Part shown: piece after piece, positions 1-64,000 of the stretch
Layout: each line of letters opens with the position of its first letter
Numbering within the stretch: the first letter of the stretch is position 1
Assembly (NCBI RefSeq): GCF_000012885.1
Contig: NC_007498.2
Location: 2,232,001 to 2,296,000, forward strand
Source of the DNA: Syntrophotalea carbinolica DSM 2380
GTDB lineage: Bacteria > Desulfobacterota > Desulfuromonadia > Desulfuromonadales > Syntrophotaleaceae
Reading direction: 5' to 3'
Length of the DNA: 64,000 bases
Translations under genes and position numbers: made by a program
The notes under the pieces: model-generated
Databases searched by the model: none
Told to the model about the DNA's origin: nothing
Seen by the model: only the letters and a program-made list of their open reading frames with translations

Positions 1-558
1 CAGCATCCGGTTGCGAAAAGGCCCCCCCGAGGCTGTCAGGATAAGTCGCCGAACATCATCCATACGATGGCCTTCCAGCGATTGGAAGATAGCGGAGTGT
101 TCACTGTCCACGGGGAACAGCCGCACACCGTGGCGAGCGACCGCTTCCGTAACCAGGGAACCGGCCGTGACCAACGTTTCCTTGTTGGCCAGGGCAATAT
201 CCTTGCCTGTCTCGATGGCGGACATGGTTGGAACCAGGCCGGCCGCGCCGACAATGGCGGAGACAACCATGTCTATATCTTCATGACAGGCGCACGCCAC
301 CAGCCCTTCGACCCCGGAAAGGATCTGCGGAGCATCGGCGCCGAGGCGCTCTTTCAGCTGCTGCGCACCGTCCGCGGATATTACCGCCACCATTTTGGGA
401 CGGAAGCGGCGGATTTGCTCCTCCAGACGAGCGAGATTGTTGCCGGCTGTAAGGGTAACGACCTCGAACTGTTCGGGAAAAGCCGCAACAATATCCAGAG
501 TACTTACACCTATGGAACCGGTAGATCCGAGGATGCCGAGTTTTTTAACGGAAGCCAT
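1..558 (-). CDS. dxr: 1-deoxy-D-xylulose 5-phosphate reductoisomerase (partial)
   Basis: Converts 1-deoxy-D-xylulose 5-phosphate to 2-C-methyl-D-erythritol 4-phosphate with NADPH, the first committed step of the MEP isoprenoid pathway in the cytoplasm. Only the N-terminal 186 codons are present; the gene runs off the left edge. Reading from ATG at 558, a GSTGSIG dinucleotide-binding motif appears at residues 9-15, followed by [17 protein letters not shown] and TASGGPF, all hallmark DXR segments that include active-site residues. It follows cdsA by 8 bp, so the two are probably cotranscribed with uppS, which uses the isoprenoid product downstream. No frameshift is seen in the visible part. Confidence 0.95.
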
Positions 559-566
559 AACCCCCT

Positions 567-1325
567 CTAAACCTGAAAAATCAGGATGAAATAGTATGTT
601 AAAGGAAATGCGAACATCAAACTGTCGAGACGGTCGAGGATCCCCCCGTGTCCAGGAATCAAGGTACCGGAATCCTTGACGCCGAAGGATCGCTTCAGAA
701 GCGATTCAAACAGATCGCCGAGCTCTGCGATCACCCCCACCACCAGACCCAGGAGCAACAATGGCACAAGTGCCGCCCATGGTGCAAAGGTCAGATGCGC
801 CAAACCGGCGGCAAGCACACTGCCGCCAAGTCCGCCGATGGCACCTTCGACACTCTTTTTGGGACTCACGCTCGGATAGAGCTTTCGACGCCCGAAAAAG
901 GTGCCCGTAAAATACGCGCAGGTATCGTTCAACATGACCATCATAAGTACGAGCAGTACCCACTGTATGCCGTGGGGCTGGCTCCTTAACAAGGCCAGAT
1001 GCGCCAGGGGGATGCTGATATAGATGAAACCGAAAAGCAAAAGGGCCAACTGCCCGGAAACTTTATCGATCGCACCGTGGCGGAACAGAAAAACGCAGGC
1101 GAACAAAAAGACCGATGCGATCAAACACCCCACAAACACGGCATAATGGCCCAGCACAAGCGGGACCATAAGGCCGATTCCGGCCACAATGCCCAGGTAT
1201 TTTTCCATGGACCGCCCAGCGGCCAGAGCCATGGCGTAATATTCATATAAAGCCCAGCCGGCAACCGCGTAGGTCAAACAAAAAAAGCCCCATGGCGGAG
1301 CCCACAGGATAAACGCAATCAACAA
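567..1325 (-). CDS. cdsA: phosphatidate cytidylyltransferase
   Basis: Makes CDP-diacylglycerol from phosphatidate and CTP, the branch point of phospholipid synthesis, in the inner membrane. The protein is almost entirely hydrophobic helices and ends with the CdsA signature: LLKR, then [16 protein letters not shown]. The start is uncertain. The reading frame is open upstream to 1379, just over the uppS stop, and the extra codons complete the usual first helix ([14 protein letters not shown]), but this extension has no ATG or GTG. The coordinates given use TTG at 1325, a minimum that cuts the first helix. A good Shine-Dalgarno (AAGGAG, 1371-1376) sits 6 nt before an in-frame ATC at 1364. CTG at 1379 is another option. 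Confidence 0.93.
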
Positions 1326-1375
1326 AGGCAGCGCGATGCATGCAGTCAGAATTCGGGATTTGATAACATTCTCCT

Positions 1376-2104
1376 TCAGTCGGTGACATCATCTTGACAT
1401 TGATCGGCAGTCAAACCGTAACGGCGTTGGCGACGACTGAATTCAGTAAAAGCCTCGTGCAGATGGGTGGGGCTGAAATCGGGCCACAATACCGGAGTGA
1501 AGTAGATTTCCGCATAAGCCAGTTGCCACAAGAGAAAATTACTGATGCGAATTTCGCCACTGGTACGAATGAGAAAATCGGGGTCGGGCATACCGGCGGT
1601 CTGAAGAAAACCGGAGAAACATTCCTCATCTACGGCATCCAATCCGAGTCGCCCAACAGCCACTTCGCCGGCGATCGCCTTTACAGCGCCGAGAATTTCG
1701 TCCCTGGCGCCATAGGAAAGCGCCAACGTCAGTACCATATCCCGATTATTGGCCGTTCGCTCCATAGTACCAATCAAGGTGTGCTGCACAGCTTCAGGCA
1801 ATCGGTGAATGGCCCCGATAACATTCAGACGAATGCGATGGGTCAGAAGGGTTTCCAACTCCCGTTCGAGAAAGGTATTGAGCAGCGACATCAGGGAATC
1901 GACTTCTTCTTCGGGACGCCCCCAATTCTCGGAACTGAAGGCATAGAGGGTCAGATAGGACAGACCCAGCCGTCGCGACTCCTCGATAATAACCTTTGCC
2001 GTTTCCACGCCGTGGTGATGTCCGAGGATTCGGGGCAGTCCACGCTGCTCGGCCCATCGGCCATTGCCGTCCATAATGATAGCAAGATGTCGGGGTATAC
2101 GCAT
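1376..2104 (-). CDS. uppS: undecaprenyl diphosphate synthase
   Basis: Cis-prenyltransferase that extends farnesyl diphosphate with isopentenyl diphosphate to undecaprenyl diphosphate, the lipid carrier for peptidoglycan and O-antigen. The N-terminal signature HLAIIMDGNGRWA and the later RTSGEIRISNFLLWQLAYAE segment are diagnostic. The start chosen is the ATG that gives MRIPRHLAIIMDG, the usual family N-terminus, about 242 residues. In-frame ATG at 2131 and TTG at 2149 would add 9 or 15 residues. The stop codon overlaps the extended cdsA frame, so uppS and cdsA are probably coupled. It lies in the conserved frr-uppS-cdsA-dxr order. Confidence 0.95.
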   Translation of the reverse strand: MRIPRHLAIIMDGNGRWAEQRGLPRILGHHHGVETAKVIIEESRRLGLSYLTLYAFSSENWGRPEEEVDSLMSLLNTFLERELETLLTHRIRLNVIGAIHRLPEAVQHTLIGTMERTANNRDMVLTLALSYGARDEILGAVKAIAGEVAVGRLGLDAVDEECFSGFLQTAGMPDPDFLIRTSGEIRISNFLLWQLAYAEIYFTPVLWPDFSPTHLHEAFTEFSRRQRRYGLTADQCQDDVTD

Positions 2105-2210
2105 TTCGGCACCGCCGTTTTCAAAGTGCATTCGGGAAGGAAAGATCAAACATTAACATAACCGATTTTCACCAGCAAGACAGGATCGCCATGAAACGGG
2201 ATATAAGAAA

Positions 2211-2234
2211 AGGGACGCCGGCACCGACGTCCCT
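2211..2234 (-). terminator. possible terminator after frr
   Basis: Inverted repeat AGGGACG (2211-2217) and CGTCCCT (2228-2234), about 90 nt beyond the frr stop. On the minus strand it is followed by a short T-rich run (complement of 2205-2210). It sits between frr and uppS, so it may attenuate rather than end transcription. A second small hairpin (CGGGC-AA-GCCCG) lies near 2255-2266. Confidence 0.5.
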
Positions 2235-2323
2235 CGGTTTAACTTTCACTGATCGGGCAAGCCCGCAATAAAACGCCCGACGGCCCCCTTTAGCGGAACC
2301 CATGAAGCGCTTTATTGCCGAGT

Positions 2324-2881
2324 TTAGATTTCCATGATCTCTTTTTCCTTTTGGGACACAAGATCATCGATTTTGGCGACATAGGAATCGGTAACGTCCT
2401 GAATTTCCTTTTCGCCGCGTTTCAGGTCGTCTTCACTGATTTCCTTGTTTTTTTCCAGTTTTTTCATGCCGTCGTTGGCATCCCTGCGGGCGCTGCGGAC
2501 CCCCACTTTGGCATCCTCGCCCATCTTGCGAACCACTTTGCCCATTTCCTTGCGACGCTCTTCGGTCATGGGCGGAATGACAAGACGAATCAGGTTGCCA
2601 TCGGAGGTGGGATTAAGACCGAGATCGGCTTTGAAAATAGCGCGCTCGATATCGGCCAGCAGTTTCTTTTCCCAGGGCTGAATGGTAATCAGACGGGGTT
2701 CGGGCACGGCAAGGGTTCCGACCTGGTTCAGAGGTGTCGGGGTGCCGTAGTAATCGACCATGACATCGTCCAGCAGAGACGTAGAAGCCCTCCCGGTGCG
2801 TACTTTGGTCATGTCCTTCTTCAAGGACTCCACAGCCTTGTCCATGCCGCTGCGAGCTTTTTTGATGACATCGTTATACAT
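2324..2881 (-). CDS. frr: ribosome recycling factor
   Basis: Splits the post-termination ribosome together with EF-G in the cytoplasm. The 185-residue length is exactly family-typical. The conserved KVRTGRAS segment near residue 30, the central [21 protein letters not shown] block and the C-terminal helical region ([20 protein letters not shown]) identify it. The start at ATG 2881 has an AAAGGAG Shine-Dalgarno about 9 nt upstream. It follows pyrH by 5 bp in the universally common rpsB-tsf-pyrH-frr arrangement, so it belongs to the same transcript. Confidence 0.98.
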
Positions 2882-2886
2882 GGAAG

Positions 2887-4537
<1,651 letters not shown>

Positions 4538-4600
4538 AAAAAACCCTCCTCAGTTATGCTTGGGAGCGACAAAACGCGTGCCACGTCCCTGATATATTCA

Positions 4601-4637
4601 GCAAAAAGGCGGTCAGTTTCCCGGACCGCCTTTTTGC
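4601..4637. terminator. perfect 14-bp palindrome between rpsB and tsf
   Basis: GCAAAAAGGCGGTC (4601-4614) and GACCGCCTTTTTGC (4624-4637) form a perfect 14-bp stem with a 9-nt loop and an internal U/A tract on both strands, the look of a bidirectional intrinsic terminator. Lying just after the rpsB stop and before tsf, it probably works as an attenuator giving more rpsB than tsf message. Confidence 0.75.
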
Positions 4638-4659
4638 GAGTTCAAAACACCTTGAACGA

Positions 4660-5463
4660 TTAAGCTTTGTCGGCAGACTCAACCACTTCGGCAGCTTCTG
4701 CTGCCGGGGCTTCGCCCTTGCCCTCAACTTCGACCTTATCGGTCTCGGCCTTGTCCGATTCGGCCCGAATCGCGGCTTCGCGAGCCTGAGCCCCATCGAT
4801 GCAGGCATCGGCCATCTTTGCAGCAAACAGACGGATCGCACGAATCGCATCGTCATTACCGGGAATGATGTAATCGATATCGTCGGGATCGCAGTTGGTA
4901 TCCACCACGGCGACAACAGGGATGCCCAGCTTACGGGCTTCCTTGACGGCAATGGTTTCTTTTTTGGGATCGATGACAAAAATGGCACCGGGCAGTTTAT
5001 TCATCCCCTTGATACCGCCAAGGGTCTTTTCCAGTTTTTCTCTTTCGCGCTCAAGATTCAGCGCTTCTTTTTTGGTCAGAAGCTCATAGGTGCCGTCCTG
5101 CGCCATGACTTCGATCTTCTTGAGACGCTCGATGCTTTTCTTGATGGTCGCAAAGTTGGTCAACATGCCGCCGAGCCAGCGGTTGTCGATATAAAACTGA
5201 TCGGCGCGTGCCGTTTCTTCACGAATCGCTTCCTGAGCCTGCTTCTTGGTGCCGACAAACAGAACCTTGTCACCGTTTTGAACCGTTTCGCGGATAAACT
5301 GATAAGCCGACTTGAAATAGCGAACGGTTTTCTGCAGGTCGATAATATAGATACCGTTGCGTGCCCCGAAAATATAGGGCTTCATTTTGGGGTTCCAGCG
5401 TTTGGTCTGGTGGCCGAAATGCACACCGGCCTCGAGCAGTTGTTTCATACTTACTTGTGCCAT
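4660..5463 (-). CDS. rpsB: 30S ribosomal protein S2
   Basis: Small-subunit ribosomal protein needed for S1 binding and mRNA loading. Family signatures include [21 protein letters not shown] at the N-terminus, then [12 protein letters not shown] and the [25 protein letters not shown] block. The ATG at 5463 has TTAAGGAG about 8 nt upstream and gives the standard N-terminus; the frame continues to 5577 but that extension is not conserved. The C-terminal 40 residues form an Ala/Glu-rich acidic tail. First gene of the rpsB-tsf-pyrH-frr run; its promoter must lie in the 206-bp gap shared with the divergent lptF. Confidence 0.98.
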
Positions 5464-5669
5464 GAACTTTCTCCTTAAAATTGGTTTGCCTCCGCGCCCA
5501 TCTTCCTTGGCGGACCCAGCCTTACCGTCGGCAGGGCACCTCCGCCACAAGTCAGGACGCGTGCGTATTGTGAACAAGCTTATGTACCATGGAAGACCCG
5601 TTATGGCAAGGACAAAATCGATGCAAGCCAGTTTACAAAACGGCTCGAACTGTATTACTATGCCGGGCT

Positions 5670-6845
5670 ATGACAAGCCTTCGCATCCAACGTTATCTAC
5701 TGCGCGAAACCCTTGTTCCCATGCTCCTGGGACTGGCGGTTTTCACCCTCGTCCTGCTTCTGGGTCGCATCCTCAATCTGGTCGAGCTGGTCATCAACAA
5801 AGGGGTACCCCTGGTTGATGTCTTGCTGTTGCTCGCCTACCTGCTGCCGACGTTTCTCGTCCTGACACTGCCTCTGTCCTTCCTGCTGGGGGTTATGGCC
5901 GGGTTCGGACGCATGTCCGCGGATCGGGAAATTCTTGCACTTAAGGCATGCGGCGTCGGATTGCGCCAGTTGACCGCGCCGATCGTAGGATTGGGATTAC
6001 TGGTGAGTCTGGCTACCGCTGCGACAACCATTGCCATCAAACCGGCCAGCGAAGACCTGTTTCGCGAAAAACTGTTCCATATCGCCAGCAGTCGCGCCAA
6101 CATCGGTATTCAGGCCCAAATCTTCAACGACGAATTCGAAGGCATCATCCTGTACGCCAACGATGTCGACGAACGCTCCGGACGAATGCAGGGCGTTTTC
6201 ATCTCGGATGAACGAGACGACACCCTGTCCTCCATCATCCTGGCCAATGAGGGTCGGATTTTTTCCAACCAGGAAAACCTGACCCTTACCCTGCACCTGG
6301 AAAACGGCACCATACATCGCCAACGCCGGGAAACCGGCAGCGGCTTTCAGGTTATCGAGTTTACGCGGTACGACCTGAATCTCGACCTCGGGCAGACCTC
6401 CATGTCGGCGGATCAACCACGGAAAAACAAAAAAACCATGACGCTTGGAGAGCTATACCAGGCCATCCGACCCGACGCAGCAACGCCCCCTTCCAAAAAA
6501 AGGGAATTGCTGGCCGAATTCCACTGGCGCCTGGCTGTTCCCGTAATCCCCCTGCTTTTCGCCCTGCTCGGCGTTCCCCTGGGCATTCAGCCGGTGCGCT
6601 CCGGTCGCGGCAGCGGGTTTGCCGCCGGCCTGCTGGTTTTCCTGGCCTATTATGTCCTGCTGTCCCTTGCCGGCACCCTGGTCGTCGATGCCGGCTTGCC
6701 TGGCCTCATCATGTGGGGGCCCAATTCGATTTTCCTTTTGGCCAGCATCGTCGTTTTACGTGCCGCAGCCAAGGAAAAGCCCCTTCCCCTGGTGGAGTTT
6801 TGCCGTCGATGGACGGACATCCTCATCCGCCGCCTGAGGAAATAA
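5670..6845 (+). CDS. lptF: LPS export ABC transporter permease LptF
   Basis: One of the two inner-membrane permease subunits of the LptB2FG complex that extracts LPS from the inner membrane and pushes it to LptC and LptA. About 391 residues. Three hydrophobic segments at the N-terminus (RYLLRETLVPMLLGLAVF, then a long LLLAYLLPTFLVLTLPLSFLLG stretch), a soluble periplasmic jellyroll-like middle, and C-terminal membrane helices match the YjgP/YjgQ family. The ATG at 5670 gives the conserved start; the frame is open from 5589 but upstream residues look unrelated. Its partner lptG follows 3 bp later. The other Lpt genes lie near 22-24 kb. Confidence 0.92.
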   Translation: MTSLRIQRYLLRETLVPMLLGLAVFTLVLLLGRILNLVELVINKGVPLVDVLLLLAYLLPTFLVLTLPLSFLLGVMAGFGRMSADREILALKACGVGLRQLTAPIVGLGLLVSLATAATTIAIKPASEDLFREKLFHIASSRANIGIQAQIFNDEFEGIILYANDVDERSGRMQGVFISDERDDTLSSIILANEGRIFSNQENLTLTLHLENGTIHRQRRETGSGFQVIEFTRYDLNLDLGQTSMSADQPRKNKKTMTLGELYQAIRPDAATPPSKKRELLAEFHWRLAVPVIPLLFALLGVPLGIQPVRSGRGSGFAAGLLVFLAYYVLLSLAGTLVVDAGLPGLIMWGPNSIFLLASIVVLRAAAKEKPLPLVEFCRRWTDILIRRLRK

Positions 6846-6848
6846 GCG

Positions 6849-7937
6849 ATGACGCCTCTCTACAGCCGCTATATTTTAGCAACTTTTTTCCGACTGTTCG
6901 GCTTGGCTATCGGGGCCTTTGCCGGCCTTTATCTACTCGTCGAGTTTTTCGAACGGATTGACGATTTTATCGAGTATCATGCTTCCGTCACTTTATGCGT
7001 AGCGTACTTCCTCAACAAAACCCCTCTGATCATTACCCAGGTTGCCCCCCTGGCATGCCTCATGGCGGTTTTCATGACCCTTGGCGGGTTCACCCGTTCA
7101 GGAGAGCTGGTGGCCATGCATGCCGGCGGCATCAGCCTGGCGAAAATAGCCGCGCCCATGCTGCGTATGGGGCTTTTATTCTCACTTATCATACTCGCCG
7201 CCAATGAAGTTATCGTACCGCCCTCCATACAGCGGGCCAGGCATATCCTCACCACCGAAGTAAGAGGAGGCCCCGCCGTGCATTACAAGCAGGATAAAAT
7301 CTGGCTACGACACAATAGATCCATCCTCAACATCCGTCAGATCGAACCGGTACAGCAAACTTTAAAAGGTATCACGCTGCTGTCTTTTGATAAAAACTTC
7401 CGCATTCAACAACGCTTTGATGCCGGCAGCGCCGTTTATAGCGGCGGCAGGTGGTATTGCCAGGATGCCGTTACCCGTCGATTCGACACGACATCCGGCA
7501 ATTTGTTAACGGAACAACGCCTTGCGGAAAAGATAGAGGACCTGCCGGTGGTTCCGGAAGACTTCAAGGTTCCCGGCAGCAAACGCAACGAAGATTTGCC
7601 CATCAGCGAATTCCATCGCCTGGGGAAAAAGCTTAAACGCGAAGGATACAACCCTACCCGCTTCCAGGTCGACATGCACGCCCGTATAGCCGCCCCGTTT
7701 GGGTGTCTGATGATGACCTTCCTTGGCATCCCTTTCGCGATCCGCAAAGGCCGCGGCGCCAGCATGGCCCTCGGCATCGCCATCAGTGTCGCCATCGGCG
7801 CCCTCTATTTCATCCTGAACGCAACCCTGCTGGCCTTTGGCTACTCGGGAACCTTCCCCCCAATCATCGCCGCATGGAGCGCCAACATCCTGTTCCTGCT
7901 TTTCGGTACCTGGCTGTTTTTGCATAGCGAAGGCTGA
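6849..7937 (+). CDS. lptG: LPS export ABC transporter permease LptG
   Basis: Second permease subunit of the LptB2FG LPS extractor in the inner membrane. At 362 residues it has the same layout as LptF: N-terminal membrane helices (YILATFFRLFGLAIGAF; then the helix pair around TLGGFTRSGELVAMHAGGIS, a conserved cytoplasmic coupling loop), a periplasmic domain, and C-terminal helices after FQVDMHARIAAPFGCLMMTFLG. Spacing of 3 bp from lptF implies one transcript and matched stoichiometry. It converges on ahcY, with a bidirectional terminator between. Confidence 0.92.
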   Translation: MTPLYSRYILATFFRLFGLAIGAFAGLYLLVEFFERIDDFIEYHASVTLCVAYFLNKTPLIITQVAPLACLMAVFMTLGGFTRSGELVAMHAGGISLAKIAAPMLRMGLLFSLIILAANEVIVPPSIQRARHILTTEVRGGPAVHYKQDKIWLRHNRSILNIRQIEPVQQTLKGITLLSFDKNFRIQQRFDAGSAVYSGGRWYCQDAVTRRFDTTSGNLLTEQRLAEKIEDLPVVPEDFKVPGSKRNEDLPISEFHRLGKKLKREGYNPTRFQVDMHARIAAPFGCLMMTFLGIPFAIRKGRGASMALGIAISVAIGALYFILNATLLAFGYSGTFPPIIAAWSANILFLLFGTWLFLHSEG

Positions 7938-7960
7938 TTTCCCGCCGATCCGTAAAAAAA

Positions 7961-7983
7961 AGGCGCCCCACTCGGGAGCGCCT
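7961..7983. terminator. bidirectional terminator between lptG and ahcY
   Basis: Hairpin with arms AGGCGC and GCGCCT extended by a C-rich/G-rich pair, preceded on the plus strand by seven or more A residues, giving a U-run for minus-strand transcripts. It sits between two convergent genes (lptG stop 7937, ahcY stop 8012). Confidence 0.75.
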
Positions 7984-8011
7984 CTGTTGCCGAAAAGATT
8001 TAAACGAAATC

Positions 8012-9439
8012 TCAGTAGCGATAGTGTTCGGGCTTGTAGGGTCCATCCACCGGAACGCCAAGATAGTCGGCCTGCTTTTCCGTCATCCTGGTCAACTTCA
8101 CCCCCAGGTTAGCGAGGTGCAAACGCGCCACTTTTTCGTCCAGTTGCTTGGGCAGTACGTAGACCTTGTTTTCATACCGATCGGAGTTTTGCCACAGTTC
8201 GATCTGCGCCAGCACCTGATTGGTAAAAGAGTTGGACATGACAAAGGAAGGATGTCCCGTGGCACAGCCAAGATTCACCAGCCGGCCCTTGGCCAGCACG
8301 GTGATACGCTTGCCGTCGGGCCATTCAATCTGGTCGACCTGCGGTTTGACCTCGTGCACCGTCAGACTGGGGTCGTCATACAACGCATCGACCTGAATTT
8401 CCGAGTCGAAATGCCCGATATTGCAGACGATGGCTTCGTTCTTCATGACATCCATATGGCTGCGGGTTATGACATCGACATTACCGGTGGTTGTCACAAA
8501 AATATCCCCCCACTGGCAAGCTTCGTCCATATCCACCACCGCAAAACCTTCCATGGCGGCCTGCAGGGCACAGATGGGGTCGACTTCCGTGACGGACACC
8601 AGGGCCCCCATCCCCTTAAAGGCCTGGGCACAGCCCTTGCCCACATCTCCGTAACCCAGCACGACGCATTTTTTTCCGGCAATCATGACGTCGGTGGCAC
8701 GTTTGATTCCATCGATAAGCGATTCACGGCATCCGTAAAGATTATCGAATTTACTTTTGGTCACCGAATCGTTGACGTTAAAAGCCGGGAACAGCAGTTC
8801 CCCGTTTCGGGCCATATGATACAGCCGGTGCACGCCAGTGGTTGTTTCCTCACTTACGCCTAAAAGCCCCGTAGCCATGCGCTGCCAGTACTCGGCATCC
8901 ACCAGCAGTTGCCGATTGAGCAAGGCGTCCACGATACTGAGCTCTTTATTATCGTGAGAAATTTCGGGTACCTTTCCGGTACGGGCATAGGCGCGCTCAC
9001 GCTCCACCCCGCGGTGGATCAGGAGGGTCGCATCGCCACCGTCATCGACAATCAGCTGCGGACCTTCTTCATAAGCCAGAGCCTTGAAAGTGTACTCCCA
9101 GTATTCCTCCAGAGTCTCCCCTTTGTACGCAAACACCGGAACACCGGTGGCAGCGATGGCGGCAGCGGCATGATCCTGGGTTGAATAGATATTGCAGCTG
9201 GCCCAACGCAAATCGGCACCCAACTCCGCCAGGGTCTCGATCAATACCGCCGTCTGGATCGTCATATGCAAAGACCCCGTGATACGGGCCCCGGCCAACG
9301 GTTTGGTACCGCGATACTCCTCCCGGATGGCCATCAAGCCGGGCATTTCCGCCTCGGCCATACGGATTTCTCTACGCCCCCATTCAGCCAACCCCATGTC
9401 TTTGACAACGTAATTTTCCGAAATAGACTCACTACTCAT
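8012..9439 (-). CDS. ahcY: S-adenosylhomocysteine hydrolase
   Basis: Reversibly hydrolyses S-adenosylhomocysteine to adenosine and homocysteine with tightly bound NAD, relieving product inhibition of methyltransferases. The NAD site is seen as [19 protein letters not shown]; substrate-site segments [21 protein letters not shown] and [10 protein letters not shown] are also present, and the protein ends in the usual YRY. Start at ATG 9439 (475 residues) is favoured by GGAG 8 nt upstream; the frame is open to 9469. It lies 44 bp downstream of the SahR-like regulator and is almost certainly cotranscribed with it, so its expression should respond to SAH. Confidence 0.97.
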
Positions 9440-9483
9440 GATTTGTACTCCATTTGAATTTAAGGCCATACCCGATGGGCAGG

Positions 9484-10404
9484 CTATTGGATTTTCACCG
9501 CGGATAAAAGTACGACGGCATGCTCCGAATCGCGACCATTAAGCATCTCAAACGATTTTAGCTCAAAGCCTGCCATAAGCAGCCAGCCCTCCAGTTCCGA
9601 ACGCTCGAAGCCCAACCATTGATCGGCCATACGCTCCCGGGCCCACTCGTTTTGATGACGATGCAAATCGGCCAGGGTAATCCCACCACCTGGCGCCAGC
9701 ACCCTGGCAAGTTCGCAAAACACCTGTTGTGGCTGAGGAGCATGATGCAGCACCATGTTAAGCACGGCCCACTGCACTTCCCCTTCGGATACGGGAAGAT
9801 GCCGCATCTCCCCCAAGCGTAATTCGATACCGGTCAATCCGGCATCCCGAATACGCTGACCGGCCTGCTGCAGCATGACCGAAGAATGATCCACACCAAT
9901 CACGCGATCCGCCCGACGGCGCAAGCCATCCAGAAGATTACCGGTGCCAACCCCGATTTCGAGGATGACCGGCCTTGCCGGTACCTGATCCAGCAACCGG
10001 GCTCGGTAAGCTGCCATGGGCAACGCATCCCGCACCAGATCATCCCATTGTCGAGCATGCCGATTGAAAAACTCCAGGCTCCTGACCCGCCGTTGCTCCA
10101 ACACCATAAGCAGGCGTTCCCGGTCGGGACACGCCCCGGCATCACGCGTCAAACGCGACTCCACGAATGGCCGAATATCCTGGAAAAAATCATTGCGGCC
10201 ATCCAGGCGATAATAGGCCCAGGTTCCTTCGCGCTTCACCGATAACAGGCCGGCTTCTGAAAGAATCTTGAGATGACGCGAAACCCGGGATTGGCCCACA
10301 TCCAGAATGGTGGTCAACTCCTGCACGGTAAATTCTCCGCGGGCAAGCACCGCCAACAAACGCAAACGGGTCGGATCGGCCAAGGATTTAAAGGTCGTGA
10401 GCAT
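9484..10404 (-). CDS. ArsR-family regulator fused to a methyltransferase-like domain (SahR-like)
   Basis: Predicted repressor that senses S-adenosylhomocysteine. Residues 1-70 form an ArsR winged helix ([36 protein letters not shown] recognition region). From about residue 110 there is a class I SAM-methyltransferase fold with motif [10 protein letters not shown] at 148-156. This architecture is that of SahR, described as an SAH-responsive regulator of ahcY and methionine genes in Proteobacteria (family knowledge); the assignment is by domain layout and by its position immediately before ahcY. The HTH lacks the metal-binding ELCVC motif of arsenic ArsR proteins. An inverted repeat overlies its own -10 box, consistent with autoregulation. 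A genuine methyltransferase role is not excluded. Confidence 0.88.
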
Positions 10405-10426
10405 CTATCGAACATCCTGATTTCTA

Positions 10427-10448
10427 TATATCAACTTTTCTTGATATA
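10427..10448. promoter_or_regulatory. operator-like inverted repeat upstream of the sahR-like gene
   Basis: Perfect 8-bp inverted repeat TATATCAA-N6-TTGATATA, 23 bp before the regulator's start codon. Symmetry and spacing suit an ArsR-type dimer. The left half on the minus strand provides the -10 hexamer, so binding would block RNA polymerase. Confidence 0.75.
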
Positions 10449-10471
10449 ACCAATCCGAACCCAGAATGCAA
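10443..10471 (-). promoter_or_regulatory. sigma-70 promoter of the sahR-like gene and ahcY
   Basis: On the minus strand: -35 TTGCAT (10466-10471), 17-bp spacer, -10 TATATC (10443-10448). The -10 box lies inside the inverted repeat. Confidence 0.65.
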
Positions 10472-10477
10472 GAAAAA

Positions 10478-10503
10478 AGGCGCACCCACATGCGGGTGCG
10501 CCT
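10478..10503 (-). terminator. terminator of the glycine-zipper lipoprotein gene
   Basis: Perfect 10-bp stem AGGCGCACCC (10478-10487) / GGGTGCGCCT (10494-10503) with a 6-nt loop, followed on the minus strand by a six-T run (10473-10478). It lies 24 bp after the lipoprotein stop and isolates that gene from the downstream regulator promoter. Confidence 0.85.
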
Positions 10504-10526
10504 GCTTTCCGACAAATACGGCAATC

Positions 10527-11255
10527 TTACCGAAGAGGCATGAGTACGGTATACACGCGCCCGGTGGCAATTTCGGTGATCTGTAATCGCAGTTGCGCGG
10601 CAGAGATGGCTTCCCCCGGAAAGAACAGAAAACCGTGGGCGAGGCCGCCAGGCTGTATCCCTTGATTCACGAGTGATTTATTGGCCAGATCGCGAGCGAT
10701 CTGTCGACCGGCGTCATCATCCGTAGCCCCCTGTGTGCCACCAACCACGGCACCACCGGCACCGCCGACCGCAGCCCCCTTAAACAGAGCCGAGCCGACA
10801 TTTTCTCCACTCAAAATGCCAATCGCGGCCCCCAGAACAGCACCGCCGGCGGCTCCAAGCATCGCGCCCTTGCCGCCACCTTTGGCAATGCGCGCATATT
10901 CTGAACTCTTCTCGATGCGTGTATAGGCTGTACGGCTATCGAGCAGGTTCCACAGATTGCCTTCATTATCGATCAAAAAAGACTGTTCCGGCACGATGGC
11001 GAGAGCCTGCGATCCCTGATTATCGAACACCACCTGCACGGGCAGCAAGCCGGCGCTACGGATATCGAAACCGAAGACTTTGGAGGCCTCGGTTTTCTCG
11101 ACAAACGCCTTGGAAGCTAGCTGGGCGCCGGCCACCGTTTGCATGTTGCCGTAGCTGGCCGGAGAACGAAAGGGCACTTCCTGACTTCGATAGGTCGTAC
11201 AACCGGCCAACAACACCAGCAGACCACCGAATACAACCAAACGTGAAATTTTCAT
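10527..11255 (-). CDS. glycine-zipper lipoprotein
   Basis: Predicted outer-membrane or periplasmic lipoprotein of unknown role. From ATG 11255, a basic start and hydrophobic stretch (LVVFGGLLVLLAGC) end in a LAGC lipobox with the acylated Cys near residue 19. The middle carries a YMGG/Gly-zipper type segment (about residues 125-175) rich in GAxxGAxxG repeats, able to form a tightly packed membrane hairpin, as in other envelope glycine-zipper proteins. About 242 residues. The upstream frame to 11303 is not a signal sequence. It stands alone, with its own terminator. No specific function can be assigned. Confidence 0.82.
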   Translation of the reverse strand: MKISRLVVFGGLLVLLAGCTTYRSQEVPFRSPASYGNMQTVAGAQLASKAFVEKTEASKVFGFDIRSAGLLPVQVVFDNQGSQALAIVPEQSFLIDNEGNLWNLLDSRTAYTRIEKSSEYARIAKGGGKGAMLGAAGGAVLGAAIGILSGENVGSALFKGAAVGGAGGAVVGGTQGATDDDAGRQIARDLANKSLVNQGIQPGGLAHGFLFFPGEAISAAQLRLQITEIATGRVYTVLMPLR

Positions 11256-11378
11256 GATCCCGCACCTTTCAGTTAGCGATTGTAGGAATATTCTACCATA
11301 CATTCTGACAAGGCCCCTGCAATGTGAATTCCCGCCGCAGGCATGATGGGGATCGACCAGCGTGCTTACCTGCCTCCC

Positions 11379-12461
11379 TCAAAGCCACCGCCAGGCCAGC
11401 AGGTGACATCGATACCACATCCAGGACAACAAAGCGCAAACCCAGTAAACCGCAGGTCGGTCGATAATCCCCTCGATACGTCGATCGAAATAATCGAGCA
11501 CCGACAACCGCCCCTGTCCGACAGTTACCGCATGACGATAGTTACGGGCCGTATCGAGCATAAATGCCAACTGCCAGGCATTGCGGCAGACAAATTTTCC
11601 GATATGACGCCAAAAGCGGATTCTATGGCGAAAAGAAAGACACCGCAGCCGCCGAGAGAATTCCTTGAAGAAAGGCCCCAGGCGCAGTCGTTCACATGCC
11701 GACTGCTGCCGATATATGCCCGGTACAGCTGTAATCCAGGCACCGTAACCGGTGCCTTCACAGGCCAACAGCATGGCATTGAGGGCTTGCCGGGGATAAA
11801 AGCCTTCCGTTTCGAACCGACGCGCCGAGGTCCCGAGAACGGCGGGCAAAAGCAACCACTGTCCGCGGGCATCGATGTTTTTCGCCATACGAACATCTTC
11901 AAGAAACGGCAATGTTTCGTCAAATGGGCCCAGCACATCGAAAAACGAACGAGCCATCATGAATCCCTGATCACCGTGCGTACAAAAGGGACGATGCAGG
12001 TAGGTTTTCCAGGCATGATGATAAAAGAGCCAGGAACGTTCTTCCGTATGGCGCGTAAAGGTAAGAGGAAAATGTCCGACAACGGCCCCATCACCAGTTT
12101 GCTGATGGGTGGACTTAAGGCAGGCATGGGCACTGGCGAGGGCCTGTGGATCTTCAAAAGTGGAATCGGCGTGGAGAAACAGCAAATAATCGGCACGGCT
12201 TTCCGAAACGCCGACATTGAATTGCCGGCCTCGGCCGGGTTCGGAAACGATTAGGCGGCAATCGAAGGGACAGCCCTGACGCAATGAAGAAAAAACGGCG
12301 GCACTGTCATCATCGGAACCGGCATCACAAAGGATGAGTTCGAAAGTCACCCCCTGCTGCCGGCGCAGAGTGGCAAACAGATCGACAAGGGTGCGACCCT
12401 CATTGAGGATGGGAACAATGACCGACAGCTCAGGTTTCAATAAATCGGGCAAAGGGGGCAT
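11379..12461 (-). CDS. family 2 glycosyltransferase
   Basis: Probable inverting GT-A glycosyltransferase. The N-terminal LSVIVPILNEGRTLVDLF is the GT2 nucleotide-binding start; CDAGSDD and LLFLHADS (the DxD-like motif) follow, with SEPGRGRQFNVG, a segment typical of the group annotated as TIGR04283-like transferases. About 360 residues from ATG 12461; the upstream frame to 12515 runs into the metK terminator and is rejected. The C-terminal third has hydrophobic stretches (LLSWMWYRCHLLAWRWL at the end) suggesting membrane association. Acceptor unknown; no neighbouring polysaccharide genes help. Confidence 0.85.
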   Translation of the reverse strand: MPPLPDLLKPELSVIVPILNEGRTLVDLFATLRRQQGVTFELILCDAGSDDDSAAVFSSLRQGCPFDCRLIVSEPGRGRQFNVGVSESRADYLLFLHADSTFEDPQALASAHACLKSTHQQTGDGAVVGHFPLTFTRHTEERSWLFYHHAWKTYLHRPFCTHGDQGFMMARSFFDVLGPFDETLPFLEDVRMAKNIDARGQWLLLPAVLGTSARRFETEGFYPRQALNAMLLACEGTGYGAWITAVPGIYRQQSACERLRLGPFFKEFSRRLRCLSFRHRIRFWRHIGKFVCRNAWQLAFMLDTARNYRHAVTVGQGRLSVLDYFDRRIEGIIDRPAVYWVCALLSWMWYRCHLLAWRWL

Positions 12462-12477
12462 GATGTGCCTGCATAAA

Positions 12478-12509
12478 ACAAAAGGCGAACCTTTCGGTTC
12501 GCCTTTTGT
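12478..12509 (-). terminator. terminator after metK
   Basis: Perfect 14-bp stem (12478-12491 with 12496-12509) capped on the minus strand by a GAAA tetraloop, 10 bp after the metK stop, with an A/T tract in the stem base. A strong intrinsic terminator that separates metK from the glycosyltransferase. Confidence 0.88.
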
Positions 12510-12518
12510 CTGCAACGA

Positions 12519-13688
12519 TCAGAGACCGGCGCGTCCGCGCAGGGAGTCGACACGGTCGGTGCGTTCCCAGGTAAATTCGGGGAGTTCACGACCAAAGTGC
12601 CCATAGGCTGCGGTTTTGCGATAAATCGGGCGCAGCAGGTCGAGGGTTTCAATAATTGCGGCCGGCCGCATATCAAACTCTTCGCGTACGATGCGGGCGA
12701 TTTCATTGGAAGGCAACACCCCGGTTCCGAAGGTATTGACCATGATGGATACCGGCTCGGCGACACCGATGGCGTAAGCGATCTGGACCTCGCACTTACG
12801 GGCCAGCTTAGCGGCAACGACGTTCTTGGCGACGTAGCGAGCCATGTAAGATGCGCTGCGGTCGACCTTGGAGGGATCTTTACCCGAAAAAGCTCCGCCA
12901 CCGTGGGATCCCTGGCCACCATAGGTATCGACAATGATCTTGCGCCCCGTAAGACCGCAGTCACCCTGAGGACCGCCAACGACAAAGCGACCGGTGGGAT
13001 TGACGTAAAACTTGGTATTTTCATCAAGCATGTCGGCCGGAACGACTTTTTTGATCACCTCTTCGATCAGGGCCTCGCGCAAGGTTTCATAGGCGACGTC
13101 GGGCGCATGCTGGGAAGAAACGACAACGGTATCGACCCGCACCGGCTTGTCATTGATATACTGCACCGAAACCTGCGACTTGCTGTCGGGACGCAAAAAG
13201 GTCAAAAGACCGCTTTTACGTACTTCGGACATACGCTGAGTCAATTGGTGAGCATAGGTAATGGGCATCGGCATAAGCACCGAGGTCTCATCACAGGCAT
13301 AACCGAACATCAGGCCCTGGTCACCAGCGCCCTGTTCTTTAAAGAGCCCCGCACCTTCGGTAACCCCTTGAGAAATGTCCGGCGACTGCCGGTCGATAGA
13401 GGTCAGCACCGCACAGGTTTCCCAGTCGAAACCCATGGCGGAATCGTTATACCCGATATCCCGGATAACTTCGCGGACCACCTTGGGATACTCGACGCGG
13501 GCATTGGTGGTGATTTCACCGGCAATAACGGCCATTCCGGTTGTTACCATCGTTTCGCAGGCAACACGACTTTGGCGATCCTGATCAAGGATAGCGTCAA
13601 GGATGGCGTCGGAAACCTGATCTGCGACTTTATCGGGATGGCCTTCGCTTACGGATTCGGATGTGAAAAGAAAATCGGTCATGGGCAT
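12519..13688 (-). CDS. metK: S-adenosylmethionine synthetase
   Basis: Makes S-adenosylmethionine from methionine and ATP, the methyl donor whose by-product AhcY removes. [28 protein letters not shown] and [17 protein letters not shown], the three MetK signature blocks, are all intact; 389 residues is normal. ATG 13688 lies 8 nt after AGGAGG. It has a near-consensus sigma-70 promoter (TTGACA-17-TAGAAT) starting right after the ptsI stop, and its own terminator, so it is a monocistronic unit rather than part of the PTS operon. No copy of the SahR-like inverted repeat is seen at this promoter. Confidence 0.98.
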
Positions 13689-13726
13689 GGGAAACCCCTC
13701 CTGTTATAAAATTATTAAACCGCCAA

Positions 13727-13755
13727 ATTCTAAGTACCACTGTTTAAACTGTCAA
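13727..13755 (-). promoter_or_regulatory. sigma-70 promoter of metK
   Basis: Minus strand: -35 TTGACA (13750-13755), 17-bp spacer containing the palindrome GTTTAAAC, -10 TAGAAT (13727-13732). About 39 bp before the metK start. Confidence 0.8.
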
Positions 13756-13759
13756 GCAT

Positions 13760-15535
13760 TTACTCGACAGGTCCGCCGATTGGCTTACCGAAAAGGGAAG
13801 GAAAGCGCCTGTTCATTTCGCCCGCCAGTCTTCTGGCGGCCTCCGGTGCCGAGCCCAACTCGAAAAGCTCAGCCACCAATTGCTCGGCCTCGGGTCTGTA
13901 TACCTGCCGAATGATACGTTTGACCTGGGAAATAAAGGGTGCATTCATGGACCATTCATCGAAACCAAGCCCCAGTAGCACCAGCGTATAAAGAGGGTCC
14001 GCAGCCATTTCGCCGCAGATCCCCACCATGACACCGGCCTGCTGGGCGGCCCGGCAGATCATGCGCAACGCACGCAAAACCGCCGGATGCAGAGGCTCAT
14101 ACAGATAGGCAACGTGTTCGTTGCCTCGATCGACCGCCAGACAGTACTGGATAAGGTCGTTGGTCCCTACCGACAGAAAATCGACTTCCCGGGCAAGCAA
14201 TTCCGTGACCAGCGCCGCCGCAGGGGTCTCGATCATTATGCCGATTTCAATGTCTGCATCAAACGCATGCCCCTCTTCGGCCAATTCCCGTTTCACTTCA
14301 TTCAGCAGATTTTTGCAACTTTTAATTTCGGCCACCCCGGTAATCATGGGGAAAAGGATACGGGCCTTGCCATGGGCGGAAGCACGCAGAATGGCACGCA
14401 GCTGAACTTTGAAAAGGATTTTTTCTTTCAGGGAAAAACGGATGGCGCGCAACCCCATGGCCGGATTCGCTTCATCGGAGAGATCGATATCCGACACCAG
14501 CTTATCCCCGCCGACATCGAGTGTTCGAATGGTCACCGGGTGCGGCGCCATGCTTTCGATAATTTCCCGGTAAGCTTCGACCTGTTCGTCCTCGGAGGGT
14601 ACGCATTTACGCTTCATATAGAGGAATTCGGTGCGAAACAGCCCCACCCCCTGAGCGCCTTCGCGTAAGGCAATGGGCACCTCTTCGGCAATTTCTATAT
14701 TACTGCGCAATATGATGTTATGGCCATCGAGAGTAACGGCATCGAGGCCACGAAAATAGGTGAGTTCTTCGGCCTGGTATTCGTAAAACTGTTTTTTGTC
14801 CAGGTACTCCCTGAATGTATCCGGTGAGGGATTCAGGACAACGGTACCGGTGCAACCATCGATGATAACCGGCATACGTTCGCGTATTTGCGATGTAACA
14901 GACTCGAGACCGACCACTGCCGGTATGCCGAGGGAACGCGCCAGAATCGTGGTATGGGATGTCCGGCCGCCGAGGTCGGTGATAAAACCGATAATGCGCG
15001 ATTTATCCATCTGCATGGTATCCGCAGGAGACAAATCGTGGGCCACCACCACGGACTTCCGCTCGATATCGGCCAAAGATTGCTGGGAAACACCTACCAG
15101 GTTACGCAGAATACGATCGCCAACCGAATCGACGTCCGACCGGCGTTCACGCAGATACTCATCGTCAATAACATCGAAAACGGCGCGGAACCCTTTCAGG
15201 GTTCGCATAAGCGCACCCTCGGCATTGATTTTTTCCCGCCGGATGGTGGCCACCGTCTCATCGACAAGCATCGGGTCTTTCAGAATCAACAGATGCGTAT
15301 CGATAATATGCAGATGTTCGGCGATATGAGGATCGGCGACACGCTTTTTAACGTCTTCCAGCTGCTCCCTGGAATGTTGCAGAGCCGCGTGAAATAAACG
15401 AACCTCCTCCTCGAGCTCGTGGGGTTCAAGGGTTCGCTCAACGGCCGACATGCGTCGGCGGTCAACCACATAGGCCGATCCGATCGCAATACCCGGCGAT
15501 GCGCCTATGCCTACCAGGAAAACATCCTGCAGCAT
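13760..15535 (-). CDS. ptsI: phosphoenolpyruvate-protein phosphotransferase (PTS enzyme I)
   Basis: Takes phosphate from phosphoenolpyruvate onto a His and passes it to HPr, starting the PTS chain in the cytoplasm. The swivelling His domain has GGRTSHTTILARSLGIPAVVG with the phospho-acceptor at H194; the C-terminal PEP-binding barrel contains GLFRTEFLYM, EIGIMIETPAA and SVGTNDLIQY. At 591 residues it is the sugar-PTS EI, not the longer PtsP form with a GAF domain. It is the last gene of the PTS run and follows ptsH by 1 bp. No other EI is in the window, so this one probably feeds both the mannose-family permease and EIIA-Ntr. Confidence 0.97.
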   Translation of the reverse strand: MLQDVFLVGIGASPGIAIGSAYVVDRRRMSAVERTLEPHELEEEVRLFHAALQHSREQLEDVKKRVADPHIAEHLHIIDTHLLILKDPMLVDETVATIRREKINAEGALMRTLKGFRAVFDVIDDEYLRERRSDVDSVGDRILRNLVGVSQQSLADIERKSVVVAHDLSPADTMQMDKSRIIGFITDLGGRTSHTTILARSLGIPAVVGLESVTSQIRERMPVIIDGCTGTVVLNPSPDTFREYLDKKQFYEYQAEELTYFRGLDAVTLDGHNIILRSNIEIAEEVPIALREGAQGVGLFRTEFLYMKRKCVPSEDEQVEAYREIIESMAPHPVTIRTLDVGGDKLVSDIDLSDEANPAMGLRAIRFSLKEKILFKVQLRAILRASAHGKARILFPMITGVAEIKSCKNLLNEVKRELAEEGHAFDADIEIGIMIETPAAALVTELLAREVDFLSVGTNDLIQYCLAVDRGNEHVAYLYEPLHPAVLRALRMICRAAQQAGVMVGICGEMAADPLYTLVLLGLGFDEWSMNAPFISQVKRIIRQVYRPEAEQLVAELFELGSAPEAARRLAGEMNRRFPSLFGKPIGGPVE

Positions 15536-15536
15536 G

Positions 15537-15803
15537 TTACAATTCTCCGAAACCGTTATCGATCAATTCCCCGAGGGCCTCCATGGCATGTTGGGCGTCC
15601 TGCCCGGAAATGGCGAGTTCAATATGCGATCCCTGGGCAGCTGCCAGCATCAAAATCCCCATAATACTCTTGCCACTAACCTCTTCCCCATCTTTCGAGA
15701 CGGTAACCTCGGACGTAAATTTGCTGGCGGTCTGAACGAATAAAGCCGCCGCCCTGGCATGAAGGCCAAGTTTATTGATAATAGTGAACCGTTTCTTTTC
15801 CAT
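15537..15803 (-). CDS. ptsH: phosphocarrier protein HPr
   Basis: Small phosphocarrier between enzyme I and the EIIA proteins. In 88 residues, H15 sits in NKLGLHARAAA, the EI-dependent phosphorylation site, and S46 in GKSIMGIL, the site used by HPr kinase in bacteria that have it. The start at ATG 15803 overlaps the stop of the IID gene by one base (TGATG), so translation is coupled; the frame open to 15935 is only the antisense-free extension inside IID. No HPr kinase gene is recognised in the cluster, which makes the retained S46 notable. Confidence 0.96.
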   Translation of the reverse strand: MEKKRFTIINKLGLHARAAALFVQTASKFTSEVTVSKDGEEVSGKSIMGILMLAAAQGSHIELAISGQDAQHAMEALGELIDNGFGEL

Positions 15804-16573
15804 CAAAGTCTCGCAATGCCGCATAAATGCAATCCGATCCATAACAAAGTAACCACAGCGATCAACATCAGAAGGGAGGATAAACCGCGCCGGACAAGGC
15901 TGCCCGCGGCCAACACGCCGGGCACGACCAACCATCCCCAGACAGAGGATACCTGCAGGCCCTCAAGTCCGGTATGAGCCACCCAGGCAGACAATCCCCC
16001 CAACAGCATAACCATTAAGGCTCTTAAACGATAGGCAAGATCCGGCAATCGCCAACGCTGCAAATTGTCGATAATACGATAATCCCGGCGATACCCCAGC
16101 CAAAAGCCGTAGAACCGCAGAAAGAAAGCCGGCGTATTGTAGATCAACAGGAACAAAAAAACGCTCCATCCGTATCCGGCCAGGGTTAACCAGACCGCCA
16201 GGCATGCGGCAAGTGGGCGCCACGTACCCCAAAAAAAACTGTCGCCCATGGCGGCGCAGGGACCGGCCAATGCCGACTTGAAATCCTCTACCTCCATGCT
16301 CGAATCCATACCCCGACTTTTCTGCTCTTCCAGACGCAGACTGCCACCGATAATAGGCAAGGCAAGCACAGGGTTGGAATTGAAGTAGGCTAAATTTTTT
16401 CGACACACACGCTGTAAATCGGAGCCATGATACAGCCGCCTCAAACCGGGCAAAGTCACGAACAGAAATCCGAGATTCTGCATGCGCTCGAAATTCCAGC
16501 TGGACTGTAAAAACAAGGCCCGTAAAGCCATGGACCACAGAAGCTTTTTGGAAAACCCGGACGATACGATCAT
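15803..16573 (-). CDS. PTS mannose-family IID component
   Basis: Membrane subunit found only in mannose-family PTS permeases, acting with IIC to form the sugar channel. At 256 residues it begins with the typical cytoplasmic segment (LWSMALRALFLQSSWNFERMQNLGFLF) and has ENxAGPCAAMGDSFFWGT-like conserved loop (here ALAGPCAAMGDSFFWGTWRP), then hydrophobic helices to the C-terminus. Slightly shorter than the 270-300 residues usual for sugar-transporting IID. It is 3 bp after IIC and overlaps ptsH. Substrate cannot be deduced. Confidence 0.9.
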   Translation of the reverse strand: MIVSSGFSKKLLWSMALRALFLQSSWNFERMQNLGFLFVTLPGLRRLYHGSDLQRVCRKNLAYFNSNPVLALPIIGGSLRLEEQKSRGMDSSMEVEDFKSALAGPCAAMGDSFFWGTWRPLAACLAVWLTLAGYGWSVFLFLLIYNTPAFFLRFYGFWLGYRRDYRIIDNLQRWRLPDLAYRLRALMVMLLGGLSAWVAHTGLEGLQVSSVWGWLVVPGVLAAGSLVRRGLSSLLMLIAVVTLLWIGLHLCGIARL

Positions 16574-16576
16574 GCT

Positions 16577-17275
16577 TTATCCAAAAACCGACAGCAAAGA
16601 ATATACCAGCAGAAAGGCGCCGCTATACACCCATATGGCGCGATGAAAATTCACGGTACACAGACACGCAGCGACGCCCGCCAGCGGTACGACTATCTTC
16701 AACCAGGGTTGCATCGCCGGCAGTTCCCCTGCCAGCACGGGGGTTAAAATCCATAAGCACGCCAAACCCCCAAGCACAATGACACCGAACGTACACAACG
16801 ATGCAAAACCGAAATGTAGAATACCTTGCAGGTGCAGCCAGAACAGTTGGTGGTAGCGCTCGGCTTCGATCGCCTGCTCGGCGCGCTGCCACAAAGATCC
16901 GTTTAAACGCCGGGCGACGCGATCGAAAAATCCTCCCACTCTGCCAAAAGGCAGGGCAATGAGCAGACACAGGATGGAAAATGCCAGCGCAGGCACGGGG
17001 TCGCCAGGATATTGGGTCACGGCCAGGCAGGTACTGCCGACAGCAACCTGGGTATCATCCGGGGGAATGGCTGCGCCGATGGGAATGCGCCCCAACCACA
17101 GCAATTCAAGAAACGCCCCGATCTGCAAGCCGGTCGCGACATCCCCCATCAGCCATCCGGTCAATGGCGCGGCCACTATAGGCCTGGCTATCATCAACTG
17201 CAGTACGGCTGTGCGATCCAGTCCGGCGACCAGCGATGCCACTGCGGCCATGCAATAGGGAACGGCAGACATCAT
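16577..17275 (-). CDS. PTS mannose-family IIC component
   Basis: Integral membrane channel subunit of the mannose-family permease. The N-terminus shows GLDRTAVLQLMIARPIVAAPLTGWLMGD, the characteristic first helix and loop, and the protein is hydrophobic throughout. About 232 residues, a bit shorter than the common 250-270. Located between IIB and IID with gaps of 7 and 3 bp. A complete set of four IIs argues for real transport or chemosensing rather than a purely regulatory EIIA, but specificity is unknown. Confidence 0.9.
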   Translation of the reverse strand: MMSAVPYCMAAVASLVAGLDRTAVLQLMIARPIVAAPLTGWLMGDVATGLQIGAFLELLWLGRIPIGAAIPPDDTQVAVGSTCLAVTQYPGDPVPALAFSILCLLIALPFGRVGGFFDRVARRLNGSLWQRAEQAIEAERYHQLFWLHLQGILHFGFASLCTFGVIVLGGLACLWILTPVLAGELPAMQPWLKIVVPLAGVAACLCTVNFHRAIWVYSGAFLLVYSLLSVFG

Positions 17276-17282
17276 ATTGACT

Positions 17283-17765
17283 TCACTTATCCTTCAACAC
17301 GGCACGCCATCCAAGCTGTCGATCCGAAGGAATACATTGCAGAACGATCTCAACCCCTTCGGACTCGAGCTTTTCAAGGTTTTCCACATCGTCGCGATCC
17401 AACGTAACGGTACATCCCAGCTGATGAAGGCCCTGGGGCCGATGAAGGTTGCCGAGGTTAAGTTGCGGGAAGTGCAATCCTGAACGATAAGCATGCAATG
17501 CATCGTCAGGGCTGGCAAACAGAACCAGAACCCGAAGCGCATCGTTATCGGGAGAAGAAACAAACCGGGCGGAATCCTCTACAGATTCGATAACCACCTG
17601 AATCCCGCGCGGCACAGCGGCAGCCATGAGACGCTTATGCAGGCCTTCATCGGCAATCTTGTTGTTCGCCACAACAAGACAGTTCGCCTTGGTCGAGGGA
17701 ATCCACGCTTCAAGAACCTGTCCGTGAATCAATCGGTTATCTACTCGTGCTAAAACAACGCTCAT
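17283..17765 (-). CDS. PTS mannose-family IIB component
   Basis: Cytoplasmic phosphotransfer subunit that takes phosphate from IIA and gives it to the incoming sugar. The N-terminus LARVDNRLIHGQVLEAW is the family signature with the phospho-acceptor at H14. At 160 residues the length is normal. It follows IIA by 17 bp and precedes IIC by 7 bp, in the usual A-B-C-D order. Confidence 0.93.
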   Translation of the reverse strand: MSVVLARVDNRLIHGQVLEAWIPSTKANCLVVANNKIADEGLHKRLMAAAVPRGIQVVIESVEDSARFVSSPDNDALRVLVLFASPDDALHAYRSGLHFPQLNLGNLHRPQGLHQLGCTVTLDRDDVENLEKLESEGVEIVLQCIPSDRQLGWRAVLKDK

Positions 17766-17782
17766 AACACCATCAGCCAGGG

Positions 17783-18190
17783 CTATTTGGATAGGATATC
17801 GCTGGCCAGCAGAATACTTTGCTGTCCGTAATCTCTCAAAAGTACCGCAAGATCCGACATGGTGCGCCCGGAACGTTCCTGAGAAGCCCTGAGAAGCATC
17901 GGTAAATTAACTCCGCTCAGAACATCGACAAGCCCCTGCTCGAGAAAAGAGAATCCGATGTTCGACGGTGTACCGCCAAACATATCGGTCAGGATCAAAA
18001 CCCCATCCCCGTCTATTCCCACCTTGTCTATGGCGTGACTGAACCCCTGCCGGATCTCGTCAGCCCCCTGGCCATGACGGATCTCGACAGACGCGACCAT
18101 AGGCAACGGGCCAAGTATCATCTCGGCGGTTTTAACAAGCTCTCCGGCCAAACTGCAATGTGTAGCAACGACTAAACCGACCACCGGCAT
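17783..18190 (-). CDS. PTS mannose-family IIA component
   Basis: Phosphotransfer protein of the mannose family, accepting phosphate from HPr at H11 in LVVATHCSLAGELV. LTDMFGGTPSNI, a conserved loop of the fold, is present at about residues 66-77. It is a free-standing 135-residue IIA rather than an IIAB fusion. Its start codon directly follows the rapZ stop, as in many Proteobacteria where an EIIA-Man-like gene sits next to rapZ. It may have both a transport and a regulatory role. Confidence 0.94.
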   Translation of the reverse strand: MPVVGLVVATHCSLAGELVKTAEMILGPLPMVASVEIRHGQGADEIRQGFSHAIDKVGIDGDGVLILTDMFGGTPSNIGFSFLEQGLVDVLSGVNLPMLLRASQERSGRTMSDLAVLLRDYGQQSILLASDILSK

Positions 18191-19057
18191 CTACTCCTTG
18201 GCAACATCGCGGTGCAATCCGTCCACCACCATATCTTCACCCTGAATCGCATACCGCAGATGTTCGGCAATAGCGACGCTACGATGGCGACCACCCGTAC
18301 AGCCGATGGAAATGGTTAAATAGCTTTTGCCCTCTTTGCGGTAAGAGGGCAAAAGATAATCGAGCAGATGATTGAAACGATCCAAAAATTCCCGACATGC
18401 AGGCTGTCCCAAAACAAAATCGCGGACACCTTGGGAAAGCCCTGTCTGCGGACGCAAATCCGGCACGAAATGCGGATTGGGCAGGAAACGCACATCCATG
18501 ACAAGGTCGGATCCTTGCGGAATCCCGTAACGGTACCCGAAAGACTGCACCAGTACGGCAAGAGGGTTTCCCTTGTCATCGCCGCATACCATATGAACCA
18601 CCCTGGCCCGTAATTGATGAGGGGTGAGCCAGGACGAATCGATAATTTCGGTGGAGAGATCCATAATGCCGCCAAGCAGGGCGCGTTCCTGGCGGATCGA
18701 TTCGGCGACGCCCTCTTTTTGCGAAAGTGGGTGGCGACGCCGCGTTTCCGAATAGCGCCGCAGAAGGACATCGTCAACGGCGTCGAAGAAGAAAATATCG
18801 ACAACGTGGCCCGCCGAACGTACCTCGGCGAGGGTCTGTTTATATCCCTCCAGATACGGCTTATTGCGAACGTCGACGACGACGGCCACATTGGAGCCGG
18901 CGACGGCGCTGCCGGCATGCAACTTCAGGAATTCAGGCAGCAGAACCAGCGGCAGGTTATCGACAACAAAAAAACCCTCGTCTTCAAGAGCCCTGGCCGC
19001 TGTGGTTTTACCGGATCCGGACAACCCGGTGATGATAATCAGACGTGCACGTTTCAT
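18191..19057 (-). CDS. rapZ: RNase adapter / nucleotide-binding protein RapZ
   Basis: P-loop nucleotide-binding protein; in E. coli it adapts RNase E to the GlmZ small RNA to control amino sugar synthesis, while in other phyla its targets are less clear. The Walker A GLSGSGKT is at residues 11-18. The C-terminal RNA-binding-like domain has SFGYRYGIPQGSDLVMDVRFLPNP and TISIGCTGGRHRSV, both hallmark segments. 288 residues, standard. The GlmY/GlmZ RNAs are not seen here. The start overlaps a small upstream frame as ATGA. Placement between ptsN and the IIA gene mirrors the enterobacterial ptsN-rapZ-npr order. Confidence 0.94.
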   Translation of the reverse strand: MKRARLIIITGLSGSGKTTAARALEDEGFFVVDNLPLVLLPEFLKLHAGSAVAGSNVAVVVDVRNKPYLEGYKQTLAEVRSAGHVVDIFFFDAVDDVLLRRYSETRRRHPLSQKEGVAESIRQERALLGGIMDLSTEIIDSSWLTPHQLRARVVHMVCGDDKGNPLAVLVQSFGYRYGIPQGSDLVMDVRFLPNPHFVPDLRPQTGLSQGVRDFVLGQPACREFLDRFNHLLDYLLPSYRKEGKSYLTISIGCTGGRHRSVAIAEHLRYAIQGEDMVVDGLHRDVAKE

Positions 19058-19269
19058 AGCACTCCAATACAGATGTTCCCTTCAATCAACCGACACAAAA
19101 CATTAGTTGACCGCAATGACTGGGAAATACGCAAAAAAAGGTGCCGGACGACCTCGAGTTTCGAATGCGGTCGCCAAGACACCCTTTTCAATGAACACTG
19201 CGCGGCAGACGACTTGCCGCCATGGCCTGCAAAAAGCTTTCGACTACTACCCTGCAAAGCGAGCAGGCA
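19058..19269. other. 212-bp gap between ptsN and rapZ with a small frame of doubtful coding status
   Basis: The gap holds one minus-strand frame from TTG 19257 to the stop at 19054-19056, 67 codons, whose stop overlaps the rapZ ATG as ATGA. It has no Shine-Dalgarno, its third-position GC is only about half, and I recognise no family. In related genomes hprK is often found in this spot, so this could be a relic or plain spacer. No clear HPr kinase motif is present. Confidence 0.35.
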
Positions 19270-19731
19270 TCAAAGCCGCTCTTCTTCTTCGCCAATGATG
19301 CGATAAAGCTCGTCACCGGAATCGGCACCCAGCAAACGTTGACGCACGGCCGGGCTTTTTAACAGCTTGGAGATACGGGCAAGAGTTTTGAGATGCACTC
19401 CCACCGATTCTTCCGGGGCAAGCAACAAAAAGAAAAGCTGCGCCGGTTTGCCGTCAAGGGAGTCGAAATCGACTCCCTTGCGGCTGCGACCGAAAGAAAG
19501 CAAAAGTTGATCGATGGTGCGGAGCTTACCGTGAGGTATCGCTACCCCTTCACCGATCCCGGTACTGCCCAGACGCTCACGCTCCTGCAGTACACGTAAG
19601 ACCTCATCGTGCTCAAGACCTTTCTCGATCTTGTTTGCAGCTCCTGCCAGTTCTTCTAGCACGGCATCTTTTTCCACCGCTTCCAGGTCTGCAATAATGG
19701 CGGCGGGGTTAAGCAGGTCGACGATTTTCAT
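19270..19731 (-). CDS. ptsN: nitrogen-regulatory PTS EIIA (EIIA-Ntr)
   Basis: Regulatory EIIA of the fructose/mannitol fold, phosphorylated by an HPr-type protein and controlling potassium transport, sigma-54 genes and other targets through protein contacts. The phospho-acceptor is H67 in GVAIPHGKL. 153 residues, standard for PtsN. It lies downstream of rpoN and hpf, as in most Proteobacteria. With no NPr or PtsP here, the neighbouring ptsH and ptsI are the likely phosphate source. Confidence 0.95.
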   Translation of the reverse strand: MKIVDLLNPAAIIADLEAVEKDAVLEELAGAANKIEKGLEHDEVLRVLQERERLGSTGIGEGVAIPHGKLRTIDQLLLSFGRSRKGVDFDSLDGKPAQLFFLLLAPEESVGVHLKTLARISKLLKSPAVRQRLLGADSGDELYRIIGEEEERL

Positions 19732-19821
19732 AAGTTAAACAAGAGCATCGAGATCCCATGGCGGAGCAACCGACGGGATTCGTCTCTCCTCCTCAGCATT
19801 CCATAAAATAGACGAAACAGC

Positions 19822-20370
19822 TTACTTTGTTTCCGGCACAATCAGCCCGTAATTACCGTCTTTACGGCGGTAAACAACACTGATTTCGTTGGTAGAAGCA
19901 TCCGAAAAAACCAGAAAGGTTTTATTCAGCAGATCCATCTGCATAACCGCCTCTTCAACGGACAGGGGCTTAACGGAAAAGCTCTGGCTGCGGATGACAA
20001 CCGGTTCGGGCGAGCCCTCATCGATACTGTCAGCCGCAAATACGGTTTTTTCTACCTGGCGTACACGCTCCGATACGGGCTTGTGTCTTTTGATCTTTTC
20101 CTTATACCGTTTAAGCTGGCGTTCGATTTTGTCAACCATGCCGTCGATCGCGGCATACATGTCGTTAGTCTCGTCGGAACCTTTGATGGTGATACCTTTA
20201 GCCACCAAAGTCACCTCGGCGCAATGCCGAATTTTCTTTTCCACCGACAGAACGGCTTGAGCATCAATCGGTTCTTCAATGTACTTTTTGACCCGTGAAA
20301 TTTTTTCCTCAACATACGCTCTCAGTGCTTCACTAACTTCCATGTGTCGAAACGTCACGGCAATCTGCAT
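19822..20370 (-). CDS. hpf: long-form ribosome hibernation promoting factor
   Basis: Binds the 30S decoding channel and drives ribosome dimerisation in slow growth. At 182 residues it is the long form: an N-terminal YfiA/HPF domain (MQIAVTFRHMEVSEALRAYVEEK onward to about residue 100), a linker, and a C-terminal dimerisation domain with KPLSVEEAVMQMDLLNKTFLVFSDA and YRRKDGNYGLIVP. The start ATG 20370 has AGGAGG 8 nt upstream. Enterobacteria with the same gene order carry a short form here. It follows rpoN by 95 bp. Confidence 0.96.
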   Translation of the reverse strand: MQIAVTFRHMEVSEALRAYVEEKISRVKKYIEEPIDAQAVLSVEKKIRHCAEVTLVAKGITIKGSDETNDMYAAIDGMVDKIERQLKRYKEKIKRHKPVSERVRQVEKTVFAADSIDEGSPEPVVIRSQSFSVKPLSVEEAVMQMDLLNKTFLVFSDASTNEISVVYRRKDGNYGLIVPETK

Positions 20371-20465
20371 GCTTGTAAACCTCCTGGTGAACGGGTTAGG
20401 TAGAGTAACGAGGCTTTCCGCTTACAGGTCTCTATACCAATTATACCCCGGGTTTTTGATAACGC

Positions 20466-21923
20466 TCAAAACAATCGCTTACGCTCGGTAGATGATCGAA
20501 TATTCAACATTTCCCGATACTTCGTCACGGTACGACGGGCGATGTCGATCCCCTCCTGACGAAGAATATCGACAATCTTCTGATCCGAATAGGGCTTTTT
20601 GGGATTTTCGTCTGCGATAATATCCTTGATCTTGCTTTTCACGCTTTCGGACGCTATCGATTCCCCTACTGTCGTATTTATACCGCTGTTGAAAAAATAC
20701 TTCAACTCAAACAATCCACGCGGAGTCTGCACGTATTTGTTGGTTGTCACGCGACTCACCGTCGACTCGTGCATTTCGATATCTTCGGCAACATCGCGTA
20801 GGACCAAAGGCTTGAGATGTTCAATACCCTTTTCAAAAAAATCGCGCTGGAACTTCACAATACTCTTGGTGACACGAAAAATAGTGCGTTGCCGCTGATG
20901 GATGCTTTTAATCAGCCACAGCGCACCGCGTAATTTGTCCTGGATGTATTCGCCGGCGGCCTCGTCGACCTTCTTTTCCCCGGACATGGCATTGCGATAA
21001 AAGGAATTGATGCGCAAATTGGGCAACCCCTCGTCGTTAAGTACCACAACGTATTCGTCGCCGACCTTGTGTACGAAAATATCCGGGGTTATATATTGAA
21101 TTTCGTCCTGGCTGTAAGCCCTGCCGGGCCGCGGGTCGAGTCCGGAGATAACCCGGGCGGCACCAAGGACGTCATCCAGCGGCACGCCAAGAGTTCTGGC
21201 TATGACCTGGTATTTACGATTTTCCAGCTCCGCGATGTGATCTCTCAAGATGGTACCGACCAGGGATTCTCCCATACCCAGCACCTCGGCCTGTTTAAGC
21301 AGGCAATCGCGTAGATTATGCGTGGCAACCCCGGGAGGATCGAAATCCTGCACCACAGCCAGGGCGTTTTCGGCGGCATCCGGACTGACGCCTACGGCGG
21401 TTGCAATTTCCTCGATGGTCGACTTAAAATAACCGTCCTCATCGATATTGCCGATGATCTCACCGGCAGCGGCACGCTGATCATCAGGGATACGGGACAA
21501 GTGAAGTTGCCACAGGAGGTGATCGGCAAGAGAGGTTTTCTTGGTCAGCAGGCTTTCAAAGCTGGGACGTTCCTCATCGGCTTCATACGTATCGGCGGTT
21601 GCCCCACTGGCATTGTAGCCATCGAGGTAGTTCTGCCAATCGGCCTGGTTAAACTCCTCCATATCGCCCTGCAGTTCCTTGACCTCTTCGGTCTTGGTTT
21701 CAGGCTCAGGCGTTTCGGCAATTTCGGCAACTTCAGCGGCCAACTCCTTGTCTTCGGCGGGATCGAGTCCTTCTTCCAAGACAGGATTTTCTTCCAGTTC
21801 CTGGCGGACCACCGCCTCCAACTCCAAACGCGAAAGCTGCAACAACTTGATGGCCTGCTGCAACTGCGGCGTCATGACAAGCTGTTGACTTAATTTGAGC
21901 TGTTGCCGAATTTCTAATGCCAT
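20466..21923 (-). CDS. rpoN: RNA polymerase sigma-54 factor
   Basis: Alternative sigma factor for -24/-12 promoters that need an AAA+ activator such as the NtrC-type protein at 48.8-50.2 kb. The N-terminal Gln-rich activator-interacting region (LKLSQQLVMTPQLQQAIKLLQ) is followed by an acidic linker, the core-binding region, a helix-turn-helix (SESTVSRVTTNKYVQTPRG) and the C-terminal RpoN box ARRTVTKYREM. 485 residues, normal. Located directly after lptB with a 61-bp gap, as in E. coli. Confidence 0.97.
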   Translation of the reverse strand: MALEIRQQLKLSQQLVMTPQLQQAIKLLQLSRLELEAVVRQELEENPVLEEGLDPAEDKELAAEVAEIAETPEPETKTEEVKELQGDMEEFNQADWQNYLDGYNASGATADTYEADEERPSFESLLTKKTSLADHLLWQLHLSRIPDDQRAAAGEIIGNIDEDGYFKSTIEEIATAVGVSPDAAENALAVVQDFDPPGVATHNLRDCLLKQAEVLGMGESLVGTILRDHIAELENRKYQVIARTLGVPLDDVLGAARVISGLDPRPGRAYSQDEIQYITPDIFVHKVGDEYVVVLNDEGLPNLRINSFYRNAMSGEKKVDEAAGEYIQDKLRGALWLIKSIHQRQRTIFRVTKSIVKFQRDFFEKGIEHLKPLVLRDVAEDIEMHESTVSRVTTNKYVQTPRGLFELKYFFNSGINTTVGESIASESVKSKIKDIIADENPKKPYSDQKIVDILRQEGIDIARRTVTKYREMLNIRSSTERKRLF

Positions 21924-21984
21924 GGTTCCCCAATCTTTTACTGCAAAGGTCGAAAATGCCGGCTATAAGCATGTGACGGTGTCA

Positions 21985-22710
21985 TTATAAACGGAATTTT
22001 TCGCCAAGATAGGTCGCTCTTACTTCCGGACAGGAAGCAATCTGTTCCGGATCGCCGCAAGCCAGAATCTGGCCGTCACTCAAGATATAGGCCTTGTCAC
22101 AGACTCCGAGAGTTTCCCGCACATTGTGATCGGACACCAGCACACCAATCCTTCGCTCACGCAAGCGACAAATGATGTTCTGAATATCGTGCACAGCCAA
22201 CGGATCGATACCGGCAAAAGGCTCATCCAGAAGGATGAATCCGGGATCGATGACCAAAGCGCGCGCAATCTCCAATCGACGACGCTCTCCCCCCGAAAGC
22301 GCATAACCGGGTGAGCGTGCCACATGCTGCAGGCGAAATTCTTCGATCAAATCGTGGGCGCGTTGTTTACGCTGCCCGGCAGCACTGTCGACGGTTTCCA
22401 GGATCGCCAGAAGATTCTGCTCGACCGTAAGCTTCCGAAAAACCGAGGCTTCCTGAGGCAAGTAAGATATACCTGCACGGGCTCGCTGGAACATCGGCAT
22501 CCCGGTCAGGTCCTGCTCATCGAGAAGCACCTGTCCCCGATCGGGGCGAATAAGACCGACAACCATATAAAATGAGGTTGTCTTTCCCGCACCGTTGGGC
22601 CCGAGCAGACCGACGACCTCCCCGGAACGGATTTCCAGATCCACGCCCCGCACGACACCGCGGCCGCGATAGCTCTTCCAAAGATCCTTGGCTTCGAGTC
22701 TACGGCTCAA
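21985..22710 (-). CDS. lptB: LPS export ABC transporter ATP-binding protein LptB
   Basis: ATPase that powers LptFG-driven LPS extraction. Walker [10 protein letters not shown], signature [15 protein letters not shown] and Walker [14 protein letters not shown] are intact; 241 residues is standard. The apparent start is TTG at 22710, inside the last codons of lptA (11-bp overlap), with a G-rich stretch about 7 nt upstream; no in-frame ATG gives a full-length N-terminus. The overlap implies coupling to lptA. Confidence 0.95.
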
Positions 22711-23200
22711 CGGGAGTCCCCCCCGGGGTCAGGATCGCTCTAACACGAGAACCGCTCTGACTCTTGACAATACTGCGATCCTCCTCGAGATAGAAAACGA
22801 TTTCATCGCCTTCGACGGAATTGTCTCCCTGTTGCACCCGCGGCGTTTCGGTCAGAACAACCGTCCCCTCGGCGACGTTGTACAGTCCGCGGCCCGCGGT
22901 GGCAGTACGGTCATCTTTTTGCACAACGACGTCACCGATGGCCTCGATGGAAGAAACCCGCGTACCGCTTTGTCCATATGCGACGATCAGCTTGGACGAC
23001 CGAATGGTCAATCCGTCCTGCCTGGCAACGACCTTGCCGACGAAAACCACCTTTTTCAAAGTTCCGTCGGCTTCGAGTTTCTGCGAGGTAATTTCCAGAG
23101 GTTGTGCCTTGCCTGCAGTCGCAGATGCCTCGCACCACGCCGTATCAACCAGCGACAAGCTCACCAACACCGTAACCAGAAGAACACGCATCAAACCCAT
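22700..23200 (-). CDS. lptA: LPS transport periplasmic protein LptA
   Basis: Periplasmic jellyroll protein that bridges LptC and LptD to carry LPS across the periplasm. A cleavable signal peptide ([22 protein letters not shown]) precedes an OstA-like beta domain with [23 protein letters not shown] and the later [22 protein letters not shown] strand repeats. About 166 residues, typical. TTG at 23206 is in frame but ATG 23200 is the better start. It lies 2 bp beyond the lptC stop codon. Confidence 0.9.
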
Positions 23201-23202
23201 AT

Positions 23203-23775
23203 TCAATTCCCTATTCCAGCGGGCAAGGACGCTTTGACTTGAGAATCCAAGGTCAGCAAACGCTCTTTAACCCTGTAATGCATGCCACGCGCGGAAAGCC
23301 GCATGTTGACGGACTCGACACGTACCGGCAAATCCGTTGACACCTCATCCGCCCGGGAGCGGTATCGCAAACGTTCGGTATAAACGGTATACCCCTCGGT
23401 GGTTTTCACGACAACATTGCCGCGAGCTTCTATTTCGCCCGTTTCCGAGAACCAGACCCCCTCGCGCGACGTAAGCGTCATTTGCACACGACCCTGTTTG
23501 TCGAAAAACTCCACCCGCATATCCTGGACAGTACTCTTGCTTTGTTGGTCATCGTAAGCTGCCGATTTGGCCGTAAGCATCCAGCGTCGCAAGCCGTCGC
23601 TGGTTTCAGTGTATTGAATATCCTGCAGAGCAAGATCGGTATTCGCGGGGAGAGAATCAACAGGAGGTTCGGAAACAGGCTCCGGACGGTGAGTCCACAT
23701 TCTCATCCCAAGACCGAATGCAACCGCCAGAACGATAATAAGCAAGAAATTTCGAATAGTTACCCTTCGCATCAT
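23203..23775 (-). CDS. lptC: LPS export protein LptC
   Basis: Bitopic inner-membrane protein that receives LPS from LptFG and hands it to LptA. From ATG 23775 (190 residues) there is one N-terminal transmembrane helix (FLLIIVLAVAFGLGMRMW) and a periplasmic OstA-like beta domain: DLALQDIQYTETSDGLRRWMLTAKSAAY, GVWFSETGEIEARGNVVV and GYTVYTERLRYRS. The frame is open to 23901 but upstream residues are not a membrane segment and run back toward kdsC. Position between kdsC and lptA agrees with the E. coli order. Confidence 0.9.
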   Translation of the reverse strand: MMRRVTIRNFLLIIVLAVAFGLGMRMWTHRPEPVSEPPVDSLPANTDLALQDIQYTETSDGLRRWMLTAKSAAYDDQQSKSTVQDMRVEFFDKQGRVQMTLTSREGVWFSETGEIEARGNVVVKTTEGYTVYTERLRYRSRADEVSTDLPVRVESVNMRLSARGMHYRVKERLLTLDSQVKASLPAGIGN

Positions 23776-23848
23776 AGGTGCCGTCAGTATAACATTATCG
23801 CTAATTGCTGTAAAGAAGGATCCGTAAACAACTGGCACGACTTTTGAT

Positions 23849-24379
23849 TCACGCCGGCTCCCCGCTTTTGAAATAACGGTCCGTGACAGCCTCCCAGCCA
23901 CCGGCCTGCTTCAACAACATGTCACACACCTCACGCACCGCGCCTCGCCCCCCGGGCCTGGAGGCGACATAATCGACACGTTCCTGCACCTCGGTCACAG
24001 CATCGGCAACCGTAGCGGAAAAACCGACCCGCATCAAAATCGGCAGATCCACCAGATCATCCCCCATGTAGGCAATCTGGTCCTCTTTAAAGCCATGCAG
24101 CCGGAGGATCTCCCCATACGGCAGCAGCTTGTCCTTGGCATTCTGGTAGAGGATTTCTATCCCCAATTCGCTGGCGCGCCGTTGCACAATGGACGAACTG
24201 CGGCCAGTTATGATGCCGACCTGGATACCGGCCCTCTGAAGCAACTTGAGGCCATGCCCGTCCTTGACATCGAAGCTTTTGATCTCACCGCCACGCTCAT
24301 CGTACTGAATGCGCCCATCGGTCAAGATCCCGTCCACATCCAGCAACAAAAGGCGAATTTTTGCCATGGCTTGCTGCAT
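23849..24379 (-). CDS. kdsC: 3-deoxy-D-manno-octulosonate 8-phosphate phosphatase
   Basis: HAD-family phosphatase that releases Kdo from Kdo 8-phosphate, the step after KdsA. LLLLDVDGILTDG carries the DxDG nucleophile motif, and GDDLVDLPIL the metal-binding loop; 176 residues with no cap domain is typical of tetrameric KdsC. The start codon overlaps the kdsD stop by one base (TGATG), so the two are coupled. Its product is activated by KdsB at the other end of the cluster. Confidence 0.96.
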   Translation of the reverse strand: MQQAMAKIRLLLLDVDGILTDGRIQYDERGGEIKSFDVKDGHGLKLLQRAGIQVGIITGRSSSIVQRRASELGIEILYQNAKDKLLPYGEILRLHGFKEDQIAYMGDDLVDLPILMRVGFSATVADAVTEVQERVDYVASRPGGRGAVREVCDMLLKQAGGWEAVTDRYFKSGEPA

Positions 24380-25350
24380 CAGACCACCCCCGCTTTGAGC
24401 AGATCATGAAGATGGATGATGCCGACCGGCACCGTACTGTCGTCATCATCAAAGACAAACAGCGAGGTAATCGAAAACTCCTCCATCTTCTGCACGGCCT
24501 TGGCCGCCAGATTGGAGCGCAGAATGCGCTTGGGGTGACAGCTCATGACATCGCCCAAAGGCAGATCCAGAACATCGCAGCCCCTGCCCATAGTACGGCG
24601 CAGGTCCCCGTCCGTAAACACCCCGACCAACTCGCCTGTTGCGTTAAGCACACCGGTAATGCCCAGTTTTTTACTGCTGATTTCGAAAAGAGCATCCTTC
24701 AGCGGAGTCGTTAGGGATGCCAGGGGAATATCGCTGCCGGTATGCATCAGGTCTTCCACGGTGAGCAGCAGTTTTTTACCAAGGGCGCCCCCGGGATGGA
24801 ACAAGGCGAAATCCTCTTCCCGGAATCCCCGTCTTTCGAGCAACGCCACAGCCAGAGCGTCACCCATGGCCAGGGTGGCGGTGGTACTGGCGGTGGGCGC
24901 CAACCCCAACGGGCAGGCCTCTTCGCGCACGGCAACATTCAGAAGCACATCGGCCGCACGGGCCAGAGCGCTTTCAGGATGACCGGCCATGGCAATCAGC
25001 GGCAGCCCCATCCGTTTTATCACCGGGAGAATCCGTACGATCTCCTCGGTATTGCCGGAATTGGACACAGCGATCACCACATCGCCCTTCATGAGCATAC
25101 CCAGGTCGCCGTGGATCCCTTCGGCGGGATGCAAAAAAAACGCCGGGGTACCCGTTGAAGCCATGGTCGCAGCGATTTTCTGGCAGATCAGCCCGGATTT
25201 GCCCATCCCCGTAATCACCACCCGTCCCTGGCAGGACAGAATCAATTCCACGGCGGCAACAAAGCGTTCATCCAGTCGCTGCGCCATTGCAACAATGGCA
25301 TCGGCTTCAACCTGGAGAACCCGTCTGGCGGTATCCAACATATCGGTCAC
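24379..25350 (-). CDS. kdsD: arabinose 5-phosphate isomerase
   Basis: Isomerises ribulose 5-phosphate to arabinose 5-phosphate, the first committed Kdo precursor. An N-terminal SIS sugar-isomerase domain (VVITGMGKSGLICQKIAATMASTGTPAFFLHPAEG) is followed by paired CBS domains at the C-terminus (about residues 205-320). 323 residues. The start is GTG at 25350 overlapping the kdsA stop as GTGA, implying coupling. The four Kdo genes kdsA, D, C and B are all within 5 kb. Confidence 0.96.
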   Translation of the reverse strand: MTDMLDTARRVLQVEADAIVAMAQRLDERFVAAVELILSCQGRVVITGMGKSGLICQKIAATMASTGTPAFFLHPAEGIHGDLGMLMKGDVVIAVSNSGNTEEIVRILPVIKRMGLPLIAMAGHPESALARAADVLLNVAVREEACPLGLAPTASTTATLAMGDALAVALLERRGFREEDFALFHPGGALGKKLLLTVEDLMHTGSDIPLASLTTPLKDALFEISSKKLGITGVLNATGELVGVFTDGDLRRTMGRGCDVLDLPLGDVMSCHPKRILRSNLAAKAVQKMEEFSITSLFVFDDDDSTVPVGIIHLHDLLKAGVV

Positions 25351-26180
25351 GATTCAGTGTTTCCTTTAACAATGGCATCAATGGCCATCATCTCTTTTAG
25401 GGTTTTTTTCACCTGGTCGAGCGGCAGGGAGTTGGCGCCGTCGCACAAGGCGCGATCCGGATCCGGATGCACTTCCCAGAACAGGCCGTCGACGCCGACG
25501 GCAACCGCAGCACGCGAAAGCGCAGCCACAAATTGGCGCTGCCCCCCCGAGGAGGTTCCGGCCCCGCCGGGCAGCTGCACGGCATGGGTGGCATCGAAGA
25601 CAACCGGACACCCCAGTTCTCGCATAACGGCAAGAGAACGCATATCCACAACCAGGTTATTGTAGCCGAAGGAGGTACCTCGCTCGGTCAGCAGGATGCG
25701 ATCGTTGCCCGTCGAAGCCACCTTGGCCACGGCATTGGCCATATCCCAGGGGGCCAGAAACTGCCCCTTTTTGATATTGACCACCTTACCGCTGCGGCCC
25801 GCGGCCAGTAACAAGTCGGTCTGCCGACATAAAAAAGCGGGGATCTGGAGAATGTCCAGCACCTCCGCAGCCGCCTCGACCTGACTGACATCATGAATAT
25901 CCGAGACAATGGGCAAACCTGTCTGCTGCCGTACCTTGTCCAGAATGCGCAGCCCCGACTCCAGGCCCGGACCGCGATAAGCGCTGACGGAAGTCCGGTT
26001 GGCCTTATCAAAGGAGGCCTTGAACACAACTCCGACCCCAAGCTCGTTTTTCACCTCGAGCAACTGCCTGGCAATCGCCAGGGTATGGGCCTCGTTTTCC
26101 ATAACGCAGGGTCCGGCTATCAGTGCAACCGGATGATTCCCACCAAAAGTGACGTCGGCCACCTTCAATGTGTCTGGCAT
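25347..26180 (-). CDS. kdsA: 3-deoxy-8-phosphooctulonate synthase
   Basis: Condenses arabinose 5-phosphate with phosphoenolpyruvate to Kdo 8-phosphate. ALIAGPCVMENE, KASFDKANRTS, LPIVSDIHDVSQVEAA and VFDATHAVQLPGG are intact family blocks. The residue after the N-terminal GPC and the DANRTS-like loop could distinguish metal from non-metal forms: C at GPC is present, in keeping with a metal-dependent type, but this needs alignment. 277 residues. It begins 1 bp after pyrG and overlaps kdsD by 4 bp. Confidence 0.96.
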   Translation of the reverse strand: MPDTLKVADVTFGGNHPVALIAGPCVMENEAHTLAIARQLLEVKNELGVGVVFKASFDKANRTSVSAYRGPGLESGLRILDKVRQQTGLPIVSDIHDVSQVEAAAEVLDILQIPAFLCRQTDLLLAAGRSGKVVNIKKGQFLAPWDMANAVAKVASTGNDRILLTERGTSFGYNNLVVDMRSLAVMRELGCPVVFDATHAVQLPGGAGTSSGGQRQFVAALSRAAVAVGVDGLFWEVHPDPDRALCDGANSLPLDQVKKTLKEMMAIDAIVKGNTES

Positions 26181-26181
26181 A

Positions 26182-27789
<1,608 letters not shown>

Positions 27790-27909
27790 CTAAATTCCTC
27801 CATCCGGATGGTCACAGTCGAACCACCCTCAAGGATCAAAACGAAAATTTCGATTCTACACGGAAACCACGGAGATTTAAAGCATCAAAATCCCCGACCG
27901 GACAATCCG

Positions 27910-28662
27910 TCATAGCCCCCGGAGATGAGCTTCGACTCTGACCAGGTCTTCGGGAGTATCGACACCGAGACTGACCCGGTCTGTCTCCACCACCCGTATG
28001 GCATAGCCGTTCTCCAGCGCCCTGAGCTGTTCGAGTTTTTCGAGCCTTTCGAGGGGGGATTCCGGCAGTCCCGCAAAGGTCAGTAAAAAGTCTTTCCGAT
28101 AGACATACAGGCCGATATGACGAAACAAGCCCATCGACGCGGGCGAAACCGCAGAATCGTCAACAGCCAGTTCCCGCGGATGCGGAATCGGTGCCCGGGA
28201 AAAGTACAGAGCGAATCCCCGCCGATCGGTCACCACTTTAACGACGTTGGGATCCCGGTATTCCTGCCAGTTCAGCAAGGGAGTTTTGAGCGTCCCCATG
28301 GGAATAGCCGGATCTTCAGACAACGGGGCGACTGCCGCTTCGATCATATGCGGATCGATAAGTGGCTCATCTCCCTGCACATTCACAATCAGCTGCGTAT
28401 CGATTCTGGCTGTCACCTCGGCAAGACGATCGGTGCCGGTGGCATGATCGGCACGGGTCATTTGTACTTCACCGCCAAAACCGGATACGACATCAGCGAT
28501 GCGAGAGTCGTCGGTCGCCACAACCACCCTGTCGATACAGGCCGCCTGCGCGGTACGTTCATACACTCTCTGAATCATGGTTTTGCCCAGAATCCGGGCT
28601 AGAGGTTTTCCCGGAAACCGCGATGAGGCGTAGCGGGCGGGTATAACCGCAGTAATCGACAT
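27910..28662 (-). CDS. kdsB: CMP-Kdo synthetase
   Basis: Activates Kdo with CTP to CMP-Kdo for lipid A glycosylation. VIPARYASSRFPGKPLA at the N-terminus is the cytidylyltransferase signature; NVQGDEPLIDP and VDTPEDL are also diagnostic. The ATG at 28662 gives 250 residues, the standard length; the frame open to 28785 encodes a non-conserved stretch and lies upstream of the promoter. A sigma-70 promoter at 28700-28728 makes this the first gene of the long minus-strand Kdo/Lpt/PTS train. Confidence 0.96.
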   Translation of the reverse strand: MSITAVIPARYASSRFPGKPLARILGKTMIQRVYERTAQAACIDRVVVATDDSRIADVVSGFGGEVQMTRADHATGTDRLAEVTARIDTQLIVNVQGDEPLIDPHMIEAAVAPLSEDPAIPMGTLKTPLLNWQEYRDPNVVKVVTDRRGFALYFSRAPIPHPRELAVDDSAVSPASMGLFRHIGLYVYRKDFLLTFAGLPESPLERLEKLEQLRALENGYAIRVVETDRVSLGVDTPEDLVRVEAHLRGL

Positions 28663-28699
28663 AACAAGGTGCCATCCTTTCAGGGTAAATTTCGCTCGT

Positions 28700-28728
28700 A
28701 GGGTAAGAAAACACGCAAAGCTTGTCAA
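28700..28728 (-). promoter_or_regulatory. sigma-70 promoter of kdsB
   Basis: Minus strand: perfect -35 TTGACA (28723-28728), 17-bp spacer, -10 TACCCT (28700-28705), 38 bp before the kdsB start codon. The -10 is weak but the -35 and spacing are ideal. Confidence 0.7.
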
Positions 28729-28850
28729 GAACAGCGCAAGGCCTCGCCGCGAAAAAACCGTCACCTGGTCGCAACCCCCGACCATGGGCGGGCAACGAAT
28801 GCGGTTTTCCCCGGCTTTTTATGGCAACATATTGAAATGCACCGGCTCCG

Positions 28851-28896
28851 GCGGGCCATGACAGCACCAATTCTTCTTTAAACTCATCGGCCCGCC
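28851..28896. repeat. long inverted repeat upstream of the TonB receptor
   Basis: GGCGGGCC followed by ATGA on the left pairs with TCAT, one bulged base, and GGCCCGCC on the right, around a loop of roughly 22 nt; CCGG on both sides may extend the stem. No U-run follows on either strand, so it is not an ordinary terminator. If transcribed it would form a very stable hairpin. Confidence 0.6.
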
Positions 28897-28979
28897 TACC
28901 GGCACAGGGATGGCCCATCGCCGGATAAAGTATGCACAAAAACTAATTAAACTATCGCAAGTGTTTGTTTTTTCAGGTT

Positions 28980-29008
28980 TTGCTGTCAATTACATGCTTT
29001 TTTATGAT
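28980..29008 (+). promoter_or_regulatory. sigma-70 promoter of the TonB receptor gene
   Basis: -35 TTGCTG (28980-28985), 17-bp spacer, -10 TATGAT (29003-29008), in an AT-rich patch unlike the surrounding DNA, 51 bp before the chosen start codon. Confidence 0.65.
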
Positions 29009-29059
29009 AAAACACACAGATTAAAAGATGTCCTGAAATCAGCATCCGAAAAGCATGCA

Positions 29060-31489
29060 ATGAAACTATTGACCTATATAGATCTTCTTGGCCCCCGGAG
29101 AAAAGAAAAACGCGCTGCACGAAGCAGACACCGTCTGCTGATCGGCCTGCTGTTGCTGGCTATGCTGCTTTTGCCTCAAACGGGACAACAGGACAGCTTC
29201 GGCCTCGTATGCGCCTCTGAAATCGATCTGACCGCAAAAAATACCGATCCGGATGACAGCGATTCAACAGTGCTCGCACCGGTTACGGTTCACGGCCGGC
29301 GGGAACCTTTGACAACCGCATCGAAGACCATCGATCGCACAATCATCGACAGCTTCCCCAGCGGCAACAACAGCATCAACGAAATTCTTTCGTTTTTGCC
29401 CGACATCCAGTTCAGCGAAACATCCAATCTGTCCACCCAGGGTGGCGAGATCCTGCCCGCTGCCGTGTCGATCGCCGGCGGTAAAGGTTTTGAAAACAAT
29501 TTTATCATCGATGGATTGAGCAACAACAGTATGCTGGATCCGGACGCCGATGACCCCTTGGCTGTGAACAACGTACCGGGGCATGCCCAGCAAATCTTCC
29601 TGGATGCCTCGCTGGTCGATGAAATCACCCTTTACGACAGCAATGTACCCGCCAGCTACGGGGATTTCAAAGGTGGGGTAGTGCATGCCAGAACCATTGA
29701 ACCGGATGATGAATTCGGTGGCAATTTCTTTTATCGCACCACCCGCGCGGCCTGGACGAAATTCCATATAGCCCCATCCCAAAAGGACGATTTCGAAAAC
29801 TCCGGGAAACATACCAGCCAGCCGAAATTTGAAAAACATCAGGCCGGATTCGATATACATCTCCCGATCCGTTCCCACCTGCGTTTACTGGCAGGGTACC
29901 GGCTACAGCTCTCCACCATTCCCCTGCAGCATCTTGGCGAAACCCGCAACCAGCGGCGCCGCAACGAAACCTTTCTCGTCAAGCTCGCCACGGAACCGAC
30001 GGCATTATCAAAACTGAACCTCAGCTGGACCTACAGCCCCTACCAGGGCCGATACTTCAAAAAAGATTACAAAAATAGCGACCTGACCATCCTCGGCGGC
30101 GCCTATATGGTCAACGCCGATTTTCATACCGCCCTGCCCTTTGCCGACCTGCACCTGCAGGCGGGTTATACAGAAGGCGAAAATTCCCGCGAAGGTCCCG
30201 ACCACATGATTTTGACCCAGAACCCCGACAACAGTTGGGAACGGGAAGGATTTACCGGGGATATCGATAATACCCAGCAGAGCGTGCAATGCAAAACCGA
30301 ATTGGCGCTTCATCAGCTTTCAACAGGTTCGGTTTCCCATGACATCAACCTGGGGTTTGACTTTCAGCATATACGGGGAACCTCCAAGCGTGACGAAACC
30401 AGTTACCTATACACCTTCTATAAAAACGGCACAGCCAGACGCACCGTCTATGCAAAGCACCGGGCCGAAGCCGTTCTGAGACAGTACAACTTTTACTCTG
30501 AAGACATCCTTCGCTATCACCGTCTGGAACTCCGTCCCGGGCTGCGCATCTCTTACGACGATTTTATGCAGAACCTTAACCTGGCGCCACGTCTGGCCGC
30601 TGCACTGGATATCTTCGGCAATGGGCGAACCGTTCTGATCGGTGGGGTCAATCGCTACTATGCAAACACCCTCCTGACCTACAAGTTACGACAGGAAATG
30701 CCGACCACCTATTATGAAACGCGACTGGATGGCGGCGAATGGACCTTTACAAAAACCTACTCCACAACCACCGATTTTCAGACCCTGAAAACGCCCTATG
30801 CGGATGAATACGTCATCGGCCTTGAACAACGGATTTTCGGCGGCAAGGCCACGTTCAAATACGTGCGACGTGACGGCAAAGATGAATTTGCGAAAACTGC
30901 CGGCGACCGGCAACCTGATGGTCTATGGCACTACACTCTCAACAACAATGGCAGCAGCCGGCATGAAAGCTATCGTTTGAGCTGGGAACGGCACTGGCAG
31001 AACCACTCCCTGAGTATCAACGGCACCTACCAGGAAACCACCTCGAGCAACGAATCGTATGAAGATATTTTGGAGGATGATGATCTCGATGAAGACATCT
31101 GGTACAACGGAAAGGTGCTTTCCAAAAGCCAATTGCCGAGAAAGGATTTCAATCGCCCCTGGCTTGTCAGTCTGCTCTATGTCGGAAAGTTTCCTTACGG
31201 CATAACTTTCAGCAGTTTATTGAAATATCGCAGCGGTTATCAGACATTATCGAAAACCGGCGCCGTACATGAAGACCTCGGCATCCCCATATACGAAAAA
31301 GTCCGATACGGAGGTGCCGTGACGGTGAATTGCAGCCTGGGCTGGGGTATCCGGGTATGGAACCGCCAGCAACTGCATCTGAGTCTGGATATCCTTAACC
31401 TGCTGGACAAAAAATCCGTCGCTGGCGAGTCGCAGGACAGTTATGAATTGGGAAGGCAGTTTTGGCTCAGCGCGAAATACAGCTTTTAG
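29060..31489 (+). CDS. TonB-dependent outer-membrane receptor
   Basis: Predicted outer-membrane beta-barrel importing a scarce nutrient with TonB energy. From ATG 29060, about 809 residues: a long basic N-region then a signal peptide (LLIGLLLLAMLLLPQ) ending near VCA, a TonB-box-like APVTVHG segment, a plug domain (about residues 75-200, with NEILSFLPDIQF and NNFIIDGLSNNSML), and alternating barrel strands to a C-terminal KYSF ending in Phe, as expected for barrel insertion. An earlier frame start at 28910 lies upstream of the promoter. No TonB, ExbBD or periplasmic binding protein is nearby and the substrate is unknown. It is the only plus-strand gene in this stretch. Confidence 0.88.
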   Translation: MKLLTYIDLLGPRRKEKRAARSRHRLLIGLLLLAMLLLPQTGQQDSFGLVCASEIDLTAKNTDPDDSDSTVLAPVTVHGRREPLTTASKTIDRTIIDSFPSGNNSINEILSFLPDIQFSETSNLSTQGGEILPAAVSIAGGKGFENNFIIDGLSNNSMLDPDADDPLAVNNVPGHAQQIFLDASLVDEITLYDSNVPASYGDFKGGVVHARTIEPDDEFGGNFFYRTTRAAWTKFHIAPSQKDDFENSGKHTSQPKFEKHQAGFDIHLPIRSHLRLLAGYRLQLSTIPLQHLGETRNQRRRNETFLVKLATEPTALSKLNLSWTYSPYQGRYFKKDYKNSDLTILGGAYMVNADFHTALPFADLHLQAGYTEGENSREGPDHMILTQNPDNSWEREGFTGDIDNTQQSVQCKTELALHQLSTGSVSHDINLGFDFQHIRGTSKRDETSYLYTFYKNGTARRTVYAKHRAEAVLRQYNFYSEDILRYHRLELRPGLRISYDDFMQNLNLAPRLAAALDIFGNGRTVLIGGVNRYYANTLLTYKLRQEMPTTYYETRLDGGEWTFTKTYSTTTDFQTLKTPYADEYVIGLEQRIFGGKATFKYVRRDGKDEFAKTAGDRQPDGLWHYTLNNNGSSRHESYRLSWERHWQNHSLSINGTYQETTSSNESYEDILEDDDLDEDIWYNGKVLSKSQLPRKDFNRPWLVSLLYVGKFPYGITFSSLLKYRSGYQTLSKTGAVHEDLGIPIYEKVRYGGAVTVNCSLGWGIRVWNRQQLHLSLDILNLLDKKSVAGESQDSYELGRQFWLSAKYSF

Positions 31490-31506
31490 ACCATGCGTTA
31501 AGGCTT

Positions 31507-33648
31507 TCAGTCCGACGACACGACATTGGGCAAAACCATATTTTTATGGCCGTCGGACAGGCACAGGGAATAATTACCGGCCCGGGGCAACGCAGGCAAT
31601 TCCACCTCCAGCTGTCTCGAACCGTGCCGTCTGATATGCGGCACTTTCAAAGGCAGCGGTAGCGCCACCACCCCGCCGAGGCTCGACGACACAAGCAACT
31701 CGTCCCCCATCAGAAGCATTTTCTTGGCCTTGATGCTGATCCCCAATCCTCCCAACACCTGCATGCTGTTCGGAATACGGCTATCGACCACCTGCAAACC
31801 CGCCTGCACATCCCCCACATACACGTAGTCTCCGGATGCGACCAGAGCCGCGGCATAGCCCGGCGTTCCCACGGAACCGAGGAGCTGTGGTTTGTCGGCC
31901 CGGGTCAAATCATAAACCTGGGTGCCGGCTCGACCGTTGGCGACATAAAGTTGGTTGTCTGCCACCGACAATGAGGTCGCATGACAAAACGGCAACAGAT
32001 AATCCGGTACGGGAAGCTTACCGACCACTGCCGCTTTATCGGGGTGACGAACGTCGACCACGAAGGTACCGGCACTGCCACAGGCCAGATATACATAATC
32101 TCCCGCCACCGCAATATCGAGCAAAGGATCGGGAACCGCCAGCGACATGCGCAAGCGCATCGTGTTATGCGGATGGGCATCCACAATATGCAGGGTACCG
32201 CACCGCTGCCCCACAAACAGTTTCTGTCGCTGATAGACAACCCGGTTTACTTTGCCCTCAAACGAAAGGGTCTCGGCGATTTTACTCTTCGTGTCGTCAA
32301 GCTTCACCGCATGCAAACCACCCAAGCCGTCTGCCACAAACGCCCGATCGTCACCAAGCGACACATCGATGGCCTTGCCGGGCGTATCGACAGTCCGGAT
32401 CAGACGCAAGTGCCGCTGCTCGTTGACGAGGATCTGCAACCCGGCAGCACCGTTCGCCACATAAATGTAACGCCCGCGGGTGGCAAGTCCCTGGGCAACC
32501 CCAGCAGCATTCAAAGCCTTGGGCGGTGCCATCGGGGAAAGTCGGTCCAGTGCAACAATCTGCACACCTTTCTTGCCGTCAGCCACCATGATATGCCGCC
32601 CGGTTAACGTCATATCCCAGGACACGCCCGGGGTATCGACAATGCCAAGCAGGCGCAAGCCGTGCTTTTGCGTCGGGGCAAAAACCTGTACGCCGCCATG
32701 GTCGGTAGCGACCCATAATCGCCCATCGATCCATTTAACGCTCCGGGCCTGCCCCAACGTCGGCATATTTGCCAAAATTTCCGGGGAGCAAGGATCGACC
32801 ACCGAAACGATCTGAATGCCGCCTCTGCGATCGGCCACATAGGCCTTGCCGTCGCGAACCGTAACGCCGGTAGCATAACCGGGAGTATCCACTGTGCCGA
32901 CCAGCGACGGTGGCCCGTTTGAAGAGCAATCAAATATGCTTAAACCGGCTGCATCGTCAGCGACGTAGAGATAACTGCCTACCTTGCATAGGCCGGATGC
33001 CGACCCGGGCGTAGCCACGCTTGCTGTAATGCGCGGTGTGCCACGCAGATCAACGACCTGCACACCTTTGAGATCATCCGCGACATAAGCCCAGTCGTCC
33101 TCGACCCACACATCGAGGGCGCAACCCGGCGTAGCAACGGAAGCAATAATATACGGATTTGACGGTTGCGCCACGGAAACCACATGAATGCCGCCTTGTG
33201 AAGCGGCGATATAAACGCGATCGTTATGTACGGTCAGGTCCCAGGCCTTCCCTGGAATCGGCAGGGAACCGATAATGACAGGCTGCTCGGGAATCGCCAC
33301 ATCGACAACCTGCAATCCACGCACCGTGTCGACGACAAAAGCAAGGTTGCCCTTGCCCGCAACACTTTTCGCAATCCCCCAACTGGGCATACTGCCGACA
33401 ATGGCATAGTGATTGCCGATATCGTAATTTAAAAGCGCCTGCATATCCTCGGAGAATCCCTGCCCTCTCAGGACCAGCGAATTCTCTGCGACGCCGCGAC
33501 CCTTTTTTCGTTTTACGGAACTCACCGTAAAATCGTCCTGTTGCGGAGTCGGTTTAAATATGCTCAGCAGCAGAAAGGTGAACAGAGCCAGATAACACAA
33601 TCCGCAGAGTCCGGCAATGAGTCGTAATCTATGAGTCTTGAAGTGCAT
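31507..33648 (-). CDS. membrane-anchored protein with 14 LVIVD-type beta-propeller repeats
   Basis: 713 residues of unknown function. An N-terminal basic segment and one hydrophobic helix (about 11-31) give a signal anchor; the rest is a chain of about 42-residue repeats of the form V-x-TPG-x-A-x-x-V-x(3)-D-x-x-YVAD-x-x-x-GLQVVD-x-x-x-P. I count 14 such units from about residue 75 to 675, enough for two seven-bladed propellers, then a short C-terminal beta domain. LVIVD proteins are extracytoplasmic and often surface-associated (family knowledge). Its start lies 20 bp inside the 3' end of the hybrid kinase gene, so the two are coupled and probably work together. It converges on the TonB receptor gene with only 17 bp between stops. 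Confidence 0.82.
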
Positions 33649-36130
33649 CGCATACCGCAGGGGCTGTTAAAGGGGAAGCATGGGCATCGGCGGAATTCGA
33701 TTCCCCCCGAGCGACCCATTTATCCACCAGAAGATACAGTTGTTTGTGTTTGAAAGGCTTGGCCAGATAATCATCCATACCGGCTTGCCTACAAAAAACC
33801 ACAGCCTCGGCCGACGCATGTGCGGTAAGCGCGATAACAGGAGTTTTTACCCCGGCCTTGCGTAATGCCGCCACGGCTTGATAGCCGTCCATGACCGGCA
33901 TCTGACAATCCATGAGGATTAAGTCGAAGCCCTGACTTTGTCCGGCGGTCACGGCTTGCTGACCGTTTTCCACGGCAACCACCTCGCAATGATGACTCTC
34001 AAGGCTGATAACCAGCATTTTGCGCGTGGTGGGATTATCCTCGGCCAACAATATGCGAGGCTTCCGGGAAGCCACACCGGTAATACTACCCGGTTTCACT
34101 CCGGATTCGGTGGAATCGGCGTCACAAGCAGGCCGTTCGCAAAAAGTCTTCACCACCAGGGAACATAATTGTGAAGGACACACCGGCTTAGCCAGAACGT
34201 CACTCAGCAACCCGGAATCGCTGTCCCCGAAAAAGAAAGCCCGTGGCGCCATGCCCACCCAGCGGCAGCCTTCCAGGGCTGTTTCCCTGTGAATTTTTTG
34301 CAGCTCCGTACTGTCTTCATGGATCTCGGCGTCGACCAGTATCAATCCATAGGGGTTTTTCTCCCGTGGCAAAGCCGACAAACGCGGGCAGGCTTCTTCG
34401 GCGGAAGCAACCGCATCGACCTGCAGGGACAGCGCCACCACCTGCTCCATCAGCATTTCGCGAACCCCGGCATGCGAAGCGACAACCAGTATTCGGGAAG
34501 CTTTCTGTAACGGCGACAACACCCTGTCGGGCCATCGCACATCCTCATGCTTGTCCAGACGGATAGTGCAGGTAAATACCGAGCCCTGGCCAAGCTCACT
34601 TTCCAAATGGATATGACCCCGCATAAGATCCAGCAGTTGCCTTACGATCGCCAAACCAAGCCCCGTACCGCCGTAATGCCGGGTGGTTGAGCTGTCGGCC
34701 TGTGAGAAAGCGTCAAAAATGGCCTGTTGAGCCTCGCGATCTATGCCGATACCGGTATCCCGGACCTCAAGGAAAATCGATGCGCTGGCACAATTTTCAT
34801 CCCGGCAACCGATTCGAACCGATATTTCGCCTTCGGACGTAAATTTAACGGCATTCCCCAACAGGTTGAAAACGATCTGGCGCAAACGCGCAGGGTCGCC
34901 CAATAGAGATACCGGCGTTCCGGGCTGGATGCGACAGATCAGTTCCACCTTTTTGTCCTGGGCGTTTTTTGCAATCAGCGACAGGGGCTCTTCCACGACA
35001 TCCACCAAATTGAAAGGAACCCGCTCCACCACCAGACGGCCCGCCTCGATCTTGGAAAAATCAAGGATGTCGTTAAGCACTTTAAGCAGCGATTCGCCGG
35101 AACTGTGAATCATATGAGCCAATTCCCGCTGGTGGTCGCTCAGCGGAGTGCCGGACAAAAGTTCCGCCACACCGATAACCCCGATCATAGGGGTACGGAT
35201 TTCGTGGCTCATATTGGCGAGAAACCGGGATTTAGCGTGATTTGCAGTCTCTGCGGCCTGCCTTGCCTGCGCCAATTTATCAACGGTCTTTTGGAGCTCT
35301 TCGTTGGTTTCATGCAGTTCCTGCGTGCGCTGTAAAACCTGTTCCTCGAGATGGTAACGATAACGTTCCAACTGCTGGTCGCGAGACGCAAGCTGTTCGA
35401 GCATATGGTTGAAACCGTTGAAAAGAACGCCGACTTCATCGTTGGCCTGTTTGTCCACGCGCAAGGAAAAATCTTCACAATCGGAGACCTGGCGCATTTT
35501 GTCCGCCAGATACAAAATAGGAGCGGAAATCAAAGATTGCAGATGCCTGGCCACCAGGTAGCCGATGAGACAGGACGCGACCAGGACAGCCACGACACTG
35601 ATAGCAAAGGATCTCAACCAGAGGTTAAAGGCACTGAGATCAGTCCGGACATACACCGTACCAATGATTTTGTTAAGCCGGCGTACAGGGACGATAACCG
35701 ACAGGGAGTCCCGAGTGAAAAAATGCCGGCGCACGCCATCGGATACAACCAGCGCCAACTGCTGATAGGTGGTGTCATCGACCTCGGTGCTCAATTGACC
35801 TGACGCACCGACCCCAGGTTCCGGCCGGTGGAATTTTGAGACAGTTTGATGATAACTATTGAAAAGATAGGCGCAACAGACGTGGGGTTCGGACAGCAGC
35901 GACGACATAACCTGGTCCCCGACATGCTGGCTTCTGAAAGTTAAGGCAACGGTACTGTTGGCCGCCAGGATCTCGGCCAGGGAAAAACTCTGCCGGACCA
36001 TATTGCGACGAAAAGACAGGATTTCGACGGTCACAAATACGCCCGCAGCAAGGACCAGAACCACGGCACAAGCCAGCATGATAATGCCGGTCAGTTTTTT
36101 CTTGAGCGTGGCATTCCGGAATCCAAACAT
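33629..36130 (-). CDS. hybrid sensor histidine kinase with CHASE8 domain and two receiver domains
   Basis: Inner-membrane sensor kinase of 833 residues from ATG 36130. TM1 at 13-35, periplasmic CHASE8-like domain to about 170 ([15 protein letters not shown]), TM2 at 174-194, HAMP, a coiled coil to about 290, HisKA with H309 in [13 protein letters not shown], HATPase with N426, DTGIGI (458-463) and GGTGLGLAI (487-495), then two receivers. The first (about 545-665) keeps D600 but lacks the N-terminal acidic pair; the second (about 691-810) is intact, with D741 in [11 protein letters not shown] and KPF at 791-793. No output domain, so phosphate must move to an Hpt or another regulator not found here. 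Coupled to the propeller gene. Confidence 0.93.
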
Positions 36131-36300
36131 CGCTTGTAACCTTTTCGTAGAAGGGCGAAAGTGCGCAGTACGATAGGTCAAGCTAAAAACCTACCTATTG
36201 ACTCGGCCAATGATAGAGCCTTAAGCGTTACGGATTCTAACAAATACACCCTTTAAAGCAAAGTCCAATCTCTCCTGTATGTGCAAAGCACATAAAAAAG

Positions 36301-36334
36301 CGGCTCCATCCCCTGAGAACCGGGAATGGAGCCG
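36301..36334 (-). terminator. terminator of the feo operon
   Basis: CGGCTCCAT (36301-36309) pairs with ATGGAGCCG (36326-36334), extended by further C/G pairs; a run of six T follows on the minus strand (complement of 36294-36299). Placed 32 bp after the DtxR-FeoA stop. Confidence 0.8.
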
Positions 36335-36365
36335 TCTTGAACGGGGGAATATAAAAACAGCCGAA

Positions 36366-37022
36366 TCACTCGGCAACATCGGTGCGGATGAATATTTCCC
36401 GAGCCAGTTGCTCATCAACGGCGAATTCGGAATTTCCCACATGAAAAATATACGAGGGGAATCGACGATTGAGGCATATGTCGTTGCCCGGCAAAACACC
36501 AAGAGACATGAGCTTCTGCATCTTCTTGGCATCGCTGGTCGTCAGATAGGCTATTTCGCCTTTCTGACCGACTTTCATTTCGGTCAAAGGAACCACCCCG
36601 ACCTCCGCCGCGTGACGGGCAGCCCGGCAACATTCACCGAGAGGAATGGGCCTGCCATGCGGACAGGTTGTAGGGTGGTTCAACAAGGTGCAAATACGGG
36701 TATCGACACCCTCATTGAGTAAATGCTCGAATTCACACGCCTTGGCGTTGGCATTGCTGCCCTTGAGGTCGAGAATATCCATCATCAAACGCTCTGCCAA
36801 TCGGTGTCGCCGCACAACCTTTTCCCCGGCGATACGCCCTTCGGAGCGCAGATAAACCCTCTCGCCCTTGACTTCGATCAGAGCCTGGCGTTCCAGATCC
36901 ATCAAAGCCGGTTCCCGGGCTTCCACATCCAAAGCCTCAAGGGAAGCCGAATTATCCCCTTCTTCAACCACGGCTATCCAGACGGCTTCCAGAATATCTT
37001 CAGCCCGTTCCGAGTTTTCCAT
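36366..37022 (-). CDS. DtxR/IdeR-type metalloregulator with C-terminal FeoA (SH3-like) domain
   Basis: Probable iron- or manganese-responsive repressor of 218 residues. N-terminal winged helix (about 1-70); dimerisation/metal domain with RRHRLAERLM and ACEFEHLL, matching the DtxR ligand set H73, E77, C96, E99 and H100; then TCPHGRPIP; then a FeoA/SH3-like domain from about 143 (LTEMKVGQKGEIAYL to the end). DtxR proteins usually carry such a domain, but here it looks close to FeoA itself and there is no separate feoA gene, so it may also serve FeoB. ATG 37022 shares one base with the previous stop; AAGGAG lies 8 nt upstream. Confidence 0.88.
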   Translation of the reverse strand: MENSERAEDILEAVWIAVVEEGDNSASLEALDVEAREPALMDLERQALIEVKGERVYLRSEGRIAGEKVVRRHRLAERLMMDILDLKGSNANAKACEFEHLLNEGVDTRICTLLNHPTTCPHGRPIPLGECCRAARHAAEVGVVPLTEMKVGQKGEIAYLTTSDAKKMQKLMSLGVLPGNDICLNRRFPSYIFHVGNSEFAVDEQLAREIFIRTDVAE

Positions 37023-37204
37023 CAATCGTTCTCCTTGGAATTGTCTTTTTTTCTCCAGCGGCGCAACAAACCGGGCACCATGGGATTTTCATACCCGCAC
37101 CATGGACAATGTATCTTGCGGCATCCGCCCAGACAGGCACCGCAAGGTTTTTGCCGCAACTTATCCGGCGGCGGCAGTGTGCGACCGCAGAAACCGCATT
37201 TCAT
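37022..37204 (-). CDS. small Cys-rich Feo-associated protein
   Basis: 60-residue protein with seven Cys in a zinc-ribbon or Fe-S-like pattern: CxxC near the N-terminus (C3, C6), CxxC-x3-C (C21, C24, C28) and CxxC (C33, C36), followed by a basic tail. ATG 37204 overlaps the feoB stop as ATGA and its own stop overlaps the next gene, so it is translated between FeoB and the DtxR-FeoA protein. It is not FeoC, which is a winged-helix protein, and not the membrane-anchored FeoB-associated Cys protein. A role in FeoB regulation or iron delivery is an inference from position. Confidence 0.75.
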   Translation of the reverse strand: MKCGFCGRTLPPPDKLRQKPCGACLGGCRKIHCPWCGYENPMVPGLLRRWRKKDNSKEND

Positions 37205-39165
37205 GCCAGCCATCCGGTAAAGCCAAGCACAAGGTTAAGACCCCAGCCTACGCCAAAAGCCAGCAGCGTCACCATCATGAAAATACCAAGGGAGACCTTC
37301 CACCCGCGTTCTTTTTTCATCATGAGAAACTGGGCGATACAAGGAACAAACAAGGTCATGGTGACAGCGGCGACCGTCAGTTGACGGGGGCTAAGTAACC
37401 CCTGGGCGTGCATATCATAAAGGCCGGCAGCACCGAAATCGCGCCGGAAAAATCCGAAAATAAACGCAGCGGTCGTTTTGGCCGGCAATCCGAGAGCGGA
37501 AATAGCCGGAGCCATGACGCGCACCAGACCATTAAGAGCACCGGTCATTTTCCCGGCCCAGAGCAAAACGGAAGCGAATATGAACAGCGGAAAGATCTCC
37601 AGGAAATACCACTGCATCCGGCTGACGGTTTTGATCAATACGTTGCGGGCCTGGGGCAGACGCATGGGAGGTAATTCCATGTAAAACATGGGGCGCTCTC
37701 CTGGCAACAGGCGGGCTGAAAGAAATCCAACAGCCAGAAACACCAGCGTTACGCACGCCACCCACACAGGCAAAGCCCCGGGAACTTCGGACAACAACCC
37801 CATGATGACCCCCAACTGAGCACTGCAGGGAACCGCCAAAGCCAGCAGCAAGGTCACGATGATGCGCTCTCGCACCGTTTCAAGAGTACGGGTTACCATA
37901 GTCGCCATGGTATCGCAACCAAAGCCCAACACCATGGGGATAACCGCCCGCCCGTTTAGCCCGATCTTCTTGAAGATCCGGTCGACGAGCATGGCCAGAC
38001 GCGGAAAATATCCGACATCCTCCATGATCGAGAAAGCCAGGAAAAAAGTCCCGACAATGGGCAGCACCAACGCAACGGCATAACGCACGCCGAGGGTGAA
38101 GACCCCGTATTCGCCGACCAGCAATTCGCGCAGCCAGTACCAGGATGTCATTTTCTGAACCAGGTCGATAACCCAGGGATTGATGTAATCCTCGAACAAT
38201 CCGCCTTCCAGAAGATCGACCAGCGTTCCGGCGCCAAACTTGCCGACAAAGACGTAAATACCGAAGTAAAGGACCAGCAACAGCAAGGGAAACCCGGTCC
38301 AGGGGTTAATGGTCCACGCCGCAAGTTTCTCGAAAAAAGTCGGCGCACGATCGGCCTGTTGATGGATTACTTCTTCCAAAATGGCGCGACAGATGCGCTT
38401 GCGTTCCAGACTGATCCGCAGATTAAGATCCATGCGCCGCTCGTAAATGGTATCGTTGACGGCCTTCTCGATGGCCTCCAAGCGACTCGGTTCCGCCTTT
38501 TTGATCAGCGCCCAGGCATCTTCATCTTTCTGGAGAAGAAGTAGAGCGATGGAGCGTGGAACCAGGGTATAGTCATCGGTCAAATGCCGGGATACCTTGG
38601 CCAGGTCTTTTTCAAGCTCATGGGAATAACCGAATACCGCCTTAACGTCGGGATTATAGGACGCTATAGCCTGGCGCAGCTCGGAAAGCCCGCGTTTTCT
38701 TGCCATAGCACCGCCAATGACGGGAATACCCAGTTTTTCCTGCAGCAAAGGAATATCGATATGCATCCCTCTGCGCTCGGCCTCGTCGAGGATATTGATC
38801 AACAGCACAACCGGTAGCCCGGCCTCGACCAGCTGCAAAGTCATGGGCAGCATACGCTCGAGATTACGGGCATCGATAACATGGACGACCGTATGCGCCG
38901 ATTCTTTAAGCAGGATTTCCCGAGCTACCCGTTCTTCTTCGGTTATGGGCAGCAAGGAATACATCCCGGGCGTATCAAGGACTTCGTAGGACACACCTTC
39001 GATCTCGCAGCAGCCGCGCGAAACCTCCACGGAGGTACCGGGATAATTGGATACAACGGTATAGGCCCCGGTCAGGGCATTGAAAAGGACGCTCTTACCG
39101 ACATTCGGATTCCCGACCAGCACGATTTTGCGTTCGGCTGGACACACTTCACTTTGTACTGCCAT
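37201..39165 (-). CDS. feoB: ferrous iron transporter B
   Basis: Inner-membrane Fe2+ transporter with a G-protein domain. G1 GNPNVGKS at 18-25, G2 region with NYPGTSVEVSRG, G3 DTPGMYSL, a helical GDI-like spacer, then membrane gate domains (two repeats, GFGCDTMATMVTRTLE and FIFGFFRRDFGAAGLYD, each with a conserved Cys or Arg region). 654 residues from ATG 39165; the frame is open to 39234 but that stretch is not conserved. First gene of the coupled feoB / Cys-rich / DtxR-FeoA set, with fur immediately upstream on the same strand. Confidence 0.95.
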   Translation of the reverse strand: MAVQSEVCPAERKIVLVGNPNVGKSVLFNALTGAYTVVSNYPGTSVEVSRGCCEIEGVSYEVLDTPGMYSLLPITEEERVAREILLKESAHTVVHVIDARNLERMLPMTLQLVEAGLPVVLLINILDEAERRGMHIDIPLLQEKLGIPVIGGAMARKRGLSELRQAIASYNPDVKAVFGYSHELEKDLAKVSRHLTDDYTLVPRSIALLLLQKDEDAWALIKKAEPSRLEAIEKAVNDTIYERRMDLNLRISLERKRICRAILEEVIHQQADRAPTFFEKLAAWTINPWTGFPLLLLVLYFGIYVFVGKFGAGTLVDLLEGGLFEDYINPWVIDLVQKMTSWYWLRELLVGEYGVFTLGVRYAVALVLPIVGTFFLAFSIMEDVGYFPRLAMLVDRIFKKIGLNGRAVIPMVLGFGCDTMATMVTRTLETVRERIIVTLLLALAVPCSAQLGVIMGLLSEVPGALPVWVACVTLVFLAVGFLSARLLPGERPMFYMELPPMRLPQARNVLIKTVSRMQWYFLEIFPLFIFASVLLWAGKMTGALNGLVRVMAPAISALGLPAKTTAAFIFGFFRRDFGAAGLYDMHAQGLLSPRQLTVAAVTMTLFVPCIAQFLMMKKERGWKVSLGIFMMVTLLAFGVGWGLNLVLGFTGWLA

Positions 39166-39363
39166 AGCTGAATATTCCGGAAGGGGTTGCTGAACAATTA
39201 AATAACAAGAATTTCTGCTGCCTTGTGACCACAAAGGGTCGTCACATTAACTATTTTACGATCATTATTTGTCGCGGACATAAGTAGCCAGCGGCATTGC
39301 CTACCACTACTCAAGGCAAAATGCCGTGCCGCAGGTCACGGTTTACATTATTAAACAACGACA

Positions 39364-39795
39364 TCAGGAAGAGGAGCACTTGGAGCACCGTCCGTAGATC
39401 TCCAGACGGTGATCTCGGATGGTAAAGTTATGCTCCTTCGCCACCTTACTCTGCAACTCTTCAATACGCTCATCCTCGAATTCGATAATTTCACCGCATT
39501 CGGTGCAGATAAGGTGATCATGGTGCTGCCCCTGATTGGTCACTTCGTAAAGAGCCTGGCCCGCACCGAAGTCGCGCTCTTTCGCCAAGCCGCACTCGGC
39601 CAGCAGCTTGAGCGTTCGATAAACAGTGGCATATCCGATACGAGGATGTTTTTTTCGCACCTTCAGGTAGAGATCTTCGGTCGATAAATGCGCGGCAGAA
39701 CGGAGAAATTCATCGAGGATAATTTCCCTTTGACGGGTAAGCTTAAGCCCCTGCTGGCTGATATACTTCCGAAATATTTCAATTTTATCAGGCAT
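39364..39795 (-). CDS. Fur-family transcriptional regulator
   Basis: Metal-responsive repressor of 143 residues, probably the iron regulator Fur. Winged helix with GLKLTRQREIILDEFLRS and ATVYRTLKLLAECGL; metal site HHDHLICTECGEIIEF with the CxxC pair; second Cys pair CSKCSS at the C-terminus. The ATG at 39795 has GGAGG 6 nt upstream; the frame is open to 39822. It precedes feoB by 198 bp, so it may control the feo genes. PerR or Zur cannot be excluded by eye, but the HHDHLIC motif and location favour Fur. Confidence 0.9.
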   Translation of the reverse strand: MPDKIEIFRKYISQQGLKLTRQREIILDEFLRSAAHLSTEDLYLKVRKKHPRIGYATVYRTLKLLAECGLAKERDFGAGQALYEVTNQGQHHDHLICTECGEIIEFEDERIEELQSKVAKEHNFTIRDHRLEIYGRCSKCSSS

Positions 39796-39865
39796 GACCC
39801 CTCCAGTGAAATTGAATATCAAAGTACCAGAGTGGCCGGGTGGGTGTCAAGCGGTAAGACACGGA

Positions 39866-40600
39866 TCATCCAGCGGCCGGAAGCCACTGAGAGAGATAGC
39901 CGGTAAGAAAAATGAACCAGTCAAAAAACAGGATGACGCCGACGACCATGAGCATGACCCCGGTGGCCAATTCGGCCAGCCGGATATATTTACGAAAACG
40001 GTTAAAAAACCCAAGAAAGCTGTGAAACAGCAGACCGGAGAGCAAAAACGGCAATCCGAGACCGGCCGAATAGGTCGCCAACAACACCCCGCCGCGCACG
40101 GAATCATCGGAAGAACCGGCGGCCATGGTCAATACAGCGCCGAATATTGGTCCGGTACAGGGAGTCCATCCCGCGGAAAACACCAGGCCAACGAGAAACG
40201 ACCCGATATAGCCGGCCGGTTTAGCGTGAAGATGCAAACGCTTTTCACCGAGCAGAATGCCAAAATGGAACAGGCCGGTCAGATGCACCCCGAACAGGAA
40301 GATCAACACACCACCGATCTTCTGGATCCACCACAAACCGACATCCATGAGGCTGAAAAGACTTACGGCCACAACCCCCATGGTAGTGTACACAAGGGAG
40401 AAGCCGGCGATAAACAGCAGACAGTGCAAAGCCACCCGCATACGGATGCGTCCACCGGGGTGGGCCTGCTGTAACTGCTGGAAGCTGAGACCGGTAATGT
40501 AGGTGATAAAGGAAGGAATCAGCGGCAATACACAGGGCGAAACAAAAGAAGCCAGGCCCGCCGAAAAAGCTATCCACAAAGTAATTTCTTGCCCCTCCAT
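39866..40600 (-). CDS. CcdA-type thiol-disulfide transporter
   Basis: Inner-membrane protein that carries electrons from cytoplasmic thioredoxin to periplasmic thioredoxins, serving cytochrome c maturation. 244 residues with six predicted helices; the two reactive Cys lie in SPCVLPLIPSFITYI at the N-terminus and GWTPCTGPIFGA in the middle. The ATG overlaps the stop of the TlpA-like gene by one base (TAATG), so the two are coupled redox partners. Consistent with a cell rich in c-type cytochromes. Confidence 0.93.
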   Translation of the reverse strand: MEGQEITLWIAFSAGLASFVSPCVLPLIPSFITYITGLSFQQLQQAHPGGRIRMRVALHCLLFIAGFSLVYTTMGVVAVSLFSLMDVGLWWIQKIGGVLIFLFGVHLTGLFHFGILLGEKRLHLHAKPAGYIGSFLVGLVFSAGWTPCTGPIFGAVLTMAAGSSDDSVRGGVLLATYSAGLGLPFLLSGLLFHSFLGFFNRFRKYIRLAELATGVMLMVVGVILFFDWFIFLTGYLSQWLPAAG

Positions 40601-41154
40601 TATGGTTTAACCTCCGATCCGTTACCGGCGAGGGAGCGCAATGCTCCGGCCACTTCCGGCGCATTCCAATCGTGAAACCCGATATGGCGTTCTACGAGCT
40701 TCCCCTGTCGATCGATGATATAAGTCGTGGGATATTGCCGTACCTGATAAAGGCCATGAACCTCGCCCGATGCATCCAGAAGAACGGGAAGATCGAGATT
40801 CGCTCTGTTCATAAAATCGTTCACCCTTGCGGCGGACTCACCGCCGTTGATGCCGAGAACCATGACTCCCTGTCCCGCCATGCGACGGTGAAGCCCCGCG
40901 AGGGAAGGTAATTCCTCACGACAGGCCGGACACCAGGTAGCCCAGAAAGCCAAAACCACAACCTGTCCCCGATATTGCCGCAAAGTCGTTACCTCGCCAG
41001 CCTGGTTTTTCAATTTGAAATTCGGAGCTTCCAGGCCAATGCCCAGCTCTTGCCCCTGACTTTGCTTATCTCTTCGCCCTCCGGCCAGAACAACCGCAAA
41101 GCAAAGCAGCAACATCCCGACAGACAGCACCAGAAACCTGTAGTAAGCGCTCAT
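40600..41154 (-). CDS. TlpA/ResA-like thioredoxin
   Basis: Periplasmic, membrane-anchored thiol reductase of 184 residues. N-terminal helix (FLVLSVGMLLLCFAVVLAGG) acts as signal anchor; the thioredoxin fold carries WATWCPACREELPSL with the CPAC active site and TYIIDRQGKL with the cis-Pro region. ATG 41154 is chosen over the open frame to 41190 because it starts just before the helix. It is coupled to ccdA, its likely electron donor, and probably reduces apocytochrome c haem-binding thiols. Confidence 0.92.
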   Translation of the reverse strand: MSAYYRFLVLSVGMLLLCFAVVLAGGRRDKQSQGQELGIGLEAPNFKLKNQAGEVTTLRQYRGQVVVLAFWATWCPACREELPSLAGLHRRMAGQGVMVLGINGGESAARVNDFMNRANLDLPVLLDASGEVHGLYQVRQYPTTYIIDRQGKLVERHIGFHDWNAPEVAGALRSLAGNGSEVKP

Positions 41155-41245
41155 AATACATGCACCTTTCGCCGAAATATCGAAACACAACGCTATAAAA
41201 CCGGCACGTTATCCATCGCCCCGAACAATCGGGGAGGCCCGGTTT

Positions 41246-41710
41246 TCAGGGATTTGCGACCGGTTGTTCACGCAACAACCGAAAATCCGCCGAAAAGGCC
41301 GCCACCTTGACACCGTGATCGTCCTCGAGATCGACATTCACCTCGAAACGACGTTCATGGATCTGCTTCAGCACAGCTGTGGCGGTTACCTGACCTTCGC
41401 GTACCGGCGCAAGAAAACGGATGTTCAGATCCCGGGTGACAAAAGCCACCGATTCAGCCAGTCTGGTTTTAACGGCCATAGCCGCAGCAGTATCGGCAAG
41501 CGTGGTCAAAGCGCCACCATGCAGAAAACCGCCGCCTTGAGATAGTTTTACCGTAAAAGGCATGGTCAAGACAGAACGCCCGTCACATGCCTCCACAATG
41601 GAAATACCCAACAGTTCTTCAAATGGTGCCAGGGCAATCCAGCCATCCATAAGAAACTGCTGTTCACAGGTTTTTCGTAACGTATCGCCATCCACCAGGA
41701 TTGTGGCCAT
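41246..41710 (-). CDS. PaaI-type hotdog thioesterase
   Basis: Probable acyl-CoA thioesterase of about 154 residues. Hotdog-fold block GGGFLHGGALTTLADTAAAMAV has the family HGG loop and the Asp/Thr helix of the PaaI group; NIRFLAPVREGQVTATAVLKQIHERR is the following strand pair. ATG 41710 with AAGGGG upstream is preferred; the frame runs on to 41821 but would overlap the divergent transporter start. Substrate not predictable; it may act on aromatic or medium-chain acyl-CoA. Confidence 0.87.
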   Translation of the reverse strand: MATILVDGDTLRKTCEQQFLMDGWIALAPFEELLGISIVEACDGRSVLTMPFTVKLSQGGGFLHGGALTTLADTAAAMAVKTRLAESVAFVTRDLNIRFLAPVREGQVTATAVLKQIHERRFEVNVDLEDDHGVKVAAFSADFRLLREQPVANP

Positions 41711-41802
41711 TGCGCGCCCCTTGTCGTGTTCTTGTAATAAAAGATCGTTGCCATACATAAACGGACAGCGTATGGTCGCGGTATACCCTGGGAGGAAGTA
41801 GC

Positions 41803-42756
41803 ATGCAACCATTTCTAACAACTCTAAATATTGTCTTGCCTGTTTTCGCCGTTATATTCCTGGGCGGCCTGTTGCGCCTCAAGGGTCTGATCGATTCGGC
41901 ATTTCTCAGGCAGGCAAATCGCCTGCTCTATTACATCCTGTTGCCTTTATTGCTTTTCTATAAAATAGGCACCGCCGACTTTGAGTCAAGCTTTAATGCA
42001 AAACTGACCCTGGCCATGATCGCGGCGTTAAGTCTCGGGGCCTTGTCGTCCTATGCCCTGGGGAGCATACTCGGCTGTCCGGCCGAGGATCGCGGCAGCT
42101 TCAGCCAGGGGGCTTTTCGTGGCAATCTCGCCTATGTCGGACTGCCCATCGTGCTGAGCGCCTACGGCGAAACTGGTTTTACGCGAGCCGGACTGCTTAT
42201 GGGCTGCCTGGTACCCACCATCAACCTGCTGTCCATCCTGGTGCTGCTTCTTCCGCAGCGTCACAGCCACCCCGACCGAACATGGAAATTAATTCGCGAT
42301 CAATTGCTTTGCAATCCGCTCATCCTGGGTTCGCTGGCAGGCATCGTCTGGAGCTTGTGCCATCTGCCCATGCCCGGCATGGCCGCACGCTCATTGCACC
42401 TGATTACCGGCGCCACCTTGCCTCTGGCACTGTTGGCCATTGGTGGCGCCTTTTCCCTGCAGCAATTGCAAGGCGACCTGAAACAAGCTGGCCTGGCTAC
42501 CGTTTACAAACTGGCAGCCTTTCCGTTGCTGAACCTTCTGATGTTACAGCTGTTCGCAGTAAAAGGAATGGATCTGGGAATAGCCGTGCTGTTATCCGGC
42601 ACCCCCACTGCCGCCGCCAGCTATGTCATGGCCCTTGAAATGAACAGCAATGCCCAGCTTACCAGTTCCATCATCGTTCTTTCCACCCTGTTCTGCGCAG
42701 GCAGTTTTACCATCATGTTAACGCTGCTGGGGTTGATGAACCTGCTGCCGACGTGA
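41803..42756 (+). CDS. AEC-family transporter
   Basis: Inner-membrane carrier of the auxin efflux carrier family (317 residues). Ten or so hydrophobic helices; N-terminal half starts LPVFAVIFLGGLLRLKGLID and the second half has LSGTPTAAASYVMALEMN, both family-typical. Bacterial members carry malate, malonate or other organic acids (family knowledge), which would suit a neighbour of pyruvate carboxylase, but substrate is inferred only. RBS GGGAGG 7 nt before the ATG. A strong terminator separates it from the convergent pyc. Confidence 0.9.
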   Translation: MQPFLTTLNIVLPVFAVIFLGGLLRLKGLIDSAFLRQANRLLYYILLPLLLFYKIGTADFESSFNAKLTLAMIAALSLGALSSYALGSILGCPAEDRGSFSQGAFRGNLAYVGLPIVLSAYGETGFTRAGLLMGCLVPTINLLSILVLLLPQRHSHPDRTWKLIRDQLLCNPLILGSLAGIVWSLCHLPMPGMAARSLHLITGATLPLALLAIGGAFSLQQLQGDLKQAGLATVYKLAAFPLLNLLMLQLFAVKGMDLGIAVLLSGTPTAAASYVMALEMNSNAQLTSSIIVLSTLFCAGSFTIMLTLLGLMNLLPT

Positions 42757-42807
42757 CCACCGGCAGTTGCGCATATACCGGCAAAGGCATTTCCGGCTGT
42801 TCCCAAC

Positions 42808-42840
42808 AAAAAAGCCGAACCTTGACGGTTCGGCTTTTTT
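42808..42840. terminator. bidirectional terminator between the AEC transporter and pyc
   Basis: Perfect 14-bp stem: 42808-42821 (six A then GCCGAACC) with 42827-42840 (GGTTCGGC then six T), 5-nt loop TTGAC. A/T runs on both sides serve both converging genes. Confidence 0.92.
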
Positions 42841-42862
42841 GTTTATATGGCAATCAAAGTAA

Positions 42863-45800
42863 TTATTCCAGGATCAGCAGCAATTCGCCCTGCTCCACCT
42901 GAGTTCCTTCATTGACCAGAATCTCGGCGACCACACCGTCTTTTTCCGCCTTGACGTTGGTCTCCATTTTCATGGCTTCGGTGGACAGCAGAATATCCCC
43001 ACCCTTGACCACATCCCCCACGTTGACCATGATCCGGAATACTTTGCCGGGCATGGGAGCACCGACGTGGTGCAGGTTGTCGGGATCGGCCTTGCGATGC
43101 TTGATCTGATCCGTCGACACGGAAAGATCGGGAACCATGACCTGCCGGGGTTCGCCATTGAGCTCGAAATAGATATCGCGGTGGCCGTCTTCCATCACCC
43201 GGCCGATGGCATTGAGCTGCACCAGCAGGGTTTTCCCGGGTTCCATTTCGACGGTGGTCTCGTCCCCAAGATCCAACCCGTAGAAAAACACCGGCGTCGG
43301 CAAAACCGAAGTGTCGTGGTATTCCGTGCGATGGGCATCGAACTCTTCGAACACGCCGGGGTACAATACGGCGGACATGACGTCCCGTTCGGTAACCGGA
43401 TGTCCCAGCTTGTTCTCGAGATCCTGACGCTTGGCTCCGAAATCGACCGGTTCGAGAAATTCTCCCGGCCGGCAGGTCAGAGGCTCCTCCCCTTTGAGGA
43501 TAATCTTCTGCAGCTCCGCGGGGAAACCGCCGTGGGGCTGCCCGATCATCCCCTTGAAGAAATCGACCACTCCCTGAGGGAAGGTCAACTCATGACCGCG
43601 TTGGTAAATATCCTCGGGCTGCAGATCGTTCTGCACCATGAAGATGGCCATATCGCCGACGATCTTGGACGACGGGGTAACCTTGATAATGTCGCCGAAC
43701 ATATCGTTGACTTTGCGGTACATGTCTTTGCACTCTTCCCAGCGGCTGCCGAGCCCCATCCCTTCGACCTGGGGCTTGTAGTTCGAGTACTGTCCGCCGG
43801 GAATCTCGTGGTGGTAGACCTGCGCGGTACCACTACGCAACTCCGATTCGAAGGGCGCATAATAGGTACGCACGGTTTCCCAGTAATTGGCCAGTTTCTG
43901 CAAACCGCCTTGATCCAGACCGGGGTCGCGCTCATGCCCGTGGAGACCGGAAAGAAGTGCGTTGAGGTTCGGCTGCGCAGTAAGACCGGATACGGACGAC
44001 AGAGCGGTATCGACGATATCGACCCCCGCCTGGGCCGCGAGAAGCAGAGTGGCACCGCCGTTGCTGGACGTATCGTGGGTATGCAGGTGAATGGGGATAC
44101 CGACTTCCTGCTTGAGTGCCCGCACCAGTTTTTCGGCGGCCAACGGCTTGAGCAGGCCGGCCATATCCTTGATGCCGAGAATATGAGCACCCATCTTTTC
44201 CAGTTCCTTGGCCATATTCACATAATAGGCCAGAGGATATTTATCCCGTTTGGGATCGAGGATATCGCCCGTATAGCAAATCGCCGCCTCGCAAATACCG
44301 CCGGATTTACGAACCGCCTCCATGGCGACCCGCATCCCTTTGGTCCAGTTGAGAGAGTCAAACACGCGGAACACGTCGATACCGCTTTGCGCCGCTTTGG
44401 CGACGAAGTCCTGTACGACATTATCCGGATAATTGCAATAGCCGACGGCGTTGGAAGCCCGCAACAACATCTGGAACAGAATATTGGGGATCTTTTCACG
44501 CAGACGATCGAGACGTTCCCAGGGATCTTCCCGCAGGAACCGCATCGATACGTCAAAGGTCGCTCCGCCCCACATCTCGAGGGAAAAGAGTCCGCTCGCC
44601 AGGTGACTGGTGGCAGGGGCGATCCGGGTCAGGTCATGAGTCCGGAACCGCGTGGCCATCAGCGACTGATGGGCATCGCGCATGGTGGTATCGGTAACCA
44701 GCAGTTGTTGCTGGTCCAAGGCCCATTGAGCAAGGCCCTCGGCGCCTTTTTCCAGGAAAACGTCACGGGTACCCCGGGGCCGCGGCACATCGTAAGGGAT
44801 CTCCGGAATAGCGGCATCCCGCAGATCCTTGTAATGCAGCGGATCTTTAATGCCGGGATAACCGTTGACCACCACATGTCCGATATAGGACAGCAATTTG
44901 TTGGCGCGATCGCGCTTCACCGGAATCTGAAACAATTCCGGGTGATTGTCGATGAAGGAAGTATCGCAGGCGCCGGCCAGAAAGGTCGGATGGCTGATGA
45001 CATTATCCAAAAAGCCGATATTGCACTTGACCCCGCGCAGACGGAATTCCTCGAGAGCGCGGGCGGTAGTCCGCGCCGATTCGCGCAGGCTTATCCCCCA
45101 ACCGCTGATTTTAACCAGCAGCGAATCGTAATGGGGAGAGATACGCGCCCCCGGAAACGCACTGCCCGCATCGAGGCGCACACCGAACCCGCCGGGGCTG
45201 CGATAAGCCGTGATGGTGCCGAAATCGGGAGAAAAATTACGTGTGGGGTCCTCGGTCGTTACGCGGGCCTGAATAGCAAAACCGTTGAGCTGGATGTCTT
45301 TCTGGCTGCGGATACCGATTTCCGGATCGTCGAGACGGTAGCCCTCGGCAACACGGATCTGATTGCGCACCAGGTTCCGCCCGGTGACCATCTCGGTCAC
45401 GGTATGCTCGACCTGGATGCGGGTATTGACCTCGATAAAGTAAAAATTGCCGTCGGCATCCATGAGGAATTCAACCGTCCCGGCATTGACATAACCGACG
45501 TGGTTGGCGATTCGCAGGGCGTAATCGCACAATTCCTGGCGCTTGGCGGCGCTCAGATTGGGCGACGGAGCGATCTCGATGACCTTCTGATGACGGCGCT
45601 GAATGGAGCAGTCGCGGTCATAAAAATGCACCACGTTGCCGTACTTGTCCCCCATGATCTGTACTTCGACATGCTTGGGATTCTCGAGATATTTTTCCAG
45701 AAACACCGACGGATTGCCGAAGGCGGCCTTGGCCTCGGAAGAAGCCGAACGCAATCCTTCAGCCAACTCCTGGCGATTGCGGGCGATACGCATACCGCGT

Positions 45801-46309
45801 CCGCCACCGCCGGCGGCGGCTTTAATCATAATGGGATAACCGCATTTGGCGGCGAACAGCAGGGCCTCTTCTTCGCTGGTGACCGGCTTGTCAGTGCCCG
45901 GCACCACCGGTACCGCGGCTTCGATGGCGACCTTGCGTGCCGCGACCTTGTCACCCAACTGGCGCTGAATGGTGGCCCCCGGCCCGATCAGGGCAATGCC
46001 GGCCTTTTCGCAGGCCTCGGCGAACTCGGGATTCTCCGAAAGAAAACCGTAGCCGGGATGGATGGCGTCAACGTCTTTTTTCTTGGCAAGATCGATGATT
46101 TCATCGATACCCAGATACGCTTCGATGGGACCCTTGCCCTTGCCTACCTTGTAGGACTCATCCGCCTTGTAGCGATGCAGAGAAACGCGATCTTCCTCGG
46201 AATAAATGGCAACGGTCTTGATGCCCAATTCAATACAGGCACGAAAAATTCGAATGGCGATCTCGCCGCGATTGGCCGCCATGATTTTATTGAATTTCTT
46301 CACTTCCAT
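42863..46309 (-). CDS. pyc: pyruvate carboxylase
   Basis: Biotin enzyme converting pyruvate, bicarbonate and ATP to oxaloacetate, the main anaplerotic step in acetate-linked anaerobes. Single 1148-residue chain: biotin carboxylase domain (about 1-455; GGGGRGMRIA glycine loop, EVNTRIQVEHTVTE), carboxyltransferase domain (about 540-800; TTMRDAHQSLMATR, then a barrel with LHTHDTSSNGG metal ligands), tetramerisation linker, and a C-terminal biotinyl domain with EAMKMETN. AGGGAGG lies before ATG 46309. BirA at 61.6-62.5 kb would attach its biotin. Single gene, with its own 3' terminator. Confidence 0.98.
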   Translation of the reverse strand: MEVKKFNKIMAANRGEIAIRIFRACIELGIKTVAIYSEEDRVSLHRYKADESYKVGKGKGPIEAYLGIDEIIDLAKKKDVDAIHPGYGFLSENPEFAEACEKAGIALIGPGATIQRQLGDKVAARKVAIEAAVPVVPGTDKPVTSEEEALLFAAKCGYPIMIKAAAGGGGRGMRIARNRQELAEGLRSASSEAKAAFGNPSVFLEKYLENPKHVEVQIMGDKYGNVVHFYDRDCSIQRRHQKVIEIAPSPNLSAAKRQELCDYALRIANHVGYVNAGTVEFLMDADGNFYFIEVNTRIQVEHTVTEMVTGRNLVRNQIRVAEGYRLDDPEIGIRSQKDIQLNGFAIQARVTTEDPTRNFSPDFGTITAYRSPGGFGVRLDAGSAFPGARISPHYDSLLVKISGWGISLRESARTTARALEEFRLRGVKCNIGFLDNVISHPTFLAGACDTSFIDNHPELFQIPVKRDRANKLLSYIGHVVVNGYPGIKDPLHYKDLRDAAIPEIPYDVPRPRGTRDVFLEKGAEGLAQWALDQQQLLVTDTTMRDAHQSLMATRFRTHDLTRIAPATSHLASGLFSLEMWGGATFDVSMRFLREDPWERLDRLREKIPNILFQMLLRASNAVGYCNYPDNVVQDFVAKAAQSGIDVFRVFDSLNWTKGMRVAMEAVRKSGGICEAAICYTGDILDPKRDKYPLAYYVNMAKELEKMGAHILGIKDMAGLLKPLAAEKLVRALKQEVGIPIHLHTHDTSSNGGATLLLAAQAGVDIVDTALSSVSGLTAQPNLNALLSGLHGHERDPGLDQGGLQKLANYWETVRTYYAPFESELRSGTAQVYHHEIPGGQYSNYKPQVEGMGLGSRWEECKDMYRKVNDMFGDIIKVTPSSKIVGDMAIFMVQNDLQPEDIYQRGHELTFPQGVVDFFKGMIGQPHGGFPAELQKIILKGEEPLTCRPGEFLEPVDFGAKRQDLENKLGHPVTERDVMSAVLYPGVFEEFDAHRTEYHDTSVLPTPVFFYGLDLGDETTVEMEPGKTLLVQLNAIGRVMEDGHRDIYFELNGEPRQVMVPDLSVSTDQIKHRKADPDNLHHVGAPMPGKVFRIMVNVGDVVKGGDILLSTEAMKMETNVKAEKDGVVAEILVNEGTQVEQGELLLILE

Positions 46310-46493
46310 GAATCAAACCTCCCTGTTACTAGGTGTTTGGACCGACCGGGCACTTTACCAAAACCACAGATCCAAAGCAACTCTCTCTTTATTGAGCAAT
46401 GAACAGAAACTTCACCGTAATCACTCGGATACGTCCGTTGCAACCAACGGCACGCCCTCGCCCGCAACGATTTCAGATCCGGACGAGACGACC

Positions 46494-47243
46494 TTAGCCC
46501 TTGTCCTGCAAGTTGAGGAAAGGTTTTACCAGGTCCACCGGGAAGGGGAAAATCACCGTCGAACTGTTTTCCGCCGCGACCTCGGTCAAGGTCTGCAGAT
46601 AACGCAACTGCAAGGCGCCCGGTTGGGATGAAATAATGCCTGCGGCATCGGTAAGCTTCTGGGCCGCCTGAAATTCGCCTTCGGCATGGATAACCTTGGA
46701 ACGCCGCTCGCGCTCGGCCTCGGCCTGTCGGGCCATGGCTCGCTGCATTTCTACCGGCAGATCGACATGCTTGATCTCGACATTGGATACCTTGACCCCC
46801 CAGGGGTCGGTCTGACGATCGAGAATTTCCTGCAGATGCCGGTTGATGCTGTCGCGATGGGCAAGCAGCTCATCAAGTTCGGACTGCCCCAAAACACTGC
46901 GCAACGATGTCTGGGCCAACTGGCTTGTCGCATAGAGGTAATTTTCAACCTCTATGATCGATTTTTCCGGATTAACCACCCGGAAATACAGAACCGCATT
47001 CACTTTGATCGATACGTTATCCTTGGTGATGACATCCTGCGGGGCGACATCCATAGCCACCGTGCGCAAACTGATTTTCATCAATTTGTCCACCACCGGG
47101 ATAATGAGGCGCAGGCCGGGCCCCTTGACACCGCTGTAACGGCCAAGGCGAAAAACCACACCGCGTTCGTATTCGTAAACCACCTTGATGGCACTGCTCA
47201 GGATAAGGGCCAACAGAACCAGGACAATAACGGGATATATCAT
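46494..47243 (-). CDS. slipin / SPFH-domain membrane protein
   Basis: Stomatin-like protein of 249 residues. N-terminal membrane hairpin ([20 protein letters not shown]), then a band 7 domain: [43 protein letters not shown], and a coiled [22 protein letters not shown] region. The ATG at 47243 overlaps the NfeD stop as ATGA, with AAGGAGG 7 nt upstream. Slipin/NfeD pairs are common and probably act together in membrane protein quality control or microdomain assembly (family knowledge). Confidence 0.94.
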
Positions 47244-48652
47244 GTGCAATCCTCCTTATCGGAACCTGACGTTGAATGTGAATCGAGCCGATGCGGACCG
47301 ACACCGGCGCTACGAACCTCCAGACGCATATTGTCGGCCAGACGTACCACCTCTATAGCTGCTCCCGCCGCAATCGGCTCGGCGGAAAAAGCCTTCCAAT
47401 ATTCGCCATGCACAAACACCTGCCCGTCGGCATGAATCTCCGTGACGGCTTCGCCAACCAACCCGACCATGCCTTCACGGCCGGACACAAAACGGCGCCG
47501 TTGCGTTCGCACCACAAAATACACGACCAACAGGAAAAAACCGCTGGTGACCAATACCGTGCAGGCCACCACCACCTTTGACAACCTGAGAAACGGTTCG
47601 GAATGTTCGAACAACATCAGGGAACCCAGCGTCATACTGATCATCCCTCCGACGGTAAGCATGCCAAAGGACGTCACCTTGACTTCCAGAATAAACAGCA
47701 CCATGGCCAGCACAATCAGTAAAATGCCGACATAGTTGACGGGCAGAGTCTGAAAGGCGAACAAAGCCAGCAGCAAAGACATGGCGCCGACCACTCCGGG
47801 CAGCAGCACCCCGGGTTGGGAAATCTCAAAGAACACCCCGAGTATGCCCAGCATGAGCAGCATATAGGCAACATTCGGATTGCTGATGGCGTTGAGAATC
47901 TTCTGCCGCCACCCCATGCTCGCCATATCTACCGTAGCATCCATGCAAAGCAGCACTTCAGAGCGCTCTGCCCGACGATAACTGCGACCGTGGAGCTTTT
48001 TCAGAAGCTCCGCCCTATCTTCGGCGATCAGGTCGATGACACCGTGCTGAAGCGCTTCCCGGGCAGAGATAGACGCACTTTCCCGCACCATCTTCTCTGC
48101 CCATATTTCGCTGCGTCCGCGACGGGCCGCCAAACTGCGTGCATAGGCGGCGGCATCTTCCACCACCTTGTTCATCATAACGTCATCCGGGGGCTTCTGC
48201 CCGCCGCCAATGGCAACGGGATGGGCGGCCCCAAGATTGGTTCCCGGAGCCATAACGGCAAAATCGGCTGCCAGAGCGATAAGCGCACCGGCCGATGCCG
48301 CCCGTGCCCCCGAGGGCGAGACAAACACGATAACAGGGATTTGCGAACCAAGCATGCCTTTGATAATCTGGCGCATGGCGCTGTCCAGACCACCGGGCGT
48401 GTCGATCTCGAGCAGAAAGGCCACGGCTTCTTCGCGGTTGATGCGATCAAGTTCTTGCGTTACAAATTCAGCAACAACCGGATTTATGGGCCCGGCGATA
48501 CGCACCGCCCCGATGCGAACCGCACCCTGCGATTCAGCGGAGGAGAGCAGAAAAATACCGACAAAAACCCCCACCGCAATCAGCAGAGCAAGAGCCCTGC
48601 AGGAGCCGTGTAAGCAATCAACGAAACGCCGAACGTCAATAATTTGAACCAC
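47240..48652 (-). CDS. NfeD-family membrane serine protease (long form)
   Basis: 470 residues: signal peptide or anchor ([18 protein letters not shown]), a ClpP-like serine protease domain with [32 protein letters not shown] (nucleophile Ser in the ASAG segment) and [10 protein letters not shown], then four to five membrane helices, and a C-terminal OB-fold NfeD domain ([33 protein letters not shown]). The archaeal homologue cleaves the partner stomatin (family knowledge). GTG start at 48652 with GGAAGG just upstream. Coupled to the slipin gene downstream. Confidence 0.93.
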
Positions 48653-48770
48653 CGCCTTCCTGATGCGCCATTTTTTTAACGCTCAATCTTGCATAGACCT
48701 TTAAGACGTGGTAGCCTCTCATCATAGCGTCAACCGGATGACATGCCAACCCTTTTCTGCAGGCTGCACC

Positions 48771-50153
48771 ATGAAAAACATATCACAGATTCTGGTTATC
48801 GAAGACGAAGCGGCCAATCGAGAAGCGATCGCCCTGCTTCTCGGCAATGCCGGATATCAGGTCACCACAGCTGAAACCGGTGAAAAAGCCCTTGAAATCC
48901 TGAGCAAAACGCCCTTCGAGGTCATTCTTACCGACCTCTTCCTGCCAGGAGTCAGCGGCATCGAAATCCTTAAACGCGTCAAAGAGCAATGGCCCTTTAC
49001 CAACGTTATCCTGATCACCGGCAAGGGTTCCGCTGAATCGGCGGTCGAAGCCATGAAAGAAGGTGCCTTCGACTATATTACCAAGCCTTTGCATTTCGAA
49101 AAGCTCCAGGTGATAATCGCCAAGGCGGTGGAAAAAAGCCGACTGGTGGCCGAAAACCTCTATCTGCGACAGCAACTGCGCGGAAAATATCGGTTCGACA
49201 ACATCATTGGCAACAGCCTGCCCATGCAATATGTTTTTTCTCGCATGGAAAAAGTACTCAACACCGATTCCACGATTCTCATTCTCGGCGAATCGGGAAC
49301 CGGCAAGGAACTTGTCGCCAAAGCCATTCATTACAACGGACATCGGAGGGAAAAACCGTTCGTCGCCATAAATTGCGGGGCGATTCCCGCCGAACTGCTG
49401 GAGAGTGAACTCTTCGGTCATGTCCGCGGCGCTTTTACGGGGGCTGTTGCCGACAAAACGGGTAAATTTCAGCAGGCCCACCAGGGCACGATTTTTCTTG
49501 ATGAAATCGGCACGATGCCACTGCATCTGCAGATGAAGCTGCTGCGCGTATTGCAGGAACAGGAAGTCGAGAAAGTCGGTTCTTCCAAAAAAATCAAGCT
49601 TGACGTACGTGTCATCTCGGCCACCAACTGCAATCTGGAGGAAGAAGTTGAACAAGGCCGGTTTCGGGCGGATCTCTACTACCGCCTGAACGTTATCCCC
49701 ATCGCCCTGCCGCCCCTGCGTGAACGACGCGAGGATATCGCCCTGCTGGCCCGCTACTTTCTCCAGAAGACCTGCACCGAAATGAACCAACCGCTTATTT
49801 CCATTACCCCCGGGGCCATGAATTGCCTGGAAAATTATCATTGGCCCGGCAATGTGCGCGAACTGGAAAACGTCATCGAGCGAACCGTTACCCTCACGGA
49901 CAGCATAGCGATCGGCAAAAGCGATCTGCCGGCCAATATCAGCGGCAGTTGCTGCGAAGATGAAGATCCCCAGATTTCCTGTCCGCGCCTGACCGAATCC
50001 GGCATGGATATGCCCGAAGTCATCGCCGGTATCGAACGCTGCCTGATCAAATCCGCCATGGGTCTGAGTGGCGGCGTCAAGGCCCGTGCCGCCAGCCTTT
50101 TAAATATCAAACGCACGACCCTGGTCGAAAAAATCAAACGCCTGGGCATTTAA
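48771..50153 (+). CDS. sigma-54-dependent response regulator (NtrC family)
   Basis: 460-residue transcription activator. Receiver domain with D55 in VILTDLFLPG, central AAA+ domain with LGESGTGKE (Walker A), GAFTGA loop that contacts sigma-54, and GTIFLDEIGTM (Walker B), and a C-terminal Fis-like HTH (GGVKARAASLLNIKRTTLVEKIKRLGI). Start at ATG 48771 gives the standard N-terminus; in-frame starts at 48708 and 48738 are unlikely. No kinase is adjacent. Works with RpoN encoded at 20.5-21.9 kb. Targets unknown; no clear -24/-12 promoter was found in this window. Confidence 0.95.
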   Translation: MKNISQILVIEDEAANREAIALLLGNAGYQVTTAETGEKALEILSKTPFEVILTDLFLPGVSGIEILKRVKEQWPFTNVILITGKGSAESAVEAMKEGAFDYITKPLHFEKLQVIIAKAVEKSRLVAENLYLRQQLRGKYRFDNIIGNSLPMQYVFSRMEKVLNTDSTILILGESGTGKELVAKAIHYNGHRREKPFVAINCGAIPAELLESELFGHVRGAFTGAVADKTGKFQQAHQGTIFLDEIGTMPLHLQMKLLRVLQEQEVEKVGSSKKIKLDVRVISATNCNLEEEVEQGRFRADLYYRLNVIPIALPPLRERREDIALLARYFLQKTCTEMNQPLISITPGAMNCLENYHWPGNVRELENVIERTVTLTDSIAIGKSDLPANISGSCCEDEDPQISCPRLTESGMDMPEVIAGIERCLIKSAMGLSGGVKARAASLLNIKRTTLVEKIKRLGI

Positions 50154-50157
50154 AACC

Positions 50158-50195
50158 AAAGGAGCCGGAGCCCCCCAGGGGACTCCGGCTCCTTT
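50158..50195 (+). terminator. terminator after the sigma-54 regulator gene
   Basis: AAAGGAGCCGGAG (50158-50170) pairs perfectly with CTCCGGCTCCTTT (50183-50195) around a C-rich 12-nt loop, beginning 5 bp after the stop codon. The 3' side ends in TTT, modest for an intrinsic terminator. Confidence 0.75.
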
Positions 50196-50322
50196 GCGAT
50201 ACCCAATAAAGGGGAGAACCTCTCAACTCGGAATCCGGCAGAAATTCCCTTCAGGAAAAACCGGTTACCAGAGACCGGAACAAGACCCGGCATTGATGCG
50301 ACATGACCTCCGATACAGATCG

Positions 50323-51300
50323 CTACGATCGTTTCCAGAGACGCCCGCCCGGCCCCCAGATGGCCAGGTACAGATGTACGAAAAAAAACCCCAACAGCAG
50401 GCACCCCAACAGATAATGCCCTTCCAGAAACAAACTTCGCCACGGACGTAGTGCCGCCATAACGGCACTCCGCATGGACAACAATCCGAGGCCGGTCAGC
50501 AATACCCCCGGCAAAAGAACCCCCATGACAAGCAAATAAACCGCCGCCTGCAACGGATTGAAAACTTCGTTGGCATGAGGTCGAGGCGCACCCCAAAAGA
50601 TTCCCCACCCGTAATATGCCAGCTGTTTTTCGATGCCTTTCACCCACCCCTCGGCCGGTCGTCGATAGCGTTGGGCATGGCCGACGGATGACAATTTAAG
50701 CCCCATCCATCCCCCCCAGACCAATAGGTACAGCCCCCCGACCATGCTGTGCCAACGCACGATACGGGCCGCCGCCGGCATCCCGCTGCCGGCATGCAGC
50801 CAGCGTAAAGCAAACCCGCTGGCGCTAAGAAACATTACGCTTATGGCATTAAGCGCATGCCAGCAGCGCAACAATATGGAGCAAGGGGGAAGCTGGGGGA
50901 CTTCGGGATCGACAACGGAAGGCCTGCGCATGCCAACCGAGAACAGAAACAGCAGGCCGTGTACCACAGGGCCCAACAAACCGGATAGAAACAGGAAAAC
51001 GCCAAGATTTTCGATACGCCGCGGCGTTAGCCATACCGTATGACGGCGGTGTTGGTTGTCTGCCGGGGATGGCGTAACCGCTGCCCCCATGGCATGGCCC
51101 GCATGACATTGCATACAGTCACTGCGGTGGCCTTCGACCGACGGGTGCGCAACCGGCAGGACACGGTGGCAGCCTCGGCAATCCAGGGGGGGACTGCCAT
51201 CGGCTGCGTTAGCCGCCGGAAGAAGAATCGCCAGCGACAAAAGCATTGCCGCCGGGACAACCCCGGCGGCAAAGGAAAGTATCGGTTTTCTGAAAGTCAT
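50323..51300 (-). CDS. fusion of a diheme c-type domain with a b-type cytochrome membrane domain
   Basis: 325-residue electron-transfer protein. Signal peptide (1-33, ending ANA-AD), two CxxCH motifs at 41-45 (CRGCH) and 62-66 (CMQCH), then a four-helix domain of cytochrome b561 / formate dehydrogenase gamma type with candidate heme ligands H114, H148, H184 and H295 or H309. This suggests a quinone-linked membrane cytochrome that passes electrons to periplasmic c hemes; direction and partner are unknown. Flanked by an unrelated regulator and peptidase, with no catalytic subunit nearby. CcdA/TlpA could support its maturation. Confidence 0.85.
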   Translation of the reverse strand: MTFRKPILSFAAGVVPAAMLLSLAILLPAANAADGSPPLDCRGCHRVLPVAHPSVEGHRSDCMQCHAGHAMGAAVTPSPADNQHRRHTVWLTPRRIENLGVFLFLSGLLGPVVHGLLFLFSVGMRRPSVVDPEVPQLPPCSILLRCWHALNAISVMFLSASGFALRWLHAGSGMPAAARIVRWHSMVGGLYLLVWGGWMGLKLSSVGHAQRYRRPAEGWVKGIEKQLAYYGWGIFWGAPRPHANEVFNPLQAAVYLLVMGVLLPGVLLTGLGLLSMRSAVMAALRPWRSLFLEGHYLLGCLLLGFFFVHLYLAIWGPGGRLWKRS

Positions 51301-51351
51301 GGTGAGTCTTCTCTGTCATGGCAAGGTCCGGTCTTGCCAGTTGTGCGAAAA

Positions 51352-52569
51352 TCACAAGATGCACAGGGTCTCGTCGGAAAGGGTCAGGGGTTCCACACCG
51401 GCAGCGGTTACCACGAATGTGTTTTCGATGCCGACCGCACCTTGACCGGGGAAAACCGCTTTGGGCTCAAAGGCAAAGGTCATGTTTTCCCGCAGCACCT
51501 GATCCCGGAACCCCCGAGCTATAAAGGGATATTCGTCAATCTCCAGGCCGATGCCGTGCCCGATAAAAGATACCTGGGAGCCCTCCTGTCCCATGAAATG
51601 CCGGGCATAGCCAAGCTCGGACGCCAATCGGCAACAATCGTCGTACAACTGCCCCCAGGCTACTCCGGGAAGAGCGGATTTCTTCAGCAGATCCTGGATC
51701 TGGCACATGGCCTCGTAAGCCCGGCACAAAGGCTCGTCAAGATACCCCAAAGCCAGGGTACGGGTCTGGTCAGCCAGATACCCGTTATAGAATCCGATCA
51801 GATCCACAGTCACCGGTTGACCGGGGCGCAGGCGTCGCCCGCTGGGGCCGAATCCGACGGAAGGATGCAGGCCTGCGCCGCCCAGGGGCGTATTGCGAAA
51901 ACTTGATGCGGCGCCGTCCGCCCCCGCCAATACCAGGCCCATGGCGACCTCCCCGTTAAAAGCCCGCATGCGGGCATAACCGGGGTGGCCACGCCGTCGC
52001 GCCAAACCTTCCAGGGCAACAGCCAGGTCAAGATCACTAAGCCCCTCGCAAGCCATCTGCGTCGCCAGTCGCCAACTTTCATCGAGCTGACGACCCGCCT
52101 GACGCATGCGCTCCAGTTCCCATGCGGATTTCACCGAACGCAAAGACCTCACCAACGGGGTAAGATCCTCGACATGCGGATCCCCCAGGGCGTGACTCAC
52201 GCGCTGAAACGTTGCCACCGGCAACACGTCGAGTTCCATGCCGACGCGTTCTACACGGGGCAAACCATGATCGGCTACAATGCCCGGCAGTTCCCGGAAA
52301 CTGCGAAAAGGTACAATGCTGGGCACATAGCTCTCACGGCGGGCACGGCACACATCACGGCGTACAGCATACAAGGGATCGCCTTCAACCGGTATATATA
52401 ACACGCCACTTTGCAAGGTACCTGAAAAATAATACAGATCCGCATTTTGCATGACCACGGCAGCTTCAAGACCGACTGCGGCCATAGCCTTTTGCAAATG
52501 CTGCCAGCGCGCTCGAAGTTCCTCCACCGGAACTCTATCGGTCCAGCTGTCGGCGGCATAACCATTCAT
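51352..52569 (-). CDS. M24-family Xaa-Pro peptidase-like protein
   Basis: 405 residues with the pita-bread fold of aminopeptidase P/prolidase. An N-terminal creatinase-like domain ([26 protein letters not shown]) precedes the catalytic domain: metal-ligand Asp pair in [16 protein letters not shown], His in [15 protein letters not shown], Glu in [22 protein letters not shown]. All five ligands appear present, so it should be an active dimetal peptidase. The ATG overlaps the acyl-CoA ligase stop as ATGA. Confidence 0.9.
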
Positions 52570-54248
52570 GCCGTTTCCACCGAGCCGGCAGCTTCGAGTT
52601 GCAATTCCATGATGGCCATTTCACGCAATTTGAATTTCTGGATTTTCCCGCTGGCGGTCATGGGAAACTCATCGACAAACTTGATGTATCGGGGAACTTT
52701 GTAATTTGCGATACGGCCACGACAAAAATCCTGAATCTCCTCCGAGGTAGCCGAGGTGTTTTCTTTAAGTTTGATCGCTGCCATGACCTGCTCGCCATAT
52801 TTCACATCGGGAACCCCATACACCTGCACGTCGGCTACCTTGGAATGGGTATAGAGGAATTCTTCAATTTCACGGGGATAGATATTTTCCCCTCCCCGAA
52901 TGATCATATTTTTGATGCGACCGGTAATCTTGCAATACCCGTTTTCATCCATCACCGCCAGATCGCCCGTATGCAGCCAGCCGTCCTCATCGATAACCCG
53001 CGCCGTTTCGTCGGGCATTTTGTAGTAACCCTTCATGACCAGATAACCGCGGGTGCAGAGCTCACCCTGGCGCCCTGGGGGCAGGCGTTGACCTGTCTCG
53101 ATATCAGCAATCTTGACCTCTACGTCGGGCAGGGCACGCCCGACGGTGGCAACACGCAATTCCACAGGGTCGTCAGTGCGCGTCTGAGTAATGACCGGCG
53201 ACGATTCGGTCTGCCCATAAGCGATGGTGATTTCCGTCATGTACATTTCGCGAATGACACGTTTCATGACCTCAGTGGGACAAGGCGAACCGGCCATGAT
53301 ACCCGTTCTGAGACTGCTTAAATCGTAGCGGTCAAAAGCGGGATGATCGAGTTCGGCGATAAACATGGTCGGCACACCGTGCAGCGCGGTGCACCTCTCG
53401 GTCTGGACGGTGCGCAAAACAGCTTCGGCACTGAATGTCTCCACCGGCACCATGGTGCTACCGTGGGTCACGCAGGCCATCACCCCGAGGACACAGCCGA
53501 AGCAATGGAAAAAAGGTACCGGTATGCACAATCGGTCTTTTTCCGTAAAACGCATGCATTCACCGATATTGAAACCATTATTGATGACATTGTGGTGCGT
53601 CAGCATCACCCCCTTGGGAAACCCGGTAGTTCCGGAGGTGTACTGCATATTGATAACCTGGTGCTCGTCGAGAAGCTTCTGCACAGCACTGAGTTGATCG
53701 TTTTCGACCCCCTCCCCGAGAACTTCCAGATCATGCCAGCGACGCATACCGGCATAATCCCGCTCACCAAGAAAGACGACATTTTTCAGGAACGGAAGCC
53801 GCTCGGACTGCAGCTGTCCCGGTTCCGCATTCCGCAATTCAGGCACCACACTGTAGAGGGTTTCGACGTAATCGGTATCCTTGAAACCCGACACCAAAAA
53901 AAGAGTCGTGGTATCCGACTGCTTAAGCACATATTCCAGTTCAACGGCTTTATAGTTGGTATTGACGGTAACCAGAATGGCGCCGATTTTTGCCGACGCA
54001 AATTGCAGGATCACCCACTGGGGCACATTCGTTGCCCAGATGGCAATGTGGTCGCCCTTGCCGACCCCCATAGCCAAAAGGCCTTTGGCCACGCCATCGC
54101 AGATGGCATTAAACTCCTTATAGGAGTAACGCAACCCCTGGTCGGGGTATACCAAAGCGTCGTTATCCGGATACTTTATCGCCATGTGTTCCAGCAATTG
54201 TCCCATGGTAAAATGCAGACTTTTGCCCATATCACCCGTTCCTTCCAT
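52566..54248 (-). CDS. long-chain acyl-CoA synthetase (AMP-forming)
   Basis: Activates a fatty acid or other carboxylate with ATP and CoA. The P-loop [20 protein letters not shown], the adenine-site YGQTESSP and the hinge [24 protein letters not shown] are all intact, and the final catalytic Lys lies in [13 protein letters not shown]. 560 residues from ATG 54248; ATG 54230 has a better upstream AAGGA and may be the true start. Overlap with the M24 peptidase gene implies a two-gene operon. The ligase could serve fatty acid uptake or syntrophic beta-oxidation; specificity unknown. Confidence 0.93.
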
Positions 54249-54409
54249 ATGGCTCTAAATCCTTATGTTCCCCACATTCGACATGAATAAAAATAAAACA
54301 CCGTCTTTATTTGGCGTTTTGAATATCACAAAGACACCTCTCGGTCAAACTCTATTCGTTCAAACATTCGTGGGCCCGGTCTCCCACACCCCCGTCGCTC
54401 CAAATAAAA

Positions 54410-54433
54410 AAAACGCTCCTGACGGAGCGTTTT
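54410..54433. terminator. terminator after the REC-like/PilZ gene
   Basis: Perfect 10-bp stem AAAACGCTCC / GGAGCGTTTT with a TGAC tetraloop. A-rich upstream sequence gives a T-run on the minus strand, so it ends the transcript of the PilZ gene (stop 54460). Confidence 0.88.
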
Positions 54434-54459
54434 AAAAACCTTGGGAAAATCAAATAAAG

Positions 54460-55194
54460 TTACCAATCGGGGACAACAAGCGAGCGCATGACAAAAGCCC
54501 TTATGACCGCCATATCCTCAAGAGTCAATCCTATAAACTGCACCCCCATACCTTCCGGCAATCGCTTTGTCCGGGACTCGTCAAGGGCATTGATCCAGGC
54601 CACCCTGCCCTGGCAGCAAATCGGATTCACATGCCCGGGAATGGTAAACTCGAGCCGCAATGGCGTATCGACCGGCAACGGGGCGCGGGTTTCGATAAAA
54701 AATCCGCCGGTGCTGACGTTGACGGAATAATGAGTTAAATCATGTTCGCCCGATGGTTCCCGATATTTGACATGCATATGAACTTGAACGCGCGGCGCCG
54801 CCCGCCTTGGAACCTGCAGGTGCTTCTCTATGGCTTGCAGAAACTGATGCCGCCGGGGCGGTCTCTGCAGGATATCATCACAACCTGCCCGCTGACAGCG
54901 CAACAACTGATCAGGCATGTTGGGCTGAACCAGCAGCACCACTGCCAGACGACAAAGACTGGGGTGCGCTTTCAGCCTCAGACACATCTCGGCCCCGCAC
55001 ATATCGCACAACTCGGCGCCCATAAAGAGAATATCCGGTTGGTGCTTGACAGCAAGATCAAAAACCTCCCGAGCGCCGGTTGCCGTATGAACATTATATT
55101 GCTCCCTGCGAAAAAACGATTTTTCCAGATCAAGAATGGTACGGGTGCCATCGGCAAGCAGAATGGTTGTCTTAACATCCTGAGGCGACATCAT
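54460..55194 (-). CDS. degenerate receiver domain fused to a PilZ domain
   Basis: 244 residues. Residues 8-125 resemble a response-regulator receiver, but the phospho-acceptor Asp is replaced by Gly (DILFMGAEL, G59), one of the acidic pair is missing (ILLADGT) and the KP motif is RP, so phosphorylation is unlikely. Residues 130-240 form a PilZ domain with RxxxR (R131-R135) and NVSTGG (159-164), the cyclic di-GMP binding motifs. Predicted cyclic di-GMP receptor controlling motility, surface or polysaccharide functions; the partner is unknown. Follows mgtC by 56 bp. Confidence 0.88.
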   Translation of the reverse strand: MMSPQDVKTTILLADGTRTILDLEKSFFRREQYNVHTATGAREVFDLAVKHQPDILFMGAELCDMCGAEMCLRLKAHPSLCRLAVVLLVQPNMPDQLLRCQRAGCDDILQRPPRRHQFLQAIEKHLQVPRRAAPRVQVHMHVKYREPSGEHDLTHYSVNVSTGGFFIETRAPLPVDTPLRLEFTIPGHVNPICCQGRVAWINALDESRTKRLPEGMGVQFIGLTLEDMAVIRAFVMRSLVVPDW

Positions 55195-55250
55195 AGCAAC
55201 GGTTCCTCTCTGAAAAAATATGCAGGGTGAGTAACTCCTCTTTCGTAGCG

Positions 55251-55952
55251 TCAGCGATAGCGGACTTTGCGCACTCCCGGAATCGCTGCAAGCTCATCCA
55301 CAAAAGTTCTGAAATCCATACCACCAAACTTTTTAACAACAAAATCGTAGCGCACTTCCTGCGCTACCTTATCTTTTTCCATTGCGGTTTCGACCCGCCT
55401 CAGCCCCCGGTCGTCGAGCAATGCTTCAAGCGAAGAACTGACGGCAGGATCAGGGTCGCAAAAGATCGTCAGATCGGCATAACTGTCTTTCGCCATGGCG
55501 TCCTCCAGTCGCTTGAGGAACATCAGAGCGCCTACCGCCATGCCGGTAACGGCCAACGCCGGCACATACAGCCCGACACCAACGGCCATTCCGATACCTG
55601 CCGCGATCCACAAACAGGCTGCCGTCGTCAACCCTCGAATCGCGGAGCCATCCTTGATAATCGCCCCGGCACCGAGAAAACCGATCCCCGTGACAATCTG
55701 GGCGGCAACCCTGCCGGGATCGATGCGCATGGAACCGCTACTGCTGAGAACATGGTACCTGGTATAAAAATACTCCGAAACCACCATCATCAAACAGGCT
55801 CCCATGGTTACCAGCAGATGGGTACGAAAACCGGCCGGCCGGCCATGGATCTCCCGCTCAAAACCGAGCATCGCACCCAGCAAAGCCGCCAGGAGGAGCC
55901 TTCCCAAAAGGGAAATGTCGTAATGAATTAAACCCGTATCCAAAAGATTCAC
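55251..55952 (-). CDS. MgtC/SapB family membrane protein
   Basis: 233 residues: an N-terminal membrane domain of the MgtC family (LLGAMLGFEREIHGRPAGFRTHLLVTMGACL, then RVAAQIVTGIGFLGAGAI) and a C-terminal ACT-like cytoplasmic domain (about 150-233). The apparent start is GTG at 55952. MgtC proteins in pathogens affect Mg limitation and ATP synthase, but environmental homologues of this class are uncharacterised. It lies 10 bp after mogA in the MOSC-mogA-mgtC run. Confidence 0.9.
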   Translation of the reverse strand: MNLLDTGLIHYDISLLGRLLLAALLGAMLGFEREIHGRPAGFRTHLLVTMGACLMMVVSEYFYTRYHVLSSSGSMRIDPGRVAAQIVTGIGFLGAGAIIKDGSAIRGLTTAACLWIAAGIGMAVGVGLYVPALAVTGMAVGALMFLKRLEDAMAKDSYADLTIFCDPDPAVSSSLEALLDDRGLRRVETAMEKDKVAQEVRYDFVVKKFGGMDFRTFVDELAAIPGVRKVRYR

Positions 55953-55962
55953 GTCTTTGAAC

Positions 55963-56460
55963 CTATTGAGCGCAATCGGACGGGTCGCCCTTAAGCTTGC
56001 TCAGACCGTGCCCCAGCGCAGGCATGACGACTTCAAGGTTTTCGCGCACCCCCTTGGGACTGCCAGGCAAATTAATGACCATGGAACGGCGCCGCACCCC
56101 CACCTTGGCCCGGGACAACATGGCATGAGGAGTTTTTTGCATGCTCGCCACGCGCATCGCCTCGGCCATTCCCGGTATTTCCCAGTCGAGAATACGGGCG
56201 GTCGCTTCGGGGGTAACGTCTCTGGGGCTGAGTCCCGTACCGCCGGTTGTGAGAATCAGATCCACCTCATCCCGATCCACCCATTCCACCAGGGTTTCGA
56301 CGATGGTATCCAGGTCATCGGGAACGACCTTGTAGTGGGTGACCTTGCCAATCGGAGCAATCATCTCGCGAATGACCTGACCACTGAGATCTTCCCGCTC
56401 ACCACGCGCCCCTTTATCGGAAAGGGTCAAAATACCGATGGTGAAGGCAAACTCGCTCAT
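55963..56460 (-). CDS. molybdopterin adenylyltransferase (MogA/MoaB type)
   Basis: Adenylylates molybdopterin before metal insertion. 165 residues with the MoCF-binding fold: ILTLSDKGARGEREDLSG at the start, LILTTGGTGLSPRDVTPEAT with the conserved TGGTG loop, and a C-terminal LPGSPKGV segment. The ATG overlaps the MOSC gene's stop as ATGA. MogA and MoaB cannot be separated with confidence by eye. MOSC/Mog pairs occur near molybdenum enzymes, but none is present here. Confidence 0.92.
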   Translation of the reverse strand: MSEFAFTIGILTLSDKGARGEREDLSGQVIREMIAPIGKVTHYKVVPDDLDTIVETLVEWVDRDEVDLILTTGGTGLSPRDVTPEATARILDWEIPGMAEAMRVASMQKTPHAMLSRAKVGVRRRSMVINLPGSPKGVRENLEVVMPALGHGLSKLKGDPSDCAQ

Positions 56461-56918
56461 GCCGAAGTCTCCTTGGCCAAAGGTGGCAAAACCTCCACCA
56501 CATCGCCGGTTTTTACCGGTCCGCCCTTAAGCACCACGGCAAAGATTCCTTCGCGCGGCATCACGCAATCTCCGGCCTGATGATAGATGGCACAGCGTGT
56601 ATGACAGACTTTTCCGATCTGGGACACCTCCAGCATCACATCCTCACCGATCTGCAGTCGCGTCCCGATGGGCAGGGTAAACAGTTCCAAGCCTTCGGTG
56701 GTAAGATTTTCAGCGAAATCGCCGGGTTTGACATCCAAGCCTTTGGCCTGCATGGACGCGATGCTCTCCATGGCCAGCAGGCTGACCTGACGGTGCCAGT
56801 CGCCCCCATGACCATCGCCTTCGAGGCCAAACCCTTCGACCAGCACACCTTGTCCCACGTTTTTTTTGCGTTCGCCCTTTCCGGGGCTTACACATACTGC
56901 AACGATACTGCCCTTCAT
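56457..56918 (-). CDS. MOSC-domain protein
   Basis: Small MOSC (molybdenum cofactor sulfurase C-terminal) protein of 153 residues; such proteins act as sulfur carriers or in cofactor maturation. AVCVSPGKGERKKNVGQGVLVEGFGLEGDGHGG is the conserved N-terminal region and TRCAIYHQAGDCVM contains the conserved Cys near the C-terminus. Start ATG 56918 is chosen for GGAGG upstream and the standard MKGSIVAV N-terminus. It is the first gene of the MOSC-mogA-mgtC unit. Confidence 0.9.
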   Translation of the reverse strand: MKGSIVAVCVSPGKGERKKNVGQGVLVEGFGLEGDGHGGDWHRQVSLLAMESIASMQAKGLDVKPGDFAENLTTEGLELFTLPIGTRLQIGEDVMLEVSQIGKVCHTRCAIYHQAGDCVMPREGIFAVVLKGGPVKTGDVVEVLPPLAKETSA

Positions 56919-57203
56919 AAATCCTATCTCCTCCACTGCGATTGTTTTTATCGATTAAGTGCGATTTGCCCTCTGGCCCCGCACTATGGTTCGGCCTGTT
57001 CCCGAAAGAAATCCTGTTGCATCCCGGGTCCCCCTCGGGATATTAAGAATATATCATATTTTAGAATAAAAATAGTCCCACGCCACCGGCCGGGCATTTT
57101 TCCCCGACACCATTGCCTCTGCCCTCGACCGGACTTGAGCAACCCCATCCCCAAAAAGGATCCGGAGAAAAATCAAACGCCCCCGCATCTGCCATCAACG
57201 GGT

Positions 57204-58154
57204 TTAGCTGCGTTTTGACTTGGCCATCAGTATCCGTCGGGCGTTATTGACAATCACCGGTGATATTTCGCGGCTTTTCACCATATTCTTGAGGTCTTTT
57301 TCCGTCAGAAACCCCATAAAACGCAAGGCATTCCCGATCGGCGTACGAGGATGCAATACCAGAGCGAGTTTGATACTGTAATTCTTGACCCATTCCCGAT
57401 TGAGCAGAATAATACGAATCAGCTCGTCATTGGTCGACTTGCTGCGGGCAATGGTCTGCACCTCCCCCTCGGTAATGCGCGGATTCTTTAAAACCGCCGA
57501 CGAAACAAGTTTATTCGAATCACTGATGAGCAGACTCCGCCATTCCTTATCCCCGGTCATTGCTGCTTTGATCTTTTCTGCAACCCCCATTTGCATGGCC
57601 ATCTGAAATTTACTGAGTTTTTCAGTACCCTCAGGCTCTTCATCTTCAGGCTGGGTCTCAGCCGGATTTTCGTTCTGATCCGTTGCGTCCGTCATCTGCT
57701 GGCTTGCACCTGCCTCTTCAGCCGCTTCCCCGGCATCTTCGTCCGCAACAGGTTTGCTGGATGCTGCCATCGTTTTGCGCAGATGCGAACGCAACGCGGC
57801 GGGCAACGCGGAATTCGTCAGAAGTGCATCGGCAACGGTAGGGCAGTGCGCATAACGCTTGGCCAAAAAACCGAGTAAAGGCAGCTGCAGCGAGTTGTCG
57901 GCAGCCAGGAGGCGCAAACGATCCTCCGGAAAAGTATCCAATGCCCGACGAACCTCCCGGAGGAGTTCCCGGTCGGCGCGCTGTCCAAAATAAACCAGCA
58001 GCGTCAGCCACTCTACGTCGTTAAGATCCAGATGCCCGCGAAGGGCTTGCACCTGCTCATCGCAGCCAGCATCACCGGACACAAGTCGCGCCACACGTGG
58101 CGAAACCTTCAACCGTACCGATTTTTTGTTTTTTGAATTTTCAGATGCAGTCAT
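57204..58154 (-). CDS. conserved protein of unknown function with repeat-like helical ends
   Basis: 316 residues that I do not recognise as a named family, though the C-terminal part (KIKAAMTGDKEWRSLLISDSNKLVSSAVLKNPRIT) resembles proteins seen in other deltaproteobacteria. Layout: a Lys/Ser-rich start, an N-terminal helical region (about 20-130, HEAT-like pattern), a Glu/Asp/Ala-rich linker (about 135-180), and a C-terminal helical block rich in short helix pairs (about 185-310). No signal peptide or membrane helix, so probably cytoplasmic. It sits alone between the MOSC operon and the EF-G-like gene. Confidence 0.75.
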   Translation of the reverse strand: MTASENSKNKKSVRLKVSPRVARLVSGDAGCDEQVQALRGHLDLNDVEWLTLLVYFGQRADRELLREVRRALDTFPEDRLRLLAADNSLQLPLLGFLAKRYAHCPTVADALLTNSALPAALRSHLRKTMAASSKPVADEDAGEAAEEAGASQQMTDATDQNENPAETQPEDEEPEGTEKLSKFQMAMQMGVAEKIKAAMTGDKEWRSLLISDSNKLVSSAVLKNPRITEGEVQTIARSKSTNDELIRIILLNREWVKNYSIKLALVLHPRTPIGNALRFMGFLTEKDLKNMVKSREISPVIVNNARRILMAKSKRS

Positions 58155-58180
58155 TACCTGTTGTTTTCATCAAAGAAAAA

Positions 58181-58211
58181 GGCCGCCGGCAAATGGCACA
58201 TGTCGGCGGCC
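58181..58211 (-). terminator. terminator after the EF-G-like gene
   Basis: GGCCGCCG (58181-58188) and CGGCGGCC (58204-58211), extended by three more pairs inward including one G-U, followed on the minus strand by a T-rich tract (complement of 58172-58180). About 150 nt after the stop at 58361. Confidence 0.78.
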
Positions 58212-58360
58212 AGGATAGATTTAGTGGCCTGTGCAGGTCAATGCATCGTTTGCTCGGGCCCCTTCAGCCGTCGGTCGCATGACCCGGAACCCGGGCAGAC
58301 TGCATTCTCACACCTTGCCGGATCTTTTCCGCATCGCCCACTAAAGAAGATCGGCATTGC

Positions 58361-60439
58361 TTATTCTGCCTCTTTCAGTTCGGCGAGAAGCTTGTTGGTC
58401 AGATGGGCAGGAACTTCCTCGTAATGAGAGAATTCCATGGTAAACATGCCCCGATCCGAGGTCATGGAACGAAGCTCCGGTGAATATTTGAGCACCTCGG
58501 CCAGAGGCACCATGACATTGACCTGTTGATTGCCGGCTTTGGGATCCATACCGAGGACTTTACCCCGACGGGAATTCATATCCCCGATCACATCGCCAAC
58601 GCATTCATCAGGGACGGTAATTTCCATTTTCATCACCGGTTCCAGCAACACCGGAGACGCCATCTCAATCCCTTTCTTGAACCCCATGGAACCGGCGATC
58701 TTGAAAGCCATTTCCGAAGAATCCACCGAGTGAAAGGAACCGTCGAACAGCGTCACCTTGAAGTCCACCGTGGGGAATCCTGCCAGCACACCGGTGCGGG
58801 CCGCCTCACTGATACCTTTTTCAACGGCGGGAATATATTGACGCGGCACGGCGCCTCCCACAATTTTATCTTCGAACATGAACCCTTCGCCACGGCTCAA
58901 GGGACTGAATTCGAGCCACACGTCGGCATACTGCCCCCGACCACCGGACTGTTTTTTATACTTGCTTTGCAACTTGGCAGAGCCGCGTAACGTCTCTCGA
59001 TAGGGGACTTTCGGTTCTTTGAGTTCCACCTCGACATTGAATTTGCGTTTGAGCTTTTCAACCGTGACTTCCACGTGAACCTGCCCCATGCCCGACAAAA
59101 TCAGTTCATGCGTTTCCTCATCGCGCACCAACTGCAGTGTCGGATCCTCCTCGACCAAACGCTGCAAGGAGGCATGGATCTTGTCTTCATCGTTCTTGCT
59201 GAGCGCCTCAAGCGCGAAGGAAATAACCGGTTTAAGTGGCTCGGGAAAATCGAAACAAAGGGGTTGGGAACGGTCGCACAAGGTATCTCCGGTGACCGTT
59301 TCCTTCAGCTTGGCCACAGCCACGATCTCACCAGGCATGGCCCGATCGACGGCCACCTGTTTTTTCCCGACCATTTTATACAACTGACCGATACGCTCCG
59401 TACAATCGCGATTGGCGTTGCCCGTCGTCGAATCGGATTCAAGCGTTCCCGAATAAACGCGCAAAAGATTCAACTTGCCGGTATAAGGGTCACTGATGGT
59501 TTTGAACACCAAGGCGGAAAAGGGCGCATCCTTGGCCGCCTGCCGTTCAGCCAGGTCCCCGGATTCCGGCACACTGCCCACAGGGACCGGACAATCCGCC
59601 GGCGAGGGCAAACATAAATTAATCACATCGAGTAAAAAAGATACCCCCCGATTGGCGGGACCGCTGCCGCACAAAACCGGAACAATCTCTCCGGACAGGG
59701 TCGCTACCCGCAACCCGCTACGAATATCCGCCTCGCTCAAATTATCTTCTTCAAGATATTTTTCCATCAGCACATCATCGGTTTCGGCCGCGGCCTCCAC
59801 CAGGGCAATGCGCTGCAGTTCAGCTTCTTCCTGCAAGTCACCGGGGATCTCAACAGGCTCTACCCCGCCCGAAGCATCCTCGGAAAACCGGTACGCCTGC
59901 ATGGTAATCAGATCGATCAGACCGGAAAACTCATTTTCCGCGCCTATGGGCAACACCAGCGGCACGGCACGAATCGACAGGGCCTCCGCCATGGTTGCCA
60001 CGGCCTTTTGAAAATCGGCCCGCTCGCGGTCCATCTTACTTACGAATGCGACAGCCGGCAGCTTGTACTCGCGGCCCCATTCCCACATTTTCTGTGTCTG
60101 GGATTTAACCCCGGAAATAGCCGAAGCCACCAACAACAGGCCATCAACCACACGCAGACAGTTGCGTGTATCGTGCAAAAAATTGGCATATCCCGGACTA
60201 TCGAGGATGTGCAACTCATGCTCCTTCCAGGGAAGAAAGCAGGAACTGGCATCGATAGAACTGGTTCTTTTGATTTCTTCCGGCTGATAATCCAGCAATG
60301 AACTGCCGTCGTCGACCCGCCCCAATCGGTCTGTCACCCCGCTGCAAAACAGCATGGCCTCGACCAGGGAGGTCTTACCCGCCCCGCCATGTGCAACAAC
60401 TCCCAAATTCCTCAACTTAGCCGTGTCGTACTTTCCCAT
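58361..60439 (-). CDS. EF-G-like GTPase
   Basis: Translation-factor GTPase of 692 residues with the EF-G domain set: GTPase (1-280), domain II, and the C-terminal domains with QSGGRGQYADVWLEFSPL and the final SHYEEVPAHLTNKLL. It is not standard EF-G: G1 is HGGAGKTS (18-24), G3 is DSPGY (80-84) with Tyr in place of the catalytic His, and G4 is SKMD instead of NKxD. These are features of the second EF-G type found in many bacteria, probably a recycling or stress paralogue. ATG 60439 with GGGAGAG upstream is the start; the frame is open to 60574. Confidence 0.92.
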   Translation of the reverse strand: MGKYDTAKLRNLGVVAHGGAGKTSLVEAMLFCSGVTDRLGRVDDGSSLLDYQPEEIKRTSSIDASSCFLPWKEHELHILDSPGYANFLHDTRNCLRVVDGLLLVASAISGVKSQTQKMWEWGREYKLPAVAFVSKMDRERADFQKAVATMAEALSIRAVPLVLPIGAENEFSGLIDLITMQAYRFSEDASGGVEPVEIPGDLQEEAELQRIALVEAAAETDDVLMEKYLEEDNLSEADIRSGLRVATLSGEIVPVLCGSGPANRGVSFLLDVINLCLPSPADCPVPVGSVPESGDLAERQAAKDAPFSALVFKTISDPYTGKLNLLRVYSGTLESDSTTGNANRDCTERIGQLYKMVGKKQVAVDRAMPGEIVAVAKLKETVTGDTLCDRSQPLCFDFPEPLKPVISFALEALSKNDEDKIHASLQRLVEEDPTLQLVRDEETHELILSGMGQVHVEVTVEKLKRKFNVEVELKEPKVPYRETLRGSAKLQSKYKKQSGGRGQYADVWLEFSPLSRGEGFMFEDKIVGGAVPRQYIPAVEKGISEAARTGVLAGFPTVDFKVTLFDGSFHSVDSSEMAFKIAGSMGFKKGIEMASPVLLEPVMKMEITVPDECVGDVIGDMNSRRGKVLGMDPKAGNQQVNVMVPLAEVLKYSPELRSMTSDRGMFTMEFSHYEEVPAHLTNKLLAELKEAE

Positions 60440-60598
60440 GGTCTCTCCCTTCATTTTCCCCGCCGGGGGAACGCGCGTGAGAATCACATCTAAGGAAACA
60501 ACGAACGCTGCGATGGATAAAACAACATCGCCGCTTATGACATCGTATCGGCAATCTGCTGCCGTTGTGAGCATGAAGAAAATATTTTTATAGGGAAA

Positions 60599-61366
60599 TC
60601 ACCCCTTGTTGCGCAGGTACAGAATGCGCAATCCTTCCAGAGTTAAATCGCTTTCCACCTCATGTATGGTTTGGGTTTCGTCGGCAATCAGAGTGGCCAG
60701 GCCCCCGGTAGCGACAACCAGGGGATCGTCACGGGTTTCTTTTCTCATACGTTCGACAATACCGTCGACCAAGCCCACATAACCGTAAAATAGCCCGGCC
60801 TGGATACTGTTGACGGTATTTTTGGCGACCACCGTGGGCGGCCTGGAAACCTCGACCCGGGGCAGCTTGCTGGCTTTATCGAACAAGGCATCGGCACTGA
60901 TCTTCAGCCCGGGAGCGATGGCGCCCCCGTGGTACTGCCCCTTGGCATTAATGTAATCGAAGGTCGTGGCCGTACCGAAATCGACCACGATCAAACTCCG
61001 CTGCCAGCGGGCAAAAGCGGCCACGGCATTGACGATACGATCAGCCCCCACCTCACGGGGGTTTTCATAAAGAATCGGCATGCCCGTCTTGATCCCCGGA
61101 CCGACCACATAAGGGCTGCGTCCTACATATTTGCGGCACAGGGACTCGATGGCCTGGAGCGTCGGAGGCACAACACTCGATACGATCACATCTTCTATGC
61201 GATCGAAGGTGACACCGGCAAGACGCAATAATTCGTGCAGCAACATGGCATATTCATCGCCGGTACGCCCTTTATCGGTGGTAATACGCCAATTATAGGC
61301 CAGCGTTTGCCCTTCATAAAGTCCAACAACGGTATTGGTATTGCCGACGTCGATAACCAGCAGCAT
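60599..61366 (-). CDS. coaX: type III pantothenate kinase
   Basis: First step of coenzyme A synthesis, using the ASKHA fold rather than the P-loop CoaA type. [18 protein letters not shown] is the N-terminal phosphate loop, [10 protein letters not shown] the second, and [10 protein letters not shown] the third. The ATG at 61366 gives 255 residues; upstream codons to 61486 are not conserved. CoaX needs a monovalent cation and is not inhibited by CoA (family knowledge). It lies just after birA in the nadC-birA-coaX order, common in many bacteria. Confidence 0.96.
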
Positions 61367-61561
61367 AGTGTTCCTTTGAATTTCACATTTATTCAGGCAG
61401 CGTCCACCCATAATCCCGGCGTCGGACGCTGACGGTCTCCAGCGTGTAAACGGGCTATATTCCTGCCGGTAGTTTACGAAAACCACCGAGACTTGTACTT
61501 AAGTATTTTGTGAGCCATGACGCGAGTCGGACGAAACCAACCAGCATCGGAATAGATGAAA

Positions 61562-62545
61562 CTACAGCGGTTTTACGTCGCCGGCCAGAACCCGCTCCCG
61601 GGTACCATCCGTAAGATCCAGCAACAGCGCACCATCGCTATCGAGCCCCGCGACCTTCCCGATGATGCGACGGTCCTGAAGGTCCACTTCGACGCTACGT
61701 CCCACCAGGTCGAAATATTGCTGCCAAACGGCCAGCACCGGAGGGAATCCTTCGCTAAGGTAAAGAGCGTAAAGATGATCGAGATGACGCAGCAGACAGC
61801 GAACGAAATCGAGGCGCGACACTTTGCGGCCGCATTCCAACATCATGGAGGTAGCGGGATATCGCAAATCTTCCGGAAACTGCTCGGTCCGCATGTTGAG
61901 ATTGACCCCAATCCCCAATACCAGATAGTGAATCTGTTCAGTTTCGGCGTCCAACTCGTTCAACAGGCCGGCAATTTTGCGCCCTCCCACCAACACATCG
62001 TTGGGCCATTTGACCGTCGCCGCAAGGTTTCCGGTTTCGGCCACCGTACGTGCCACCGCGGCCGCGGACAGAAAGGTCAATTGGCTGGCATATCGGGGAG
62101 CCACCGGAGGACGTAACAGCACCGAAGCGTACAGGTTGACTCCAGGGGGGGAACACCATCGACGGCCGAGTCGCCCCCGTCCCGCGATCTGGCTGTCCGC
62201 CAACACCACGCTGCCCTCGGGCGCTCCGGCCTTGCCCAGTTCGTGGGCACACAGGTTCGTGGAATCGGTCTCTGCGTAGTATATCACTTCGCAGCCGATG
62301 CGCTCGGTTTCCAGGTTCGCCTGCACCTCCGCAGCCAACAGGACATCGGGCGAGCCCTGCAAGCGGTAGCCCTTGGAAGGCACGGCCTCGATCGCATATC
62401 CCAACAAACGGAGTTGTTCGATCTTTTTCCAGATGGCGGTACGCGAAACACCCAGGGCACGACTGATCTGAGCACCGGAGACAAATCCGTCGCCGGCCGC
62501 GCGAAATAACGCGAGTATGGTTGTGCGTGCATCCTGCCCGGTCAT
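61562..62545 (-). CDS. birA: biotin-protein ligase / biotin operon repressor (bifunctional)
   Basis: Attaches biotin to carboxylases; 327 residues including an N-terminal helix-turn-helix (GAQISRALGVSRTAIWKKIEQLRLLGY), so a class II ligase that could repress biotin genes. The catalytic domain has STNLCAHEL, GRGRLGRRWCSPPG (the biotin-loop) and VKWPNDVL. C-terminal SH3-like domain follows. Partners here include pyruvate carboxylase. No bio genes are in the window. Located 9 bp after nadC. Confidence 0.95.
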   Translation of the reverse strand: MTGQDARTTILALFRAAGDGFVSGAQISRALGVSRTAIWKKIEQLRLLGYAIEAVPSKGYRLQGSPDVLLAAEVQANLETERIGCEVIYYAETDSTNLCAHELGKAGAPEGSVVLADSQIAGRGRLGRRWCSPPGVNLYASVLLRPPVAPRYASQLTFLSAAAVARTVAETGNLAATVKWPNDVLVGGRKIAGLLNELDAETEQIHYLVLGIGVNLNMRTEQFPEDLRYPATSMMLECGRKVSRLDFVRCLLRHLDHLYALYLSEGFPPVLAVWQQYFDLVGRSVEVDLQDRRIIGKVAGLDSDGALLLDLTDGTRERVLAGDVKPL

Positions 62546-62554
62546 AATAGCCTG

Positions 62555-63379
62555 TTATTGAAAAAGCATCGAAATGTCGACGGCCGGACTGGAATGCGTC
62601 AAGGCGCCCACCGAAATCAGGTCCACACCGGTTTCGGCGATACCGCGCACGGTCTCCAGCGTTACCCCGCCAGAAGCTTCCGTCACGGCATTTCCGTCCA
62701 CCAAAGCGACAGCCTCGGCCAATGTTTCGAGATCCATGTTATCGAGCATGATGACGTCGGCACCGGCGACCAAAGCTTCTTTGACTTCCTCAAGATTGCG
62801 TGTTTCGACCTCGATACGCAAGGTATGCGGCGCCGTTTCACGTGCACGGGCCACCGCAACGGCAATCCCTCCGGCCGCAGCAACATGATTTTCCTTGATA
62901 AGAACACCGTCGTAAAGGGAGGTGCGATGATTTCGGCCGCCACCGACCCTTACCGCGTATTTTTCAAGAACACGCAACCCCGGCGTGGTCTTTCGTGTGT
63001 CGACCACCGCCGCACCGGTGCCTTCCAGCTCTTTCACAAACGCTGCGGCATGGGTAGCCACACCACTCATGCGCTGCATAAGATTCAAGGCAACTCGCTC
63101 ACCTTGCAACAGGGTGGCTGCCTCGCCCTTTATCCAGGCCAGGACATCGCCACGCTGCACGTGCACACCGTCCTCCCGCAGTTTTTCAAAAGCGATGGAA
63201 GGATCCAGTACATGAAAAACCTGGCAAGCCACATCGATCCCGGCCAAAACGAAATCTTGCTTGGCAACCAGTTCCGCCCGGGCCGTGGTGCCGGTTGCGA
63301 TGGTTGCCTGAGTGGTTATATCGCCAAGACCGATATCCTCTTGCAGGGCGGTCCGGATAATACGATCTATTTCGAACAT
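62555..63379 (-). CDS. nadC: quinolinate phosphoribosyltransferase (decarboxylating)
   Basis: Converts quinolinate and PRPP to nicotinate mononucleotide in de novo NAD synthesis. DTRKTTPGLRVLEKYAVRVGGGRNHR is the hallmark substrate site, and EVETRNLEEVKEALVAGADVIMLDNM the PRPP/phosphate region. 274 residues from ATG 63379; the frame extends to 63424 but the conserved N-terminus begins at the ATG. First gene of the nadC-birA-coaX unit. Confidence 0.97.
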   Translation of the reverse strand: MFEIDRIIRTALQEDIGLGDITTQATIATGTTARAELVAKQDFVLAGIDVACQVFHVLDPSIAFEKLREDGVHVQRGDVLAWIKGEAATLLQGERVALNLMQRMSGVATHAAAFVKELEGTGAAVVDTRKTTPGLRVLEKYAVRVGGGRNHRTSLYDGVLIKENHVAAAGGIAVAVARARETAPHTLRIEVETRNLEEVKEALVAGADVIMLDNMDLETLAEAVALVDGNAVTEASGGVTLETVRGIAETGVDLISVGALTHSSPAVDISMLFQ

Positions 63380-63760
63380 GGTTCTCTCCAAGGATGAATT
63401 TAAAACAACTTTACACAATAACATCGAGCCTTTTTATATCACGGTCGCAGAAGCCCCCGCAACCAATACGTTGCAGACTCACACGCGACAGCCGGCACGA
63501 TTTCGATAACGACCCCGACATCATGTTGTCATCGCGAACCCGGCAATCGTACCTGTCCGTCAACGCTGCCCCCACGATGCCCTTATAGGGTAAATCCGTT
63601 TCGCACGATCGGCCCCAAAACAGAAACCGTCCTTGCCGGTCTTTGGATAAAGCCCCTGCAAACGGTCTTTGTACTTTACAAGTGGATGGTTTTTTGTTTA
63701 ACAATGGTCGGAATATCCACAGGCGCCCACCGCGGCAGACTTTACAGGAGGAACATTATC
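63380..63760. other. 381-bp divergent intergenic region before the right-edge lipoprotein
   Basis: Separates nadC (minus) from the lipoprotein gene (plus). A minus-strand frame of 97 codons (63411-63704) has no Shine-Dalgarno and no recognisable family. No tRNA, terminator or known riboswitch pattern was found. The T-rich stretch near 63686-63702 could be part of a promoter for the lipoprotein gene. Confidence 0.5.
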
Positions 63761-64000
63761 GTGCGCGTTACCCTTCGGTTCATCACTATCAGCCTGATCA
63801 TTGCCATTTTCGCCAGCGGTTGCGTCAGCCGATCCGCTTTTCAGCGTAAATCCGATGAGGCCGAGCATTATGCAACCCTCAGCAGCAATCTCGAACAGGA
63901 CTACGCCAAGCTGATGGAACAGCAAAAACAGCTGGCGCTTCGTTACGATGAACTGGGGCAACAACTGGAAACTTCCCGCAATACGGCTGTGACGCTGCGT
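63761..64000 (+). CDS. lipoprotein with coiled-coil region (partial)
   Basis: First 80 codons of a gene cut by the right edge. The start is GTG at 63761, with AGGAGG 9 nt upstream. A signal peptide (LRFITISLIIAIFASGC) ends in a lipobox ASGC with Cys at residue 21, followed by a helical region rich in Gln, Glu and Leu (SSNLEQDYAKLMEQQKQLALRYDELGQQLE) predicted to form a coiled coil. The visible part would suit an OmpA-like or envelope coiled-coil lipoprotein, but the C-terminal domain is outside the window, so no family is claimed. Confidence 0.8.
   Translation, partial: MRVTLRFITISLIIAIFASGCVSRSAFQRKSDEAEHYATLSSNLEQDYAKLMEQQKQLALRYDELGQQLETSRNTAVTLR

Follow-up and report, generated by a model that had tools for sequence, protein, structure and literature searches.

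The control of FeoB is an open question, on which the iron uptake cluster of Syntrophotalea carbinolica DSM 2380 bears through a small frame, rich in cysteine codons, that lies between feoB and a dtxR-like gene. We asked whether this frame is a gene, which of its neighbors it belongs with, and what its product might do, beginning with a window of 64,000 nucleotides (the whole stretch of DNA analyzed; contig NC_007498.2, positions 2,232,001 to 2,296,000). Our analysis indicates that the product is probably a metal-binding component of the Feo uptake system that has been overlooked.

A small frame overlaps feoB and a dtxR-like gene

The gene order in the cluster is fur, feoB, the small gene, and dtxR (Table 1). 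The initial annotation had described a sixty-residue, seven-cysteine protein that overlaps both neighbors, and its coordinates and cysteine spacing check out. On the minus strand, the start codon of the small gene (ATG, 37204-37202) shares the sequence ATGA with the feoB stop codon (TGA, 37203-37201), and its own stop codon (TGA, 37024-37022) forms a TGATG junction with the start of the next gene (ATG, 37022-37020). The 60-codon product, MKCGFCGRTLPPPDKLRQKPCGACLGGCRKIHCPWCGYENPMVPGLLRRWRKKDNSKEND, has its cysteines arranged as C3-x2-C6, C21-x2-C24-x3-C28, and C33-x2-C36 and shows, as judged by eye, no hydrophobic stretch. The longest open frame begins at ATG 37213 and encodes 63 amino acids, and we prefer the start at ATG 37204 because most homologs start at MKC or its equivalent. 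When six copies of the gene were compared in 15 same-genus pairs, dN/dS was 0.05 to 0.12 in 12 of them, a range that leaves aside the 3 pairs for which dS was not computable. These values indicate a real protein-coding gene under strong purifying selection.

Table 1 Coordinates of the features of the cluster within the window
Feature	Position	Strand	Evidence and remarks
fur, first gene of cluster	39364..39795	-	PF01475, 139.8 bits; ATG 39795, open frame extends to TTG 39822
feoB	37201..39234	-	FeoB_N, Gate, FeoB_C; TIGR00437, 446 bits (cut-off 316); start uncertain, TTG 39234 or later
Seven-cysteine FeoB-associated protein, 60 aa	37022..37204	-	ATG 37204, TGA 37024-37022; homologs; purifying selection
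DtxR/IdeR-like regulator with C-terminal FeoA-type domain	36366..37022	-	PF02742, PF04023; IdeR 1fx7, E 1.7e-20, residues 41-180
Terminator-like hairpin after last gene	36301..36334	-	13 pairs, then T run
Weak Fur-box-like site before fur, tentative	39806..39822	-	4 mismatches to delta-proteobacterial consensus (PMC545781)

The downstream neighbor had been annotated as a fusion of DtxR and FeoA. A match to the FeoA model bears out the second half of that name, whereas the notion of an unusual fusion does not hold, since the match to IdeR marks an ordinary DtxR/IdeR-like protein and classic DtxR proteins carry such a C-terminal FeoA-type domain. Residues 1 to 40 have no Pfam match and lie outside the IdeR match, so the DNA-binding part may be degenerate; a weaker PDB match, 5zr4, begins at residue 8.

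The hairpin that follows the last gene has the longest stem among eight terminator-like sites in the region, against 5.6 expected. A clear Fur box was expected before fur, and none was found within 3 mismatches of the delta-proteobacterial consensus; the 64 kb contain 16 places like the weaker site listed in Table 1, itself included, and it is therefore not significant alone. Elsewhere in the window, inspection by eye showed a large outer-membrane-receptor-like open reading frame (28910-31489, plus strand) that faces a gene for a 713-amino-acid protein (31507-33648, minus strand) with recurring "VDTPG"-type repeats.

The seven cysteines are conserved among relatives

All seven cysteines are invariant in three alignments (30/30, 23/23, and 52/52 rows), an observation that is descriptive because the rows were chosen from relatives already found. 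In a scan of genome contigs, a strict seven-cysteine pattern fits 71 of the 76 loci among the matches listed, where the pattern search itself used parts of the cysteine motif. Three of the loci outside the strict pattern (L046, L065, and L084) retain all seven cysteines but have a changed loop or lack the CP proline, while one gene is cut by a contig end (L079) and another has an apparent frameshift (L104). The family can be defined by the approximate pattern CxxC-x10-18-Cx2-3C-x3-5-C-x4-CxxC together with a site beside feoB, and the window protein has both. Judged from these sequences, the arrangement CxxC, CxxC-x3-5-C, CxxC is conserved from Desulfuromonadales to archaea. We also found a net positive tail in 131 of 160 distinct proteins that match the seven-cysteine pattern.

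The small gene and one type of FeoB in the bacterial class

The small cysteine protein is present in 45 of 58 relatives searched, and in all 30 loci that were fetched its gene follows feoB and precedes a dtxR-like gene. Homologs next to feoB, whose absence the initial annotation had named as grounds for dropping its proposal, are thus seen across many genomes. Among the 76 loci listed, feoB lies within 100 nt of the small gene in 72; 73 have a dtxR-like gene at a distance of up to 400 nt, and 65 have fur farther upstream. The four loci without feoB are three contig starts and one archaeon (L106); the loci without the dtxR-like gene are contig ends, the archaeon L106 excepted.

In a class sample of 194 genomes, 166 have the cysteine protein and 163 have a FeoB of the window type, defined by a match at E 1e-120 or better. 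Both genes occur together in 163 genomes, and no genome has the window-type FeoB without the cysteine protein. In the three genomes with the cysteine protein only (G137, G185, and G189), its gene lies approximately 770, 70, and 470 nt, respectively, from a contig end, and a truncated FeoB is still visible in G137 and G189. Fisher's test on these counts (163/3/0/28) gives a P value of ~1e-30 for genomes that are related and so not independent; because of this kinship, the cases of joint loss and joint duplication described below outweigh the P value. FeoB, the cysteine protein, and the DtxR-like gene were found together in 18 of 20 class regions fetched, the exceptions being G008 and G010.

Distribution beyond the class

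Across the phylum, 39 of 395 genomes match the small protein at E 0.001 or better, and 23 of these lie outside the class, with the small gene after feoB in 21 of the 23. Two out-of-class matches (G226 and G352) were rejected as members, as they appear to have hit other proteins by chance. The lead to archaea came from the stray match L106, in Candidatus Methanovirga, and a broader profile matches 129 of 149 genomes of the same archaeal phylum, a count that includes divergent forms, since ten of 20 lower-scoring loci lack the seven-cysteine motif.

We examined 40 archaeal loci. The best 20 all fit the seven-cysteine motif, and 17 of them lie beside feoB while three do not adjoin it. The 17 comprise seven with the order feoB-feoA-cys, seven with the order feoB-cys, and three with a window-type FeoB, where a dtxR-like gene comes next in two and the third is incomplete. 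In 14 of the best 20 loci, feoB is adjacent and there is no DtxR match. Ten of the 20 lower-scoring loci, which were picked by hand, fit the motif, and all ten of these lie beside feoB, so that 27 of 30 motif-fitting archaeal loci do so. Sequence matches thus place the family in many Pelobacter/Geobacter-related bacteria and in archaea related to methanogens. A tblastn search of 72,556 plasmid records found nothing for the family, a weak result since the query was a hand-made consensus.

Several archaeal proteins were not counted as members. L208, L216, and L222 encode tandem or respaced cysteine proteins after feoB, and L209 does so after feoA; in L208, L216, and L209, we observed two tandem small cysteine-rich proteins with altered spacing. 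L210 to L215 contain a CC-containing form beside other genes, which by eye is a divergent zinc-ribbon-like protein next to kinase-like genes and, in five of these six loci, also next to KH-domain-like genes. Inspection by eye also showed an ACR3/bile-acid-type-like membrane protein that recurs in L188, L194, L197, L198, L207, L210 to L212, L214, and L215; it is encoded near the seven-cysteine or related gene even in archaeal loci where feoB is absent.

Loss, duplication, and exchange of FeoB

The gene content of particular genomes separates the candidate partners of the small gene. In G008 and G010, which belong to one genus, fur is followed directly by dtxR, and feoB and the small gene are both absent, which argues that the small gene follows feoB and not dtxR. 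A second complete feoB-cys-dtxR module is present in G007 and in G068. Among archaea, two feoB-feoA-cys units stand in tandem in G645, and G603 and G606 encode two very different FeoB types, each with its own cys gene alongside. In at least three genomes of the phylum outside the class (G222, G294, and G228), the gene that follows encodes FeoA without a DtxR part. Together with the 14 archaeal loci that lack a DtxR match, these FeoA-only neighbors identify FeoB as the constant partner.

FeoB is also found without the small protein. A FeoB match is present in 18 of 20 archaeal genomes that have no small-protein match, and among 26 loci scanned in archaeal genomes of this kind, a degenerate relative follows feoB in just one (L241, G632). 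The source genome itself has a second, canonical FeoA-FeoB locus (L232; G000:C1, ~1038000-1039700), whose FeoB is 33% identical to the window FeoB and 41% identical to an archaeal FeoB. No seven-cysteine match was found at this second locus, and the single match in the genome is the window gene. FeoB as such therefore does not need the small protein, while particular FeoB lineages seem to. On this evidence, we are confident that the small gene is linked to particular FeoB transporters in two phyla, one bacterial and one archaeal.

Predicted structure and metal binding

An AlphaFold2 model of the small protein (52 alignment rows) is of middling quality, with a mean pLDDT of 73.6 and a pTM of 0.51. 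The two knuckles are modeled with pLDDT values of 91 and 90 and the middle with values of 69 to 77, and a C-terminal helix (residues 45 to 54) falls in blocks that average 65 and 50. Foldseek returned no hit for the model at E 0.001 or better; the weak, non-significant resemblances seen below that level (best E 0.84) are to zinc ribbons, including those of RNA polymerase. When the family profile was searched against PDB sequences, generic zinc fingers and ribbons were the only matches (best E 0.0011), and these are at least partly driven by composition.

The initial annotation had suggested that the protein may bind Fe2+, zinc, or an Fe-S cluster and may report or deliver iron at FeoB. The seven invariant cysteines and the weakly zinc-ribbon-like model make it likely, and only likely, that the protein binds metal. 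We would expect zinc at C3, C6, C33, and C36. The other three cysteines, C21, C24, and C28, would make up a second site with three ligands, of a kind that could take Fe2+ or a labile cluster, although this site could be structural instead. The net basic tail is a possible contact surface.

Proposed role and alternatives

The reading that we prefer is that the small protein is a soluble, FeoC-like accessory subunit of one Feo type, belongs to a family different from FeoC, and uses a metal site to adjust FeoB; as a combined statement, we give this an even chance of being correct. In this scheme, the protein would take, in one type of Feo system, the role that FeoC has in enterobacteria. Translational coupling, suggested by the ATGA and TGATG overlaps, would keep the ratio of small protein to FeoB fixed, and the protein would dock on the cytoplasmic face of FeoB, with its basic C-terminal tail providing the contact. 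The outer knuckles, C3/C6 and C33/C36, would hold a structural zinc, and the central C21-x2-C24-x3-C28, one ligand short, would bind either Fe2+ on its way in or a labile Fe-S cluster. Occupancy or redox state of this three-cysteine site would then tune the transport, GTPase activity, or stability of FeoB. Docking, the metal, and sensing are the parts that we infer, and a mechanism of iron or redox sensing is a tentative proposal, to which we give somewhat less than an even chance. A bolder version, in which the protein is a bacterial-archaeal Feo component whose labile three-cysteine site reads iron or Fe-S status and gates FeoB directly, is more doubtful still. If it is true, iron import in these organisms would be controlled at the transporter itself.

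The constant link to feoB and the small, cysteine-rich product without a membrane segment would also fit an iron chaperone, whose thiolates would take Fe2+ at the cytoplasmic mouth of FeoB and hand it on, either to DtxR/Fur or to the machinery of Fe-S assembly, and which would exert no control over FeoB. Tight thiolate sites fit zinc or clusters better than fast Fe2+ transfer, however, and we consider this function unlikely. Somewhat less probable again is a passive zinc-ribbon scaffold that aids the folding or dimerization of FeoB or the holding of FeoA, with all seven cysteines structural. The CxxCG and CPxCG knuckles and the weak resemblance of the model to zinc ribbons are what such a scaffold would show, but one zinc needs four cysteines, and an invariant extra three-cysteine motif is hard to explain structurally.

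The small protein might instead be a partner of the DtxR/FeoA protein, for example by modulating its metal sensing, given that a DtxR-type gene lies no more than 400 nt away in 73 of the 76 loci listed and that a single open frame of one genome, G374, encodes both a cysteine domain and a FeoA domain. At that locus (L166; G374:C15), the frame includes a porin-like extension in addition to the seven-cysteine and FeoA domains. Such a fusion would be strong evidence of physical association, but we downgraded it because the porin-like protein belongs to the same frame and a possible ribosome site or internal start lies before the FeoA part; the fused frame may be an assembly or sequence error. Moreover, G008 and G010 retained dtxR yet lost feoB and the small gene together, and the small gene lies beside feoB without a DtxR match in most of the best 20 archaeal loci, so a partnership with DtxR is quite improbable. 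A nucleic-acid-binding zinc ribbon, such as an RNA-level regulator of the feo mRNA, would suit the basic tail, and small zinc ribbons often bind nucleic acid, but the gene goes with feoB when feoB is lost, duplicated, or exchanged for another FeoB type, and we regard this function as very improbable indeed.

With 60 residues and amenable to genetics, the small protein offers a way into the control of FeoB in iron-reducing bacteria and in archaea. It accompanies the window-type FeoB in every one of the 163 class genomes that have that transporter.

Earlier descriptions of the locus

As arrangements under a Fur box, Rodionov et al. (2004) list fur2-feoB1-R for Desulfuromonas and feoB1-R for Geobacter, and the available portions of that article make no mention of the small gene (PMC545781). 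In its accessible parts, the Geobacter metallireducens genome paper reports that the FeoB-1 of Geobacteraceae clusters apart from characterized FeoB and leaves its specificity unassigned (PMC2700814). Gomez-Garzon et al. (2022) name FeoC and the PF12669 protein as small Feo accessories and describe the roles of FeoA and FeoC as unclear; the words "Deltaproteobacteria," "Geobacter," "Desulfo," and "zinc" do not occur in its main text, and its figure legends, as far as accessible, list no deltaproteobacteria (PMC8749426). A survey of methanogen iron pathways covers FeoA and FeoB, and neither FeoC nor "cysteine-rich" occurs in its accessible text (PMC8351635). The available portions of three further articles (PMC8516115, PMC11934962, and PMC8980893) add nothing on the small gene, and we found no description of the seven-cysteine family in the open-licence PMC literature on Feo systems, to the extent that its text is accessible.

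Comparison with known Feo accessories

Neither the window protein nor six diverse relatives matched any Pfam or NCBIfam model above its cut-off, and the family is left unnamed by both libraries. FeoC (PF09012), a protein of winged-helix fold, is likewise small, cytosolic, mostly cysteine-bearing, and encoded beside feoB in the feo operon. We confirmed the statement of the initial annotation that the window protein is not FeoC, as it has no match to the PF09012 profile at E values up to 1 and the profile has no match anywhere in its genome (G000). The same profile finds FeoC in 11 of the 194 class genomes and matches 5 of 14 control genomes, E. coli among them. Nine of the 11 class matches are strong, and the other two (G038 and G098) have E values of ~2e-4. 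Ten of the 11 FeoC-bearing genomes also have the seven-cysteine protein, always on a different contig, and at four FeoC loci that were fetched, FeoB is 31 to 36% identical to the window FeoB over the aligned parts. E. coli FeoC is described, in the accessible text of the review, as forming a [4Fe-4S] cluster and needing its cysteines for full function (PMC8749426). E. coli FeoC has four cysteines, in contrast to the seven of the window protein in the arrangement CxxC/CxxC-x3-5-C/CxxC.

The PF12669 protein is also very small, cysteine-rich, and encoded downstream of feoB, and it differs, according to the available text, in being a membrane protein with the motif Cx3-5Cx2-3Cx6-8C (PMC8749426). 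The window protein has no match to PF12669 and no hydrophobic segment, in agreement with the earlier view that it is not the membrane-anchored FeoB-associated cysteine protein. Among archaea, Mvol_0976 of Methanococcus voltae is described, in the accessible part of its report, as a "ferredoxin-like" protein encoded between FeoB and FeoA that is 69-fold more abundant on FeS2; according to its authors, it may serve iron acquisition and is unique to M. voltae (PMC9431491). We liken it to the seven-cysteine family by its described gene position, not by sequence, and by this analogy it could be a functional counterpart of the small protein. With generic zinc ribbons and rubredoxin-like knuckles, the family shares the CxxCG and CPxCG elements and sub-threshold Pfam hits, and it departs from them in its extra three-cysteine loop, its fixed feoB context, and the lack of a hit at curated cut-offs. 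Small cysteine-rich Feo accessories are thus a kind already known, and the seven-cysteine family is apparently a third, undescribed one beside FeoC and PF12669.
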